From: Rhizobiales bacterium Ga0077548
GTDB lineage: Bacteria > Pseudomonadota > Alphaproteobacteria > Rhizobiales > Xanthobacteraceae
Direction: 5' to 3'
Length of the DNA stretch: 64,000 nt
Assembly: GCA_001464215.1 (NCBI GenBank)
Contig: LNEZ01000078.1
Span: 1 to 64,000, forward strand
Shown: piece by piece, positions 1 through 64,000 of the stretch
Layout of the letters: every line of letters starts with the position of its first letter
How positions within the stretch are numbered: the first letter of the stretch is position 1
The notes under the pieces: generated by a model
What the model saw: the letters and a program-made list of their open reading frames with translations, nothing else
Databases searched by the model: none
Told to the model about the DNA's origin: nothing
Made by a program: the position numbers and the translations under genes

Positions 1-431
1 TTCACGATCTCGCCGATGCGGTCTTTATACTCCGCATACTGGCGGTCGCGTTCGGCCTCGCGCACCTTCTGCACGATGACTTGCTTCGCGGATTGCGCGG
101 CAATGCGGCCGTATTCCAAGGGCGGCAGCGTATCGGCAATGGTGTCGCCGACCTGTGCCGCCGGGTTGTGGCGGCGCGCGTCTTCCAGGGTCATTTCGAC
201 CGCGGAATTTTCGACCTTCTCGACCACCACCATGTGGCGCGAGAGGCGGAGTTCGCCGGTCTTCGCATTGATTTCCGCGTGCACGTCGGTTTCCGCGCCG
301 TAGCGGGAGCGCGCGGCTTTCGCGATTGCGTCTTCCATCGCGGCGATCACGATCGAACGGTCGATCGTCTTTTCGCGCGCGACTGCATCCGCGATCTGGA
401 GGAGTTCGAGTTTATTGGCGGCGACGGCCAT
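1..431 (-). CDS. nusA: Transcription termination/antitermination factor NusA (N-terminal part, runs off the left edge)
   Basis: The first 143 codons read MAVAANKLELLQIADAV, then AREKTIDRSIVIAAMEDAI, AKAARSRYG and TLPPLEYGRIAAQSAKQVI, the typical NusA N-terminal RNA-polymerase-binding domain. The S1 and KH domains lie outside the window. NusA binds RNA polymerase and controls pausing, termination and antitermination. The start ATG lies 14 bases after the rimP stop, so the two are one operon, as in most bacteria. Family identity is certain; only the 3' part is missing. Confidence 0.95.
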   Translation of the reverse strand, partial: MAVAANKLELLQIADAVAREKTIDRSIVIAAMEDAIAKAARSRYGAETDVHAEINAKTGELRLSRHMVVVEKVENSAVEMTLEDARRHNPAAQVGDTIADTLPPLEYGRIAAQSAKQVIVQKVREAERDRQYAEYKDRIGEIV

Positions 432-445
432 TGTGGCGTTCTCCG

Positions 446-1066
446 TTAGCGTGACACCCGGCGCTTCGCCGGGTGTTTCTGGTTTTTCGGCGCGGGTTCT
501 TCATCCGCGGGTTCTAATATTCCTTTTGCCGCCTTGTCGCGGCGCAGGGATTCTTCGATCAGCGCGTCGGTTAGCATGAGCTTCGCGTCCGCGATTTCGT
601 TCATCGGCAGAAGCGCATCGGCCTTGCCTTCGGTGCTTTTCAGTTTCACCGCGTCGCCTTCGATGGCCTCGAGGATGCCTCGAAAGCGCTTGCGGCCTTC
701 GACCATCAGATTCATTTCGATCTTGGCTTCGTGGCCGATCGCGCGCTCGATGTCGGAGCGGCGCGCGAGCGGCCGGTCGATGCCGGGCGAGGAAACTTCG
801 AGACGATAAGCGGCCTGAATCGGGTCTTCGACATCGAGGATCGGAGAGAGCGCGCGGCTCGTCGCCTCGCAATCTTCGATCGTGAATGTTCCGTCCGGCC
901 GCTCAGCCATCACTTGCAGCGTGCCGCCGTCACGGCCGGTCACCTTCACACGCACGAGCCGATAGCCGAGCGTGCCGAGCGCAGGCTCGATTGACGCGGC
1001 AATACGCGCGGCAATGCCCGTCTCGACGACGAGGCGCGGCTCATTCTGGTCGGCTTCAATCTGCAT
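446..1066 (-). CDS. rimP: Ribosome maturation factor RimP
   Basis: The 206-residue protein is needed for maturation of the 30S subunit. It shows the RimP N-terminal domain ([20 protein letters not shown], about residues 33-52), the conserved [11 protein letters not shown] (about 110-120) and the C-terminal SH3-like domain. A long basic, Pro/Lys-rich tail (about residues 185-206) is a usual alphaproteobacterial extension. It is the first gene of the rimP-nusA operon, and a good promoter lies about 110 bases upstream of its start. Confidence 0.95.
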
Positions 1067-1175
1067 TCGCGCTCAAATGACCGGGTAAGAAACGGGGAAA
1101 GGAGCGGGGCCCGGTCTGGTCCCCACTCTCATCATCGATCCGTAGATCGTTCTGAGATGTTGTTGATTGGCCGGG

Positions 1176-1203
1176 AATATAGCGCCGATCCCCGGAATCG
1201 CAA
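1176..1203 (-). promoter_or_regulatory. Sigma-70-type promoter for the rimP-nusA operon
   Basis: Read on the minus strand there is TTGCGA (1203-1198), a 16-base spacer and TATATT (1181-1176). It lies immediately after the trmB stop and about 110 bases before the rimP start. It is the best promoter-like match in the first 2 kb. Assignment is by pattern only. Confidence 0.5.
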
Positions 1204-1840
1204 GGCTTATTCAGGCCCGGCGGAACTCCAGATAGGCCGGTTTCCGGCCCTCACGGAGCGCCTTTTGCTCGTAACGGGTGCCCGGCCAGTCCGGATAGGG
1301 CAGACGCCAGTCATCGGCTTTCTCGGCCAGCCAGTGAAAATCTTTCGCGCGCAGGAGCCGGAGTCGCTTGCGAAACGAAGCGTGCCACCGGGTTTCAACA
1401 CGCGGGCGAAGCGGGCGACGTTTTCGTCCGAGATGAAGCGCCGCTTCCAGTGCCGCTTCTTCGGCCATGGGTCGGCATAGAGAATGTCGATGCGATCGAG
1501 AGAGGCTGCCGGTAACCATTCGAGCAGATAGAGCGCGTCGGAAGCAAACAGCCGGATGTTTTGAATCTTCTCGTTCGCGATCACGGCAAGCATCTTCGCC
1601 ATGCCGTTGATGAACGGCTCGCAGCCGATGAGGCCGGTGGAAGGGTGATTACGCGCTTCGTGCAACAGATGTTCGCCGCCACCGAAGCCGATTTCGAGTT
1701 GCAGTTGCTCGGGCTTGAAAGGAAACAGCGAAGCGAGGTCGCGCGGCGGGGCTTGCGCGATGTTGAGTGATAATTTCGGGAGCAGTTCCTCGTAAAGCCC
1801 GGCCTGCTGCTTGCGCAGCTTGTGCCCTTTGCGGCGGCCG

Positions 1841-1872
1841 AAAAAAGCGCCGCGCTGATGCGCGGCGCTTTT
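1841..1872 (-). terminator. Intrinsic terminator downstream of metK
   Basis: A 13-bp perfect stem (arms 1843-1855 and 1860-1872, loop of four bases) is followed on the minus strand by a run of six T. It begins 12 bases after the metK stop codon at 1884. It lies inside the predicted 5' coding part of trmB, so little readthrough into trmB is expected. Confidence 0.85.
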
Positions 1873-1883
1873 CGGAAGTTCGG

Positions 1884-3077
<1,194 letters not shown>

Positions 3078-3222
3078 CGGTAAACTCCTGCGCGGCGGCG
3101 TGAAATCTTTTGAAAATACAGACACGGCTGTACTTCGCGGCAAGCGTTCTCGCAGCGATGCCAAGCAGGGTCAAGATGTGGGCGAAATGGGCTGGCGCCC
3201 CGGAAAAACGCAGTAGAAACGG

Positions 3223-3648
3223 CTACTTCTCGGACGTGTCGCTGGCAACAACCATGGCTTCGACGAGATCGACGATCCGGCGCCGCACCTTGGGATCGCT
3301 TACTTTCATGAAGGCTTTTGAGAGCGCGAGGCCTTCGGAGGTAGCCAGGAAGTCGGAAACATAAGCGGGGTTCCCGCTTTCCGCGAAGCCGGCCGCCGTC
3401 GCATCTCCACCCGGCGCGCCTTCATAAAAGAAAGCCACCGGCACGCCGAGAATGCTTGCGATTTGATGCATCCGGCTCGCGCCGATCCGGTTCGTGCCCT
3501 TCTCGTATTTCTGGACTTGCTGAAAGGTGATGCCGAGACGCTCGCCGAGTTTTTCCTGGCTCATCGAAATCATCATGCGGCGCATACGCACGCGGCTGCC
3601 GACATGGCGGTCGATGGGGTTCGGCACTTTTTTTGTCGTTGGAGTCAT
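3223..3648 (-). CDS. XRE-family helix-turn-helix regulator (PhrR/PraR type)
   Basis: This 141-residue DNA-binding protein has an N-terminal Cro/CI-type HTH at about residues 18-72 (SQEKLGERLGITFQQVQKYE at 30-49). The C-terminal half resembles rhizobial PhrR/PraR regulators, which act in stress, biofilm and quorum-sensing control. It sits between lnt and metK, its usual place in Hyphomicrobiales. It is transcribed in the direction of metK with about 145 bases between them. Target genes cannot be read from the sequence. Confidence 0.85.
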   Translation of the reverse strand: MTPTTKKVPNPIDRHVGSRVRMRRMMISMSQEKLGERLGITFQQVQKYEKGTNRIGASRMHQIASILGVPVAFFYEGAPGGDATAAGFAESGNPAYVSDFLATSEGLALSKAFMKVSDPKVRRRIVDLVEAMVVASDTSEK

Positions 3649-3751
3649 TGGGACTACCGATGGTAACGGCGGAAACTACTACTTCGGCGATAGCCAAGGA
3701 AGCAACCGCGAACGCCGAATGGGTCCGCGAATGCTTACGAGGAGTTCAAGT

Positions 3752-5359
3752 TTACGTTACGGCACGCCGTTTTCTTCGCCCCCGTGCAGCGAGCGCTATC
3801 GTCAGGAAGGCCGCAGCCAAAAGCAAGGCGGGACCGTTCCGATGGCGCGAATACACGGTTTCTTCGAGCGCTTGCGGCAGCGCTCCGTCGATCAATCCGT
3901 CACTCCCGAGCGGTAACGAGCGGACGATTCGTCCGAGTGGATCGACGATCGCGGAGATGCCGTTGTTTGCGACCCGCACCAAAGGCAGGCCTTCCTCGAT
4001 CGCGCGAAGCCGCGCCTGCGCAAAATGCTGATACGGGCCGGGCGTAATGCCGAACCACGCGTCGTTCGTGAGATTTAAAATCCAGCGTGGCCGCGGGCCC
4101 TCCGGCAAGACATAGCCGGGATAGATCGCCTCGTAGCAGATGAGCGGTGCCGCCGGTGGCAGGCCCGGAATGTGCAGCGCGCGTCTGCGTGTGCCTGCGG
4201 TGAAGCCGCCCCGGATGCGCGTGAGCTGCTGCAAGCCGATGCTTTCCAAGAGCGATTGAAACGGCAGGAACTCTCCGAACGGCACGAGATAAAGTTTGTC
4301 GTATGTCGCGACGATTGAGCCGTTGTCGCTCAACACCCGGATCGAGTTGAAAACGCGCGCATCGTTGCTGCCCTTCACCGGTGCATCGAGACGGATCGCG
4401 CCTGTAATCAACGAAACGCCGGGCGGCAGCAGTTCGCCGATCTGCGCGAGCGCTTGCGGTTCGCGGTCGAGAAAAAACGGAAATGCCGACTCCGGCCAGA
4501 TCAGGTGCGTGATGTCTTTGACGCCCTGACGGTCCGGCGCGGTCGCCTGATCGGAAAGCGAAAGATAGCGACGCATCACGGCGGGCCGCTGCTCCGGCTG
4601 CCATTTCAGGTTCTGCGAAATATTCGGCTGCATCAGGCGAAGCCGCACGCCTTCGACATTCGCGATTTCGTTGTTCGCAAGACGATGCCAGCCGTAAGCG
4701 CCGAGCAGAAAAAGCGCGAGCGCGGAGATCGCGAGCGGCAGCCACGGATGCGCGGTGCGGTCGCGTGCATCCGCGATCGTCGCGGGCGACGCGAAGATCG
4801 CGAGCGCCAGGAGTGTCAGCCCCCACAGCCCGACGAGTGATGCGCCTTGCGCGAGTTGCGGCAGGCTCGTCAGCGCATAACCGAAACTGTTCCAGGGAAA
4901 GCCGGTGAGGATGGTGCCGCGCAGCCATTCGGAAATTCCGAGACCTGCGGCAAAAGCGAGAATGCGAATGGGACCCGTGGTCCACATCGCGCGGGCAAGC
5001 ATCGCACCGAAGCCGGTGAAGAAGGCGAGACCGGCGGGAATGCCGAGCACGGCGAAGGGAAGTAGCCACGCGAATTTGTCGGCTTCGACAAAAAGCGCCA
5101 TCCCGATCCAGTAAAGCCCGGCGACGAAATAACCGAAGCCGAACCACCAGCCGGTTGCAAAAGCCGCAAGCAGGCCGCGTTTTCCCGCACCCGCGCCGTC
5201 GAGCAACCAGATAAAGACCGGAAATGTAACGGCGAGAATGGGCCACAGATCGAACGGCGCCATGGCAAGCGCTGAAAGTGCGCCCGAAACGAACGCGATT
5301 CCGCGCCGCTTCCAGCCCCAGGACAGCACTACGCGATTCGAAAGATCGGCAAGCGTCAT
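3752..5359 (-). CDS. lnt: Apolipoprotein N-acyltransferase Lnt
   Basis: This inner-membrane enzyme adds the third acyl chain to lipoproteins. The 535-residue protein has about seven hydrophobic N-terminal segments (residues 15-225), then a carbon-nitrogen hydrolase domain. The catalytic triad is visible as Glu290 (IWPESAFPFF), Lys355 (YDKLYLVPFGEFLPF) and Cys408 (PLICYEAIYPG). A final transmembrane segment lies near residues 510-528. It starts with ATG ten bases after the CorC-like gene stops, as part of the ybeZ-ybeY-corC-lnt operon that is conserved in proteobacteria. Confidence 0.95.
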   Translation of the reverse strand: MTLADLSNRVVLSWGWKRRGIAFVSGALSALAMAPFDLWPILAVTFPVFIWLLDGAGAGKRGLLAAFATGWWFGFGYFVAGLYWIGMALFVEADKFAWLLPFAVLGIPAGLAFFTGFGAMLARAMWTTGPIRILAFAAGLGISEWLRGTILTGFPWNSFGYALTSLPQLAQGASLVGLWGLTLLALAIFASPATIADARDRTAHPWLPLAISALALFLLGAYGWHRLANNEIANVEGVRLRLMQPNISQNLKWQPEQRPAVMRRYLSLSDQATAPDRQGVKDITHLIWPESAFPFFLDREPQALAQIGELLPPGVSLITGAIRLDAPVKGSNDARVFNSIRVLSDNGSIVATYDKLYLVPFGEFLPFQSLLESIGLQQLTRIRGGFTAGTRRRALHIPGLPPAAPLICYEAIYPGYVLPEGPRPRWILNLTNDAWFGITPGPYQHFAQARLRAIEEGLPLVRVANNGISAIVDPLGRIVRSLPLGSDGLIDGALPQALEETVYSRHRNGPALLLAAAFLTIALAARGRRKRRAVT

Positions 5360-5368
5360 GCTCGCCGG

Positions 5369-6439
5369 TTACCCGCTGGCGTTGCGGTTGTCCATGTTCG
5401 GTGGCGTATTCGCTTCCGGCTCGGCCGGCGGAATCGCGGAAGTTTCGGCGGGAGCCTTGGGTTTGCGCTTGCGCTCGCGCTTCGGCGGCTCGGGCGGGCG
5501 GCGGAAGATGCGCACGCGCTTCACGCGGCGCGGATCGGCGTCGATGATCTCGAAATCGAAATCGCCAGGCCCGCGCAGGATTTCGTTTCGGATCGGCACC
5601 CGCGATGCAAGCGTCACCAACAACCCGCCGAGCGTATCGACTTCGTCGGCGGAAGCGCCGACATCGAAGCCGTCGCCGATGGCTTGCATAGCTTCCGTCA
5701 ATGACGCGCGGGCATCGGCAAGGAAGCTGCCGTCACCGAGCGCTACGATCCTGCTTTCCTGGTCGTCGTGTTCGTCTTCGATGTCGCCCACGATTTCCTC
5801 GACAATATCTTCGATCGAGACGAGACCGTCAGTGCCGCCATATTCGTCGATGACGAGTGCCAAATGAATCCGCGTCGCCTGCATCTTCACGAGCAGATCG
5901 ACCGCCGGCATCGACGGCGGCACATAGAGAATACGGCGCGCGATTTTGGTCTCGGACAACGGCTGCGCCAGATCGATCGACTTCGGATCGAACTTGCGCC
6001 GCGGGCGTTTGCCTTTCTGCGTCGCGGCGGCTTGCGCCGTGAGATACGAAACGAGATCGCGGATGTGGACCATGCCGATCGGCTCATCCAGCGTCTCGCC
6101 ATATACGACGAGGCGCGAGTGACCGGCCTTGGCGAAGGTCGAGAGCAGCTGCCCGATCGGAATATCTTTCTTTACCGCGATCATTTCCGCGCGTGCGATC
6201 ATGACGTCGGCGACCCGCCGTTCGCGCAGCGCCAGCACGTTCTGCAACATGGTCTGTTCGGCGGGCGTGAACTCGGAATCGGCTTGCGTCTTGGGGTCCG
6301 GCGTTTCGGCCAGAACCTCGGCCAGATCGGTGCGGATCGACTTCTTGCGCGAGAGTCCAAACTTCGCGAGGACGCGTTCGCTCCATGACGGCTTGTCGCC
6401 GTTCTCAACGCCGTTACTTCTGTCGCCGTTGTCGCTCAT
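5369..6439 (-). CDS. Hemolysin/CorC family CBS-domain protein
   Basis: The 356-residue protein has an N-terminal segment, two CBS domains (about residues 75-205, starting VADVMIARAEMIAV and continuing to IEDIVEEIVGDIEDEHD) and a C-terminal CorC/HlyC transporter-associated domain. No membrane anchor (DUF21) is present, which fits the YbeX/CorC/TlyC type, not the larger CNNM-like exporters. Proposed roles are magnesium/cobalt efflux support or ribosome maintenance (YbeX). The C-terminal tail is charged and low in complexity (RRPPEPPKRERKRKPKAPAE). Its ATG overlaps the ybeY stop in an ATGA. Confidence 0.9.
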   Translation of the reverse strand: MSDNGDRSNGVENGDKPSWSERVLAKFGLSRKKSIRTDLAEVLAETPDPKTQADSEFTPAEQTMLQNVLALRERRVADVMIARAEMIAVKKDIPIGQLLSTFAKAGHSRLVVYGETLDEPIGMVHIRDLVSYLTAQAAATQKGKRPRRKFDPKSIDLAQPLSETKIARRILYVPPSMPAVDLLVKMQATRIHLALVIDEYGGTDGLVSIEDIVEEIVGDIEDEHDDQESRIVALGDGSFLADARASLTEAMQAIGDGFDVGASADEVDTLGGLLVTLASRVPIRNEILRGPGDFDFEIIDADPRRVKRVRIFRRPPEPPKRERKRKPKAPAETSAIPPAEPEANTPPNMDNRNASG

Positions 6440-6927
6440 GCCGGATTCGCGGCGTTGCCGCGCTCCGCATAGGGATCGGGAATGCCGAGTTTCGCCAAAA
6501 TCTGCCGCTCGCGCGATTCCATCGTCTCGGCTTCTTCCTCGTCCTCGTGGTCGTAGCCGAGCAAATGCAGCACGCCGTGAACGACGAGATGAGACAGATG
6601 ATTCTCGAGCGGCTTGGCTTCTTCGGCGGCTTCGCGCTCGATCGTCTCAAACGCAAGTACGATGTCGCCGAGAAAACGCGTAGCGCCCGAGGGAGTCTTC
6701 ATGCGCGCAGGCGGGAAAGAGAGCACGTTGGTCGGCTTGTCCATGCCGCGGTGATGCTTGTTCAATTCGCGGATATGCTCGTCGTCGGAGAGCACGACGG
6801 AAATTTCCGAAGGCGGCGCTTCGTTGTCCAGCATCGCGGCTTCCGCCGCGCGTCTGATGCGGGTCTCAAGGTCCGGAATTTTCGTCCAGCCTTCCGACTC
6901 CGCCGATATGTCGATCGCGAAACTCAA
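6436..6927 (-). CDS. ybeY: Endoribonuclease YbeY (rRNA maturation factor)
   Basis: YbeY is a metal-dependent RNase in 16S rRNA 3'-end maturation and 70S quality control. The 163-residue protein carries the zinc-binding signature HGVLHLLGYDHE, with His117, His121 and His127. The start is a TTG at 6927 that overlaps the phoH stop (TTGA), which implies translational coupling. The end overlaps the next gene in an ATGA. Confidence 0.95.
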   Translation of the reverse strand: MSFAIDISAESEGWTKIPDLETRIRRAAEAAMLDNEAPPSEISVVLSDDEHIRELNKHHRGMDKPTNVLSFPPARMKTPSGATRFLGDIVLAFETIEREAAEEAKPLENHLSHLVVHGVLHLLGYDHEDEEEAETMESRERQILAKLGIPDPYAERGNAANPA

Positions 6928-7979
6928 GTGTTCTTGCCCTTTTTCTTCTTTTCGTCGGCACTGTCGTAAGCCGCAACGATGCGGCCGACGAGTTCATGAC
7001 GCACGACGTCCGCGCCGGTGAATTGAATCTGCGCGATTTCCTCGACACCGCTCAAAAGCGCGGTCGCTTCCACGAGGCCGGAACTTTGTCCGGGCGGCAG
7101 GTCGATCTGCGAAGGATCGCCAGTCACGATCATGTGCGAGTGTTCGCCGAGGCGGGTCAGGAACATCTTCATCTGCATCGGGGTGGTGTTCTGTGCTTCA
7201 TCGAGAATGATCGCGGCGTTAGCGAGCGTGCGGCCGCGCATAAAGGCGAGCGGCGCGATTTCGATCTCGCCGGATTGAAGAGCGCGTTCGACCAGCGCGC
7301 GATCCATAAGATCGTAGAGCGCGTCGTACATCGGCCGCAGATATGGGTCGACTTTCTCGCGCATATCTCCGGGCAGAAATCCAAGCCGCTCGCCGGCTTC
7401 GACCGCGGGACGCGAGAGCACGATGCGGTCCACTTCGCGCCGCTCGTAAAGCGAAACTGCGTGGGCGACCGCAAGCCAGGTCTTGCCGGTACCGGCGGGG
7501 CCGATGCCGAACACGAGCGTATTGCGCTTCATCGCGCGGATGTAGGCGTCCTGCATTTGCGTGCGGGCACGTACCGCACGCTTTCGCAGGCGAATGTCGC
7601 CGAAGCCGGACTTGTCGCCGCTGTTGCCCGGCTCGTTGTCGAAGAACGAAGTCTGCGTTTGCGCCGCGCGCAACGCGCCCTCGACGTCGCCTGCGGTCAC
7701 GTCGCGGCCCGCGCGCAATTCGTCATAGAGACCTTCGAGCGTCTTACGCGCCTTCTCGCAGGAGTCGCGTGGGCCGTCGATCGAGACGTGATTGCCGCGC
7801 TGGTCGATGGTGACGCCAAGGCGCCGCTCGATCAGCGCAAGATTTTCGCCGTAACGTCCGAACAATACGCTCGCCAGTCGATTGTCGTCGAACGTGACCA
7901 TCAAACCGTCCGCGTTTTCGCGGCCGCGTTCCCACGGTGCTTTCTTGCCGGCTTCGGGACCAGTGCTAGGCAAAGGCAT
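6924..7979 (-). CDS. phoH: PhoH-like ATPase (PhoL/YbeZ)
   Basis: The 351-residue P-loop ATPase is linked to RNA handling and always sits beside ybeY. A KH-like N-terminal region (about residues 28-90) is followed by Walker A GPAGTGKT (160-167) and Walker B IILDEAQN. The C-terminus is Lys-rich (EKKKKGKNT). The start overlaps the miaB stop by 14 bases. It probably works with YbeY in ribosome quality control. Confidence 0.93.
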
Positions 7980-9369
7980 TCACCTCCGGACGCGGGTTTT
8001 TCGATGGCGAAGCGTGCGCGCTCGCGACGATCTCGCCGATCAAGCTATAGGTGCGCAGTTCGTTGACCTTCACGCGCGCAACCGAGCCGATGATCGAGGC
8101 CGGCGCGATGACAGGAACGGGCTGAAGATAAGGCGAGCGGCCGACGATCTGACCTTCGTGGCGGCCGGGCTTTTCGAACAGGACATCGAGTTCGCGGCCG
8201 ACGCAGCTCACGTTGAACGCGTGTTGCTGTTCTTCGATCAGTTCCTGCAGGCGATAAAGCCGTTCGGTTTTTACGTCTTCCGGAATTTGCGCGCTCATGT
8301 CCGAGGCCGGTGTGCCGGGGCGAGGGCTATATTTGAATGTGTAGCACTGCGCGAAGCGGACTTCACGGGCGAGCGCCAGTGTATCCTCGAAGTCCTGATC
8401 GGTTTCGCCGGGGAAGCCGACGATGAAGTCAGAAGAAAACGCCATATCGGACCGCGCTTTTCGCGCGCGCTCGATGATCTCGAGATATTCGCTGCGGGTG
8501 TGCTTGCGGTTCATTTCATCGAGGATGCGGTCGGAGCCGGATTGCACCGGCAGATGCAAAAACGGCATCAGCTTTTCGATGTCGCGATGCGCGTCTAACA
8601 ATTCATCATCCATGTCGCGCGGATGGCTGGTCATGTAGCGGATGCGAAGGAGTTCCGGTATTTCCGCGAGACGCGCGATCAGCTTGGGCAAGGTCCAGTC
8701 GCGCCCGTCCGTACCCCGGCCATGATAGGCATTCACGTTCTGCCCGAGCAGAGTCACTTCGCGCACGCCCTGTGCGACCAGAGTTTCTGTCTCAATAAGA
8801 ATGCGCTCGGCGGAGCGAGAGACCTCATTGCCGCGCGTGTAGGGCACGACGCAGAAGGTGCAGAACTTGTCGCAGCCTTCCTGCACGGTGACGAAAGCGG
8901 AGACGCCGCGCGCGCGCGTCACTTCCGGTTTCGGCTTCGCGAGTTGCTCGAACTTGTCTTCGACCGCGAATTCGGTGTCGACCACCGCTTCACCGGTGTT
9001 GGCGCGGGCGACGAGTTCGGAAATGCGGTGGATGTTCTGCGGTCCGACCACGAGACGAACCGCCGCCTCGCGGCGCATGATTTCCTTGCCTTCGGCTTGC
9101 GCGACACAGCCCGCGACCGCGATCATCTGCGACCGGCCCTGCTTTTCGGCTGCCTCACCCATTTCACGCAGACGGCCGAGTTCCGAATAGACCTTCTCCA
9201 CCGCCTTTTCGCGGATATGACACGTATTCAGAATAATGAGATCGGCTTCCTCGGCGGATGTGGTTTCCGCGTAACCGTCGCGCGCCAACGTGTCCGCCAT
9301 ACGACGCGCGTCGTAGACGTTCATCTGGCAGCCGAACGACTTGATATGGACCTTGCGAGCGTCGCTCAT
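7966..9369 (-). CDS. miaB: tRNA-2-methylthio-N6-dimethylallyladenosine synthase MiaB
   Basis: This radical-SAM methylthiotransferase modifies A37 of tRNAs that read UNN codons. The 467-residue protein shows the UPF0004 N-terminal domain ([17 protein letters not shown]), the second-cluster cysteines ([25 protein letters not shown]), the radical-SAM CxxxCxxC ([17 protein letters not shown]) and a C-terminal TRAM domain. I chose the ATG at 9369. A frame extending to 9426 adds 19 unconserved residues. Confidence 0.95.
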
Positions 9370-9460
9370 CGCGCCGGGGGCACCGAAACCGGAACGCGCA
9401 GCCACCCGCCAAAGTTGCGGGGGCAAGGCAGTTCACCCTGTATTGGCATATTGGAAAGTC

Positions 9461-10279
9461 TTAGCGCCTTTCCCCGGCCAAGCAAACGGATTCCGTAAGC
9501 AGTTCCGGGCGGCCCGCCAGAGATAGTGAATTTAGCCTTCGGACCGCCGATTCTACGTTACGGGATAAGGTCTTGCGGTCGTCTTCGTGGGCCACTTCCA
9601 TGACCTTTCCGAAGGCGACGGTGACGTCGATTGCACCCAACTTCAGCACCCGCAACAGGTGCGGGATCAGGTCCATATCGCCGTACCAGGCCGCAATATC
9701 GCGGTTCTGCCGGCCCATCGGGATGCCGTGGAATTTGCGGTAAGCGATCGAAACCGGCTGCACAAAGCCGCGGCCGTTTTCTTCCATCGCGTCACGAAGT
9801 CCGCCCAAGAGCGCCGAGCGGAATTGCAATACGCGGTTACCGTCGCTCGAAGTGCCTTCGCCGAACAGCACGACCGGGTCGCCGCCGGAAAGCATCTTCG
9901 CGATCGACTGGTTCACCTGTCCGGTGCCGTGTCGCCGATTGCGGTCCACGAAGATCGAGCGCTGCATTCGCGCAAACGTGCCGAACAGCGGCCACTTCGC
10001 AATCTCCGCTTTCGCGATGAAGACGAGCGGTCCGGTCGAACCGAGCACGACGATATCGAGCCAGGAGACATGATTGGAAACGAACAAGAGCGGCCGTTCC
10101 CGGTCGGAAGGCGCACCGACAAGCTCAACTTTGATGTTGAGAATTTTCAAAACCGTGCGGTGAAACCACACCGGTAGTGTGCGCAGGAACGGCAGCTTCA
10201 GTTTCAGCGCGAGCCACTGCATGGGCACCGTCACCATCAGCATCAGCACGAACAGCGTGGTCCGGTACGCAAAGCCCAT
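9461..10279 (-). CDS. plsC: 1-acyl-sn-glycerol-3-phosphate acyltransferase (PlsC family)
   Basis: This membrane-associated acyltransferase makes phosphatidic acid or an ornithine-lipid precursor (OlsA is a close relative). The 272-residue protein has an N-terminal hydrophobic segment (about residues 5-25), the HX4D motif SNHVSWLDI and the acceptor-site motif LFGEGTSSDGN. It begins seven bases after the fur gene ends. PlsC and OlsA cannot be told apart from the sequence alone. Confidence 0.9.
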   Translation of the reverse strand: MGFAYRTTLFVLMLMVTVPMQWLALKLKLPFLRTLPVWFHRTVLKILNIKVELVGAPSDRERPLLFVSNHVSWLDIVVLGSTGPLVFIAKAEIAKWPLFGTFARMQRSIFVDRNRRHGTGQVNQSIAKMLSGGDPVVLFGEGTSSDGNRVLQFRSALLGGLRDAMEENGRGFVQPVSIAYRKFHGIPMGRQNRDIAAWYGDMDLIPHLLRVLKLGAIDVTVAFGKVMEVAHEDDRKTLSRNVESAVRRLNSLSLAGRPELLTESVCLAGERR

Positions 10280-10285
10280 GGCGGA

Positions 10286-10717
10286 TCAGGATTTACCCTT
10301 AAGGCGTACCGCGTAAAGCTCGAGCCGGTGGCCGACAATCTTGAAGCCGTGGCGCCGCGCGATTTCTTCTTGCAGCCGTTCGATCTCCTCGGAATGAAAT
10401 TCGATGACGGCGCCGCTGTTAACGTCGATCAGATGGTCGTGGTGCTCGTCCGGCACCTGCTCGTAGCGCGAGCGGCCTTCACGGAAATCGTGGCGCTCGA
10501 TGATTCCGGCATCCTCGAACAGTTTCACCGTGCGATAGACGGTGGAGATGGAAATCTTGTCGTCGATCGCAACCGCGCGGCGATAAAGCTCCTCGACGTC
10601 GGGGTGGTCCTGCGAGGAGCCGAGTACGCGGGCGATTACGCGACGCTGCTCGGTCATGCGCATACCCTTGGCAGCGCAGGCCTGTTCGATCGCGGAAAGT
10701 TCCTTTTCGGCTGGCAA
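10286..10717 (-). CDS. fur: Fur-family metalloregulator (Fur/Mur)
   Basis: The 143-residue protein has a winged helix (MRMTEQRRVIARVL, then ISISTVYRTVKLFEDAGII) and the metal site EHHDHLIDV with downstream His/Glu residues. In rhizobia the protein at this locus often senses manganese (Mur) and not iron, while Irr and RirA control iron, so the metal is uncertain. The start is the TTG at 10717, which restores the normal N-terminal helix and has GAGG eight bases upstream. The first ATG would remove 18 residues. The C-terminal CxxC zinc site of classical Fur is absent. Confidence 0.9.
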   Translation of the reverse strand: MPAEKELSAIEQACAAKGMRMTEQRRVIARVLGSSQDHPDVEELYRRAVAIDDKISISTVYRTVKLFEDAGIIERHDFREGRSRYEQVPDEHHDHLIDVNSGAVIEFHSEEIERLQEEIARRHGFKIVGHRLELYAVRLKGKS

Positions 10718-10779
10718 TTTTAGTGCCTCACATTGCAGCGCGGATTCTAGGGGCGGCGTGTTCCGGCGTCCACCGCCAC

Positions 10780-11274
10780 TTATCCGTTGAGATCGCGGCC
10801 AAGTACGAGCGCCGCGGCATTGCCTTCAGGCTTACGATAATACCCTGCTCGCCTTCCGACCTCGGCAAATCCCGCGCGCGAATAGAGCTTGCGTGCAGAC
10901 GCGTTGCCTTCGTCGACTTCGAGAAAAACGCGCGAAACGCCTGCCGCGGCAAGGCGCCCGAGATGCTTCGACAAGAGCTTCGTCGCGGTGCCGTGACCGC
11001 GCTCTCCCGGCGCAAGCGCAACTAGAAGGATCTCGGCCTCATGATCGACGCGATGCGAAAGCACGAAGCCGATCACCGCACCGCGTCCGCCGTTCGCGCG
11101 GGCAACGTGCGCGATGGCCGCGCGATCCGCCAACAGCCGTTCGAATTCGTTTTCGCTCCAGCCATGACGAAAGGAAACGCGATGGAGTGCTGCGAGCGCG
11201 GAAGCGTCTCCAGGACGCGCGTCAAGGATCGCGGGCTCCGGCCGCTTAAAAAACTCAACAAGCTTTCCGATCAT
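10780..11274 (-). CDS. rimI: Ribosomal-protein-alanine N-acetyltransferase RimI-like (GNAT)
   Basis: The 164-residue GNAT protein shows the acetyl-CoA loop PGERGHGTATKLL and the substrate-side VSRVFLEVDEGNASARKLYS. RimI acetylates the N-terminal alanine of ribosomal protein S18. The ATG at 11274 overlaps the tsaB stop in an ATGA, so tsaB-rimI is one coupled unit, as is usual. The in-frame extension to 11448 overlaps tsaB and is not conserved. Confidence 0.92.
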   Translation of the reverse strand: MIGKLVEFFKRPEPAILDARPGDASALAALHRVSFRHGWSENEFERLLADRAAIAHVARANGGRGAVIGFVLSHRVDHEAEILLVALAPGERGHGTATKLLSKHLGRLAAAGVSRVFLEVDEGNASARKLYSRAGFAEVGRRAGYYRKPEGNAAALVLGRDLNG

Positions 11275-11957
11275 TGGCGCGGGACGTGATGCGAGGCCTG
11301 CGGCGTCACATCGGGCGCGCGCAGATAAAGCGGCTTTGCCGGCGAGCGTGTTGGCTCGGTCATGGTTGCGAGCTTGGCCACCCACTCGATGCTCGGCTTG
11401 GAACGGATATCGATTGAAACGGGCGCCGCGCCGGCATGGCGCGGCCATTTGGCCGCAAGCAATCCGGCAGCAGGTCCGACGAGCCGCACCGGTCCCGCGG
11501 TGATGGTCGGGATTGCGTCTTCGATCGAAGAGTGACGCGGGCTTAAGAGCACACGCTGCCCGGCGCCTGCCATTTGATAAAAAATATTTCCGTGACGCGC
11601 GTCGATCGCTGTCACGACCGGCACGGCCGGATCATCCTCGATCTGCGGTGCGCCGAGGGCGGCGAGCGTCGTGATGCCGATCGTCGGCTTGCCGGAGGCA
11701 AGCGCCAAACCTTTCGCGGCGGAAATTCCGACCCGCAGTCCGGTGTAGCTGCCGGGCCCGACGGTAGTCGCGATGCGGTCGAGATCGGAAAAATCCAGTC
11801 CCGCCGCCTTCATTGCATCGGCAATGATCGGAACCAGCACCTCGGCGTGCCCGCGCCGCATATCATGCGAAAGCATCGCGAGAAGCTTCTGCTCCTCGGA
11901 ATCGAAGACCGCTGCCTGACAGGCATCGAGCGCGGTATCGATCGCTAGAATTTTCAT
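11271..11957 (-). CDS. tsaB: tRNA threonylcarbamoyladenosine biosynthesis protein TsaB
   Basis: TsaB partners TsaD and TsaE in t6A37 synthesis. The 228-residue protein has the ASKHA-fold start MKILAIDTALDACQAAVFD and the signature VGPGSYTGLRVGISAAKGLA (about residues 66-85). The C-terminus (PLYLRAPDVTPQ) matches the family. The start is a clear ATG. Confidence 0.95.
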   Translation of the reverse strand: MKILAIDTALDACQAAVFDSEEQKLLAMLSHDMRRGHAEVLVPIIADAMKAAGLDFSDLDRIATTVGPGSYTGLRVGISAAKGLALASGKPTIGITTLAALGAPQIEDDPAVPVVTAIDARHGNIFYQMAGAGQRVLLSPRHSSIEDAIPTITAGPVRLVGPAAGLLAAKWPRHAGAAPVSIDIRSKPSIEWVAKLATMTEPTRSPAKPLYLRAPDVTPQASHHVPRQ

Positions 11958-12000
11958 GAAAAGCGCAATCCGGTGCCGGTTGCGACGGTCTTAAATGAAA

Positions 12001-12025
12001 CGGGCCGCCCGATAAAGGCGGCCCG
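12001..12025 (-). terminator. Hairpin downstream of the NifU-like gene
   Basis: A nine-bp G+C-only stem (12001-12009 with 12017-12025, seven-base loop) starts four bases after the stop of the NifU-like gene. On the minus strand it is followed by TTTCATTT. It is probably a moderate intrinsic terminator between the nifU-like gene and tsaB. Confidence 0.55.
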
Positions 12026-12028
12026 GAA

Positions 12029-12589
12029 TTACATCGGACGGACTTCCTGCACGTCCGGCACGAAGTGCCGGAGCAGGTTTTCGATGCCGTTTTTGAGTGT
12101 TGCGGTCGAGGACGGGCAGCCTGCGCAGGCGCCCTTCATGTTCAAAAACACGATGCCGTCTTTATAGCCGCGGAACGTGATGTCGCCGCCGTCGTTTGCG
12201 ACCGCCGGGCGCACGCGTGTTTCGATCAGTTCCTTGATCGTGGCGACCGTGCCTGCGTCATCGGCGTCGAAGAACTCCACGTCGTCGGCGGTCTGCGAAG
12301 AGGCACCCGATTTCAGGATCGTCTCGCCGGAGAGATAGTGCTCCATGATCGCACCTAAGATCGCGGGCTTCAGATGTTGCCACTCGCCTTCGGCCTTGGT
12401 GACCGTGATGAAATCCTGCGCGAAGAAAACGCCCGAAACTTCCGGAATCTCGAAGAGCTTCGCGGCCAGCGGCGAGCGCGCAGCGTCTTCCTTGTTGCGC
12501 AGATCGAGGGTGCCCTGCGGCAGGACGGCCTTGCCCGGCAGGAACTTCAAAGTGGCCGGATTCGGCGTGGTTTCGGTCTGGATGAACAT
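12029..12589 (-). CDS. NifU-family Fe-S scaffold/carrier protein
   Basis: The 186-residue protein joins an N-terminal Nfu_N domain (MFIQTETTPNPATLKFLPG) to a C-terminal NifU domain with the cluster-binding CxxC in MKGACAGCPSSTATLKNGIE. It carries or delivers [4Fe-4S] clusters (NfuA-like, no A-type fold), which would serve local Fe-S enzymes such as MiaB. GGAGG lies just upstream of the ATG at 12589. Confidence 0.92.
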   Translation of the reverse strand: MFIQTETTPNPATLKFLPGKAVLPQGTLDLRNKEDAARSPLAAKLFEIPEVSGVFFAQDFITVTKAEGEWQHLKPAILGAIMEHYLSGETILKSGASSQTADDVEFFDADDAGTVATIKELIETRVRPAVANDGGDITFRGYKDGIVFLNMKGACAGCPSSTATLKNGIENLLRHFVPDVQEVRPM

Positions 12590-12679
12590 GGTTTCGGCCT
12601 CCTTCAGGCCAAATCAGCACTTCTGACCGGAATGTAGGGTTTCCGGAGCGGTTTCGGAAGGGAGGCCGGCGCAACGCCT

Positions 12680-13177
12680 TTATGCGAGGGCGTCGAGCTC
12701 TTCGTCGGTGAGCTGCCCCGGCACGATCGTGATCGGGATCGTCATGGTGACCGAGCGCGAGCTTGCGAGCGAGGAGACCAGCGGGCCGGGGCCTTTATTG
12801 TCGGTGCCCGCGGCAAGCACGAGCACGCCGATATCCGGGTCCTCTTCGATCAGCTTCTGAATCTCGTCCGCCTTGCTGCCTTCGCGGATGACCTGTTCCG
12901 GGTCGATGCCTGCAAGATGCCGCGCGCGCGCCGCGAAATGACCGAGCCGCTTTTCCACTTCGTCGCGGGCCTCCGCTAACATCAGTTCGCCGACGCCGAG
13001 CCACTGCTGGTTCGCTTCGCCGGTCGAAATGCAGGCGAGCATCACGAGTTTGCCTCCGGTGCGGACGGCGCGGCGGCTCGCATAATAGACGGCGCGGTCG
13101 CATTCCGGCGTTTCGTCGATGATGACGAGAAATTTGCGGTGATGGCCGGACTCGAAGCTCTGGCGCGTGCGGGGCAT
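12680..13177 (-). CDS. Universal stress protein (UspA family)
   Basis: The roughly 165-residue single-domain Usp starts its fold at RKFLVIIDETPECDRAVYYA and ends with TMTIPITIVPGQL. The usual ATP-binding G-2x-G-9x-G-S/T motif is only partly present (AGTDNKGPGPLVSSLASS). A GTG at 13210 would add 11 residues; I chose the ATG at 13177 because homologues start close to the first strand. It lies between trpS and the nifU-like gene, its standard place in rhizobia. The function is stress-related but unspecified. Confidence 0.85.
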   Translation of the reverse strand: MPRTRQSFESGHHRKFLVIIDETPECDRAVYYASRRAVRTGGKLVMLACISTGEANQQWLGVGELMLAEARDEVEKRLGHFAARARHLAGIDPEQVIREGSKADEIQKLIEEDPDIGVLVLAAGTDNKGPGPLVSSLASSRSVTMTIPITIVPGQLTDEELDALA

Positions 13178-13260
13178 TTCGCGTTTCCGGTTGACGGCGG
13201 AGCCTGCCACGCGAACGGCGTCCGGCCAAGCAGTAGGAAAGTCGGTACGTTACCGCCCGG

Positions 13261-14298
13261 TTATGAACCGACGAAGCCGACGATTTTACCCACTTCTTTC
13301 ATGGTCTGATTCGCAATCACGCGCGCACGCGCAGAGCCGTCGGCGAGAATGGCGTCGATATGCGCGGGGTCGGAGGTGAGCCGCTTCATCTCCGCACCGA
13401 TCGGTCCGAGTTTCGCAACTGCCAATTCTGTCAGCGCTTCCTTGAATTTCGAGAACTGCACACCGCCGAATTGTTTCAGGACTGCTTCCGCCGTCGTGTC
13501 GGCCAGCGCCGCATAAATACCGGCGAGGTTGTCTGCTTCCGGGCGCGCTTCCAGTTCTTTCACGTCGGAGGGAAAAGGATGCGGGTCGGTCTTTGCCTTG
13601 CGGAATTTCTGCGCAATGGTCTCGGCGTCGTCGGTTAGATTGATGCGCGAGTTATCGGAAGCATCCGACTTAGACATCTTCTTTGTGCCGTCGCGCAGCG
13701 ACATCACGCGCGTGGCCGGGCCCGAGATCAGCGGCTCCGTCAGCGGGAAGAACGCGTCACCGAAACCGAGATCGGCAATGCGTTTCCCGAAGTCGTTATT
13801 GAACTTCTGCGCGATGTCGCGGCAAAGTTCGAGATGCTGCTTCTGGTCTTCGCCGACCGGAACGTGTGTCGCGCGGTAAACCAGAATGTCTGCGGCCATC
13901 AGGCTCGGATAAGCGTAAAGGCCGACCGATGCATTCTCGCGGTCCTTGCCGGCCTTCTCCTTGAACTGCGTCATGCGGTTGAGCCAGCCGAGGCGGGCAA
14001 CGCAGTTAAAAATCCAGGCAAGCTCGGCGTGTCCCGAAACCTGGCTCTGGTTGAAGACGATGTGCTTTTTCGGGTCGATGCCGCAGGCAATGAAGGCCGC
14101 CGTCACCTCGCGAATGTTGCGCGTAAGCTCTTCCGGCTCCTGCCAGACCGTGATCGCGTGCAGATCGACCACGCAGTAGATGCAATCGTGCTGTGCCTGC
14201 AATTCGACGAAGCGTTTGATCGCGCCGAGATAATTGCCGAGGTGAAGGTTTCCGGTGGGTTGAACGCCGGAGAAGACCCGCTGGTGGAAGGCGGCCAT
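13261..14298 (-). CDS. trpS: Tryptophanyl-tRNA synthetase
   Basis: The class I synthetase of 345 residues has the HIGH-type motif in [12 protein letters not shown] (about residues 14-25) and the KMSKS loop (TKKMSKSD). The ATG at 14298 ([16 protein letters not shown]) is preceded by AGGGA; the frame to 14343 adds 15 residues that homologues lack. In many Hyphomicrobiales murJ and glnD follow this gene; here an SRPBCC gene is divergent from it instead. Confidence 0.95.
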
Positions 14299-14386
14299 CG
14301 TTTGGTTCCCTGAATGCGCGGGGTTCATGCCATGATGGCGCACGCCCTAGCAAGTCGCGCGGTACCGCGCCTTCCGGAGGAGTGGG

Positions 14387-14779
14387 ATGGCTACGATTCG
14401 CAAGGAATTTCTGATCGACGCAGCGCCCGAGCAGGTCTGGGACGCGATGCGCGATGTCGGCGCACTGCATACGCGCCTCGTTCCGGGCTTCGTCACGGAC
14501 TGCAAATTAGAGGGCAATGCGCGGATCGTTACCTTCGGCAACGGCGTGGTGGCGCGCGAAGTCATCATTGATGTCGATGACGAGGCGCGGCGGATTTCAT
14601 GGTCCGCAACCGGCGCGCGGCTTTCCCATCACAATGCGTCCTCGCAGGTCTTTGCCGAGGGTGGGCAAACGAAGGTCGTTTGGATTGCTGATCTACTGCC
14701 TAACGAAATGAAGTCTGCGATCTCGGGCATGATCGACGCCGGGGCAGTCGCCATGCAGAAGGCATTGGGCGGGAAATAG
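14387..14779 (+). CDS. SRPBCC (START-like) family protein
   Basis: The 130-residue protein has the polyketide cyclase/dehydrase fold: an N-terminal strand MATIRKEFLIDAAPEQVWDA, a central strand region and a long C-terminal helix (MIDAGAVAMQKALG). Such domains bind hydrophobic ligands; the substrate is unknown. GGAGGAG lies just before the ATG. It is divergent from trpS and lies 74 bases before the adenosine kinase gene, possibly in one transcript with it. Confidence 0.8.
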   Translation: MATIRKEFLIDAAPEQVWDAMRDVGALHTRLVPGFVTDCKLEGNARIVTFGNGVVAREVIIDVDDEARRISWSATGARLSHHNASSQVFAEGGQTKVVWIADLLPNEMKSAISGMIDAGAVAMQKALGGK

Positions 14780-14853
14780 CGGCAAGAATATTGCCGGGGC
14801 CGCCGGGCTTTGCTACCGGGAGCCCGACTTTGGGGATTTGCGGGGAGATCTGA

Positions 14854-15852
14854 ATGTCCACCACACGCTACGACGTTATCGGCATCGGCAACGCAATCGT
14901 CGATGTACTTTCCCATTCCGACGATGATTTTCTCGTACGCCAGAAGATGCCGAAGGGCTCTATGTCTCTGATCGACGAGAACCGCGCCGAGGCCATCTAT
15001 AATGCAATGGGCCCGGTGATCGAATGTTCCGGTGGTTCGGCGGCGAATACGATCGTTGGCGTTGCGATGCTCGGCGGCAAAGCCGCCTTTATCGGCAAGG
15101 TTAAAGATGACGAGTTAGGCGAGACGTTCGCGCGTGACATCCGCGCTTCGGGCGTCGCGTTCTCGACGCCGATGGCGAAGGAAGGTCCGGCGACCGCGCG
15201 CAGCTTCATTCTGGTGACGCCGGACGGCCAGCGCACGATGAACACATATCTCGGTGCCGCACAGGACCTGACCCCCGACGATATTTCGGTCGACGAAGTC
15301 CGTTCCGCGCAGGTGCTGTATCTCGAAGGCTATCTCTGGGACCCGAAGCGGGCGAAGGAAGCTTTCGTTAAAGCCGCCGGTATCGCGCACGATAACGACC
15401 GCACGGTCGCGCTGACGCTTTCCGACGCGTTCTGCGTCGACCGCTACCGCAAGGAATTTCTCGAGCTCATCCGCAACAAGACCGTGGATTTGGTCTTCGC
15501 AAACGAAGCCGAATTGAAGAGCCTTTACGAGTCTAGCGATTTCGATTCGGCAGTTGCGGCGCTGCGCAAGGATGCGAGCATCGCGGTCGTGACCCGCAGC
15601 GAGAAGGGCGCGATGGTTATCACGCGCGAGCACACCGATACCGTTCCGGCTTTCCCGGTCGAACGTGTCGTCGATACCACGGGGGCAGGCGATCTGTTCG
15701 CCGCTGGCTTCCTGTATGGATTTGCGAAGGACTTGCCGCACGTGAATTCGCTGCGGTTAGGTGCGCTTTGTGCCGCCGAAATTATTTCGCACATCGGCGC
15801 GCGGCCCGCGAGAAAATTGCGCGATCTCGCAAACGAGAACGGACTGCTCTGA
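14854..15852 (+). CDS. Adenosine kinase (PfkB family)
   Basis: The 332-residue ribokinase-family enzyme has the N-terminal PfkB region (GSAANTIVGVAMLGGKAAFIG, about residues 60-80) and the catalytic signature VDTTGAGDLFAAGFLYGF, with the base Asp in TGAGD. Homologues in rhizobia are annotated as adenosine kinase, making AMP from adenosine. This may help salvage adenosine from the SAM cycle. The gene ends in a structured intergenic region shared with the convergent maeB. Confidence 0.88.
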   Translation: MSTTRYDVIGIGNAIVDVLSHSDDDFLVRQKMPKGSMSLIDENRAEAIYNAMGPVIECSGGSAANTIVGVAMLGGKAAFIGKVKDDELGETFARDIRASGVAFSTPMAKEGPATARSFILVTPDGQRTMNTYLGAAQDLTPDDISVDEVRSAQVLYLEGYLWDPKRAKEAFVKAAGIAHDNDRTVALTLSDAFCVDRYRKEFLELIRNKTVDLVFANEAELKSLYESSDFDSAVAALRKDASIAVVTRSEKGAMVITREHTDTVPAFPVERVVDTTGAGDLFAAGFLYGFAKDLPHVNSLRLGALCAAEIISHIGARPARKLRDLANENGLL

Positions 15853-15855
15853 ATA

Positions 15856-15949
15856 AAAAAAGGCCGGGCAATCAAGTCGGCTATAGCCGACTTGATAACT
15901 TAATATGCCGATGTCCGGTAAACCCGACATCGGCCCCGGACTTTTTTAG
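15856..15949. terminator. Multi-hairpin bidirectional terminator between adenosine kinase and maeB
   Basis: An outer imperfect stem pairs an A-run plus GGCCGGG (15855-15868) with CCCCGGAC plus a T-run (15935-15947). Inside it lie a perfect 26-bp palindrome (15871-15896) and a second hairpin with nine-bp arms (15907-15915 and 15925-15933). The genes converge here, so the element can end transcription from both sides. The nested three-way-junction shape is more elaborate than a normal terminator. Confidence 0.7.
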
Positions 15950-15964
15950 TCGGCAGCCTGGCGA

Positions 15965-18241
15965 TTAGCCGCTGACATTGTACGCGGCGATCGCAGCCAT
16001 GTTCACGAGGTCGGAGTCTTTTGCCGATAGCGGCACGATCTGCACCGAACGGTCGAGACCGACCAGGAGCGGGCCGATCACGGTGGCACCGCCCATTTCC
16101 TGCAACAGCTTCGTCGAGATCGAAGCCGAGTGGAACGCCGGCATTACGAGCACGTTCGCGGGGCCGGTGAGGCGGCTGAACGGATAGGCGCTCGCGAGTT
16201 CCCGGTTCAGCGCAACGTCGGCTGCCATTTCGCCGTCGACTTCGAAATCGACGCGGCGGTCGTGCAGGAGCTTCACGGCATCCTTCACGTGCTGCGTGCG
16301 TTCTCCCGGCGGATGGCCGAAGCTGGAGAAGGCGAGCATAGCGACCCGCGGCTCGTAGCCGAGACGGCGTGCGACGCCTGCGGCTTCCACCGCGATCTCC
16401 GCGAGTTCTGAAGCGGTTGGCAACTCGGTAACCGCGGTATCGGCGATCAGCACGGTACGGCCGCGTGAAATCACGATCGAGACGCCGATCACGCGATGAC
16501 CCGGCTTCGGGTCGATCACGCGCTGCACTTCTTCCAGAACGATTGAGTAATTGCGGGTGACGCCGGAAACCATGGCGTCGCCGTCGCCGAGTGCAACCAT
16601 GCAGGCCGCGAAGTTGTTGCGGTCGTTGTTCACGAGTCTAAGACAATCCCGGTAGAGATAGCCTTCGCGTTGCAGGCGCTCGTAGAGATAATTAGCGTAG
16701 TCGGTGGTGCGCTTCGAGAGCGCGGCATTGTGAATCTCGACGCCATCGGGGAGTTCGACGCCAGCGAGCTTCGCGGTCGCTTTCACCCGGTCTTCGCGGC
16801 CGACGAGGATCGCGGTGCCGAGACCTCTTGAGACGAAGCTCACGGCCGCGCGGATCACCTGTTCTTCTTCGCCTTCCGCGAACACGACGCGTTTCGGCTG
16901 GCGGCGGAGGCGCTCATAGACCCGCTGCAACACGCCCGCGATGGGATCGCGGCGATTGCGAAGCTGCTGCGCGTAGGCCTCCATGTCGATGATCGGACGG
17001 CGCGCGACGCCGGTATCCATCGCGGCTTTTGCGATCGCAGGCGGCACATAAGAAATGAGCCTGGGGTCGAACGGCACCGGAATGATGTAATCCGGGCCGA
17101 ATTTCGGGCGCTGGCCGTAGGCCGCGGCGACCTCGTCCGGCACGTCCTCGCGTGCGAGCTGCGCGAGCGCCTGCGCCGCCGCGATCTTCATTTCCATGTT
17201 GATCGTGGTCGCGCGCACGTCGAGCGCGCCGCGGAAGATATAGGGGAAGCCCAAGACGTTATTGATCTGGTTCGGATAGTCCGAACGGCCGGTCGCCATG
17301 ATCGCGTCTTCACGGATCTGCGCCACTTCCTCGACCGTGATTTCCGGATCGGGGTTCGCCATCGCGAAGATGATCGGGTTCTTCGCCATCGACTTCACCA
17401 TGTCGGCGGTGAAGGCACCCTTCTGCGAAAGGCCGAAGGCAATATCCGCGCCCTCGAAGGCGTCGGCGAGCGTGCGCGCTTTGGTGTCGGCGGCGTGCGC
17501 CGACTTCCACTGGTTCATGCCGGCGGTGCGGCCTTTATAAATGACGCCCTTGGTGTCGCAGAGAATGACGTTGTTCGGGTGCAGGCCGAGCGCTTTGAGC
17601 AGCTCGACGCAGGCAATGCCGGACGCGCCGGCGCCGTTCACGACGAGTTTCGTTTTCTTGATATCGCGCCCCGTGAGATGCAGCGCATTGATGACGCCGG
17701 CGGCGGCGATGATCGCGGTGCCATGCTGGTCGTCATGAAAAACGGGAATGTCGAGCAATTCGCGCAGGCGCTGCTCGATGATAAAGCACTCCGGTGCCTT
17801 GATGTCTTCGAGGTTGATCCCGCCGAACGTGATGCCGATGGGCTTCACCGCGTTGATGAATTCTTCCGGGTCCTCGGTGTTCACCTCGATGTCGAAGGCA
17901 TCGATGTCGGCGAAGCGCTTGAAGAGAACGGCCTTGCCTTCCATCACCGGCTTCGAGGCCAGCGCCCCGAGATTGCCGAGGCCCAGAATTGCCGTGCCGT
18001 TGGTAATGACGCCGACCAGATTGCCTTTGACGGTGTAATCGAAGGCCCGGCTCGCATCTTCAGCGATTGCAAGCACGGGTACGGCGACGCCGGGGGAGTA
18101 GGCGAGCGAAAGATCGCGCTGGGTCGCCATCGGCTTGGTGGCGACGACTTCCAGTTTGCCGGGGCGTCCCTGGCTATGAAATTGCAGCGCTTCCTGATCG
18201 GTGAAGGTCGGCCGCGAACCGCGGCTCTTTTTGTCGGCCAT
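15965..18241 (-). CDS. maeB: NADP-dependent malic enzyme, multimodular (malic enzyme + phosphotransacetylase-like)
   Basis: The 758-residue protein oxidatively decarboxylates malate to pyruvate with NADP. The order is malic N-domain (about residues 20-155, with YSPGVAVPVLAIAED), NAD-binding domain (165-410, with VVNGAGASGIACVELLKALG) and a C-terminal phosphate acetyltransferase-like domain (about 430-755). The latter is regulatory and catalytically inactive in studied MaeB proteins. The ATG at 18241 gives MADKKSRGSRPTFTDQEAL. The upstream extension is Pro/Gly-rich and unconserved. It supplies pyruvate and NADPH during growth on C4 acids or aromatic-derived acetyl/succinyl-CoA. Confidence 0.94.
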   Translation of the reverse strand: MADKKSRGSRPTFTDQEALQFHSQGRPGKLEVVATKPMATQRDLSLAYSPGVAVPVLAIAEDASRAFDYTVKGNLVGVITNGTAILGLGNLGALASKPVMEGKAVLFKRFADIDAFDIEVNTEDPEEFINAVKPIGITFGGINLEDIKAPECFIIEQRLRELLDIPVFHDDQHGTAIIAAAGVINALHLTGRDIKKTKLVVNGAGASGIACVELLKALGLHPNNVILCDTKGVIYKGRTAGMNQWKSAHAADTKARTLADAFEGADIAFGLSQKGAFTADMVKSMAKNPIIFAMANPDPEITVEEVAQIREDAIMATGRSDYPNQINNVLGFPYIFRGALDVRATTINMEMKIAAAQALAQLAREDVPDEVAAAYGQRPKFGPDYIIPVPFDPRLISYVPPAIAKAAMDTGVARRPIIDMEAYAQQLRNRRDPIAGVLQRVYERLRRQPKRVVFAEGEEEQVIRAAVSFVSRGLGTAILVGREDRVKATAKLAGVELPDGVEIHNAALSKRTTDYANYLYERLQREGYLYRDCLRLVNNDRNNFAACMVALGDGDAMVSGVTRNYSIVLEEVQRVIDPKPGHRVIGVSIVISRGRTVLIADTAVTELPTASELAEIAVEAAGVARRLGYEPRVAMLAFSSFGHPPGERTQHVKDAVKLLHDRRVDFEVDGEMAADVALNRELASAYPFSRLTGPANVLVMPAFHSASISTKLLQEMGGATVIGPLLVGLDRSVQIVPLSAKDSDLVNMAAIAAYNVSG

Positions 18242-18350
18242 ACTCGAACTCCCTGGGCCCGGTCTTTTGCCGGGGCCGGGGACCATAGCGCCGCGACTGC
18301 TACCGGCTCAAGTCATTGGCGCAGAAGAAAAAAGACTAAGGCTGGCCGAT

Positions 18351-19559
18351 TTAGGAGGGTTTCCTGCCGAGCAGAACGGCCGCGAGCCCCAGGATCGAGC
18401 CGCCAACCATGACGATGGGAAGGGCCGGCAGCACCGGAAAAGGCAGCACGCCGAGGAGCATGGTGCCGATCGCGCCGCCTGCCATCTGGAAGAAGCCGAT
18501 CAGCGCCGAGGCCGCGCCCGCCTTTTCCGGAAATGGCCTGAGCGCGAAGACGGTCGAGAGCGGGTTCACGACCCCCATGCCGAACAGGAAGAAGAGCAAC
18601 ACGCCGAGCACCTGATACATCCCGGCATTACCTGAATAAGTGAGGGCGAGTATCGCGCTTGAGCCGATCAGCATCAGCACGAGGCCGAGAATGATCGGAC
18701 GATAGCCCGGCCATTTTTTCGCAAGCCGCGGCGCACTGAAGCCACCCGCGAAAACCGCGAACACGGTGACGCACGGAATCAGGCCAAACAGAGCTGGCGA
18801 TACGCCGTAGCGCTCGATGAAGATGCCCGGCGACGATGCGAAGAATGCGAACAGTCCTGCCATTGCGCAGGTGGTGGCGAGCGTCGGCACGATGAAGTCG
18901 CGTTTTGCCAGGAGCGTGAAGTAGCTGGCGAAAGCCTGACCGATGCCGGGCGCGGTGTCGCGTGCATGATGCGTTTCCGGCACACGCATCCATACTATGA
19001 TAGTTGCGAAGATGCCGACGATTGCGAGCAACAGGAATGTCGCGCGCCATCCGGCAAAGGTTTCGATCAGTCCGCCGATCAGCGGCGAGAAGCCTGGTGC
19101 GGCTGCGACCATCGTCGTCACGAAGCCGAGCGAGCGCGTAAGTTCGTCGCCGGAGAAAAGATCGCGCGCCACTGCGCGGGCCAGCACCGAGCCGGTACAA
19201 GCCGCGACAGCCTGTGCCACGCGCAGCCCGAGCATCCACTCGATGTTGACGGCTATCGCAATCAGCGCGCTGGTCAGCGCATAAAGCACAAGACCCGCGA
19301 GCAGCAGGGAGCGGCGGCCGAACCGGTCCGAGAGCGGACCGATGATGAGCTGCCCGGCTGCGAAGCCGAGCAGGAATACGGTCAGCGTAAGTTTCACCTG
19401 CGCGGGGGTCGCCGCGAGGTCTTTGCCGAGCGACGGGAAGGACGCGAGATACATATTCGTCGCGAGCATACCGAGTGCCGCGAGCAGCGTGAGGAAGAAG
19501 AGCAGCGTCTTGCCTTCGAGACGCGCGGGCTTCGCTGCGACGGTTGCGTCGAGACTCAT
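18351..19559 (-). CDS. MFS multidrug efflux transporter (Bcr/CflA family)
   Basis: The 402-residue protein has 12 predicted hydrophobic segments and the MFS motif A LIIGPLSDRFGRRSLLLAG after TM2. The motif ARAVARDLFSGDE between TM4 and TM5 is typical of Bcr/CflA drug exporters. It is divergent from a TetR regulator, with a dyad operator between the two starts, so it is probably repressed until a drug is bound. The start is the ATG at 19559. Confidence 0.88.
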   Translation of the reverse strand: MSLDATVAAKPARLEGKTLLFFLTLLAALGMLATNMYLASFPSLGKDLAATPAQVKLTLTVFLLGFAAGQLIIGPLSDRFGRRSLLLAGLVLYALTSALIAIAVNIEWMLGLRVAQAVAACTGSVLARAVARDLFSGDELTRSLGFVTTMVAAAPGFSPLIGGLIETFAGWRATFLLLAIVGIFATIIVWMRVPETHHARDTAPGIGQAFASYFTLLAKRDFIVPTLATTCAMAGLFAFFASSPGIFIERYGVSPALFGLIPCVTVFAVFAGGFSAPRLAKKWPGYRPIILGLVLMLIGSSAILALTYSGNAGMYQVLGVLLFFLFGMGVVNPLSTVFALRPFPEKAGAASALIGFFQMAGGAIGTMLLGVLPFPVLPALPIVMVGGSILGLAAVLLGRKPS

Positions 19560-19621
19560 GAAAGCGGTTCCTTCATCTGGCTCAACGCGCAATCCCACGG
19601 CCCGCTTGCTGTGTCAATAAT

Positions 19622-19641
19622 TAGATGATAGTCATCATCTA
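19622..19641. promoter_or_regulatory. Probable TetR operator between the MFS and TetR genes
   Basis: An inverted repeat with arms TAGATGAT and ATCATCTA separated by AGTC lies in the 111-bp divergent intergenic region, 30 bases before the TetR start. It is A+T-rich against its surroundings and has the size of a TetR-family operator. No strong paired promoter elements were found around it. Confidence 0.6.
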
Positions 19642-19670
19642 TTCACGGAACGCATAAGCCGGGCTCAGGA

Positions 19671-20246
19671 ATGCGAAATTCGAGGGAAGCGGCGGCTGAA
19701 AACCGCGAGCGGATCCTGGCTGTTGCAGCCAGGCTATTCCGGGAACGCGGTATCGCTTCCGTGGGCGTTGCCGAACTGATGGAGGCCGCCGGCATGACCC
19801 ATGGGGGCTTTTACAAGCACTTCTCTTCGAAAGACGCATTGATCGACGAAGCCTGTCGCCACTCATTCACTCAGCCCGGTGGAAATCTTCGCGCCGCAGC
19901 GGATGGCGCAAAGCCCGGCGAGGAACTGCGCGCAATCGTGGATAGTTACCTCTCGCGCCGTCATCGCGATAATCCCGGCAAAGGTTGCGCGGTAGCGGCC
20001 CTCGGCGGTGAGGTCGGAAATCGTGAAAGCCCCGCGCGGGCAGCGCTTGCCGCGGGCCGGGAGCGGCTTGTTTCGCTTATCGCGCGTTACATGAAAGGCA
20101 GTGACGCGAAGGAGCGCGCGAGCGCCTTTGTCGCGACTATGGTCGGTGCGCTGATCAGCGCGCGGCTCGCCGATGGTGCGAGTTCCGACGCGGTGCTGCG
20201 GGCCGCGAAACGCGAGCTATATCAACGCATTGAAGAGCAGGGATAA
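19671..20246 (+). CDS. TetR/AcrR-family transcriptional regulator
   Basis: The 191-residue protein has an N-terminal HTH ([20 protein letters not shown], then [20 protein letters not shown], about residues 15-62) and an all-helical ligand domain of the YxaF/LmrA-like type. Its divergent position to the MFS exporter indicates a local repressor of efflux. The ligand is unknown. Confidence 0.88.
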
Positions 20247-20299
20247 CTGATCCCGCGCTCTCGCAAGCGTATTTCCCGCTCTGCTACTGTCCCCGCGTT

Positions 20300-23007
20300 A
20301 TGCAGAACGCGGCACCTTTACTCCCCGAAATCGAAGCAGCTCCGGAAACGGCGCCCGACGCGCAGAACCGCGTCACGCCGATGATGGAGCAGTTCATCGA
20401 GATCAAGGCCGCCAATCCGGATTGCCTTCTGTTTTACCGGATGGGCGATTTCTACGAGCTCTTCTTCGAGGACGCGGATAAGGCGTCTCGCGCGCTCGGC
20501 ATTGTGCTGACGAAGCGCGGCAAGCATCAGGGTCTCGATATTCCGATGTGCGGCGTGCCGGTGGAGCGCTCGGAAGAATATCTGCACCGGCTGATCGCGA
20601 AAGGATTCCGTGTCGCCGTCTGCGAACAGACCGAAGATCCCTCGGAAGCGAAGAAGCGCGGTGCGAAGTCTGTTGTCCGGCGCGGCGTGGTGCGGCTCGT
20701 GACACCCGGCACGCTCACGGAAGATACGTTGCTGGACGCGAGACGCAACAACTGGCTCATGGCCGTCTCGCGCACGAAATCGAGCGAGGAGGAAGCGTCC
20801 TACGGCCTTGCCTGGCTCGACATTTCCACCGGCGAGTTTCGTGTCGCGGAAAGCGACGAGACGCGGCTCTCTGCGGAAATCGCGCGGATCGAGCCCGGCG
20901 AGATTCTGCTCTCGGACACGCTCTACGACGATCCCGAGTTGAAATCTTACTGGCGCTCGCTTGCGAACGTGGCGCCACCGCTGAGCGGCGCTTGGCAACT
21001 TTCTTCAACGTCGCAACATCGGACTCATTCGGCACTTTCACGCGGCTTGAGCTGTCGGCCGCGGCCGCGGCCGCAACTTATATCGAACGCACGCAACTAG
21101 GCTCGCGTCCCGCGCTTTCTCCGCCTGCGCGCGAACACGCCGCCGGCGTTATGCAAATCGACGCTGCGACCCGCAACAATCTCGAACTCTTGCGCACCAT
21201 GGGCGGCGATACGCGCGGCAGTTTGCTTTCCGTGATCGACCGCACCGTGACGGCTGCAGGTGCGCGTATGCTGGCGCGCCGTCTTGCAAGCCCGCTCAGA
21301 AGTGCCGATGCAATCGAAAAACGTCTCGACGGCGTCGGTTATTTCTTCGAGCACTGGACGCTGCGCGCCGAAATACGGAAAGCCTTGGCAAGCGCGCCCG
21401 ATCTTTCGCGCTCGCTCTCGCGGATTGCGCTGGATCGCGGCGGTCCGCGCGATCTTGCGGCCATCGGTCAGGCGTTAAGTACCGCCTTTGGACTTGCAAC
21501 CGTGTTGAAGAACTCCGATGACGTTCCGGATGAAATCGCGCTCGCCGCCGAAGCGATGGGCGCGCCGGATCGCGGGCTTCGCGACGCGATTGTGAAAGCG
21601 CTCATGGAAGAACTGCCGCTTTCCAAGCGCGATGGCGGTTTCGTGCGCGAGAGCTATAACGAAGACCTCGATGCCGCCCGCAAACTTCGCGACGAAGCGC
21701 GCGGCGTGATCGCAGGCTTGCAGCAGAGCTACGCCGACGAGACGCAGATCAAGTCGCTGAAGGTGAAGTACAACAACGTGCTCGGCTTCTTCGTCGAGGT
21801 ACCGAGCCAGCACGGCGAGCGGATTCTGAATTCGAAGGCGAGAGAGCGTTTCATCCACCGCCAGTCGGTGGCAGGCGCGATGCGCTTTTCGACAGCGGAA
21901 CTCGGCGAACTGGAATCGAGAATCGCCTCTGCGGGCGACCGCGCGGTCCAGATCGAGCTTGGCATTTTTGCCGAACTCGCGGCCCGCGTGATACAGTCGG
22001 CATCGCTCCTGGAAATGGTTGCCAATGCGCTGGCCGAGATCGACGCCGCGGCCGCGCTCGCCGAGCGCGCGGTGGAATCGAACTGGGTGCGGCCGGAGAT
22101 CGATGAGTCGCTGTCCTTCGAGATCGAAGGCGGGCGGCATCCGGTGGTCGAGGCCGCGATTTTACAGGATGGCGGGCCGTTCGTGCCGAACGACTGTTCG
22201 TTGTCTCCGCCTGCAGGCGCGGATGCCGGCGCGATCTGGCTCGTCACCGGCCCGAACATGGCGGGTAAATCGACCTTCCTTCGGCAGAACGCAATCCTTG
22301 CGATTCTTGCGCAGAGCGGTTCTTTCGTACCGGCGAAGCGCGCGAAGCTCGGCATCGTCGATAGATTATTCTCCCGCGTCGGCGCGGCCGACGATCTCGC
22401 GCGCGGGCGTTCGACCTTCATGGTCGAGATGGTGGAGACCGCCGCGATTATGCATCAGGCAACCGAGCGCTCGCTTGTAATTTTGGATGAGATCGGGCGC
22501 GGCACCGCGACCTTCGACGGCCTTTCGATTGCCTGGGCGACGCTCGAACATCTGCATGAAGTCAATAAATGCCGCGGACTGTTCGCGACGCACTTCCACG
22601 AATTGACGGCGCTTGCTGCGCGCCTTCCGAGACAAGTAAACGCGACCGTGCGCGTGAAAGAATGGGAGAGCGAAGTCATTTTCCTGCATGAAGTCGTGCG
22701 CGGCACTGCGGATCGCTCTTATGGCATTCAGGTCGCGAAACTCGCTGGGTTGCCGCACAGCGTGATCGAGCGTGCGCGGGTCGTGCTCGCGGAACTTGAA
22801 TCGGAATCGCGCTCGAAGCCGATGCAGGGTTTCGACGAGTTGCCGTTGTTCCAGAATCTGAAACCGGCGCCACGCGCTTCGGCGGAAGGGCCGGAGAAGC
22901 CCGATCCGCTTGGGCAAGCGCTGGACGCCATGCATCCCGACGAAATGTCGCCGAAAGAGGCGATGGAAGCGCTTTATAAGCTCAAGAATATTCTGCGCGG
23001 CGGTTAA
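20300..23007 (+). pseudogene. mutS: DNA mismatch repair protein MutS, frameshifted
   Basis: MutS recognises mismatches and recruits MutL. The first part (20300 to about 20975) carries the mismatch-binding domain with [15 protein letters not shown] (the Phe-X-Glu wedge) and most of the connector domain. The rest, from [17 protein letters not shown] (20980) to the stop at 23007, is in another frame. It holds the core, clamp, ATPase ([15 protein letters not shown]) and C-terminal domains. Against the family roughly 8-9 residues plus one base are missing at the junction (20972-20977), which now reads as a ten-bp palindrome. All other motifs are intact. It is either a recent inactivating deletion (a mutator) or an assembly error. 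Confidence 0.88.
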
Positions 23008-23010
23008 ACC

Positions 23011-23053
23011 ATGATCCCGAAAAGTGGGCACCGGTTTTCGGAAAAGATCATGC
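23011..23053. repeat. Dispersed palindromic repeat, copy 1
   Basis: A near-perfect inverted repeat begins ATGATCCCGAAAAGTGG and ends TTTTCGGAAAAGATCATGC. A related copy lies at 32327-32373. The type is widespread between genes in Bradyrhizobium and relatives. It sits between the convergent 3' ends of mutS and the membrane-protein gene, so it may serve as a terminator. Confidence 0.85.
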
Positions 23054-23061
23054 TTAAGAAA

Positions 23062-23853
23062 TTAAGCGCTCTTTTTGCTGCGTAAGAAAAATACGCCGAG
23101 ATTCCACGCGACCGTAATGCAAAGCGCGAGTATCAGTGCCGCGGGCACACCGAGCGACTGCACCGAGACGTGCAAGACGTAAGCGGCGATGCCAAATCCG
23201 ATCAGGCCCGTGATCCCGTTCGCCATGACGGCGGCGCAGGCAGGTCCGCCATAGCGGTGATGCAGAATGAGCATCATGCTCGTGAATACGATCGGGAATG
23301 CGGCGAGAGCGCCGGTGGCAAGCGGGCCCATCACCGTGTGCAAGCCCAGAATGATTCCGATGAGTGTGCCGACGAGACCCGCGCGGAATGCGAAATCATA
23401 CCAGCGCAGTTGAATTTTCGGCATCCGCACGTCGCGATAGCGGCGCACTAGCGCAAAGCAGGTTCCAAACATGACGATGTTCAGGAGTGCTGCTGCGCTG
23501 CCGGTTCTAATGAAAAACGAGAACAGAACGAACGACCCGAGCCACGCCGCAATTGCCGCCGGCACGCACACAAGAAACGGCTGCCGTTGCGAGAGCAGCA
23601 CGTAAGTCGTGGCGTAAATGGCGGTGGACGCATTGAGCAAAAGGCTGCCAAGCGCGCTTTGCGAAAAGAACTGGGCGTCCTGCTCGAACGCAAGAAAGAA
23701 GTAGGAAGGCCCGGCGGAAACCGGAAGTGTTGCGATCAGCGCGCCGATCAGCGGCCCCGCGCGTTCGGCGGCGACAGTTGCCGCGATCACGACGGATGCT
23801 CCGATCGCCATTTTGACGGCAATCGTCAGCCAGTAAAAAAGTTCGGGAGACAT
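23062..23853 (-). CDS. Multi-pass membrane protein of unknown function
   Basis: The 263-residue protein has about eight to nine hydrophobic segments and no soluble domain. The N-terminal part reads ELFYWLTIAVKMAIGASVV, then AERAGPLIGALIATLPVSAG. I do not recognise a specific function; the layout resembles small inner-membrane transporter-like families of rhizobia. The ATG at 23853 is preceded by a short leader; an in-frame extension to 23937 runs into a tandem repeat and is unlikely. Confidence 0.7.
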   Translation of the reverse strand: MSPELFYWLTIAVKMAIGASVVIAATVAAERAGPLIGALIATLPVSAGPSYFFLAFEQDAQFFSQSALGSLLLNASTAIYATTYVLLSQRQPFLVCVPAAIAAWLGSFVLFSFFIRTGSAAALLNIVMFGTCFALVRRYRDVRMPKIQLRWYDFAFRAGLVGTLIGIILGLHTVMGPLATGALAAFPIVFTSMMLILHHRYGGPACAAVMANGITGLIGFGIAAYVLHVSVQSLGVPAALILALCITVAWNLGVFFLRSKKSA

Positions 23854-23909
23854 TGACGATAAATTACTGCGTGCAACTTCCTGCTGGCGGAATCGCCAGT
23901 CGCGCCTTT

Positions 23910-23978
23910 TTATTTGCGCGAATGACGCAGGCGTCAAGCGCGCCTTATTTGCGCGAATGATCTAAGCGTCAAGCGCGC
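23910..23978. repeat. 35-bp tandem duplication at the 3' end of the OsmC gene
   Basis: Two copies with a 35-base period (23910-23944 and 23945-23978) share TTATTTGCGCGAATGA and GCGTCAAGCGCGC, differing at a few central bases. One copy overlaps the OsmC stop codon at 23969; the other lies in the downstream spacer. Confidence 0.8.
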
Positions 23979-24475
23979 TGTAGCGACACGTCGACTTTCG
24001 GGCCTGCCTTGATGGTCTGATAGACCACGCAATAGCGCTCGGTGAGCTTTAAAAGCTGGTCGAGCTTTTCCTGCGGCGCGTCGGTTTGCACATCAAAGCG
24101 CAGGCGGATTTCGCGGAAACCCACGGGCGCGTCTTTCGCGACACCGAGCGTGCCGCGGAAATCGAGATCGCCTTCGGCGGAGACCTTGCCGGATTTCAGC
24201 GGGATATCGATTGCGGTCGCGACCGCCTTCAAGGTCACGCCCGCACAGGCGACGAGTGCTTCGAGCAACATATCGCCCGAGCAAAGTTCGCGGCCCGAGC
24301 CGCCAGTCTTCGGATGCAGACCTGCGATCTGGAGCGCGCGGCCGGTTTCGACCTTGCAGGCAATTCCGTCTTCCAGCGAGCCGTGCGCTTTCAGTGTGAT
24401 AACGGCGGCGTCCGGCTCGATCTTGTATTTGTCCTTGATCGGCGCCTGCAGCGCGCGAAGCTCGGATGCATCCAT
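23969..24475 (-). CDS. OsmC-family peroxiredoxin-like protein
   Basis: The 168-residue protein has the OsmC fold, with reactive Cys77 in LVACAGVTLKAVA and Cys149 in ERYCVVYQTI. Members reduce organic hydroperoxides with a Cys pair. It is transcribed after the downstream ABC genes on the same strand with a 31-base gap, so it may be the last gene of that operon. Substrate choice is not visible. Confidence 0.88.
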   Translation of the reverse strand: MDASELRALQAPIKDKYKIEPDAAVITLKAHGSLEDGIACKVETGRALQIAGLHPKTGGSGRELCSGDMLLEALVACAGVTLKAVATAIDIPLKSGKVSAEGDLDFRGTLGVAKDAPVGFREIRLRFDVQTDAPQEKLDQLLKLTERYCVVYQTIKAGPKVDVSLQRA

Positions 24476-24506
24476 ATCTGGTCTCCCGAAAATTTCGGCG
24501 GTTATG

Positions 24507-25280
24507 TCAGATCGCGGCGGCCGGCACCAGTTCGTCGCCGGCGGTGCGTTCGCGCAGGCTCTGGTCGAGCGCGTTCAGAATGCGCCGCTTGGCGGCTTCG
24601 AGTTCCGGGCTGTAACGGTCACGCGGTCGTTTAAGATCGAGATCGAATACCGAAGAGATTCGTCCCGGGCGCGGGCGCATTACGATGACGCGGTCTGCAA
24701 GATAGGCGGCTTCTTCAACATCATGCGTAACGAGCACGAGCGTTGGCTTGAACGCGCGCCAGAGATCCAGCACGTGCTCGTGCAGGCTCGCGCGTGTAAA
24801 TGCATCGAGCGCGGAGAAGGGCTCGTCTAAGAGCAGCACTTTTGGGCGCGGCGCGAGTGCGCGCGCAATCGCGACCCGTTGCGCCTGCCCGCCCGAGAGT
24901 TCGCGGGGCCAGCGTTCGGCGTAATCGGAAAGCCCGACCCGCAAGAGCACCTCGCCGACGATCGCCTCACGCTTTGCGCGCGGCAGATGCGAAATGCCGA
25001 AACCGACATTGCCCGCGACCGTGAGCCACGGCAGCAAACGCGGCTCCTGAAAAATCATGCCGACGCATTCATGCGGCGCGGAGATAATTTCTCCATCGAG
25101 TTCGATGCAACCGCGCGTTGCCTGATCGAGGCCTGCCGCGAGCCGCAGCAGCGTGCTCTTGCCGCAGCCCGACCCGCCGACGACCGCGACGATCTCGCCT
25201 TGCTCGACGTTCAGGCCGACGCGGTCGAGTGCGCGCGTGCCGTTCGGATAAACTTTGTCGACCGATTGAATGTTGAGCAT
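24507..25280 (-). CDS. ABC transporter ATP-binding protein (SsuB/TauB-like)
   Basis: The 257-residue ATPase has Walker A GGSGCGKST (about residues 35-43), the signature LSGGQAQRVAIARAL and Walker B VLLLDEPFSALD. It belongs to the nitrate/sulfonate/taurine family. With the permease and binding-protein genes upstream it forms a complete importer; the gene order is binding protein, permease, ATPase. Confidence 0.9.
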   Translation of the reverse strand: MLNIQSVDKVYPNGTRALDRVGLNVEQGEIVAVVGGSGCGKSTLLRLAAGLDQATRGCIELDGEIISAPHECVGMIFQEPRLLPWLTVAGNVGFGISHLPRAKREAIVGEVLLRVGLSDYAERWPRELSGGQAQRVAIARALAPRPKVLLLDEPFSALDAFTRASLHEHVLDLWRAFKPTLVLVTHDVEEAAYLADRVIVMRPRPGRISSVFDLDLKRPRDRYSPELEAAKRRILNALDQSLRERTAGDELVPAAAI

Positions 25281-25298
25281 GAGCTAGTTCTTGCCGAT

Positions 25299-26141
25299 TT
25301 AGTTTTTGGGCGCGAAGGCGTCTTGCCAGGTGAGGAAGGGCTTGCTTGCCGCCGCAAGTAAGCCGTCGGTGATCTTGCCGAGTACCGCGAACGTCAGAAT
25401 TGCCGCGATGATCTGATCTGCCTTGCCGAGTTGCTGGCCGTCGGTAAGCAGATAGCCGAGGCCTTCGGAGGCGCCCATGAATTCGGCGGCGACCACGAAC
25501 ATCCAGCCGAGACCGAGGCCCTGACGGAGCGACAGCACGTAAGCGGGAAGAATTGCGGGCAACAGAATCCGCCGCACCAGTTGGAACTGCGACAGGCGGA
25601 AAATGCGCCCGACCTCGACAGTCTTTCGGTCAACGGAGGAGATTGCGCCGAGGACACCGAGGTAAACCGGGAAGAAGCATCCGACCGCGATCAGCGCGAT
25701 CTTGGATTGTTCGAAAATTCCGAGCCAGAGAATAAAGAGCGGCACCCAGGCGATCGAAGGCACCGAGCGCAGCCCTTGCAGCATCGGATCGACGATATCC
25801 TTCGAGACACGTGAAGCGCCGGCGACGGCGCCGATCAGCGTGCCGAAGATCGTGCCGAGCGCGAAGCCCGCGAATACGCGTGCAAGCGTTGCGCCGATAT
25901 GTATCCAGAGTTCGCCGGTTATCGCTAGATCGTATAGCGTTTTGAAGATACGGCTCGGCGGCGGCATCAGCCGCGCTTGCAGATAGCCTTTCGCGACACC
26001 GATTTCCCAGGCGATGCCAAGTGCAATCGGCAGCAGTAGTCCGAGCGCAAAACGCACCCCGAAGCGCGACTTCGCCGCGGGGGCTGCAGTAACGGGAGAC
26101 GCCGCCTCGCTGGCGGCGTCTCGTTCTTGGATAGCGTCCAT
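25299..26141 (-). CDS. ABC transporter permease (SsuC-like)
   Basis: The 280-residue permease has six hydrophobic segments and the EAA-type loop (VGRIFRLSQFQLVRRILLPA) that docks on the ATPase. I chose the ATG at 26141; a GTG at 26150 would add three residues. It lies between the binding protein and the ATPase genes and is clearly co-transcribed with them. Confidence 0.9.
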   Translation of the reverse strand: MDAIQERDAASEAASPVTAAPAAKSRFGVRFALGLLLPIALGIAWEIGVAKGYLQARLMPPPSRIFKTLYDLAITGELWIHIGATLARVFAGFALGTIFGTLIGAVAGASRVSKDIVDPMLQGLRSVPSIAWVPLFILWLGIFEQSKIALIAVGCFFPVYLGVLGAISSVDRKTVEVGRIFRLSQFQLVRRILLPAILPAYVLSLRQGLGLGWMFVVAAEFMGASEGLGYLLTDGQQLGKADQIIAAILTFAVLGKITDGLLAAASKPFLTWQDAFAPKN

Positions 26142-26168
26142 GACGCTCACAATAGCACTCGGACTTGC

Positions 26169-27143
26169 TTAGTTGGAAAGCGTCGCGTTGAAGCGCTCGT
26201 CGATCAGATCGTTTACGACCTGCTGCACGTTCACTTTCGCATCGACCACGCCAGCGGCCTGCAAGGCAAGACCGGCAGCGAGGATCGAGTCGCGCTGCGG
26301 CTTGCCGATCGCGCTATGCGTAAGCTCGGTGCGTTCTTTCAGCTGCTTCGCTGCCACGTTTTCCGGAATCTTGGCGGCGTCTGCGAGCGCCTTGATCACC
26401 TGATCCGGGTTGGCGAGCGCGAAGCGGCGGCCCTGCTCGTAAACCTTCAGCACGCGCTGCACGAGTTGCGGGTTCTTGGCGGCAAACTCCTCGCGGACAT
26501 TGAGAATGCCCCAGGTGTTCGCCTCAGGCTTGCGATAGAAAAGCTTCGCGCCGTCGTCGAGTTCGGCGGAGGCCATCATCGGATCGAGACCGGCCCATGC
26601 CTGCACGTCGCCGCGCTGGAGCGCGAGACGGCCGTCGGCGTGCTGCAAGAGAACGAAACGGACGTCCTTGTCGGTGAGACCCGCTTCGGCGAGTGCGCGC
26701 ACAAGGAAGATGTGCGGATCAGTGCCGCGGGTTACCGCGACCGACTTGCCCTTGAGATCGGAAACCTTGGTGATGTCCGACTTAGGGCCGGTGACGAGCG
26801 CGGTCCACTCGGGGCGCGAATAGACGTAGATCGACTTGATCGGGTTGCCGTTGATTTTTGCGACGAGCGCGGCAGAGCCCGCGGTGGAGCCGAAATCGAT
26901 CGAGCCTGCGTTCAGAAATTCGAGCGCCTTGTTCGAGCCCGCCGATTGCACCCAGCGGATCTTGATGCCGTCCTTCTCGAATTCTTTTTCGAGCAGGCCC
27001 TGATTCTTGAGGATGATCGAAACCGGGTTGTAGGTCGCCCAGTCGATGCGGATTTCGTTGACCTGCGCCTTGGCGCCGGCGGTAAGCGAGAGAACGGCTG
27101 CCACAGCAAGTGCGATACGGCTGAAGCCAGTGATAAAGCGCAT
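26169..27143 (-). CDS. Periplasmic aliphatic-sulfonate-type binding protein (SsuA-like)
   Basis: The 324-residue protein has a signal peptide (MRFITGFSRIALAVAAVLSL, cleaved after GAKA) and an NMT1/SsuA-type type 2 periplasmic fold (IRIDWATYNPVSIILKNQG, VAVTRGTDPHIFLVRAL). The likely ligand is an alkanesulfonate, but nitrate, taurine and thiamine-precursor binders look similar. No sulfonate monooxygenase (ssuD, tauD) lies nearby, so the ligand is unproven. The ATG at 27143 gives a proper signal peptide. Confidence 0.85.
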   Translation of the reverse strand: MRFITGFSRIALAVAAVLSLTAGAKAQVNEIRIDWATYNPVSIILKNQGLLEKEFEKDGIKIRWVQSAGSNKALEFLNAGSIDFGSTAGSAALVAKINGNPIKSIYVYSRPEWTALVTGPKSDITKVSDLKGKSVAVTRGTDPHIFLVRALAEAGLTDKDVRFVLLQHADGRLALQRGDVQAWAGLDPMMASAELDDGAKLFYRKPEANTWGILNVREEFAAKNPQLVQRVLKVYEQGRRFALANPDQVIKALADAAKIPENVAAKQLKERTELTHSAIGKPQRDSILAAGLALQAAGVVDAKVNVQQVVNDLIDERFNATLSN

Positions 27144-27318
27144 TTGAATACCCCTGAGTAATTCCGTGAATTTCGTGGAATACACTGGTTCATACGTGGA
27201 TTAACTGTCAATAGTAAATAATCACGAATATTTAGCGTATTTTATAGCGAGTAATCAATGACGGAATCAGCGCAATCGGATATTCGGAAACCGAAGATTT
27301 CCCGCTATTCCCCATTCC
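27144..27318. promoter_or_regulatory. A+T-rich divergent promoter region between the sulfonate-type ABC operon and glnD
   Basis: This 175-base stretch is visibly A+T-rich against its surroundings. On the minus strand TTGACA occurs at 27212-27207, a good -35 for the ABC operon, but no -10 at the ideal spacing is clear. It probably drives both directions. No known operator was recognised. Confidence 0.4.
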
Positions 27319-30141
27319 ATGTCGCGCGCCGCCAAGCGCCGCCGCCGGGGCAAACCCGGTCAGGCGGACCTCATCAATGTTGCAAAGCTCCGCACGGAGC
27401 TTGCCGGTCTGTCGGTGGCGCACGAAGGGCGCATCGCCGACATTCGCGCGGCCCTCACGCAGCGGCTGAAAACCGCGATGAACGAAGGCCGCGCGAACGC
27501 CGAGAAGAAATTGCTCGGCGGCCTGCATGGCCGCGGCTGCGCTGAGGCGCTTTCGCGCCTGATGGATTCGATTATCACGCTTGCCTACGAGGTCGCGGCC
27601 GAGCAGCTTTATCGCTCCGACAATCCGTCATCGTCCGAGCGCATGAGCGTGATCGCGGTCGGCGGCTACGGACGCGGGTTGCTTGCGCCCGGTTCCGACA
27701 TCGATCTCTTGTTCCTGCTTCCCTACAAGCAGACCGCCTGGGGGGAGAGCGTCGCGGAAGCGATCCTCTATGCGCTCTGGGACATGGGACTGAAAGTCGG
27801 TCACGCCACGCGCTCTGTTGACGAATGCATCCGGCAGGGCCGCGCCGACATGACGATCCGCACTGCCTTGTTAGAGGCACGGCGCATCATTGGCGACGAA
27901 AAACTCTTCGAGGAGTTTCAAACGCGCTTCGACAAGGAAGTCGTGCAGGGCACCGCCGCCGAATTCGTGGCCGCGAAACTCGCCGAGCGCGACGATCGCC
28001 ACAAGCGCGTGGGCCAATCGCGCTATCTCGTCGAGCCGAATGTGAAAGACGGCAAAGGCGGCTTGCGCGATCTGCACACGCTGAACTGGATCGGCAAATA
28101 CGTCTATCGCGTGCGCGACGTGGAAGAGCTTGTCGGCAAGGGCCTGTTCACGAAAGCCGAACGCGCGCTGTTTCGCCGTTGCGCGGATTTCCTCTGGGCG
28201 GTGCGCTGTCACCTGCATTTTCTGACCGGACGCGCTGAAGAGCGGCTTTCCTTCGAAGTGCAGGAGGAGATGGCGCGGCGGCTCGGCTATACCGATCATC
28301 CGGGCCAGCGCGACGTCGAGCGCTTCATGAAGCACTATTTTCTGGTTGCGAAAGATGTCGGCGATCTCACCGGCATCGTCTGTGCGGAGCTGGAGGAAAA
28401 TCACGTGAAAAGCGCGCCGGCGCTCACGCGCGTGATTTCACGCTTTGCGCGCCGCAAGAAGAAGCCGGTCAAGGATTTCCCGGATTTCGTGATCGACACC
28501 GAGCGCGTGAACGTAGCCAACGACAAGGTATTCCAGAAAAATCCGATCAACCTCTTGCGCCTCTTTCACATCGCGGATCAGCAGGATCTCGAGTTTCATC
28601 CCGATGCGCTGCGGCTCGCGCGCAACTCGCTGAAACTGATCGACGCGGATTTGCGCGCCGACGAAGACGCGAACAAGCTGTTCCGCGAAATCGTTTCTTC
28701 GAAGCACGCACCGGAAATCGTGCTTCGTAAGATGAACGAGGCGGGCGTGCTCGGCCGTTTCGTCCCCGAATTCGGTCATGTCGTCGCGATGATGCAGTTC
28801 AATCTCTATCATCACTACACGGTGGACGAGCATCTGATCCGCTGCATCGGTGTGCTGTCCGAGATCGAGCGCGGCACCAATCCGGAGTATGGCGTTGCGA
28901 ATGAATTGATGAAGGGCCTCGCAAAACGCGAGATGCTTTATATCACACTGTTCCTGCACGACATCGCGAAAGGCCGCCCGGAAGATCATTCGATCATGGG
29001 CGCGAAGATCGCGCGCAAGTTCTGCCCGCGTATCGGGTTGAGTCAGGCCGACACCGAAACCGTCGCCTGGCTGATCGAGCAGCACCTCACCATGTCCACG
29101 ATCGCGCAGTCGCGCGATCTGTCGGACCGCAAGACCATCGAGGATTTTGCTGCCGTCGTGCAGAATCTCGAACGTCTCAAGATGCTCACGATTCTGACGA
29201 CCGCCGATATTCGCGCGGTCGGCCCCGGCGTATGGAACGGCTGGAAGGCGCAGCTCTTGCGCACGCTTTATTACGAGACCGAGCCGGTTCTGACCGGCGG
29301 TTTCTCGGAAGTGAACCGCTCGCGGCGCGTGGAAATGGCACAGGCCGAATTCCGAGCCGCCATGAACGGCACGATGGGCACTGGCAATTTGCAGGAACTG
29401 GATCGCTACATTCTCCGCCACTATCCGCCGTATTGGTTGAAGGTCGATCTCGCGCACAAACTCGAGCACGCGAGGTTCATCCGCGAAGCGGAAGCCGCTG
29501 GAAAAATTGTTGCGACTGCCGTCCGTACCGAGCCCGCGCGCGGCATCACCGAACTGACTTTGTTCACGCCGGATCATCCGCGCCTGTTGTCGATCATCGC
29601 GGGCGCCTGCGCGAGCGCGGGTGGAAATATCGTGGACGCGCAGATTTACACGACGACCGATGGCTTGGCGCTCGACACCATCTCGATCTCGCGCGAATTC
29701 GACCTGGATGAAGACGAGGTCCGCCGCGCGCAGCGGATCGCGACGAGTATCGAACAGGCGTTGCGCGGCGAGATGCGGCTGCCGGAGACAGTTACCAAGC
29801 GTCAGCCGAAGGCGCGCGTGAAGCCGTTCCGCCTGCAACCCGAAGTGAACGTCAACAACGCCTGGTCCGACCGTCACACCGTGATCGAGGTTACCGGCCT
29901 CGACCGGCCGGGCCTGCTCTACGATCTGACCAATACGATCTCGCGGCTGAACCTCAACATCGCCTCCGCGCACGTCGCGACCTTCGGCGAGCGGGCGGTG
30001 GACGTTTTCTATGTGACCGATCTGATGGGCGCGAAGATCGCGTCGCCCCAGCGGCAGGCTTCGATCAAACGCGCGTTACTCGCGGTGTTCGAGCGCGAGG
30101 CCTTAGAAGAAAAGCCCCGTAAAGCCGCTGCAGGTCGGTAG
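27319..30141 (+). CDS. glnD: Bifunctional [protein-PII] uridylyltransferase/uridylyl-removing enzyme GlnD
   Basis: GlnD senses glutamine and modifies PII proteins (GlnB/GlnK). In 940 residues it has a nucleotidyltransferase domain (GGYGR at 115-119, DID at 127-129), the GlnD-specific helical domain, an HD hydrolase domain (HHYTVDEH, FLHDIAKGRPEDHS, about 490-570) and two C-terminal ACT domains (about 735-810 and 855-925, with TGLDRPGLLYDLTNTIS). All catalytic residues expected are present. It lies downstream of an unrelated insert; in many relatives mutS precedes it directly. Confidence 0.95.
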   Translation: MSRAAKRRRRGKPGQADLINVAKLRTELAGLSVAHEGRIADIRAALTQRLKTAMNEGRANAEKKLLGGLHGRGCAEALSRLMDSIITLAYEVAAEQLYRSDNPSSSERMSVIAVGGYGRGLLAPGSDIDLLFLLPYKQTAWGESVAEAILYALWDMGLKVGHATRSVDECIRQGRADMTIRTALLEARRIIGDEKLFEEFQTRFDKEVVQGTAAEFVAAKLAERDDRHKRVGQSRYLVEPNVKDGKGGLRDLHTLNWIGKYVYRVRDVEELVGKGLFTKAERALFRRCADFLWAVRCHLHFLTGRAEERLSFEVQEEMARRLGYTDHPGQRDVERFMKHYFLVAKDVGDLTGIVCAELEENHVKSAPALTRVISRFARRKKKPVKDFPDFVIDTERVNVANDKVFQKNPINLLRLFHIADQQDLEFHPDALRLARNSLKLIDADLRADEDANKLFREIVSSKHAPEIVLRKMNEAGVLGRFVPEFGHVVAMMQFNLYHHYTVDEHLIRCIGVLSEIERGTNPEYGVANELMKGLAKREMLYITLFLHDIAKGRPEDHSIMGAKIARKFCPRIGLSQADTETVAWLIEQHLTMSTIAQSRDLSDRKTIEDFAAVVQNLERLKMLTILTTADIRAVGPGVWNGWKAQLLRTLYYETEPVLTGGFSEVNRSRRVEMAQAEFRAAMNGTMGTGNLQELDRYILRHYPPYWLKVDLAHKLEHARFIREAEAAGKIVATAVRTEPARGITELTLFTPDHPRLLSIIAGACASAGGNIVDAQIYTTTDGLALDTISISREFDLDEDEVRRAQRIATSIEQALRGEMRLPETVTKRQPKARVKPFRLQPEVNVNNAWSDRHTVIEVTGLDRPGLLYDLTNTISRLNLNIASAHVATFGERAVDVFYVTDLMGAKIASPQRQASIKRALLAVFEREALEEKPRKAAAGR

Positions 30142-30230
30142 GCCTGGCTTAACTTCGCCTTAAAGCGAGCCCTTTAAGACTCCTTAACGCGCGCTATTTG
30201 CTGCGCGCGGGCAGCGAAGGCTCTTTATAT

Positions 30231-32324
30231 ATGGGCTGGCTCGGCGGGCGCTCGAAGCGCCGCGAACCGAAAATGAGCGACCGCGGCGGGCGGCTCGATC
30301 TGCGCTTGAGCGCGCGCGATCGCGCGGGTAGCGCTCATTCCGGCTCGGGCCGGTCCTCGCGCAACGATCGCGCACCGAAAAGGCGAAGCACGCGTGGCGG
30401 CAGAGGCCGCGGCCCGATCGGCCGTGCTTTTTATTGGCTGTTCGTGCTCGCGCTCTGGGGCGGCTTCGCGCTTTCGGGTTTGGTCGCGTGGCAATTCACC
30501 AAGCTCCCGCCGATCCAGACGCTGGTGGTGCCGAAGCGGCCGCCGACAATCACGATTGTCGGACTCGATAATAAAGTGATCGCAGTGCGCGGCGAGATGG
30601 CGGGCAAGGAATTGCCGATCAGCGCACTTCCGAAATATCTGCCGCAAGCCTTCGTCGCGATCGAAGACCGGCGCTTTTATTATCACTTCGGCATCGACCC
30701 GATCGGGATTACGCGCGCGATCCTCGTAAATATTACGCGCGGCCGTTTGCGCGAAGGCGGCTCGACGCTGACGCAGCAACTCGCGAAGAACCTGTTTCTG
30801 ACACAGGACCGCACGCTCGAACGCAAATTGCAGGAACTGATCCTCGCCGTTTGGCTTGAGGTGAAATTCTCCAAAGCGCAGATTCTCGAACTCTATCTGA
30901 ACCGCGTGTACTTCGGCTCGGGCGCTTACGGCGTCGAAGCCGCAGCGCAACGCTACTTCGGAAAATCCGCGCGTGCCGTGACGCTTTCCGAAGCTGCGAT
31001 GCTCGCGGGTCTCGTGCGCTCGCCGTCGCGCTTGGCGCCTACGCGTAACCCCGAGCTTGCACAGCAACGTTCGCTGGTCGTGCTGGGTGCGATGGAAGAG
31101 GCGGGCTACATCACGCCGGAAATGCTGAAGCTCGCGCAGAGCCGCCCGCCGAAGATCGCCGCCAATCGCATCGCAGGTTCAGCGGGCTATATCGCCGACT
31201 GGGTGATGGATGCGTTGAACGACTATGTCGGTCAGTTCGATACCGACATCACCGTGCAGACGACGATCGACGCGAGTTTGCAGGCCGCCGCCGAACGCGC
31301 GCTCGCGGAAGAACTTGCAAAGAACGGCGAGAAATTCGGCGTAAGCCAGGGCGCAATCGTTGCGATGGATCCGAATGGCGCGGTGCGCGCGCTGGTCGGC
31401 GGCGCAAATTATAATGACAGCCAGTTCAATCGCGCCGTGTCCGCAAAGCGGCAGCCGGGCTCCGCGTTCAAGCCTTTCGTTTATCTCGCGGCCCTTGAGC
31501 GCGGCTTGACACCGGACAGCGTGCGCGACGACGCGCCTTTGCAAGTGCGCGGCTGGAAGCCGGAGAACTTCACGCAGCAATATTATGGCCCGGTCTCGCT
31601 GCAGACCGCACTTTCGATGTCGCTGAATACGGTCGCGGTGCGCCTTGCGCTCGAAGTCGGGCCGGCGACGGTCGCAAAGACCGCGCAACGTCTCGGCATC
31701 ATTTCCGAGTTGCAGCCGAATGCCTCGCTTGCGCTCGGCACCTCGGAAGTCTCCGTGCTTGAGCTGGTCGGCGCCTATGTGCCGTTCGCAAACGGCGGCA
31801 TCGGCGTGATCCCTCACGTGATCGCACAGGTTCGCGATGCCAAGGGAAAAATTCTCTATGCACGTTCGCAACCGGGCCATGGCCGGGTGATCGCGCCGCC
31901 GCACGTGGCGCAGATGAACCAGATGCTGCAGGAAACGCTTGTAACCGGCACTGCGAAGCGCGCATCGATTGCGAATTGGCCGGCGGCCGGCAAGACCGGT
32001 ACCAGCCAGGATTTTCGCGACGCCTGGTTCGTCGGCTACACCGGCGCGCTCGTTACCGGCGTCTGGCTGGGCAATGACGATTCCTCGCCGACGAAAAAAG
32101 CCTCCGGCAGCAATCTCCCGGTCGAGGTCTGGAACAAGTTCATGCGGGTCGCGCACCAGAATTTGCAGGTGATCGATCTGCCGGGCAGCGGCCAGCAATA
32201 CAGAGATGGACCGCTGATGCCGCCTTCCGATGTCCGCGATAATCGTCGAGAGGACGAGCGTCAGGCCGATCGTGGTATGGACGGCTGGTTCCTCGATCGC
32301 CTTTTCGGTATTCGCAGAAACTGA
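30231..32324 (+). CDS. Class A penicillin-binding protein (PBP1A family)
   Basis: This bifunctional peptidoglycan synthase has 697 residues. A basic cytoplasmic N-terminus (about 1-62, many Arg) is followed by a TM segment (66-90). The glycosyltransferase domain has catalytic Glu145 (AIEDRRFYYHFGID) and GGSTLTQQLAKNLFL. The transpeptidase domain has SAFK (Ser411-Lys414), SLN (464-466) and KTGTS (588-592). The ATG at 30231 is preferred over an upstream TTG (30198). It lies 89 bases after glnD. Confidence 0.92.
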   Translation: MGWLGGRSKRREPKMSDRGGRLDLRLSARDRAGSAHSGSGRSSRNDRAPKRRSTRGGRGRGPIGRAFYWLFVLALWGGFALSGLVAWQFTKLPPIQTLVVPKRPPTITIVGLDNKVIAVRGEMAGKELPISALPKYLPQAFVAIEDRRFYYHFGIDPIGITRAILVNITRGRLREGGSTLTQQLAKNLFLTQDRTLERKLQELILAVWLEVKFSKAQILELYLNRVYFGSGAYGVEAAAQRYFGKSARAVTLSEAAMLAGLVRSPSRLAPTRNPELAQQRSLVVLGAMEEAGYITPEMLKLAQSRPPKIAANRIAGSAGYIADWVMDALNDYVGQFDTDITVQTTIDASLQAAAERALAEELAKNGEKFGVSQGAIVAMDPNGAVRALVGGANYNDSQFNRAVSAKRQPGSAFKPFVYLAALERGLTPDSVRDDAPLQVRGWKPENFTQQYYGPVSLQTALSMSLNTVAVRLALEVGPATVAKTAQRLGIISELQPNASLALGTSEVSVLELVGAYVPFANGGIGVIPHVIAQVRDAKGKILYARSQPGHGRVIAPPHVAQMNQMLQETLVTGTAKRASIANWPAAGKTGTSQDFRDAWFVGYTGALVTGVWLGNDDSSPTKKASGSNLPVEVWNKFMRVAHQNLQVIDLPGSGQQYRDGPLMPPSDVRDNRREDERQADRGMDGWFLDRLFGIRRN

Positions 32325-32326
32325 AC

Positions 32327-32373
32327 GCGTGATCCCCGAAAAGTGTGAAGCGGTTTTCGGAAAAGGATCACGC
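32327..32373. repeat. Dispersed palindromic repeat, copy 2
   Basis: An inverted repeat with end arms GCGTGATCC and GGATCACGC shares the core CCGAAAAGTG and GGTTTTCGGAAAA with copy 1 at 23011-23053. It again lies between two convergent genes, two bases after the PBP stop and four bases before the stop of the next gene. The arm bases differ from copy 1 but keep the pairing, which points to a conserved structure. Confidence 0.85.
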
Positions 32374-32376
32374 TAA

Positions 32377-33138
32377 TCAAGGGCGCGGCTTGCCGTAGCG
32401 ATGCAGTGCGTTGCCGTGCGTGGCCAGCCAAGCTTCGGCGCGGGGCCGTTCCGGCATCATCGAATCCAGAAGATTCCAGAAGCGATCCGAGTGATTGAGC
32501 TCGATCCGGTGCGCGATTTCGTGCGCCGCGAGGTAATCGAGCACGAAATCGGGTGCCAGGATAAGGCGCCATGAGTAAGACAGCGATCCGCTTTCCGAGC
32601 ATGAGCCCCAGCGCGAAGCGCTGTCGCGCAAACCGATTCTGCCGAAGGAAACGGCAATCTTCCCGGCATAAACGCGGCTTGCTTCGGTAAGCGCTTTCTT
32701 CGCTTCGCGCTTGAGAAAATCCGTCACGCGCCGCGAAATATGCGACGTCCTTCCTGCAACGCAGATTAGCGCGTTTCCGCGCTCATCGTGCTCGATCCAC
32801 ACCGTCCCGCGCCCGCGCGGCAAATGCGTGATCCGGTGCGGGATGCCGCGGAACGGAATGATCTCGCCGTCAGCGAACGGCACGATTTCCGGCAGTCGCG
32901 CGAGCTTCGAGGCGATCCAGGCGACATTCTTCTGCGCGAAGTTGTGTGCTTCCGCGAGGTTGCCGCGCTTCGGCATGGTCAGCACGATGTCGCGATAGGC
33001 ATCGCGCACGCGAATGGTGTAGCGCCGCGCGCGTGGGTGACGCACGACTGCGAGTTCATAATTCCGCTCGCCGGAGAAGACCGTCATCTTCTCTGAAGCA
33101 GGTTTTACCTGGAGGTTCAGGAAATTGAGAATCCGCAT
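32377..33138 (-). CDS. YgjP-like M48-family zinc metallopeptidase (SprT/WLM-like)
   Basis: The 253-residue protein has the zinc motif HEIAH (residues 206-210) with a third ligand His216 in LNHSDRFWNLLDSMMP, plus the family block RWGSCSESGSLSYSWRLILA. This is the DUF45/YgjP family, whose cellular role is not settled. I chose the ATG at 33138. A further in-frame ATG (MTVFSGERNYELAVVRH) 17 codons on is also possible. Confidence 0.85.
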   Translation of the reverse strand: MRILNFLNLQVKPASEKMTVFSGERNYELAVVRHPRARRYTIRVRDAYRDIVLTMPKRGNLAEAHNFAQKNVAWIASKLARLPEIVPFADGEIIPFRGIPHRITHLPRGRGTVWIEHDERGNALICVAGRTSHISRRVTDFLKREAKKALTEASRVYAGKIAVSFGRIGLRDSASRWGSCSESGSLSYSWRLILAPDFVLDYLAAHEIAHRIELNHSDRFWNLLDSMMPERPRAEAWLATHGNALHRYGKPRP

Positions 33139-33214
33139 CGCCGCCACTGCAAAGTGATTCGCTGGCGACAACCAAGGGAGCGCCAACGGCGGCTTAAGGC
33201 AAGTGGAGTTTGCG

Positions 33215-34561
33215 CTAGCGGGGTTTTATCCGGGGCGAGGCGCTGGAACCGTCGGCGTAGTTCACGTTGTTGGACAACACGAAATCCGAGATTCGCGGCG
33301 CGATTTCGGCCCGGAAGCGCGAGCCGTTGAAGACGCCGTAATGGCCGACTTTCGGCTGCACGTAATGGACTTTCTTGTCCGCGGGAATGTTCGTGCAGAG
33401 GTCGTGCGTCGCCTTGGTCTGCCCGAGCCCGGAAATATCGTCGTTCTCGCCTTCGATGGTAAGCAGCGCCGTGCGGCGTATCAGCGACGGGTCGACCGGC
33501 TTGTCGCGGTGCTTGAAGGTGCCGTTCGGCAAGTCGTGGCGCACGAAAACCCTCTCTACGGTCTGTAGATAAAACTCGGCGGTGAGGTCCATCACCGCGA
33601 GATACTCGTCGTAGAATTCCTGATGCTTCTTCGCTGAGTCGCCGTCGCCTTCAACCAGATTGTTGAAGAGTTCGCGATGCGCCTCCATATGCCGGTCGAA
33701 ATTCATGCCGATGAACCCGCCAAGCTGCAAAAAGCCCGGATAGACCTCGCGCATGAAACCGGCGTGCGGGAACGGCACTTTGGTGATGACGTGCGTGCGG
33801 AACCAGTTCATGCCGCGCTCTTCCGCGAGCTTGTTCACGGCAGTCGGGCTTTTGCGGGTATCGATCGGGCCGCCCATCAGCGTCATCGAGAACGGCACAT
33901 AAGGATCGTTCTCGGCCTCCATGCGCGAAACCGCGGCCAGCACCGGCACCGAAGGCTGGCAGACGGCAATCGCATGGGCGCCGATGCCGAGCCAGTGGAA
34001 CATACTGATGACGTAGTCGATGTAGTCGTCGAGATCGAACGGGCCGTCGGTAAGCGGCACCATGCGCGCATCGGTCCAGTCGGTGATGTAGACTTCGTGG
34101 TTCGGCAGGAACGCTTCGACGGTCCCGCGAAGCAGGGTCGCGTAATGTCCCGACATCGGCGCCACGATCAGGAGCCGCGGCTGCGGGCGTTTCGGCGCGT
34201 GCTCGAAATGCCGCTCGAAGTGCAGCAATTTGCAGAACGGGCGCTCCCAGACTGGCTTGATCGTAACCGGCACGCGCTCGCCGCCGACCAGCGCAGAGTC
34301 GATGTGCCAGTCCGGTTTCGAGTAGCGGCGCGTGGTGCGCTCGAAGAGCTCTGCCGCCGCCGCCATGTTCTTCCCGAAGTCGGTTTGCGAAAACGGGTTC
34401 AGCGGGTTCTTGAAATAGAGCTTGGTCGCGTCGGCCAGCGCGCGCGACGGATTGAGCGCCGCCTGGCCCCACTCGTAAAACCAGTAAAGCGGCGTTGCGA
34501 GCGCGGGCCCGTGCGTCTGATCCGGAAGCTCCGGGGGGCGGCCAAATTCACCGATCGGCAT
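33215..34561 (-). CDS. phaZ: Intracellular polyhydroxyalkanoate depolymerase
   Basis: The 448-residue enzyme mobilises PHB granules. The family N-terminus PLYWFYEWGQAALNPSRALA, the catalytic nucleophile Cys201 (AVCQPSVPVLAA), LMGGPIDTRKSPTAVNKLAE and the C-terminal His in VGHYGVFNGSRFR match PhaZ1/PhaZa of rhizobia and Cupriavidus. It implies the cell stores PHA. No phaC or phaP is in the window. An inverted repeat (34580-34596) lies in its leader. Confidence 0.93.
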   Translation of the reverse strand: MPIGEFGRPPELPDQTHGPALATPLYWFYEWGQAALNPSRALADATKLYFKNPLNPFSQTDFGKNMAAAAELFERTTRRYSKPDWHIDSALVGGERVPVTIKPVWERPFCKLLHFERHFEHAPKRPQPRLLIVAPMSGHYATLLRGTVEAFLPNHEVYITDWTDARMVPLTDGPFDLDDYIDYVISMFHWLGIGAHAIAVCQPSVPVLAAVSRMEAENDPYVPFSMTLMGGPIDTRKSPTAVNKLAEERGMNWFRTHVITKVPFPHAGFMREVYPGFLQLGGFIGMNFDRHMEAHRELFNNLVEGDGDSAKKHQEFYDEYLAVMDLTAEFYLQTVERVFVRHDLPNGTFKHRDKPVDPSLIRRTALLTIEGENDDISGLGQTKATHDLCTNIPADKKVHYVQPKVGHYGVFNGSRFRAEIAPRISDFVLSNNVNYADGSSASPRIKPR

Positions 34562-34647
34562 GAAATCGTGAGCCTTTTCAACGCCGAAATTTTCGGCGCG
34601 GGACCCTGTGACGTTTTTCTGACGAGGTCAAATCCCCGGCACTTTAG

Positions 34648-35463
34648 TTATTCGCCCACGCTTAACAGCGAACCCATGCGCTTCGACGAATGCATGAGCT
34701 TCATAAACCCCCAGCCGGCGAGCGTGATCCAGACGATGTTCAGCGCGAGCGCCCAGAGCATCAGATCGGCGCGGAACGCATTTTCCAGTACCAGCGCCCG
34801 CATTCCTTCGAATACGGCCGTCGGCGGCAGCGCCCAGGAAATCGGTTGCAGCCAGACCGGCAAGGTCGCGACCGGATAGTAAACGCAGGTCAAGGGCAGA
34901 AACAGAAACATGATCGACCAGGTAAGTCCTTCGGCACCTAGCCCGTTGCGCAGCACAAGCCCCGCGCAGAGCAGGCCTATCGCCCAGCTTGTCAGAAGCA
35001 GATTGGCGAAGAACGCACCGAGCGCGAAGCCAAGGCCCCAGAAGTTAAATCCGAAGAAGTACATTGCGAGGAACGTGACAGGCACAACACCGATGATGAG
35101 CCGGATCACGCTCATCGTAATCATCGAGAGCACGAATTCGATCGGCCGGAGCGGCGAGATCATGAGATTCGCGAGATTGCGCGACCACATCTCTTCGAGG
35201 AACGAGAAGGAAAATCCAAGCTGCCCGCGGAACAGAATATCCCACAGGAGAACGGCGGCGAGGAATGTGCCCGCGGCGGTAGCCAACAGCCCGGTCTGCT
35301 TCGCCATGAAGCTTTGCAGGAACCCCCACATTAACATTTGCACGAGCGGCCAGTAGATCAGCTCCAGCAAACGCGGCCAGGACGAGCGCAACAGATACCA
35401 GTGCCGCATCACCATCGCGAAAATGCGCGAGAACGAAAACGCAGGGGAGGTGGCAGCGCTCAT
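34648..35463 (-). CDS. ABC-2 type exporter permease
   Basis: The 271-residue membrane protein has six hydrophobic segments and the ABC2_membrane signature (LTWSIMFLFLPLTCVYYPVA, then LPVWLQPISWALPPTAVFEG). Its ATG overlaps the stop of the ATPase gene by four bases (ATGA), so the two make one exporter. The substrate is unknown; related pairs include NodIJ-like and YadGH-like systems. Confidence 0.87.
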   Translation of the reverse strand: MSAATSPAFSFSRIFAMVMRHWYLLRSSWPRLLELIYWPLVQMLMWGFLQSFMAKQTGLLATAAGTFLAAVLLWDILFRGQLGFSFSFLEEMWSRNLANLMISPLRPIEFVLSMITMSVIRLIIGVVPVTFLAMYFFGFNFWGLGFALGAFFANLLLTSWAIGLLCAGLVLRNGLGAEGLTWSIMFLFLPLTCVYYPVATLPVWLQPISWALPPTAVFEGMRALVLENAFRADLMLWALALNIVWITLAGWGFMKLMHSSKRMGSLLSVGE

Positions 35464-36227
35464 TGCGCGGTCTCCTTGTTTGCCGCACCACGGCCGCGCG
35501 CAATGTCGAGGAAAACTTCTTCCAGATTCTGCCGCCCGTAGCGTGCGACCAGCTTTGCCGGCGCATCGTCGTCCACGATCTTCCCGCGCTTCATCATGAG
35601 CACGCGGTCGCAGAGCCGCTCGACTTCGCCCATGTTGTGGGACGCAAGCAGGATCGTCGCATTCTTGTTTTCGCGGTAGCGCTCGAGATGCCCTCTGATC
35701 CAGTCGGCGGTATCGGGGTCAAGCGATGCGGTCGGCTCGTCAAGAATGAGAATGTCCGGCTCGTTGATCAGTGCTTTCGCAAGCGCGACCCGCGTCTTCT
35801 GTCCGGCCGAAAGTTTTCCGGAAGCACGGTCGACGAAATCTTTCAGGTCCAGATCAGTCGCGAGCCGCGCGATGCGCTCGGCGATATTTTTCACGCCATA
35901 GAGTCTGCCGAACACGGAGAGGTTCTGGCGCACCGTCAGCCGGTGTGGAAGATCGACATAGGGGCTCTCGAAATTCATTCGGTGCAGCACGCGATAGGCA
36001 TCGCGCGCCATGTCGAAACCGAGCACGTTGACGCGGCCCGCAGTCGGCGCCACCAGCGACAGGATCATACCGATGGTGGTGGTTTTGCCGGCGCCATTGC
36101 CGCCGAGCAGTCCCGTCACGGTTCCGGCTGCAATGCTGAAAGAAATCCCGTCCACGGCGATGGCGTCGCCGTAGCGCTTGGTCAGGCGGTCGGCTTCGAT
36201 CGCCGGCGGGGAAACATTCACATTCAT
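35460..36227 (-). CDS. ABC-2 type exporter ATP-binding protein
   Basis: The 255-residue ATPase has Walker A LLGGNGAGKTTTIGM, the signature KLSAGQKTRVALAKAL and Walker B ILILDEPTASLDPDTADWI. The start is the ATG at 36227 (MNVNVSPPAIEADRLTKRYG); the frame to 36266 adds 13 weak residues. It is divergent from regB, 126 bases away, and could share regulation with it. Confidence 0.88.
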   Translation of the reverse strand: MNVNVSPPAIEADRLTKRYGDAIAVDGISFSIAAGTVTGLLGGNGAGKTTTIGMILSLVAPTAGRVNVLGFDMARDAYRVLHRMNFESPYVDLPHRLTVRQNLSVFGRLYGVKNIAERIARLATDLDLKDFVDRASGKLSAGQKTRVALAKALINEPDILILDEPTASLDPDTADWIRGHLERYRENKNATILLASHNMGEVERLCDRVLMMKRGKIVDDDAPAKLVARYGRQNLEEVFLDIARGRGAANKETAQ

Positions 36228-36353
36228 GCTTAGGGGTGCGTCGGACGCGGTTCCGTCGGGGGCCATTATAACTAGCCGCGCCTTCTAGCCGAAATGGGGC
36301 GATGCCGTGCGTAAAATCTCGTCGGCGGGCGCCGAAACGCCTAGACTGGCGGC

Positions 36354-37730
36354 ATGACAGACCTGCGCTACCGCGAAACCGGACCGCATCATTTCGGCAT
36401 CAGCCTGAATGCGCTGATCAACCTGCGCTGGCTCGCGATTGCTGGCCAGACGCTGGCGCTTGCGATCGTCGAATGGGGCCTCGATTTCTCTTTGCCAGCG
36501 GTTCCTGCATTTGCGGTGGTCGGCATCACGGTTGTGGTCAATGTCGCGCTTCGGCTCGGTTACGCCTCGACCTACCGCCTATCCGACAAGGAAGCGGGTG
36601 CGCTGCTTGCCTTCGACATCGTGCAGCTTGCGATGCTGCTTTATCTCACCGGCGGTCTGGTCAATCCGTTCAGCATTCTGTTTCTCGCGCCGGTGCTGAT
36701 TTCGGCAATGGCGCTGAAGCCACGCACCACGCTTCTGCTGGGCGCGTTGGTTGTTGCGGTCTCGACCATGCTCGCGGTGCATTCGCATCCGCTGCCGTGG
36801 CGCGGCGAGCCGATCATCCTGCCGCCGCAATATATCGTCGGCATCTGGGCCTCGATCGTGGTCTCGGTCTCTTTCATTGGCGCTTATGCCTGGCGCGTTG
36901 CCGAAGAAACCCGAAAGCTCTCCGACGCGCTGGCCGCGACCGAACTCGTGCTCGCGCGCGAACAGCAGATCACCGCGATCGACGGGCTTGCTGCCGCCGC
37001 CGCGCACGAACTCGGCACGCCGCTTGCGACGATTGCGCTTGTCGTGCGCGAACTCGAACGCGCAATGCCGGAGAACTCGCCGCATGGCGCTGACATCAAA
37101 CTCCTCCGCCAGCAGACCGAACGCTGCCGTACGATTTTGCGCACGCTCACTTCGTTGGAGTCCGGTCTTGCACCTTTCGACCGGATCACGCTCTCGCATA
37201 TTGTGGAAGAGGTTGTCTCGCCGCTTCGCGATCTCGATACCGATTTCGAGATCCGCTTTCCGGACGACCGCTCGCGCGAGCCGGTGGTCGCGCGCAATCC
37301 CGCAGTTCTTTATGGACTCGAGAGCATCGTTGAGAACGCCGCCGACTTCGCGAAAGAGAAAGTGCTGATCGAGGCGAGCTGGGACGAGAACGAAGTGAAC
37401 ATTGCTGTCTCGGATGACGGCCCCGGCTTCGCACCCGAAGTCATCGGCCGCATCGGCGAGCCTTATTTGCGCGCGCGCGGTCAAAGCCTGTTGAGAAAGG
37501 GAAAAGGCGGCGACGAAGCAGGCCTCGGCCTTGGCTTCTTCATCGCGAAGACGTTGCTCGAGCGCGGCGGTGGAACTTTGCGGGTTGAAAATCGCGTGGC
37601 ACCAGCAACCGGAGCCGTCGTTCGCTTGCATTGGCGCAGGGATGCGCTTGAGCGCAGCGACGCTGCAACCGGAACGCGCACAAAAGGCGAATCCGCACCT
37701 TCCCTTGCCACGGAGGCCGGGGCGCACTAA
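36354..37730 (+). CDS. regB: Redox sensor histidine kinase RegB/PrrB/ActS
   Basis: The 458-residue kinase has six N-terminal membrane segments (about residues 22-182) with the ubiquinone-binding heptapeptide GGLVNPF (100-106). The phospho-acceptor His218 lies in AAAAHELGTPLATIAL and the redox-active Cys258 in QTERCRTILRTL. The HATPase domain shows IVENAADFA (N box) and SDDGPGFA (G1). RegB senses the quinone pool and controls respiration, nitrogen and carbon fixation genes. senC and hvrA, frequent neighbours elsewhere, are absent. Confidence 0.93.
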   Translation: MTDLRYRETGPHHFGISLNALINLRWLAIAGQTLALAIVEWGLDFSLPAVPAFAVVGITVVVNVALRLGYASTYRLSDKEAGALLAFDIVQLAMLLYLTGGLVNPFSILFLAPVLISAMALKPRTTLLLGALVVAVSTMLAVHSHPLPWRGEPIILPPQYIVGIWASIVVSVSFIGAYAWRVAEETRKLSDALAATELVLAREQQITAIDGLAAAAAHELGTPLATIALVVRELERAMPENSPHGADIKLLRQQTERCRTILRTLTSLESGLAPFDRITLSHIVEEVVSPLRDLDTDFEIRFPDDRSREPVVARNPAVLYGLESIVENAADFAKEKVLIEASWDENEVNIAVSDDGPGFAPEVIGRIGEPYLRARGQSLLRKGKGGDEAGLGLGFFIAKTLLERGGGTLRVENRVAPATGAVVRLHWRRDALERSDAATGTRTKGESAPSLATEAGAH

Positions 37731-37813
37731 ATGTCGCAGGGAGCGGCTAGGCCCGCTTTTCAGACACTTCCCAGCGGGCAAGTAAGCGGCGCTTTGGCGC
37801 CGCGGAGTGAGAC

Positions 37814-38383
37814 ATGGAGCATTCTGCGATGGCCGCAGCCAGCGCCAACGGCCTTGGCGCCGACAAGCAACTTCTGATCGTCGATGATGACAAGCCGTTC
37901 CTGGAACGCCTCGCACGCGCCATGGAAGGCCGCGGTTTCGAGGTTTCGACCGCTGACTCGATCGCTGACGGCCTTGCCCGCGTGAAGGATAATCCGCCGG
38001 CCTATGCGGTAGTCGATATGCGTCTCGGCGACGGTAACGGCCTCGACGTGATCTCGGCGCTGAAAGAAAAGCGGCCCGAGGCGCGTGGTATCGTACTCAC
38101 GGGCTACGGCAACATCGCGACTGCCGTCACCGCGATAAAACTCGGCGCGGTCGATTATCTCGCGAAGCCCGTGGACGCCGACGACATTTATGCGGCGTTG
38201 ACTGCGACGGGCGGCGAGAAGGCACCGCCGCCGGAAAAGCCGATGTCGGCCGATCGCGTGCGCTGGGAGCATATCCAGCGCGTTTACGAACTTTGCGAGC
38301 GCAATGTTTCGGAGACCGCGCGGCGGCTGAATATGCATCGCCGCACCTTGCAGCGGATTTTAGCCAAGCGCGCGCCGCGCTAA
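37814..38383 (+). CDS. regA: Response regulator RegA/PrrA/ActR
   Basis: The 189-residue partner of RegB has a receiver domain with the acidic pocket DDD (24-26), phospho-acceptor Asp68 (VVDMRLGDGNGLDV) and Lys in LAKPVDADDIYA. A Pro-rich linker (APPPEKPMS) leads to a Fis-type HTH (NVSETARRLNMHRRTLQRIL). It starts 83 bases after regB. The final stop is one base away from the convergent mmcB stop. Confidence 0.93.
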   Translation: MEHSAMAAASANGLGADKQLLIVDDDKPFLERLARAMEGRGFEVSTADSIADGLARVKDNPPAYAVVDMRLGDGNGLDVISALKEKRPEARGIVLTGYGNIATAVTAIKLGAVDYLAKPVDADDIYAALTATGGEKAPPPEKPMSADRVRWEHIQRVYELCERNVSETARRLNMHRRTLQRILAKRAPR

Positions 38384-38384
38384 C

Positions 38385-38864
38385 TCAAAAAAGCTCTGCC
38401 TGGATCTTCGGGTCGTTGATCGCGCTTAAACGCGACGACGAAATGCGTGCGATTCTGAGCATCACCGCTTTGCGGCTCGCGGCGGCAAGCGGATGCGGAA
38501 GGGCCTCGCGCAAGATCGCCCCGCCATAGCCATCGACGACCATCAGTCCGGCTTCATGGGGAATGACTTCCTGCGGGAAGTCGCAATCGACCGCGAAAAA
38601 CAGCCGATCGCAATGCTTGCGATACTCTTCCCATTTCTGGTCGGTGCGGAAGTCATTGAGACACGACTTCACTTCCACGATCCAGATTTCGGCGGAAGGC
38701 CCGACCGCTACGATATCCGCGCGCCGGCCCGAGGGCAGCGGCAATTCGGTGGTCGCGGCATAACCCATCGAGTGTAAAAGCCGAACCGTCCCGCGGCAGA
38801 TCGTTCGCGCCGGCGCGAAATTGTTTTGGCTGAAAAGCGGCGGGACCGGGACCGGATTTGTCAT
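38385..38864 (-). CDS. MmcB-family DNA repair protein
   Basis: The 159-residue protein matches the alphaproteobacterial MmcB family (PD-(D/E)XK nuclease-like), with PLPSGRRADIVAVGP and IWIVEVKSCLNDFRTDQKW, which supplies the D...ExK core. Caulobacter MmcB belongs to the LexA regulon and links to ImuB/DnaE2 mutagenesis. The ATG at 38864 is chosen; the longer frame to 39029 is unconserved. No clear LexA box (GTTC-N7-GTTC) was found upstream. Confidence 0.85.
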   Translation of the reverse strand: MTNPVPVPPLFSQNNFAPARTICRGTVRLLHSMGYAATTELPLPSGRRADIVAVGPSAEIWIVEVKSCLNDFRTDQKWEEYRKHCDRLFFAVDCDFPQEVIPHEAGLMVVDGYGGAILREALPHPLAAASRKAVMLRIARISSSRLSAINDPKIQAELF

Positions 38865-39056
38865 GGCAACTGCCGCGACTCTAACAACCCTTTGCTTCCC
38901 GCGAAACCGCGAAAAACTCCGGCAGGCATCTTGACCTGAAGCGTCGCGAATTTTGCCATACCCGCGCCAGTCCGCCGCCGCGGTTCCATCTCCCTTCAGC
39001 CCGCATCGCGCCTGAGCATCCCCGCGCAACTTCAGGTTCCTTTGGGAGAGGGTTTC

Positions 39057-40172
39057 ATGCGAATGACGTTTGTTTATCTCGCGCTGGTCGCGGGACTAAT
39101 CGCACCATTGTCCGTGCAGCCGGCTTACGCGCAAAAGCAGGTGGTTGAGGTCGCTTTCGTGCTCGATACCACCGGTTCGATGAGCGGGTTAATCGAGAAT
39201 GCGAAGCGCAAAATCTGGTCGATTGCAACTTCTATCGTCGATGCAAATCCCGCCGCCGAGGTGCGTATGGCGCTGGTCGCTTACCGCGACATCGGCGACG
39301 AATATGTCACCAAGAAATTCGATCTCACCACCGACATTCAGGGGCTTTACGCCGAGCTTCTCAAATTCAAGGCGCAGGGCGGCGGCGACTGGGCGGAAAG
39401 CGTGAATGAAGCGCTGGATGTCGCGGTCACGAAACTCAAGTGGTCGCAGGAAAGAAATACACGCCGCATCGTGTTTCTGGTCGGCGATGCCCCGCCGCAC
39501 ATGGATTATCAGCAGGACCGCAAATATCCGGAAGTGCTGAAAGACGCCAAGGCCCGCGGCATTATCGTCAACGCCGTGCAGGCGGGCCCCGCACGCGATA
39601 CCGAACGCTTCTGGCGCGAGATCGCACAGCTCGGCGACGGCAAATATATTCCGATCCCGCAGGACGGCGGCGTCGCGCTGATCATCGAGACGCCTTACGA
39701 CCGCGAGATTCTCGACATTCAGATCAGGCTCAACCGCACCGTCTTGCCTTATGGCAAGCGCGCACAGCAGCTCAACGTTCGCGAGCGGCTCGACAACGTC
39801 GCTGCCGCTCCGCAGTCGACTGCGACCGATATTGCGGTCTATCAGAACAAGGTCCGCAAGGGCGTGGTTTCGACCGACGGCGATCTGGTCGCGGACACCG
39901 CATCAGGCCGCGTGAAGCTGGAAAGCATTCCGGAAGCGGAACTGCCGGACGATCTGCGCAAGCTCGCACCTCCGGCTCGCGTCGCTGCAGTCGAAAAGCA
40001 GGCCGCGGAACGCAAGACGCTCGACGATCAATTGACCACGCTTGTCCGCAAGCGCGACGAATACACGACTGCCGAGCGTAAGAAACAGCCGCAGAATGCG
40101 AAGAAGGATTCCTTCGATCAGGTGGTCGAGGATACGCTTCGTATGCAGATCAAGCCGGTGCCGGTAAACTGA
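39057..40172 (+). CDS. Secreted von Willebrand factor type A domain protein
   Basis: The 371-residue protein has a signal peptide (MRMTFVYLALVAGLIAPLSV, cleaved after AYA) and a VWA domain (about residues 28-215) with the MIDAS motif DTTGSMSG and later VGDAPPHMDY. A C-terminal charged region rich in Lys/Glu follows (about 285-371). It is probably periplasmic and binds a partner through a metal ion. The partner is unknown. A hairpin of seven bp (40201-40207 with 40223-40229) downstream may end transcription. Confidence 0.82.
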   Translation: MRMTFVYLALVAGLIAPLSVQPAYAQKQVVEVAFVLDTTGSMSGLIENAKRKIWSIATSIVDANPAAEVRMALVAYRDIGDEYVTKKFDLTTDIQGLYAELLKFKAQGGGDWAESVNEALDVAVTKLKWSQERNTRRIVFLVGDAPPHMDYQQDRKYPEVLKDAKARGIIVNAVQAGPARDTERFWREIAQLGDGKYIPIPQDGGVALIIETPYDREILDIQIRLNRTVLPYGKRAQQLNVRERLDNVAAAPQSTATDIAVYQNKVRKGVVSTDGDLVADTASGRVKLESIPEAELPDDLRKLAPPARVAAVEKQAAERKTLDDQLTTLVRKRDEYTTAERKKQPQNAKKDSFDQVVEDTLRMQIKPVPVN

Positions 40173-40267
40173 TCGGGTAGACAGGTCCCGCGTAAAGCAG
40201 GGGCGGCAACCAATCTCGGGTGGCCGCCCTTGTTTGCCTTCCGCAACTCTTGCAATCTCACGCGGTC

Positions 40268-41104
40268 ATGACCGCGCTGGATTTAGAAACCGAATACAAC
40301 AACCGCACCCGCGTGCCCGAGCACCCCGGCATCATCGCCGGATGGAAGCAGAATGCGGCTACCTTCCGTGCCGCGCATGAAAATGCGGAGCTTGGCATTT
40401 CTTACGGAGCCAGCGCGCGACAGACGCTCGATATTTTCTGGCCGGGTGCTGCACACGACGCACCGCTCGCACTCTTTATTCATGGCGGCTACTGGCAGGC
40501 GCTCGACCCTTTGCATTTCAGTCATTTCGCGAAAAGCGCGAACGCGAACGGCATCGCGCTTGCGTTGTGCGGGTACGATCTATGCCCGCAGGTGCGGGTC
40601 GCAGACATCATCGAACAGGTGCGCGCGTCTGCGCTTTTTCTCTGGAAGCGCCATCGCCGGAAGATTGTCGCAAGCGGCCACTCCGCAGGCGGACACTTGG
40701 CTGCCTGCCTCTTGGCAACCGATTGGAAGAAGTATGACGCCGACGCTCCCGAAGACCTCGTCCCATCCGGGCTTTCGATCTCGGGCCTGTTCGATCTGAC
40801 ACCGCTCATTTCGACCACGGTGAATAACGCGCTGCAGCTCGATCATAAGGAGGCCACGCAAAATTCGCCGCTGGGCTGGCCGATAAGCGGAAAGTGCGCG
40901 CTCGATGCCTGGGTCGGGGCGGAGGAAAGCCCGGAATATCTTCGCCAGAGCCGTATGGTGGCGGAAGAGTGGAAAAAGCGCGGGGCGGAAACCGCCTATC
41001 GCGAGATCGCGGGCGCCAATCACTTCACGGCGCTCGATCCGCTGAGCGATCCACGGAGCGAAATCTCGCAGCGTTTGGCGGCACTTGGCCACGCGTTGCG
41101 GTAG
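40268..41104 (+). CDS. Alpha/beta hydrolase (BD-FAE / kynurenine-formamidase-like)
   Basis: The 278-residue hydrolase has the oxyanion motif HGGYWQALD, the nucleophile elbow SGHSAGGHLAA and a C-terminal catalytic His in GANHFTALDPLSD. The pattern fits esterases near arylformamidase. No kynurenine genes are nearby, so the substrate is open. The ATG at 40268 is preferred to a frame start at 40220. Confidence 0.82.
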   Translation: MTALDLETEYNNRTRVPEHPGIIAGWKQNAATFRAAHENAELGISYGASARQTLDIFWPGAAHDAPLALFIHGGYWQALDPLHFSHFAKSANANGIALALCGYDLCPQVRVADIIEQVRASALFLWKRHRRKIVASGHSAGGHLAACLLATDWKKYDADAPEDLVPSGLSISGLFDLTPLISTTVNNALQLDHKEATQNSPLGWPISGKCALDAWVGAEESPEYLRQSRMVAEEWKKRGAETAYREIAGANHFTALDPLSDPRSEISQRLAALGHALR

Positions 41105-41136
41105 CCCCATCAATCGGATAATTGATTGCCAAGCAC

Positions 41137-41213
<77 letters not shown>

Positions 41214-41239
41214 TCTCTCCTTAGGCCGCAGCAACACTG

Positions 41240-42241
41240 ATGCGTTTTCTGATCACCGGCACTGCGGGCTTCATCGGCTTCAACCTCGCGAGACGGCTTT
41301 TAGCCGACGGCCATGAAGTGCAGGGCGTCGATGCGCTCACACCTTATTATGACGTCGAGTTGAAGAAGAAACGCCACGCGGTGCTCGCGGGCTCGAACCG
41401 CTTCACCGCGCATATCGCAAACATCGAGGACGCAAAAAAATTCGAAGCGATTCATGCCGGTGCCGCCCCGGATGTCGTGGTGCATCTCGCGGCTCAAGCC
41501 GGCGTGCGCTACAGCCTTGAGAACCCGGAAGCCTATGTGCGCACGAACGTGGATGGCACGTTCAATCTGCTCGAGATCATGCGCCGCAAGCCGCCGAAAC
41601 ATTTCATGTTTGCGTCCACAAGCTCGGTCTATGGCGCAAACAAGGATATGCCGTTCGTCGAGACCGCGCGGACCGATCATCCGCTGACGATTTATGCCGC
41701 CACGAAAAAAGCCGGCGAGCTGATGGCGCATTCCTATGCGCATCTCTTCGAGATTCCGACTACCGCGTTCCGATTCTTCACGGTCTATGGCCCTTGGGGC
41801 CGGCCCGACATGGCTCTGTTCAAATTCGTCGACGCGATCCTGAAAGAAAAGCCGATCGACGTGTATGGCGAAGGGCGGATGTCTCGCGATTTCACTTATG
41901 TGGACGATCTGGTCGAAGCGATCGCGCGGCTGGTGCCTCTGGTGCCCGCGCGCGTCGCGCAAAGCGATGCAAACGATTCCGTGAGCCCGGCCGCGCCCTA
42001 TCGCGTCGTTAATATCGGCGGCGGTTCGCCCGTGGAACTGACGAAGTTCATCGAAGCGATCGAAGTGAAGCTCGGCAAGAAGGCGATCAGGAACCTGATG
42101 CCGATGCAGCAGGGCGATGTCGCCGACACGTTTGCGAACGCGGATCTTCTGGAAAAACTCACCGGCTATCGGCCCTCGACCAAGATCGAGGAAGGTGTCG
42201 GCAAGTTCGTCGACTGGTACCGGGAATATTTCCGGGTCTAA
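41240..42241 (+). CDS. NAD-dependent nucleotide-sugar epimerase (UDP-glucuronate 4-epimerase-like)
   Basis: The 333-residue extended SDR has the Rossmann motif GTAGFIG (residues 6-12), [12 protein letters not shown] (typical of UDP-glucuronate 4-epimerases such as LspL/CapI), the Ser block [15 protein letters not shown] and catalytic YAATKKAGE. It likely makes UDP-galacturonate for surface polysaccharide. It ends in a shared CTAA with the convergent UPF0114 gene. Confidence 0.87.
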
Positions 42242-42798
42242 TGACCCTTTTTCGCGTCGCCGATCTTGTCGGTCCAGGCGAGCGCCAAGCCCGACAGCAC
42301 GAACACGACGTGAATGCCCACCAGCCAGAACAGATAACGGTCTGAGCTTGCGCCCGCCGCGCCATCCGGCACATTGCCGAGCTTCATGAAGGCTTTGAGC
42401 ACCTGCACCGCGGAGATCGCGACGATCGAAGCAAACAGTTTTTGCTTCAACCCTGCGAAGTCGATCTGCGTCATCCACTCCGGCCAGTCCGGATGTCCTT
42501 CCGGATCGATCTTCGAGACGAAGTTTTCGTAGCCGGAGAATACCACGATCAGCACGAGGTTAGCCGTAAGCGACAAATCGATCAGCGCCAGCACGCCGAG
42601 GATGATGTCGGCTTCGGTCGATGGTGCCGCGATCGCAACGAAATGAATCAATTCCTGCACGAATTTGAAAAGCAGGACGAACAGCGAAACGATCAGGCCG
42701 AGATAGAACGGCGCCATGATCCAGCGGCTCTGGAAAATGAGCCACTCGAGCCAGCCTTCCAGAAACGGCACCTGCCGTGGTTCGCCCGTCTTCTTCAT
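42238..42798 (-). CDS. UPF0114 family membrane protein (YqhA-like)
   Basis: The 186-residue protein has four hydrophobic segments (about residues 22-48, 62-90, 108-130, 152-175) and the family blocks [18 protein letters not shown] and [20 protein letters not shown]. The function of the family is unknown. The TAG stop overlaps the TAA of the convergent epimerase gene by three bases. Confidence 0.88.
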
Positions 42799-42856
42799 GA
42801 CGTAATCGATGCCACGGCAGGGACGATTCTTGCAAGCGCCCCGTTAAAGCGTCTTG

Positions 42857-43519
42857 TTAATGCGCGGAGGCCGAAACGCCGGTACCGATCTGGCAGGCGA
42901 CCCCGGTGCCGCCTAATCCGCAGTAACCCATCGGGTTCTTCGCCAGATATTGCTGGTGATAGTCCTCGGCGAAATAGAATTCCGGCGCGTCCAGAATTTC
43001 GGTCGTGATTGCGCCATAGCCTTTGCCCTTCAGCGCTCTTTCGTATTCGGCCTTGGAAGCAAGCGCTGCTTTGTGCTGCGCAGGATCGGAGAGATAAATC
43101 CCCGAGCGATACTGCGTGCCGATGTCGTTGCCCTGGCCCATGCCCTGCGTCGGGTCATGGCTTTCCCAAAACGTCTTGAGCAACTGCTCGAACGAAACCT
43201 TCGCGGGGTCATAGACAACGAGCACGACTTCGTTATGCCCGGTGCGCCCCGAACAGACTTCTTCGTAGGTCGCGTTCGGGGTGTGACCGGCTGCGTAGCC
43301 GGCGGCGGTGGTGAACACCCCCGGCACTTCCCAGAATTTTCGCTCTGCACCCCAGAAGCAGCCGAGGCCGAAAATCGCCTGCTTGAAGCCGGCGGGGTAA
43401 GGCCCCTTGATCGGCGTCTTCAGGACGAAGTGCTTCTCGGCGGTGGGAATGGCGCTCGCCCGGCCCGGCAGGGCGTCTTTTGCGGCAGGAATTTCGAGGC
43501 TTTTGCGGGAAAAGAACAT
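42857..43519 (-). CDS. msrA: Peptide-methionine (S)-S-oxide reductase MsrA
   Basis: The 220-residue enzyme repairs oxidised methionine. It has catalytic Cys54 in [13 protein letters not shown], the block [13 protein letters not shown] and the C-terminal resolving Cys region ([18 protein letters not shown]). An N-terminal extension of about 45 residues before the catalytic motif is usual for this long rhizobial type. The ATG at 43519 ([11 protein letters not shown]) is preceded by AGGGAGAC. Confidence 0.93.
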
Positions 43520-43662
43520 CTCGTGGTCTCCCTGTTTCTGGCAGGAATATAGGCGCGGGCGCTGCATCCCGCGAGCCATGCCCCGATCAAAGAGTCGCGA
43601 GGAACTTCTCTGTCCGCGCGTCCTTGTCCTTAACGCCTGCCCGTATTATGCCCCTCACCGCC

Positions 43663-43692
43663 GGAGAGGTGGCCGAGTGGTTGAAGGCGCAC
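43663..43692 (+). pseudogene. 5' fragment of tRNA-Ser (acceptor strand, D-arm, start of anticodon arm)
   Basis: These 30 bases are identical to the first 30 bases of the intact tRNA-Ser(GGA) 93 bases downstream. They are followed by a nine-bp G+C hairpin (43693-43713) and a segment (43730-43738) complementary to the fragment's own last nine bases. No T-arm or 3' acceptor strand follows, so it is not a functional tRNA. Confidence 0.85.
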
Positions 43693-43755
43693 CCGCGCGC
43701 CAGTGGCGCGCGGATCAAACAAAAAGTGCGTGCGCCTTCTAGGACGTGCCGTAAC

Positions 43756-43845
43756 GGAGAGGTGGCCGAGTGGTTGAAGGCGCACGCTTGGAAAGCGTGT
43801 TTACGGGAAACCGTAACGTGGGTTCGAATCCCACTCTCTCCGCCA
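43756..43845 (+). tRNA. tRNA-Ser (anticodon GGA)
   Basis: A 90-base class II cloverleaf has acceptor GGAGAGG pairing with TCTCTCC, anticodon stem CACGC/GCGTG with loop TTGGAAA (GGA), a long variable arm (GTTTACGGGAAACCGTAAC), T-arm GGGTTCGAATCCC and an encoded CCA. It reads UCC/UCU. Confidence 0.96.
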
Positions 43846-43858
43846 GCGGCTTAGAGGT

Positions 43859-45133
43859 TCAGCGCAGGCGCTGGATCGCGCGTTTTAGATCGCGCTTGTA
43901 TTGCAGAAAATCGACGAAGATACCGTGTTCGCCGCGATCCTTGCTTGCGGGTGCCGCGCAATAGGGCTCGATCTCGCGACGGAATTCCGCTGCTGCCGAT
44001 GGCTTGGCTTTGCGCGCCTTGAGATAAGCCGCGATCAGATCGGTCTGTAGCGCGCGTCCCGGCCAGCCGACGCCGGCCCCTTCAAGCAGTCCCGCGACGA
44101 AGAGGCCGTTATCTTCCGGCGGAAACACATTCATATAAAGCCGCGGCGCGCCATGTTGCGGCTGCCAGTTGAGCGGCGAAAGCTCTTCCAGAAACGGGAA
44201 GGTGATCTTGTAACCGGTTGCGAAGACGACGACGTCGACATCGTCTCGTTTGCCGTCTTCGAAAATCACCGCATTGCCGTCGAATGATTTCACCGGCCTG
44301 CGAACCGCGACATCGCCTTGTCCTAGATGCAAGAGCACCAGCGAGTTCACGATCGGCGTGCGGTCGTAAAGCCTATGCTCTGGTTTCGGCAATCCGAAGC
44401 GTTCGGGCGGACCGGCCAAGAGACGCGCGACCGGCTCATGCAGCATCGAGCGCAGCCATCTCGGCAACACGAGTTTGGTGTTGTGGTTGCGAATATCCGC
44501 GGGCTTGCCTGCCACGAACTTCGGCACGAAATGGTTGCCGCCGCGCACGCTCCACAGCACGCTTTTTGCGCGGTGAATCGCATCGACCACGATATCGCAG
44601 CCGGTGTTACCCATGCCCGCGATCAGCACGCGCTTGCCCTCGAACAGCTCCGGCGACTTGTAGTCTTTCGCGTGCATCACCTTGCCCGCGAAATCACCGC
44701 GCACTTTCGGCAGCAGGGGATCGCTCAGATGCCCGTTTGCGATCACGACGCCTTCATAGTCGCGCGTCTCGCCTTTATCGAAGGTCGCGCGCCAGTGGCT
44801 ATCGTGCCGCGAAAGCTTGGCGACGCCATCATTGAAGCGGATCAGCGGATAAAGCTCGAAGCGCTTCGCAAAATCCTTGAAATATTGCTCGATCTGGACG
44901 CGGCTCGGATAGGCGGGCCATTCCTCCGGCATCGGAAAGTCGGCAAATGCCGTCGTCGATTTCGACGAGATCAGGTGCGTGGACGCATAGACCGCGCTCG
45001 ACGAAGCCCCATAAAGCCATTGTCCGCCTACATCGGCATTGCGCTCGGCCGCTTCGACGGGAAGGCCTGCTTCCTTGAGGGAGCGGATCGCAGCAAGTCC
45101 CGCGGGCCCCGCGCCGATGACGAGATAGCTCAC
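43859..45133 (-). CDS. Flavin-containing monooxygenase (FMO-like NAD(P)/FAD enzyme)
   Basis: The 424-residue protein has the FAD motif GAGPAG (7-12), the FMO fingerprint in FAGKVMHAKDYKSP (F-x-G-x3-H-x3-Y), the second dinucleotide motif IAGMGNTGCDI and FATGYKITFPF. It would oxygenate an N-, S- or carbonyl-containing substrate, using NADPH and O2. The start is a GTG that overlaps the stop of the upstream SDR gene (GTGA), so the two proteins are made from a coupled message. The substrate is unknown. Confidence 0.85.
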   Translation of the reverse strand: MSYLVIGAGPAGLAAIRSLKEAGLPVEAAERNADVGGQWLYGASSSAVYASTHLISSKSTTAFADFPMPEEWPAYPSRVQIEQYFKDFAKRFELYPLIRFNDGVAKLSRHDSHWRATFDKGETRDYEGVVIANGHLSDPLLPKVRGDFAGKVMHAKDYKSPELFEGKRVLIAGMGNTGCDIVVDAIHRAKSVLWSVRGGNHFVPKFVAGKPADIRNHNTKLVLPRWLRSMLHEPVARLLAGPPERFGLPKPEHRLYDRTPIVNSLVLLHLGQGDVAVRRPVKSFDGNAVIFEDGKRDDVDVVVFATGYKITFPFLEELSPLNWQPQHGAPRLYMNVFPPEDNGLFVAGLLEGAGVGWPGRALQTDLIAAYLKARKAKPSAAAEFRREIEPYCAAPASKDRGEHGIFVDFLQYKRDLKRAIQRLR

Positions 45134-46071
45134 CGCGTGCTCCGGATGTTTTCGAGATAGCGGTCGAAGACGGCACGCGCATCATAACGGGGCGCAAAGC
45201 CGAACTCGGATTTCAGCTTTTCGTTGGCGAGCACCGGCCGGTACTGAATGAATTTTACGTGCTCGGGTCCGAGCGCGGTGACGCGGAGCTTGTTTAAAAC
45301 CCAGAGCACGGTTTTCAAGAACGCCGGCGGCAGCGGCAGAAATTTCTTGCCGAGAATGTTTGCGATCTCACGCAGACTTAGCGTGCCGTCACCAGCAAGA
45401 TTGAACACGCCGTCGCGCGATTCGTTCACGGCTTTCGCAAGCGCTTCGACGACATCGAGTTCCGAGATCAGCGAGAACGGCGTTGTCGTGCCGCTTAAGC
45501 CCACGACTACGGGCCGTGAGAAAATCGCCGTGATCTGGTTGTTCGTGCCGGGACCTAACACTGTGCAGGGGCGAAACACGGTCTGCTTCATTTGCGGGTA
45601 CTTCCCGCGCCACTCGGCAAGCATTTCTTCCACTAGCCGCTTGTGCTTCGAATAGGGGAAATCCTCGTTGCCGCGCAGCGCATCCGTTTCGCGCAAAGGC
45701 ACCGGGTTGTCGGCGTGATAGCCGTAAGCGGCACCGCTCGATGTCACCACGATCTGCTTTGCACCCGCCGCAAGCGAAGCTTCAAGCACATTCTTCGTGC
45801 CAAGCACGTCGATTGCATAATCCCGAGCAGGATCACCTCCAGCCGCAACGACGGAAGCCAGATGCACTACCGCCTGCGGCTGATAGGTCCGGAAAATCTC
45901 AGCGAGCTTAGGATTACCGATATCGGCGGTGGCGTAGGTCACGCCGGGGAGGCGCTGCGCCTCCTGAACCTCGCGCAGATCGAGCGCCACCACATAATGC
46001 GCACTCTTGAGCGCACTGGTTAGTGCCCTGCCGATGAAGCCGGCAGCGCCGGTAATAAGGACGGTTGCCAT
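45130..46071 (-). CDS. NAD-dependent epimerase/dehydratase (extended SDR)
   Basis: The 313-residue protein has the Rossmann motif TGAAGFIGRAL (about 7-17), the Ser block VVTSSGAAYGYH and the catalytic YSKHK of extended SDRs. The frame continues upstream to 46530, but that part is antisense to the PsiF-like gene and is not conserved; MATVLITGA at 46071 is the natural start. Together with the coupled FMO it may act on one small molecule. Confidence 0.85.
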   Translation of the reverse strand: MATVLITGAAGFIGRALTSALKSAHYVVALDLREVQEAQRLPGVTYATADIGNPKLAEIFRTYQPQAVVHLASVVAAGGDPARDYAIDVLGTKNVLEASLAAGAKQIVVTSSGAAYGYHADNPVPLRETDALRGNEDFPYSKHKRLVEEMLAEWRGKYPQMKQTVFRPCTVLGPGTNNQITAIFSRPVVVGLSGTTTPFSLISELDVVEALAKAVNESRDGVFNLAGDGTLSLREIANILGKKFLPLPPAFLKTVLWVLNKLRVTALGPEHVKFIQYRPVLANEKLKSEFGFAPRYDARAVFDRYLENIRSTR

Positions 46072-46254
46072 CAGGATTTCGCCGCAATGAGTAGAATTAT
46101 GGTCATGGCTGCTGATCCTGCGGCTTGCTTCGCCACAAAAATGAACGAGCGGCAGGCCATGTGCAAGCCGTGGCGGCGTCTCGGTCTTGCGGCCTGTCGG
46201 ATGCCGGGCTACCAACGTCGATAGTGTTGCGCGGCGCAACGAATGGAGCGTTTC

Positions 46255-46500
46255 ATGGTTCGCATATTGATGGCTGCACTGCTCGCGGCTGGTCTCTTCG
46301 CGCTCTCGCCCAGCGCAAAAACTTTCGCGCAGGAAAAGCAGACGAAAAAAAGCACCTGCGAATTCGGCGCCGATGACCAGAAGCTGAAAGGCACCGAGCG
46401 CAAGAAGTTTCTCGCCAGGTGCATGGCGAACGAAGACGCCGACAAAAAACCGAAGCCGAAACCCAAGCCGAAGAAAAAAGAAGAACAGAAAGCCAGCTAG
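46255..46500 (+). CDS. Small secreted PsiF-repeat protein
   Basis: This 81-residue protein has a signal peptide (MVRILMAALLAAGLFALSPS, cleaved after TFA). One PsiF-type repeat follows, with the pattern C-x5-D-x-K-L-K-G-x4-K-F-x2-R-C (Cys pair in TCEFGADDQKLKG and FLARCMANED). The last 20 residues are Lys/Pro-rich (KPKPKPKPKKKEEQ). The start could also be the ATG at 46243. PsiF family proteins are periplasmic and of unknown function; E. coli psiF is induced by phosphate starvation. Confidence 0.75.
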   Translation: MVRILMAALLAAGLFALSPSAKTFAQEKQTKKSTCEFGADDQKLKGTERKKFLARCMANEDADKKPKPKPKPKKKEEQKAS

Positions 46501-46518
46501 CAACAGCGCGCTCTCAAT

Positions 46519-47679
46519 ATGGGCGAGCAAGCGGACTCATACGAAGAAATCCGAAAATCGGTTCGCGCGCTCTGTACGCAGTTTCCAGGTAGTTATTGGC
46601 GCGAACTTGATCGTGACCGCGCTTATCCGAAAGCGTTCGTCGATGCGCTGACGAAAGCGGGCTTTCTCTCCGCGCTCATTCCTGAAGAATATGGCGGCAG
46701 CGGTCTTTCGCTTTCGGCGGCGGCTGCGATTCTGGAAGAAGTGCAGGCGGCCGGCTGCAATGGAGCGGCCTGCCATGCCCAGATGTACATGATGGGTACG
46801 TTGCTTCGCCATGGCAGCGCTGCGCAGAAACGAAAATATCTTCCTGAAATCGCCGCCGGAAAAATCCGGCTGCAAGCCTTCGGTGTGACCGAGCCGGGCA
46901 GTGGCACGGACACGCTCAGCATTGCAACGACCGCGAAACGCGACGGCGCCAATTACGTCGTGAACGGTCAGAAAATCTGGACTTCGCGCGCCGAGCACTC
47001 CGATCTGATGCTCTTGCTCGCGCGTACCACACCCAAGGAGGCAATCAAGAAACGATCAGAGGGCTTGTCGGTATTTCTGGTCGATATGCGCGAGGCGGCC
47101 GGGAAGGGACTGACGATCCGTCCGATCCGCACCATGATGAATCACGCAACCACGGAAATCTTCATCGAGAACCTGCGCATACCCGCGGAGAATTTGATCG
47201 GGGAAGAAGGGCAGGGCTTCCGATACGTTCTCTCCGGCATGAACGCCGAGCGCATCCTGATCGCCGCCGAATGTGTGGGTGACGCGAAGTGGTTCATCGA
47301 AAAAGCGGTTTCCTACGCAAAAGAGCGGAACGTCTTCGCGCGGCCCATCGGTCAGAATCAGGGCGTACAGTTTCCGATCGCGCGAAGCTATGCGCAGATG
47401 CGTGCGGCCGAACTTATGGTCGTGGAAGCGGCGAAACGCTACGAGCGCGGCGAAGATTGCGGCGAGGAAGCCAATCTCGCGAAGCTATTGGCGGCTGATG
47501 CTTCATGGGCCGCTGCCGATATGTGCGTGCAGACGCATGGCGGCTTCGGTTTTGCCGAGGAATACGACATCGAGCGGAAATTCCGCGAGACGAGGCTCTA
47601 TCAGGTGGCGCCGGTTTCGACGAACCTGATTCTTTCTTTTCTCGCGGAGCACGTGCTCGGTTTGCCGCGCTCTTACTAG
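46519..47679 (+). CDS. Acyl-CoA dehydrogenase family protein
   Basis: The 386-residue FAD enzyme has the N-terminal helical domain, the middle beta domain (FGVTEPGSGTD, WTSRAEHSDLMLLLAR) and the C-terminal domain with THGGFGFAEEYDIERKFRE. The usual catalytic YEGT near the C-terminus is replaced by VAPVSTNLI, while Glu244 (MNAERILIA) sits at the isovaleryl-CoA-dehydrogenase position. It is convergent with the Liv-type importer operon and could oxidise a CoA ester from aromatic or branched acid breakdown. Confidence 0.87.
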   Translation: MGEQADSYEEIRKSVRALCTQFPGSYWRELDRDRAYPKAFVDALTKAGFLSALIPEEYGGSGLSLSAAAAILEEVQAAGCNGAACHAQMYMMGTLLRHGSAAQKRKYLPEIAAGKIRLQAFGVTEPGSGTDTLSIATTAKRDGANYVVNGQKIWTSRAEHSDLMLLLARTTPKEAIKKRSEGLSVFLVDMREAAGKGLTIRPIRTMMNHATTEIFIENLRIPAENLIGEEGQGFRYVLSGMNAERILIAAECVGDAKWFIEKAVSYAKERNVFARPIGQNQGVQFPIARSYAQMRAAELMVVEAAKRYERGEDCGEEANLAKLLAADASWAAADMCVQTHGGFGFAEEYDIERKFRETRLYQVAPVSTNLILSFLAEHVLGLPRSY

Positions 47680-47691
47680 TTTGATCGGGGC

Positions 47692-48399
47692 TCAGACTTC
47701 CAGCCATTCGCGGCGCACGGCGTCATTCTTCTCCAAATCGGCCGGTGTGCCTTCGAAGACGATATGGCCGTGGCCCATCACATAGACGCGGTGGGAAATG
47801 CGCATCGCGATCGTGAGCTTCTGCTCAACCAGTAGAATTGAAATCTTCCGTTCTGCGATGTTCTGCAGAAGATTGCCGACGCGCTCGGTCATCTGCGGCG
47901 ACAAACCTTCGGTCGGCTCATCCACCATGATGAGATCGGGATCGCCCATCAGCGTGCGGCAGACGGTGAGCATCTGCTGTTCGCCGCCCGAGAGTACGCT
48001 CGCGTCGGTATCCTTGCGCTCGCGCAGGATCGGGAAGAGATTATAGACATCCTCGATCGACCAGCGCGGGTTCTTGCGCGCCGACTTCTCGCCGAGAATA
48101 AGATTTTGTTCGACGGTCAGCGACGGGAAGATCGAACGGTCCTCCGGCACATAGCCGAGCCCGCAATAGGCGACCTGATAGGATTTCAGACCAGCGATTT
48201 CCTTGCCCTTGAACTTGATCGAACCCTGCGGCGGTACGTCGCCCATGATCGCTTTGAGCGTGGTCGAACGGCCGACGCCGTTACGGCCGAGAATCGAAAC
48301 GATCTCGCCGTTTTTCACGTTCAGGTTCACGCCCTGCAAGATGTGGCTCTTGCCGTAATAGGCGTGGAGATCCTTTACCTCGAGCATTGTGTCAGTCAT
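47692..48399 (-). CDS. livF: Branched-chain/aromatic acid ABC importer ATPase LivF-like, Walker A Lys replaced by Arg
   Basis: The 235-residue ATPase has the LivF layout: Walker A region LGRNGVGRSTTLKAIMG (Arg44 replaces the invariant Lys), signature VLSGGEQQMLTVCRTLMG and Walker B LIMVDEPTEGLSP. The codon is CGT, so the change is clear in the sequence. It begins eight bases before livG ends. The importer has a second ATPase with a normal Walker A. Confidence 0.92.
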   Translation of the reverse strand: MTDTMLEVKDLHAYYGKSHILQGVNLNVKNGEIVSILGRNGVGRSTTLKAIMGDVPPQGSIKFKGKEIAGLKSYQVAYCGLGYVPEDRSIFPSLTVEQNLILGEKSARKNPRWSIEDVYNLFPILRERKDTDASVLSGGEQQMLTVCRTLMGDPDLIMVDEPTEGLSPQMTERVGNLLQNIAERKISILLVEQKLTIAMRISHRVYVMGHGHIVFEGTPADLEKNDAVRREWLEV

Positions 48400-49144
48400 G
48401 GCCGGCGGTCCCGAGGTAAGCTTCTTGCACTTTCTGGTTTGCCTTGATCTTTGCGGGCTCATCGGTGGCGATGATTTGCCCGTACACGAGAACGGAGATG
48501 CGATCGGCGAGATTGAAAACGACACCCATGTCGTGCTCGATGATGATGAGCGTGCGGCCTTCGCTCACTTTGCGGATCAGCGCTACCGCGTTTTCTGCTT
48601 CGCCGCGGCTCATGCCGGCAGTCGGCTCGTCGAGCAGGATGATGTTGGCGCCGCCAGCGATCGTGATTCCGATCTCTAAGGCGCGCTGCTCGGCATAGGT
48701 CAAAACGCCCGCCGGAATTTCCGCACGGTTGGTCATCCCGATAAGTTCGAGAATTTCCTGCGTGCGCGCACGCACGTCCTCGAGCTTGTCGATATTGCGC
48801 CAGAACGAATATTTATAGCCCTTCGACCATAAAACCGCGCAGCGCACATTTTCCCAGACACTGAGGCGAGGGAAGATGTTCGTGACCTGAAAACTGCGCG
48901 ACAAGCCACGGCGATTGATTTCGAACGGACGAAGGCCGGTAATGTTCTCGCCGTGCAGAAGCACCGAACCGGAAGAAGGCAGGAATCGGCCACTGATCAA
49001 GTTGAACAGCGTGGACTTGCCGGCACCATTCGGACCGATCACTGCGTGACGTTCGCCGGCTTTCACGTCGAGGCTGACTCCGCGGATGATCGCGGTTTTG
49101 CCGAAGCTCTTTTCCAGGTTTTTGAGTTCAATTGCGGAGTTCAT
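48392..49144 (-). CDS. livG: ABC importer ATPase LivG-like
   Basis: The 250-residue ATPase has a normal Walker A (IGPNGAGKSTLFNLISG), signature LTYAEQRALEIGITIAGGAN and Walker B IILLDEPTAGMSRGEAENA. The signature reads LTYAEQ, not LSGGQ, as is common in LivG proteins of this type. The ATG at 49144 overlaps the livM stop (ATGA). Confidence 0.92.
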   Translation of the reverse strand: MNSAIELKNLEKSFGKTAIIRGVSLDVKAGERHAVIGPNGAGKSTLFNLISGRFLPSSGSVLLHGENITGLRPFEINRRGLSRSFQVTNIFPRLSVWENVRCAVLWSKGYKYSFWRNIDKLEDVRARTQEILELIGMTNRAEIPAGVLTYAEQRALEIGITIAGGANIILLDEPTAGMSRGEAENAVALIRKVSEGRTLIIIEHDMGVVFNLADRISVLVYGQIIATDEPAKIKANQKVQEAYLGTAGHD

Positions 49145-50421
49145 TTTCCACTCCGCTGCGCATCGACCAGCGCATTGTGCCAGGCATTGGCGACCGTGGG
49201 CCAAGTGAAGCGGAATGCGAAGAACCCACCGATCATTGCAATCACACCGCCCACCCACGGCAAAACCGTATGCGTATTCACCGTGAGGTAGTTCCGGCGC
49301 AGGAAATGCATATTCGCGCCTTCCGCGCCTTTTTGCGCGACGTGATGGATCATCTCGATCAAGAGGATTGCGCCAAAAATCATGACCAGCGCTGGAATTA
49401 GCGCGACGACATAAGCGCCGAACAATTTTCCGAGGCGCGTAATCTTGCTGCCGAACGGCCCGCGCCAGAATTGGGCGTGCATCATGAGCAGTCCCGAAAG
49501 CCCGTAAGGAGCGAACAGAATGATAGTGATGAAGAAGATGCCGAAATACAGCACCCAGATTTCGGAGAAATCGGAAAGCTTGATCGACAAGAGAGTTACA
49601 AGGATAGCGCCCAGGACCGGGCCGACAAAGAAGGCGACGCCGCCGATATAGGCTGCAAGCAGAACCGCACCCGACTGCGCAGCACCTACGAAGCTCGCCT
49701 GGGCGAGCTCGATGTTAATGGCAGCGAGAGAGCCCGCTACACCGGCGAAGAGTCCCGCGAGCGAGAAGGCGATGAAACGCACGAATTGCGGATTGTAACC
49801 GACGAATTCGACGCGCTCCGGATTCTCGCGCACCGCATTACACATACGGCCCAGCGGCGTGCGGGTAATCGCATACATCAGGATCACGCAGAGCAAGGTC
49901 CAGAACGCGATCAGGTAATAGACCTGAATCTGCGGGCCGAAATTGTATCCGAAGAGGCGAATGAGCTTGGTGCGGTCGGCTGAAATACCCTCTTCTCCGC
50001 CGAAGAAGCTTCGAAGAATGAGCGAACTCGAATAGACGAGTTCCGCAAGCCCCAGCGAAATCATCGCAAACGCCGTACCGCCGCGTTTGGTCGAGACCGA
50101 ACCGAATACAATGCCGAAGAAGAGGCCGGCCGCCGCGCCGAAGACAGGGATCAGCGGCAGCGGCAGCGGAACGCCCGACTTCGCCGCCCAATTGATCATA
50201 TGCGAGGTCACGAAGGCAGCGAGGCCGTAATAAACCGCGTGCCCGAAGGAGAGCATACCGGTCTGGCCGAGCAGCATATTATAGGAGAGCGCGAAGATGA
50301 CCATGATGCCGATCAGACACATGGTCGTAATCGAAGCGCCGGCCGGAAAGATGTACGGCAGGATCAGCAGCAGGATCGCTGCAAGAATCCAGACGCCATA
50401 GCTTTTGACGGCGCTGCTCAT
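49141..50421 (-). CDS. livM: ABC importer permease LivM-like
   Basis: The 426-residue permease has about ten hydrophobic segments and the LivM block FGHAVYYGLAAFVTSHM. It is longer than usual: after the normal permease end (about residue 325, LFAPYGLSGLLM) there is a C-terminal extension with two further hydrophobic segments (about 340-370 and 400-420). The ATG overlaps the livH stop in an ATGA. Confidence 0.9.
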   Translation of the reverse strand: MSSAVKSYGVWILAAILLLILPYIFPAGASITTMCLIGIMVIFALSYNMLLGQTGMLSFGHAVYYGLAAFVTSHMINWAAKSGVPLPLPLIPVFGAAAGLFFGIVFGSVSTKRGGTAFAMISLGLAELVYSSSLILRSFFGGEEGISADRTKLIRLFGYNFGPQIQVYYLIAFWTLLCVILMYAITRTPLGRMCNAVRENPERVEFVGYNPQFVRFIAFSLAGLFAGVAGSLAAINIELAQASFVGAAQSGAVLLAAYIGGVAFFVGPVLGAILVTLLSIKLSDFSEIWVLYFGIFFITIILFAPYGLSGLLMMHAQFWRGPFGSKITRLGKLFGAYVVALIPALVMIFGAILLIEMIHHVAQKGAEGANMHFLRRNYLTVNTHTVLPWVGGVIAMIGGFFAFRFTWPTVANAWHNALVDAQRSGK

Positions 50422-51365
50422 GTGTCACGCGTCCCAAACAGGCCCGTCGGGCGGAAGATCAGCACAAGCACGAGCAGGAGATAAGGCAGGATCGGCCCGA
50501 TCTGGGCGATCGTGACGGTCCAGATATCAAACAGAATGGTGCCGCGGGTCGGCGATAGATAGCTGCCGAAGAATTTCGATAGCGACCAGTCCGAAGCGAT
50601 TGCAAAGGTCTGCAACAGCCCGATCAGGAGCGAAGCGACGAATGCCCCCCACAGCGATCCGAGACCACCGACCACGACGACGACAAACAGGATTGGGCCC
50701 AGCAGCGCGGCCATATTCGATTGCGTAACGAAAGCAGCACCAGCGATTGCGCCGGCGATCGCCGCGAGCGAAGTGCCGAGACCGAACACCAGCATGAAGA
50801 CGCGCGGTACGTTATGACCGAGCATCCCGACCATATTCGGGTGCGTAAGCGATGCCTGGATGATGAGGCCCGCCCGTGTTCTGGTCAGCAGGAAGATCAG
50901 GCCGATAAAGATCGCGATCGAGAACACGAGCATGAACGCTTTGTAGGCGGGGTAGTTCGTCGCGTAGATCGTAAACGCCGAGAAATCGAGGAAGCTCGGG
51001 ACGCGATAATCCATCGCGAGCTTGCCCCAGATCATCTGGATCACTTCTTCGATGATGAAAGCCAGGCCAAACGTGAAAAGAAGTTCCGCGACATGACCGT
51101 GCTTGTGAACGGTGCGTAGCCCGTAGCGCTCGACCAGCGCACCCAGACCGCCGGCGATCAGCGGCGCCAGAATAATGGCCGGAATAAAGCCCGCCCATTG
51201 GCTGATCTGAAACCCGAGAAACGCACCGAGCATATAGAAGCTCGCGTGCGCGAAGTTGAGGACGCCCATCATGCTGAAGATGAGCGTGAGGCCGCTCGCC
51301 ATCAGGAAGAGAAGCATACCGTAAAGGACGCCGTTCAGCGTCGAGATGATGATGAGTTCAGCCAC
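50418..51365 (-). CDS. livH: ABC importer permease LivH-like
   Basis: The 315-residue permease has about eight to nine hydrophobic segments with the family blocks TLNGVLYGMLLFLMASGLTL and MGVLNFAHASFYMLGAFLG. The start is a GTG at 51365. An intrinsic terminator lies between the binding-protein gene and this start, which probably lowers its expression relative to the binding protein. Confidence 0.92.
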   Translation of the reverse strand: MAELIIISTLNGVLYGMLLFLMASGLTLIFSMMGVLNFAHASFYMLGAFLGFQISQWAGFIPAIILAPLIAGGLGALVERYGLRTVHKHGHVAELLFTFGLAFIIEEVIQMIWGKLAMDYRVPSFLDFSAFTIYATNYPAYKAFMLVFSIAIFIGLIFLLTRTRAGLIIQASLTHPNMVGMLGHNVPRVFMLVFGLGTSLAAIAGAIAGAAFVTQSNMAALLGPILFVVVVVGGLGSLWGAFVASLLIGLLQTFAIASDWSLSKFFGSYLSPTRGTILFDIWTVTIAQIGPILPYLLLVLVLIFRPTGLFGTRDT

Positions 51366-51402
51366 GGTTCCCTGCCAGCCCGAGGATTACCCGAATAAAG
51401 AA

Positions 51403-51430
51403 CGTCCGGCCGGATTGCTCCGGCCGGACG
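51403..51430. terminator. Terminator/attenuator between the binding-protein gene and livH
   Basis: A perfect 11-bp G+C-rich stem (51403-51413 with 51420-51430, six-base loop) starts 16 bases after the binding-protein stop. On the minus strand it is followed by TTCTTTATT. It could trim or partly stop the operon message, giving an excess of binding protein. Confidence 0.75.
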
Positions 51431-51445
51431 CTTTTTCCGAACCCC

Positions 51446-52717
51446 TTACGAGGGCTTGTTCATCTTGCAGGAGGTCTGGACGAGCGTGTCCTTCAGATCG
51501 ATCTTGCCTGCAATGGTCCAGCCCCAACCGGTCTTTTCTTCGTCGAACGGCTGATCGGCTTTGATCGGACCGAAGCTCGCCATATACAGCGGCTGCATGA
51601 ACTGGTGGTCGTCGGCGCGCATATAACCTTCGCCGCCGTGGAACACCTGGAACTTCATGCCGTCGAGTGCCTTTGCGATCGCTTTCGGATCGTCAGACTT
51701 AGTCTGGCTGATCGCAGCCGCGAGCATACGCATCTGGTTCACGCCGCGCGGATAGAACAGGCTGACGCCATACTTAGCGCGCAGCGCCTTTTCGAAGTCC
51801 GCCGCTTCCTTGTGCGGAATGTTGGCGAAGCCTTCGCCGACCGCGAAGATGCGGTTCGGAAGATTGGCCTGCTTCATCGCAGTCGGGCCGCCGGTGCCAC
51901 CGGCATAGAAGGTGTACCAGTCGATCTGAAGGCCTGCGTCGGCTGCCGCCTTGACGAGCAGCGCGAAGTCCGAGCCCCAGTTGCCGGTGATGACAGCGTC
52001 CGCGCCCGAAGCCTTGATCTTCGCAATGTACGGAGCGAAGTCGGTGACTTTCGCGAGCGGGTGCACTTCGTTGCCGACGATCTCGATGTCAGGACGCTTT
52101 TCCTTGACCATCTTGGCCGCGAGATCGCGCACGCCGTGACCGAAGGCGTAATCCTGATTGATCAGGTATACCTTCTTCACATTCTTGCGATCCTTCATGA
52201 AGGTGGTGATTGCCGCCATCTTCTGTTCGGTGTTCGCGTCCCAGCGGAAGTGCCAGTAGCTGCACTTATCGTTGGTCAGGATCGGATCGACCGCGGCGTA
52301 GTTGAGATAAACGACTTCCTTGCCCGGATTGCGCTCGTTGTATTTGGTCACGAACTCCGAAATCGCGATCGCGAAGGAAGTGCCGTTGCCCTGCGTGATG
52401 ATGCGGATGCCGTCGTCGATGGCTTTCTGCACCTGCACGATGGTTTCCTGCGCGTTCAGCTTGTTGTCGTAGGGGACGATTTCGAGCCTGCGGCCGTTCG
52501 CGCCGCCCTTGGCGTTGATCTCTTCCAGAATGAACTGGAAGTTCTTCAAGCCGGTGTCGCCGATGCCGGCCATCGGGCCGGAGAGCGGATCGACATAAGC
52601 GATACGGATTGGAGCGCCTTGTGCTTCCGTTTTCTGCGGCAGCGCGAGGTAGCCGGCGCCGGCGACGAGGCCGACAGCAGCGAGCCCGAGCAGTTTCTTA
52701 GGCATTTGCCATTTCAT
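51446..52717 (-). CDS. Periplasmic branched-chain/aromatic acid binding protein of a Liv-type importer
   Basis: The 423-residue protein has a signal peptide (hydrophobic core LLGLAAVGLVAGAGYLAL, cleaved after TEA) and a type 1 periplasmic fold beginning IRIAYVDPLSGPMAGIGD. Features include NQDYAFGHGVRDLAAKM and the Cys in TNDKCSYWHFRWD. Several relatives in Rhodopseudomonas and Bradyrhizobium bind aromatic acids. Proximity to the aromatic-CoA genes favours such a ligand here, but that is inference. The ATG at 52717 has GGGAGG upstream. Confidence 0.88.
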   Translation of the reverse strand: MKWQMPKKLLGLAAVGLVAGAGYLALPQKTEAQGAPIRIAYVDPLSGPMAGIGDTGLKNFQFILEEINAKGGANGRRLEIVPYDNKLNAQETIVQVQKAIDDGIRIITQGNGTSFAIAISEFVTKYNERNPGKEVVYLNYAAVDPILTNDKCSYWHFRWDANTEQKMAAITTFMKDRKNVKKVYLINQDYAFGHGVRDLAAKMVKEKRPDIEIVGNEVHPLAKVTDFAPYIAKIKASGADAVITGNWGSDFALLVKAAADAGLQIDWYTFYAGGTGGPTAMKQANLPNRIFAVGEGFANIPHKEAADFEKALRAKYGVSLFYPRGVNQMRMLAAAISQTKSDDPKAIAKALDGMKFQVFHGGEGYMRADDHQFMQPLYMASFGPIKADQPFDEEKTGWGWTIAGKIDLKDTLVQTSCKMNKPS

Positions 52718-53023
52718 CGTAGTTTTCCTCCCAAGGAATTTTGCGACCGATTGGTGCGCCGCGCTTTTTTTGTTCTTCGTTTTCCTTCTTCGCTTTTCGC
52801 GTTCGAAGCCGGTAACTGTCGGTACACTCATGATCGGTTTGCACGCTGGCTTCTAGGAGCCATCGCCTAAGACTTTCAGGCACTTGCGAACCATTCGTCA
52901 ATAGCGCTGCGGCAGTTGCGAAGGGGCGGCGATGCACGAAATCATCGCACCGTGAATCGGTCGCATGATGCAGCGCAGCAACCAGCCCGCTCTGCGGAAG
53001 CAGGGCTGTCGTTTTTAAGCGAA
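52718..53023. promoter_or_regulatory. Gene-free 306-bp spacer upstream of the Liv-type importer operon
   Basis: It holds the leader and presumably the promoter of the importer operon, which runs on the minus strand. A weak -35-like TTGACG on the minus strand (near 52900) has no convincing -10. No known operator, RNA element or repeat was recognised. It lies downstream of the bifunctional hydroxylase gene, so readthrough from that gene is also possible. Confidence 0.35.
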
Positions 53024-55357
53024 CTATTCCGCAGGCTGTTTGCGTTCGCCGCGCTGATGACTGCGCGGCTTCACTTTGCGGCGAAGTTCGGCGAGATCGG
53101 CGCGGTCCCGCACGGCAGTCCGGAACGACTGATCCTTGCCCGACAGATATTGTGGCGGACAGGCGATCTGTTCGACGCCGTACCAGGCCGCCGCCCGCAT
53201 CGTGAAGTATGGATCGACCAGGTGCGGGCGCGCGAGCGCGACGAGGTCGGCGCGGCCGGCGGCCAGAATTGTATTCACCTGATTGGCCGTTGTGATGTTG
53301 CCGACGCACATGGTCGCGATCTTCGCCTCGTTGCGGATTTGATCCGAATAAGGCGTCTGGAACATACGGCCGAAGACTGGCTCGGCGTCGTGAACGGTTT
53401 GCCCGGTTGAGACATCGATCAGGTCGCAGCCTTCGCGCGCGAAGGCGCGCGACATTTCAACGGATTCTTCGCCGGTGATGCCGCCATCTTTCCAGTCGGT
53501 GGCCGAGATGCGGACCGACATCGGTTTCGTGACCGGCCATACTTCCCGGATTGCGCGGAAAACTTCGAGCGGAAACCGCAAACGATTATCGAGTGAGCCG
53601 CCGTATTCGTCACGGCGCATATTGGTAAGCGGCGAGATGAAGGTCGCGAGCAGGTAGCCGTGTGCGCAATGAAGTTCGAGCATATCGAAGCCAGCGCGCT
53701 CTGCGCGCAGTGCAGCCTCCACGAAATCCGCCTTCACTTTATCCATATCGGTGCGCGTCATTTCGCGCGGAATTACGCTGTGCGGATAATAAGGTAGCGG
53801 CGAGGGCGCGATGATCGGCCAGGCGCCGCGCTCTAACGGCTCATCGATCCCTTCCCACATCAGTTTAGTAGCGCCCTTGCGGCCGGCGTGTCCGAGTTGC
53901 AAACAGATTTTTGCGGCGGAGTTCGCGTGTACGAAATCGACGACGCGTTTCCATGCGGCTTCCTGTTCACCGGTGTAAATACCGGCGCAACCCGGCGAGA
54001 TGCGCGCGTCTGCGGAAACGTCCGTCATCTCGGTGTAAACGAGACCGGCACCCCCGATGGCGCGCCCTCCCAGGTGCACAAGATGCCAGTCGTTCGGCAC
54101 GCCGTCTTTCGCGGAGTATTGGCACATCGGCGAGACCACGACCCGGTTCGGGATTTCCATCTCTCGCAGCCTGAGCGGCTGAAACATCGGCGGGAGCGGG
54201 CGTTTCCTGTCCGCGTGCGGCACGCCTTCCGCGAACATCTCGCCCGCTTGTTCGACGAATTCCGGCGCGCGGAGTTGCAGATTGTCCCAGGTGATCGCTT
54301 TGGAGCGCGTCATAAGGCCGAATGCGAATTGCCGCGGGTCCATCTCCCAGAAGCGGTCAATGTGCTCGAACCAAACCAGCGACACGTCGGCGGCGTGCTG
54401 CGTCTTCTCGACGTCTTCGCGGCGCGAAGTCTCGAAATCCTGAAGCGCCGCCGGAACGTCGAGCCGCGTTTTCTGAAGCGATTGAAAAAGTGCGATCGCG
54501 TCTTCCATAGCCAGTTTGGTGCCGGAGCCGATGGAAAAGTGCGCGGTCGCTTTGGCGTCGCCGAGCAACACCACGTTATTCATGACCCAGCGCTCGTTCG
54601 CGACGCGCGGAAAATTGCGCCACATCGAACGGTTGGTGATCAGCTTGTGGCCTTGTAGCTCGTCCGCGAACAGCTCTTCGATAAAGCGGGCGGACTCTTT
54701 TTCCGAGAGTTTTGCGAAGCCTGCGCGGTCGAACGTTTCTGGCTGCACCTCGAAGATCAAGGTCGAACGGCCAGCCTCGTATTGATAGCAATGCGCGATG
54801 AAGATGCCGTATTCGGTTTCCTTGAAAAAGAACGTGAAGGCGTCGAAGGATCGCGTCGAGCCCATCCACGTGAACTTGTTCGGGCGAAAGTCGATGTCGG
54901 TGCTGAAGTGCTCACGAAATTGTTCGCGGATCCGGCTGTTGGAACCGTCCGCGGCCACGATCAGATCGTAGCCTTTGAGCGATGCGAGCGACGGATCGAT
55001 TTCGGTTTCGAAGTTGAGCTTCACGCCGAGTGCGTCGGCGCGGTCGTGCAGCAGCCTGAGCAATGTCGTGCGTGCGCAGCCGCAAAAGCCGTTGCCGCCG
55101 ATGCGGTGCAGGCTGCCTTTGAAATGAATCTCAATGTCGTCCCAATAGGCAAAGTTATCGGCAATCGCCTGATAGCTCTCGCGGTCGAATTTCTCGAAGG
55201 TATCGAGCGTCTCATCCGAGAACACCACGCCGAAGCCGAACGTATCGTCGGCGCGGTTGCGCTCAAACACATCGATTTCGATGTTCGGCCAAGCCTTGGC
55301 GGCAAGAATCGAAAAATAAACGCCGGCCGGTCCGCCGCCCACGACTGCGATTCGCAT
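53024..55357 (-). CDS. Bifunctional salicylyl-CoA 5-hydroxylase / 2-aminobenzoyl-CoA monooxygenase-reductase family protein
   Basis: The 777-residue fusion has an N-terminal class A FAD monooxygenase (about residues 1-385; GGGPAG at 7-12, [29 protein letters not shown]). The C-terminal half is an old-yellow-enzyme FMN domain (about 395-765; [43 protein letters not shown]). This is the architecture of Aromatoleum (Azoarcus) evansii 2-aminobenzoyl-CoA monooxygenase/reductase, which hydroxylates C5 and reduces the ring. Sequence databases usually name it salicylyl-CoA 5-hydroxylase/oxidoreductase. The substrate (2-amino- or 2-hydroxybenzoyl-CoA) cannot be decided by eye. It is divergent from marR. 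Confidence 0.88.
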
Positions 55358-55380
55358 CGGAAAACCTCGTGTTTTCGCCG

Positions 55381-55424
55381 CTTGCAGGAAAAATAGTTTA
55401 GGCTTAAAGTAATTTCACTGCAAG
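55381..55424. promoter_or_regulatory. 44-bp nested dyad with two interpenetrating divergent promoters (probable MarR operator)
   Basis: The segment is symmetric about 55402/55403 at 17 of 22 paired positions, with outer arms CTTGCAG/CTGCAAG and inner core TTTAGGCTTAAA. On the plus strand TTGCAG (55382-55387), a 17-base spacer and TAAAGT (55405-55410) form a promoter for marR. On the minus strand TTGCAG (55423-55418), 17 bases and TAAACT (55400-55395) form one for the hydroxylase gene. A MarR dimer here would cover both. Confidence 0.7.
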
Positions 55425-55442
55425 CCGGATCGAGGCCTTCCC

Positions 55443-55949
55443 ATGGAGCTCGAACAGTCCGCGGCGCTGGACGCCGAAAGCAAGATTGCCGATGCCCCCG
55501 GCGATCATAAAGCCGAGTTGCGGCTCTGGCTGCGTTTGCTTGCCACCAACACGCTGATCGAAACCGAAATCCGCCGCCGCCTGCGCGAGCGCTTCGATGT
55601 CACGCTGCCGCGTTTCGATCTGATGGCGCAGTTGGAGCGCAAGCCGCACGGCATGACGCTCGGCGAACTTTCGCAGCGCATGATGGTGACGAACGGAAAC
55701 GTCACCGGCCTCGTCGACCGGCTGCTCGCCGAAGAAGTGATCTCGCGCAAGCAACACAAGAGCGACCGCCGCTCGCATATCGTGAGCCTGACCGAGAAAG
55801 GCCGCAAGCAATTCGCGCGCATGGCGAAAGAACATGAAGACTGGATCGCCGCGATGTTCGGCGAGCTGACGCAGAGCGAATGCGTTGCGCTCACCAAAAT
55901 GCTCGGAAAATTGAAGACGAGCGTGCGAACAGTTGCCGCGCAGAACTGA
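55443..55949 (+). CDS. MarR-family transcriptional regulator
   Basis: The 168-residue winged-helix regulator has the recognition region MTLGELSQRMMVTNGNVTGL (about 71-90) and a wing with SDRRSHIVSLTEKG. It is divergent from the bifunctional hydroxylase gene and lies 18 bases before the CoA ligase, so it likely represses both sides until an aromatic acid or its CoA ester binds. It resembles regulators such as BadR/AbmR-type proteins only in general family terms. Confidence 0.9.
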   Translation: MELEQSAALDAESKIADAPGDHKAELRLWLRLLATNTLIETEIRRRLRERFDVTLPRFDLMAQLERKPHGMTLGELSQRMMVTNGNVTGLVDRLLAEEVISRKQHKSDRRSHIVSLTEKGRKQFARMAKEHEDWIAAMFGELTQSECVALTKMLGKLKTSVRTVAAQN

Positions 55950-55967
55950 TAAGTGAAGGAGGTTCGG

Positions 55968-57605
55968 ATGATCGCAAGCGCCCATATCGATACCTTCGCA
56001 AGAGACAATCTTCCACCGCGAGAGCTGCAACCCGAGTTCGTCTTCGAGCTGCCGGAGCTTCAATATCCTGCGCGGCTGAATGCCTGCGTCGAGTTGCTGG
56101 ACAGGGCTGTGGAGAACGGTTTCAGGAATAAGCCCTGCATCGTCACGCCGACGGAAACGCTGAGCTACGCAGAGCTGCAGGAGCGTGTGAACCGGATCGC
56201 AAACGTACTCGTAAACGATCTCGGCCTCGTGCCGGGCAACCGCGTGCTGCTGCGTTCGGCAAACAACGCCATGATGGTTGCGAGCTATTTCGCGGTGCTA
56301 AAGGCAGGCGGCATTGTGGTCGCGACCATGCCGCTTCTGCGCGCGAAAGAAATTTCCTACGCAATCCAGAAAGCAAAAATCAAGTTTGCGCTGTGCGACG
56401 CGCGGCTTGAAGACGAGATGGAGAAAGCAAAACCGCTCTCACCCGATCTTAAGAAGCTCGCTTACTGGGGCAAAGGCGGCTTGGAAACGCTGATGGCACA
56501 GGAGGGCTACGAGAATTTTGCCGCCTGCAACACGGCGGCCGATGACGTCTGCCTGATCGCCTTTACCTCCGGCACCACGGGCCAGCCTAAAGGCACCATG
56601 CACTTTCACCGCGACCTGCTCGCGGTTTGTGATACGTACGGCAAAAACGTACTCCGGGCGAATGCAAACGACCGCTTCATCGGCTCGCCGCCGCTTGCGT
56701 TTACCTTCGGCGTCGGCGGACTTGTGTTTTTCCCGATGCGCGTCGGCGCTTCGACCGTGCTTTTGGAAAAATCAACGCCGGACGATTTGTTGTCTGCGAT
56801 CGAGCGGCACAGAGCGACCGTGTGCTTCACAGCTCCAACTGCATATCGCGCGATTCTCGGAAAGCTCGAAGGCCGCGATATTTCTTCGCTGCGCAAATGT
56901 GTCTCGGCCGGGGAGGCGCTTCCCAAGGCGACATGGGAAGCGTGGCAGCAGGCGACCGGCATCAAAATCCTCGACGGGATAGGCTCTACCGAAATGCTGC
57001 ATATTTTTATTGGCTCTCCGGAGGAAAGTTTGTGCGCAGGCGCGACCGGAAAACCCGTTCCCGGCTATCAGGCAAAGATCATTGACGAAAACGGCAATGC
57101 GCTGCCGCCGAATACGCCGGGCCGTCTCGCGGTACGCGGGCCGACGGGCTGCCGCTATCTCGCCGACGAGCGGCAGAAGAAATATGTCGAGGATGGCTGG
57201 AACATCACCGGCGACACATATCTTTGCGATAAAGACGGCTACTTCTGGTATCAGGCACGTTCCGACGACATGATCATTTCCGCGGGCTACAATATTGCAG
57301 GTCCCGAAGTGGAATCCGTGTTGCTTTCGCATCCGGCTGTCGCCGAATGCGGTGTAGTTGGTGCGCCGTGTCCGGAGCGCGGCCAGATCGTGAAAGCCTT
57401 TGTGGTGTTGCGCGGAGGCTTCACGGGTGATGCCGCGATGACGAAAATCCTGCAGGAATTCGTGAAAGCTGAGGTCGCGCCCTATAAATATCCGCGCGCG
57501 GTGGAATATGTGACGAGCCTGCCGAAAACCGATACCGGAAAACTGCAGCGCTTCCGCCTGCGCGAAGCAGCAAGCGCTTCCGCCAACACTAAACTGGCTT
57601 CGTGA
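55968..57605 (+). CDS. Aromatic acid-CoA ligase (2-aminobenzoate/benzoate-CoA ligase family)
   Basis: The 545-residue AMP-forming ligase has the P-loop IAFTSGTTGQPKGTM, the adenine motif GIGSTEMLH, the hinge TGDTYLCDKDGYFWYQARSDD and the catalytic Lys near the end in KTDTGKLQRFRLRE. It would activate an aromatic acid to its CoA thioester. Its link to the hydroxylase family suggests anthranilate or salicylate. I chose the ATG at 55968, which has AAGGAGG five bases upstream. The last bases overlap the RidA start (GTGA). Confidence 0.87.
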   Translation: MIASAHIDTFARDNLPPRELQPEFVFELPELQYPARLNACVELLDRAVENGFRNKPCIVTPTETLSYAELQERVNRIANVLVNDLGLVPGNRVLLRSANNAMMVASYFAVLKAGGIVVATMPLLRAKEISYAIQKAKIKFALCDARLEDEMEKAKPLSPDLKKLAYWGKGGLETLMAQEGYENFAACNTAADDVCLIAFTSGTTGQPKGTMHFHRDLLAVCDTYGKNVLRANANDRFIGSPPLAFTFGVGGLVFFPMRVGASTVLLEKSTPDDLLSAIERHRATVCFTAPTAYRAILGKLEGRDISSLRKCVSAGEALPKATWEAWQQATGIKILDGIGSTEMLHIFIGSPEESLCAGATGKPVPGYQAKIIDENGNALPPNTPGRLAVRGPTGCRYLADERQKKYVEDGWNITGDTYLCDKDGYFWYQARSDDMIISAGYNIAGPEVESVLLSHPAVAECGVVGAPCPERGQIVKAFVVLRGGFTGDAAMTKILQEFVKAEVAPYKYPRAVEYVTSLPKTDTGKLQRFRLREAASASANTKLAS

Positions 57606-58024
57606 TCATCATGTTAGATAAGAACAAGTCCGGACCCACGGTACTGCGCCCGAAAGACTGGCCGCAGCCGAAAGGCTATTCCGACGGCATGGTTGCTGCG
57701 GGCCGCGTAGTCGTCACCGGCGGTGTCGTCGGCTGGGACAGCCGAGCAAAATTTCCCGATGGTCTTGCGGCGCAGACGAAACAGACGCTCGAGAATATCG
57801 TCGCGATCATCGCTGAAGCGGGCGCCGAGCCGAAGCATATCGTGCGGCTGACCTGGTACATCACCGACATCGAAAACTATCTGCTCTTGCAGCGCGAGAT
57901 CGGCACGGTTTATCGCGAAGTCATGGGCAAGCATTTCCCCGCGATGGCGGTGGTACAGGTCGTCCGCCTCGTCGAAAAAGCGGCGCTCGTGGAAATCGAA
58001 GCGACCGCGATATTGCCCGAATAA
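57602..58024 (+). CDS. RidA/YjgF-family protein (probable enamine/imine deaminase)
   Basis: The 140-residue protein has the RidA fold, with VVVTGGVVGWDSRAKFP, QTKQTLENIVAIIAEAGAEP and the C-terminal ALVEIEATAILP. The active-site Arg of true RidA (Arg105 in SsRidA) is replaced here by Val-Arg-Leu context (QVVRLVEKAALVEIEA), so it may be a RidA subfamily member. The start is a GTG overlapping the ligase stop; an ATG at 57611 is an alternative. Coupling to the ligase suggests a job in the same pathway, perhaps hydrolysis of an enamine intermediate. Confidence 0.85.
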   Translation: MIIMLDKNKSGPTVLRPKDWPQPKGYSDGMVAAGRVVVTGGVVGWDSRAKFPDGLAAQTKQTLENIVAIIAEAGAEPKHIVRLTWYITDIENYLLLQREIGTVYREVMGKHFPAMAVVQVVRLVEKAALVEIEATAILPE

Positions 58025-58846
58025 TCAGTCTCCCTTGAAGACTGGCTTTTGCTTCGCGACGAAGGCTTCGTAGGCGCGTTCGAAATCCATCGTTTCCATG
58101 CAGATCGCCTGCTCGCGCGCTTCATGATCGATTGCCTGATCGACGCCCATCACCCATTCGTCATGGATGCAGCGCTTGGTCATTGCGTGCGCGTAAGCCG
58201 GCCCGCTTGCGAGCGAGGCCGCGAGCGTGCTCGCTTCTTGCAGTACATTCTCCGGCGCGCAGAGTTTATTGTAAAAACCCCAGCGCTCGGCCTCTTCGCC
58301 GCCCATCGCGCGGCCGGTGTAAAGCAATTCCGCCGCGCGGCCCGCGCCGATGATGCGGGGAAGCAGATTGCACGCGCCCATGTCCGCGCCGGATAAACCC
58401 ACGCGCACGAAAAGAAACGCGACCTTGCTCTGCGCCGTGCCGTAGCGAAGATCGGACGCCATCGCCAGAATCGCGCCCGCGCCCGCGCAAACACCGTCGA
58501 TCGCAGCAACAATCGGCTGCGGGCAGCCACGCATGGCTTTCACGAGATCGCCGGTCATCTGCGTGAATTTCAAGAGGCCTGCGCTGTCTTTCTTGCGCCG
58601 CATCTCGACCAGCGGACCGATGATTTCATGGACATCGCCGCCGGAGCAGAAATTGCCGCCGGCGCCCGTGATGACGACCGTCTTCACGTCTTTCGTATCG
58701 TTCAGCGCGCGGAATGTTTCGCGCAGCTCGGCGTAGGATTCGAACGTAAGCGGGTTCTTCCGCTCCGGACGGTTCAGCGTGATGGTCGCGACGCCATTGT
58801 CCAGCTTCCAGAGAAAATGCTGCGGCTTGAAAGTTGAGAAATTCAC
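58025..58846 (-). CDS. Enoyl-CoA hydratase/isomerase family protein
   Basis: The 273-residue crotonase-fold protein has the oxyanion-hole segments [14 protein letters not shown] and [18 protein letters not shown], and the helix [18 protein letters not shown] with an acidic residue at the second catalytic position (ADMG). It would hydrate or isomerise a ring-derived CoA ester. The start is a GTG at 58846 with AGGAAG upstream. It is convergent with the RidA gene, with no gap between the stops, and divergent from the single-domain hydroxylase gene. Confidence 0.88.
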
Positions 58847-58873
58847 GACGGCGCTTCCTTGCTTTTCGCAGCT

Positions 58874-58901
58874 TTGCATCTGCTGCTGTCATTCGTATGC
58901 T
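58874..58901 (+). promoter_or_regulatory. Probable promoter for the single-domain hydroxylase gene
   Basis: TTGCAT (58874-58879), a 16-base spacer and TATGCT (58896-58901) precede the TTG start at 58943 by about 40 bases. It lies in a 96-bp divergent spacer shared with the enoyl-CoA hydratase gene. The TTTAGGCTTAAA core of the marR spacer is not repeated here. Confidence 0.4.
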
Positions 58902-58942
58902 TCCGTGAATTGTAGTCTTTCCGCATCCGAGAGGAAACGAAA

Positions 58943-60061
58943 TTGAAGATCGCAGTGGTCGGCGGCGGGCCGGCGGGCCTTTACTTCGCCTATCTCTGGA
59001 AGCGGAAGCATCCTGCGGCGGAAATATTGTTGTTCGAACAGAATGCGCCCGATGCCACCTTCGGCTTCGGCGTGGTGTTTTCGGATCGCGCACTCGATTT
59101 TCTGCGCGCCGACGATTCCGAAACCGTCGAAGCGATTACGCCGCATATGGAGCATTGGCGCGACATGACGCTGGTCCATCGGGGCGAGCGCGTGACCATC
59201 GATGGCGTCGGCTTTTCGGCAATCGGCAGGTTAGAGCTGCTGAATCTTTTGCAGGCGCGTGCCGCCTCCGTCGGGGTTAAGCCGGTATTTCACCGGCGCA
59301 TCGAAAGTCCGGAACAGCTTCGAGGTTTCGATCTCGTGGTCGCAGCCGACGGCGTGAATTCGTCGCTTCGTTCGTTCTATCCGCAATTCCAGACGCAGAC
59401 CGATTTGTTTCGCAACAAATTCATCTGGTTCGGGACCGGAAAAATCTTCGACACGCTCACGCAGACTTTTGTCGAATGCGAGTACGGCACCTTGAATGCG
59501 CATCACTACCGCTATGCGCCGGATAAAAGTACCTTCATCGTCGAATGCGACGGAGAAACTTTCGAGCGTGCAGGCTTCGGAAAAATGTCACCGGAAGAAA
59601 GCAGAGTACTATGCGAGCGGATCTTCGCCGATACACTCGGCCGACATCCGCTGATTTCCAACAAATCAGTCTGGCGGGATTTTCCCTGGATTTGGAACGA
59701 GCGCTGGGCACACGAAAACATCGTACTGGCCGGCGACGCGTTACACACGGCGCATTTCTCGATCGGCTCCGGTACGCGCCTCGCGCTTGAGGATTCCATC
59801 GCGCTCGTGAAGGCGCTGGAAAGCGAAACAGGTGTTTCATCCGCACTCAAGCGCTACGAGGATGAGCGAAAACCGATCGTCGGAAAAATCGTGAACGGGT
59901 CAAAAACAAGCGCGGCCTGGTACGAAAATTTTCCCGAACACATGAAACAGGCGCCGCTCGATTTTGCGATGAGCTATATCACGCGCTCGGGACGTATCGA
60001 TGACGCGCGGCTTCGCGAAATGTCGCCGAAATTTATGGCGCGCTACGACGCGGGCGCTTAG
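58943..60061 (+). CDS. FAD-dependent CoA-aryl hydroxylase, single-domain (salicylyl-CoA 5-hydroxylase-like)
   Basis: The 372-residue flavoprotein has GGGPAG (7-12), [13 protein letters not shown] and [20 protein letters not shown]. It is clearly homologous, end to end, to the N-terminal half of the bifunctional hydroxylase at 53024-55357 but lacks the old-yellow-enzyme half. Such a single-domain form resembles Streptomyces SdgC, which hydroxylates salicylyl-CoA to gentisyl-CoA. The start is a TTG with GAGAGGA six bases before it; no ATG fits. Its stop overlaps the convergent boxA stop by four bases. Confidence 0.85.
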   Translation: MKIAVVGGGPAGLYFAYLWKRKHPAAEILLFEQNAPDATFGFGVVFSDRALDFLRADDSETVEAITPHMEHWRDMTLVHRGERVTIDGVGFSAIGRLELLNLLQARAASVGVKPVFHRRIESPEQLRGFDLVVAADGVNSSLRSFYPQFQTQTDLFRNKFIWFGTGKIFDTLTQTFVECEYGTLNAHHYRYAPDKSTFIVECDGETFERAGFGKMSPEESRVLCERIFADTLGRHPLISNKSVWRDFPWIWNERWAHENIVLAGDALHTAHFSIGSGTRLALEDSIALVKALESETGVSSALKRYEDERKPIVGKIVNGSKTSAAWYENFPEHMKQAPLDFAMSYITRSGRIDDARLREMSPKFMARYDAGA

Positions 60062-61278
60062 TAAGTCTCGACGTGGAAGCGGCCTTCGTCGCGCATTTTC
60101 GAGCGGATCAAAGCCCAGTCGAGTTTGTGCTCGCGGCAGATCGAGGCGAAGGATTCTTCGACGCCTGCCTCCATGCCGCGCAAACCGCACATATAGATGT
60201 GCGTCGTGCCCTTTTGCAGCAGCGCGGCAAGATCGGCTGCGCGCTTCTTCATGCGGTCCTGCACATATTCTTTCGGCTTGCCGGCAAGCCGAGAGAACAC
60301 GAGTTCCTGATCGAGTAGCGTCTTCGGCACTTTCTGGAGCGGGCCGAAATAGGGAAGTTCCTCGGGCGTCCGCGCGCCGAAGAAGAGGTAGAGCTTGCCC
60401 TTCGAGTTCGGCATTGAGCGCCGCCGCCGTTCGGTGAAGCCGCGAAACGGCGCCGAGCCGGTGCCGGTACAGATCATAACGATGTCCGCTTCGGAATCGT
60501 CGGGCATCAGGAAGGTCGAGCCGAAAGGGCCCGCGACCTTCACGGTGTCACCCTGCTTCAGATCGCAGACGTAATTGGAGGCAATGCCCTTCTTCTCGCT
60601 GCCGTCGACGTGCTTCGTGATTACGCGCTTCACGGTGAGTGAAACATTATTCGTGTTCGGCCGTTCGCCGTCGCGTGGGCTGGCGATTGAAAAGAGCCGC
60701 ATCTTGTGCGGACGGCCATTTTCATCGATGCCGGGAATGACGATGCCGATACTCTGCCCTTCCAGCACGGGAAAAGAAGTCGTGCCGAAATCGAGAATGA
60801 CGTGGTGGATTTCGGCGGATGCGCCTTCGCCCGTCAGTTGTAAATTGCCGGTGACTTTCGCTTCCGCAGGTGCGCGGCGTCCGAACAGATTGATGCGGGG
60901 CTTGCTCGCGGAGCGCGGCGCCTTCATCTGCCCGCCCGCACCCTTATGTGCATCGTCTAAAAGCGCCGCCGCTTCGTCGTCAATCGCTTCAGCGGTTCCG
61001 ATCGCTCCATCCGTGTCGGGAATTTCTTCGACGTCAGGCAAATCCGACCACGAGAACTGTTCGTCGAGCGAGAACGGCGTTTTCACTTTCACGAAGTGAT
61101 TGATCGAGCCGGTCGGGCAGGGCGCGACGCAATCCATACAGAAATTGCACTTCGTGACATCGACCACGTAATTGTTTGCGTCATGCGTCACCGCGCCGAC
61201 CGGGCAGGTCGCCTCGCACGTGTTGCAACGGATGCAAACGGCGGGGTCGATCAGATGCTGCTTGATCGGTGCGGTCAT
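60058..61278 (-). CDS. boxA: Benzoyl-CoA 2,3-epoxidase reductase subunit BoxA
   Basis: The 406-residue reductase passes electrons from NADPH to BoxB. It has two [4Fe-4S] motifs at the N-terminus (Cys15, 18, 21, 25 and Cys44, 47, 50, 54), a linker of low complexity (about 75-125) and a ferredoxin-NADP reductase module (LFSIASPRDGERP, ICTGTGSAPFRGF, YLFFGARTPEELPYF, YMCGLRGMEAGV). It ends in FHVETY. It is the third gene of boxC-boxB-boxA, 12 bases after boxB. Confidence 0.93.
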   Translation of the reverse strand: MTAPIKQHLIDPAVCIRCNTCEATCPVGAVTHDANNYVVDVTKCNFCMDCVAPCPTGSINHFVKVKTPFSLDEQFSWSDLPDVEEIPDTDGAIGTAEAIDDEAAALLDDAHKGAGGQMKAPRSASKPRINLFGRRAPAEAKVTGNLQLTGEGASAEIHHVILDFGTTSFPVLEGQSIGIVIPGIDENGRPHKMRLFSIASPRDGERPNTNNVSLTVKRVITKHVDGSEKKGIASNYVCDLKQGDTVKVAGPFGSTFLMPDDSEADIVMICTGTGSAPFRGFTERRRRSMPNSKGKLYLFFGARTPEELPYFGPLQKVPKTLLDQELVFSRLAGKPKEYVQDRMKKRAADLAALLQKGTTHIYMCGLRGMEAGVEESFASICREHKLDWALIRSKMRDEGRFHVETY

Positions 61279-61290
61279 GTTCGTCGGAGC

Positions 61291-62733
61291 TTACGCGATC
61301 TTCACGTACTCGAAATCGCCGGGCTTGTTGTCGATGCCGACTTTCGGTGGCGCGATCCAGCTTGCGAATTTGCCGGGCTCCACTTCGGTCTTCATCAGGC
61401 TCTCGATGAAATCGCGGTCGCTGGTGGAAGGCAGGTAGCTGTCCTTCTTCTTCTCCCAGGCATCGCCGCTGACGATGTTGCCGTCGATATCGGCTTCCAC
61501 TTCCTTGAACTCGCCAATATGGCGGTGGAACGCGACATGAGGCAGCTTGAGCTGGAACGCAATGTTGTATTTCTCGAGCACCTTGTTCCAGCGCGACACG
61601 CCGCCCTGGCAGTCGGCGACATAGTCGTCGCGCAGGCGAAGGTTCAGCGCAGAGAGCGCAGGCACGTCTTCGACGACGATCTTGCCGTCCTTGAGCCGCG
61701 TGACCGGATAAGTCGACGACTCAAGCTTATGGTCGTCATCTAACTTGTCTTCGCGGTAACGGCCCTTGATGCCGGCGTGGAAGGCGCTTGCGGCGTTGGT
61801 CGAGATTTCGTTGCCGAACAGATCGAGTGTCAGCGAGTAATGCAGGTTCGCTTTTTTCTGCAACGTCGGCAGATCGATCACGCCGAGCTTGCGCACGGCT
61901 TCGATGTCGTTCGGGTCTTCGATGCCCGCCTTCTGCATTTCCTGGCAGGTACGCTCGATGGTGCGCCCCACCCCGGTCTCGCCGACGAACATATGATGCG
62001 CTTCTTCGGTCAGCATGAAACGCGTGGTGCGCGAAAGCGGATCGAAACCCGATTGCGCGAGCGCCTCCAGCTGCATCTTGCCGTCGCGGTCGGTGAAGAA
62101 CGTGAACATGAAGAAGGAAAGCCAGTCCGGCGTTTCTTCGTTGAACGCGCCCAGCATACGCGGCGTGTCCTCGTCGCCAGAGCGGCGCTGCAACAGCGCC
62201 TCGGCTTCTTCGCGGCCGTCGGTGCCGAAATATTTCTGCAAAAGATAAACCATCGCCCAGAGGTGACGGCCTTCTTCGACGTTCACCTGGAAGAGATTAC
62301 GCATATCGTAGAGCGACGGCGCGGTCTTGCCGAGGAAGCGCTGCTGTTCGACGGATGCCGGTTCGGTGTCGCCCTGGATCACGATAAGGCGGCGCAACAT
62401 CGCGCGATATTCGCCCGGCACTTCCTGCCACGCCTTCTCGCCCGCGTGCGCGCCGAACGGAATCTTGCGGTCCTCGCCCTGCGGCGCGAGCAGAATGCCC
62501 CACTTGTAATCTGGCATCTTCACGTAATCGAATTTCGCCCAACCCTTCGGATCGACGGACACGGCAGTGCGCAGATAAACCAGCGACTCCTGAAAGCCGT
62601 CCGGTCCCATGTCGTTCCACCAGTCGAGATAGCCGGGATGCCACTTCTCGAGCGCGGCTTTGACGCGCGGATCGCCGTTTAGATTCACGTTGTTCGGGAT
62701 GAGGCCGTCGTAATCGACGTTCATGATGTTCAT
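61291..62733 (-). CDS. boxB: Benzoyl-CoA 2,3-epoxidase oxygenase subunit BoxB
   Basis: The 480-residue di-iron oxygenase epoxidises benzoyl-CoA. The start MNIMNVDYDGLIPNNVNL matches the family. Expected iron ligands are Glu124, the first ExxH (Glu154/His157 in NVEEGRHLW), Asp215 and the second ExxH (Glu244/His247 in LTEEAHHMFVG). The ATG at 62733 lies four bases after the boxC stop. The frame to 62781 overlaps boxC and is not used. Confidence 0.95.
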   Translation of the reverse strand: MNIMNVDYDGLIPNNVNLNGDPRVKAALEKWHPGYLDWWNDMGPDGFQESLVYLRTAVSVDPKGWAKFDYVKMPDYKWGILLAPQGEDRKIPFGAHAGEKAWQEVPGEYRAMLRRLIVIQGDTEPASVEQQRFLGKTAPSLYDMRNLFQVNVEEGRHLWAMVYLLQKYFGTDGREEAEALLQRRSGDEDTPRMLGAFNEETPDWLSFFMFTFFTDRDGKMQLEALAQSGFDPLSRTTRFMLTEEAHHMFVGETGVGRTIERTCQEMQKAGIEDPNDIEAVRKLGVIDLPTLQKKANLHYSLTLDLFGNEISTNAASAFHAGIKGRYREDKLDDDHKLESSTYPVTRLKDGKIVVEDVPALSALNLRLRDDYVADCQGGVSRWNKVLEKYNIAFQLKLPHVAFHRHIGEFKEVEADIDGNIVSGDAWEKKKDSYLPSTSDRDFIESLMKTEVEPGKFASWIAPPKVGIDNKPGDFEYVKIA

Positions 62734-62737
62734 CGTT

Positions 62738-64000
62738 TCATACCCTTTCGCGATCGAAGGTCGGCGAAATGCCGGAGCCATAAAGTTTTAGAGCGCCTTG
62801 CTCGCCGACGGAGTTTGGACGCTGGAAGATCCAGTTCTGCCAGGCGGTGAGGCGGCCGAAGATTTTCGTTTCCATCGTCTCGGGACCCGCGAAACGAATA
62901 TTCGCCTCCATGCCGGTGAGGGCGTCGGGCGAATAGCTCGCGCGCTCTTCCAGCATCACGCGGATTTCGTCGTCCCAGTCGAAATTCTCGTAAGCGAAAG
63001 TGACGAGGCCGAGTTCGACCGCGCCTTCGCCTTCGATCTTCTCGCCTTGCCTGGCTTTTGCCTTTTCGACGCTGTCGGGCTCACCCAGAAAACGCGTCTC
63101 AAGCCGCGTGAGTCCGTTGCCCATCGGATAGAGACCGAAGTTCGCTTCCGAGAGCATGATCGCGGCAGGCCCCTTGTTGTCGCCTTCGCGCTGGCCGATC
63201 AGCATCAGCGCGCGGTCGGAAGCAAATACGAGCTCGGCGAGCATTCCTGCAAAGCAGGTGCCGGGCTCGATCAGGGAAACGAAACTGCGCGAAGTAACAT
63301 CGACCCGCTTCAGCGTGCGCTTGATGTAATGGCGCACTTCGCGGAGGAACCAGTCCTTCTGGTTGTTCGCGATGAACTTGTCGAAATCGAGCACGCTCTG
63401 TGCGTCGCCTTCGGTCTTGAATAGAAGCAGACCGATCGCGGGCTCATTAAAGCGCAGATGCAAAATTGCGTCTTCGAGCTCGCGCGCGACCGCGAGCGGC
63501 CAGAACTTGTCGCCTTGTGCGAGCGCGTCAGCAGTGGAAGTAGGCACCTTATCTTTCGACGCGCGGACGGTGACGGTCGCGAGTTTGCGCATACGCTCGA
63601 TTTCGACAGAGACATGAGGATAGAAAATCGTGTCCGCACCGATGACGCGCTCGAGTTTCGTGAGTGCGGCGCCCTTGGCATCTTTCGGGCGGTCGGATTT
63701 CGCGGCGAGTTCTTTCGCGCGTTCTTTGACGGCATCGTTCCACTTCGATTTCGGCACGGTCTCGTCAACGAGACGCCACGCGACCGCTTTCTGCCCGCGA
63801 ATGCCTTCCTCGGTTGAGCAGAAGAAATCCGCGAAGTCGCGGCGGACCTTGCGCTTGTCGGTAACGCGCGTGATGCCGCCGGTGCCGGGAAGCACCGCGA
63901 GCAGCGCTGTTTCGGGGAGCGACACCGCCGAACGGCGGTCGTCGATCAGCATGATGTGATCGGCGGTAAGCGCGAGTTCGTAGCCGCCGCCGGCAGCGGT
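62738..64000 (-). CDS. boxC: Benzoyl-CoA-dihydrodiol lyase BoxC (5' end beyond the right edge)
   Basis: BoxC opens the ring of 2,3-epoxybenzoyl-CoA to 3,4-dehydroadipyl-CoA semialdehyde and formate. The visible 420 codons have a crotonase-like segment (AAGGGYELALTADHIMLID, LAVLPGTGGITRV) and the BoxC-specific C-terminal region (FGRLTAWQNWIFQRPNSVGE, then ALKLYGSGISPTFDRERV). The open frame runs through the right edge with no start, so the N-terminal quarter is outside the window. Confidence 0.93.
   Translation of the reverse strand, partial: TAAGGGYELALTADHIMLIDDRRSAVSLPETALLAVLPGTGGITRVTDKRKVRRDFADFFCSTEEGIRGQKAVAWRLVDETVPKSKWNDAVKERAKELAAKSDRPKDAKGAALTKLERVIGADTIFYPHVSVEIERMRKLATVTVRASKDKVPTSTADALAQGDKFWPLAVARELEDAILHLRFNEPAIGLLLFKTEGDAQSVLDFDKFIANNQKDWFLREVRHYIKRTLKRVDVTSRSFVSLIEPGTCFAGMLAELVFASDRALMLIGQREGDNKGPAAIMLSEANFGLYPMGNGLTRLETRFLGEPDSVEKAKARQGEKIEGEGAVELGLVTFAYENFDWDDEIRVMLEERASYSPDALTGMEANIRFAGPETMETKIFGRLTAWQNWIFQRPNSVGEQGALKLYGSGISPTFDRERV

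Follow-up and report, generated by a model that had tools for sequence, protein, structure and literature searches.

The 85-bp spacer that separates a hydroxylase gene from a divergently oriented marR gene probably harbors two overlapping sigma-70-type promoters that have a single palindromic MarR operator in common, a layout that would permit the coordinate, autoregulated derepression of the genes on both sides. The spacer extends from the hydroxylase start codon to the marR start codon (positions 55358 to 55442) of the 64,000-nucleotide stretch of DNA analyzed, which is referred to here as the window.

Genes flanking the divergent spacer

On the minus strand, the spacer precedes a gene of the bifunctional salicylyl-CoA 5-hydroxylase/oxidoreductase family (53024 to 55357, 777 aa; NF006101, 1136.8 bits with a cut-off of 1078), which by analogy may encode a 2-aminobenzoyl-CoA monooxygenase/reductase-like enzyme. 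The plus strand carries, in this order, the gene for a MarR-family regulator (55443 to 55949, 168 aa; PF01047, 47.5 bits, cut-off 24.6), a benzoate-CoA ligase family gene (55953 to 57605; TIGR02262, 375.6 bits, barely above the cut-off of 375.25), for which ATG 55968 may be an alternative start, and a gene for a RidA-like protein (57602 to 58024; PF01042, 80.8 bits, cut-off 27.3). The regulator has a MarR winged-helix domain, as judged from PF01047 and from an alignment profile that matched 86 distinct PDB sequences at an E value of ≤1e-5 (best match, 3boq, 2.7e-32). The NF006101 and TIGR02262 scores place a bifunctional hydroxylase/oxidoreductase and a CoA ligase of the 2-aminobenzoyl-CoA/salicylyl-CoA pathway at this locus, and the adjoining RidA gene hints at an amino substrate or an amino/imino intermediate. 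Both sides of the spacer belong to one CoA-dependent aromatic(-acid) breakdown pathway. Likely ribosome-binding sites, GAGG in both cases and located by eye 7 nt from the ATG, are present for marR (55432 to 55435, plus strand) and for the hydroxylase gene (55365 to 55368, minus strand). A stand-alone 372-aa flavin monooxygenase with a TTG start is encoded between an enoyl-CoA hydratase gene and boxA (58943 to 60061); its match to the bifunctional hydroxylase family (NF006101) is confined to the N-terminal half and, with 406.9 bits, remains below the cut-off of 1078.

Predicted promoter elements and palindrome

A preliminary description of the spacer had proposed that each strand carries TTGCAG, 17 bases, and TAAA(G/C)T and that both promoters lie on a 44-bp imperfect palindrome, and our analysis bore out both statements. 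The predicted promoter toward marR (plus strand) has its -35 box TTGCAG at 55382 to 55387 and its -10 box TAAAGT at 55405 to 55410, and the predicted promoter toward the hydroxylase gene (minus strand) has TTGCAG at 55418 to 55423 and TAAACT at 55395 to 55400; these assignments are based on exact matches and on relatives. The two spacings of 17 bp have a common axis at 55402/55403, and no further exact match to TTGCAG-N17-TAAAST was found in the window. About the same axis, 17 of the 22 pairs of the palindrome (55381 to 55424) are symmetric. Its center is occupied by an 18-bp operator core, TAGTTTAGGCTTAAAGTA (55394 to 55411), the predicted site of a MarR dimer, so that, according to sequence and comparison, one regulator-type site overlaps core elements of both promoters, namely, the two -10 hexamers.

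By itself, the symmetry test is only moderately strong evidence. A repeat-finding tool returned palindrome arms at 55380 to 55400 and 55405 to 55425 that were 81% complementary, and in Markov sequence with the composition of the spacer, at least 17 pairs were reached at 4 of ~2,000,000 centers, which corresponds to ~0.13 per 64 kb. The palindrome score is not unique, since a second center with 17 of 22 pairs is present in the window at 60282/60283, inside boxA. That boxA palindrome (60259 to 60306) has a perfect center, CGGCTTGCC/GGCAAGCCG. When two mismatches were permitted, the window contained six TTGCAG-N17-TAAAST matches versus 2.9 expected, and at least six were present in 9 of 100 shuffles. 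With up to three mismatches permitted, the core TAGTTTAAGCTTAAACTA had a single occurrence in the window and was absent from all 100 shuffles; no other such site that would indicate a wider regulon was present in the window.

Both promoters are weak by consensus score. Each hexamer pair agrees with TTGACA/TATAAT at 3 + 4 = 7 of 12 positions, and a standard promoter scan called no promoter. An alternative pair on the bottom strand, GTGAAA-17-TATTTT, scores 8 of 12 and was rejected: its hexamers vary among seven loci of the window's genus, whereas TTGC-17/18-TAAACT is kept. The predicted bottom-strand start sits, by eye, in a pyrimidine-rich stretch, which counts against the promoter reading. 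Consensus scoring, with 7/12 for each promoter versus 8/12 for the rival pair, cannot decide the promoter question; we regard the promoter layout as solid because of the comparative data and not because of the consensus score.

Conservation within the genus

Relatives were gathered by a whole-genome search (30 loci) and from a species-level collection (80 loci); L031 and L032 repeat L006 and L003. The locus is present in seven of the eight genomes of the window's genus, namely, its own and six others, and all seven loci have a single operator with TTGC on each side. Columns invariant among these seven loci comprise all 7 of the left CTTGCAG, 16 of 18 in the operator, and all 5 of the right GCAAG; the corresponding numbers were 1/6 and 3/8 for the intervening stretches and 10/23 and 3/18 for the leaders. 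The eighth genome (G001) gave no hydroxylase match at an E value of ≤1e-120, no operator match, and only a weak MarR match (9.1e-7).

The preliminary description had named conservation of the symmetry in relatives as a test, and the outcome was mixed. The operator and the two CTTGC cores are retained, but the right arm beyond TTGC reads CTGCAAG or TCGCAAG within the genus and is not symmetric, one species (L006) has a spacing of 18 on one side with the arm shifted by 1 bp, and outside the genus the TTG is one-sided in most loci. Since symmetry is lost past TTGC and a spacing of 18 occurs, promoter boxes fit better than one long symmetric site. The broader proposal of interpenetrating divergent promoters with a central regulator-type site is supported by these alignments, in which TTGC and the core are conserved in 7/7 loci of the genus, and by the TTG spacing in relatives described below.

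Position of the outer TTG in relatives

The set used for TTG positions comprised 77 of the 110 loci; loci were dropped when no match began at the hydroxylase N terminus, when the flanking sequence was too short, or when the first 100 bp duplicated those of another locus. Exclusion of 27 loci with hydroxylases of ≤55% identity left 50 loci, which were counted at a looser operator threshold of 11/18. A TTG 16 to 18 bp upstream of the TAAANT half-site, toward the hydroxylase gene, was present in 45 of these 50 loci (the exceptions were L008, L016, L035, L036, and L109), and TTG at other spacings was found at 4 of 1175 positions. The TTG at 16 to 18 bp was directed toward the hydroxylase gene alone in 30 of the 50 loci. 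An operator score of at least 13/18 upstream of the hydroxylase gene was reached in 7/7 loci of the genus, in 34/43 other loci (hydroxylases 55 to 80% identical), and in 0.3% of Markov sequences.

In the loci examined that have a gene in between, the hydroxylase gene is divergent from a short-chain dehydrogenase (SDR) gene that precedes marR (verified by Pfam in L009, L034, and L121). Seven loci contain two operators, with start-to-start distances of 47 to 61 bp in six cases and of 73 bp in L108; this set omits L049, which has no TTG at 16 to 18 bp on any side, and operators that start <20 bases from the hydroxylase start. In six of the seven loci, the operator nearer the hydroxylase gene has a TTG at 16 to 17 bp on the side needed by the hydroxylase promoter; the distal operator has one where the opposite promoter needs it, also in six of seven, and none of the 14 unneeded sides has a TTG at 16 to 18 bp. 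Among the other single-operator loci, the TTG of the hydroxylase promoter was found in 26 of 28 (22 of 24 after deduplication), always at 17 or 18 bp, and a TTG for the opposite direction in only three (L008, L014, and L033). L008, from another genus with a similarly compact gene order, has only the marR-directed -35 box; in L033, which has a weak second operator (12/18), the unneeded side also carries a TTG, at 18 bp. In the betaproteobacterial loci L102 and L108, the operator immediately preceding marR has TTGACA 16 bp (by eye) before its TAAACT. In its distance from the half-site, TTG thus corresponds to a -35 box relative to a -10 box, and in most cases it is found only on a side that requires a promoter; this is the strongest result of the comparison. 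The outer TTGC arms are therefore best interpreted as -35 boxes, and the operator half-sites appear to have a second role as -10 boxes.

The 27 more distant loci, with hydroxylases ~50% identical, differ. An operator-like site of at least 13/18 was present in 26 of their 27 upstream regions, and a TTG at 16 to 18 bp in 1 of 22 deduplicated loci (24 before deduplication); judged by sequence, this group must use another promoter layout. In L051, L055, L057, L058, L059, and similar rhizobial loci, operator-like sites such as AACTTCAAGCTTAAAGTT separate marR from the gene of a less closely related hydroxylase; they are located 74 to 100 bp before the hydroxylase start, mostly without a TTG at 16 to 18 bp, which represents a different promoter layout with a related operator.

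Two readings of the arms are to be weighed against these data. The entire 44-bp palindrome could be one long operator or two nested sites, with the CTTGC arms as outer contacts of the regulator instead of -35 boxes. This would agree with the location of arms and core on one axis and with matches at 10 of 13 outer pairs (binomial tail of 1.3e-4, calculated for a stretch that had been selected post hoc), but the empty unneeded sides of the two-operator relatives, the asymmetry past TTGC, and the shifted arm of L006 make it unlikely. It is also conceivable, and rather improbable, that only one promoter is real and that the hexamers mirror each other simply because the operator is symmetric. TAAANT is bound to appear on both strands of a palindromic TTTAAGCTTAAA operator, and the TTG is mostly one-sided outside the genus; however, a symmetric operator does not give rise to a TTG at a distance of 17 bp outside it, and both TTGCs are invariant in the seven loci of the genus while the neighboring bases vary.

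Specificity of the predicted operator

Matches to the core with up to three mismatches were found in 33 of 101 genomes versus 58 of 101 for the reversed control. The core is thus no commoner than its control, and the case for it is one of position, not of enrichment. Sites scoring at least 14/18 occurred at 61 places in 918 kb of MarR loci (repeated loci counted) and at none in shuffled sequence, and sequence comparison revealed a conserved inverted repeat near the predicted promoter of MarR itself. That the operator belongs to a regulator other than the adjacent MarR would be compatible with the frequent distance of 0.8 to 1 kb between operator-like site and marR, and binding by MarR is itself predicted. 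The abundance of such sites in MarR loci, their position directly before marR in L102 and L108, and the strong conservation of the HTH region of MarR (22 orthologues) argue against another regulator, which we consider very unlikely.

Elsewhere in the genome of the window, one more site within three mismatches of the core, with different half-sites, was detected (L112, C49:11577-11594). It consists of the palindrome TAGTTTCAGCCGAAACTA and precedes a gene for a family 7 solute-binding protein (PF03480); no MarR-like ORF was recognizable in its 3-kb locus. One TAGTTTC site of this kind is present in each of the same-genus genomes G003 and G006. The L112 palindrome is possibly the operator of another regulator. 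A literature search with the letters of the operator returned no paper whose title concerns a MarR operator, and among open-licence PMC papers, a search for regulators of 2-aminobenzoyl-CoA or salicylyl-CoA genes yielded no description of a regulator of this operon.

Proposed mechanism

Comparison supports the predicted operator, the spacing of the -35 boxes, and the sharing of the operator by the two promoters. The operator half-sites (TTTA..TTAAA) would serve as -10 hexamers, one per strand, each with a CTTGC -35 box 17 bp upstream and outside the operator. We infer that both -10 boxes would be occluded by a MarR dimer bound at 55394 to 55411 and that MarR would repress the two transcripts, its own among them. 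Release of MarR would be brought about by a metabolite of the pathway, possibly the CoA thioester that the neighboring ligase makes, and the hydroxylase and the regulator-ligase-RidA transcript would then rise together. Such a ligand is plausible by analogy with CouR. Transcription is predicted to start 7 nt past each -10 box, near 55417 and 55388. With starts ~29 bp apart, the geometry implies that the spacer would accommodate one polymerase at a time, which would be of relevance only when a promoter fires strongly; competition may perhaps trim the ratio of the two transcripts at full induction.

The preliminary description had interpreted this geometry as an exclusive, symmetric switch, in which polymerase competition makes the two directions alternatives and the cell picks either the hydroxylase or the regulator-ligase-RidA side. 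The short distance between the predicted starts is in line with this idea, as is the overlap of each -35 box with the predicted start region of the other promoter, and in Escherichia coli, strong activation of one direction of a bidirectional promoter was reported to be able to repress the other (PMC12825309). However, both arms belong to one pathway and have the operator in common, so that one central repressor would silence and release both. Furthermore, at the five E. coli bidirectional promoters for which Warman and colleagues report tests, basal promoter activity was in no case high enough for polymerases to compete (PMC12825309). An exclusive switch is therefore improbable in our assessment, and coordinate derepression is the more likely mode of control.

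Distribution and origin of the shared layout

The two-sided pattern starting with TTGC was found in 8 of 391 genomes of the family, corresponding to the seven loci of the window's genus and one site in G009 (L113, C32:10803-10844). The latter, for which the flanking 1.5 kb on each side contained neither a hydroxylase nor a MarR match, is the sole match to the TTGC pattern away from the hydroxylase locus. The equivalent pattern starting with TTGA was present in 9 of the 391 genomes, all of them from genus g12, of which the list contains 11 genomes. All nine matches are in the spacer that separates the hydroxylase gene from the gene preceding marR; in L121, the locus checked, the latter is an SDR gene. 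In total, 16 of the 17 two-sided matches are at the hydroxylase locus, and reversed-pattern controls gave none in both scans. The right-hand GCACAA of g12 abuts the likely ribosome site of the next gene, which may account for part of its conservation. In three of the nine g12 loci (L122, L125, and L129), the hydroxylase start is separated from the shared promoter by an additional ~110 to 145 bp, in which a CCGGAATCCA-like repeat occurs. In the 50-locus count, L014, L033, and L060 were also flagged as having both boxes on one operator. L014 belongs to g12; L033 was not counted as shared because of its second, weak operator, nor was L060, since L043 and L048, which are closely related to it, lack the left TTG.

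In a tree based on hydroxylase N-termini joined to MarR sequences (44 of the 46 supplied loci were kept), g12 grouped with two-operator lineages, with an SH-aLRT of 98 for the clade that excludes the window's genus; a tree constrained to hold both shared-form genera together was not rejected (AU p = 0.163). The topology suggests that the shared layout arose twice. A palindromic operator with -10-like half-sites could seed a reciprocal promoter, the sole further need being a TTG 17 bp outside. We tentatively raise the possibility that two operator-promoters collapsed more than once into one interpenetrating unit, in the window's genus and in the second genus, and that polymerase competition then sets the regulator:enzyme ratio after the repressor has left; at present we hold this to be doubtful.

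DISCUSSION

The layout described here is real and conserved in close relatives, and the kind of control that it represents is already known, as in the case of CouR, and is not a new switch. In the E. coli bioO/BirA system, one long palindromic operator covers overlapping divergent promoters; the regulator belongs to another family, and corepression operates there instead of the metabolite release proposed here. A close parallel is CouR of Rhodococcus jostii RHA1, which p-coumaroyl-CoA releases from DNA (PMC4737184). As in the window, a MarR-type regulator, a CoA-dependent aromatic pathway, and one inverted repeat proposed for two divergent promoters are combined at couN-couR, where starts were mapped and gel shifts done, whereas our assignment is derived from sequence (PMC4737184). 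As reported, a stretch of 31 bp between the two promoters contains the CouR repeat, which overlaps the -35 box of each; in the window, the repeat overlaps both predicted -10 boxes and the promoters interpenetrate. The operator sequences also differ, that of CouR being cATTGA--TCAATg (PMC4737184).

The E. coli bidirectional promoters are likewise pseudo-symmetric DNA that fires both ways with polymerase bound in one orientation only, which in the window is predicted (PMC12825309). They have a shared -10 element and starts most often 18 bp apart, with 10 and 23 bp also common, whereas the window, as predicted from its sequence, has two separate -10 hexamers and starts ~29 bp apart and does not correspond to a bidirectional promoter with one shared -10 (PMC12825309). 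Overlapping divergent promoters are known elsewhere, for example, in pLS20 (PMC4207663). MarR_73/IadR of the Variovorax iad locus is also a MarR repressor of an aromatic pathway and binds in the region that separates its own gene from iadA; its ligand is indole-3-acetate, and in the available parts of that report, we found no shared divergent palindrome of the window's type described (PMC9613470).

Our analysis provides predicted positions for the operator and the promoters of a MarR regulator that belongs to a 2-aminobenzoyl-CoA-type pathway and of which we found no description in open-licence papers. Relatives with two separate operator-promoters and relatives with one shared operator-promoter offer a natural comparison for the effect of promoter overlap on expression ratio and noise, a question that was recently raised for E. 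coli (PMC12825309).
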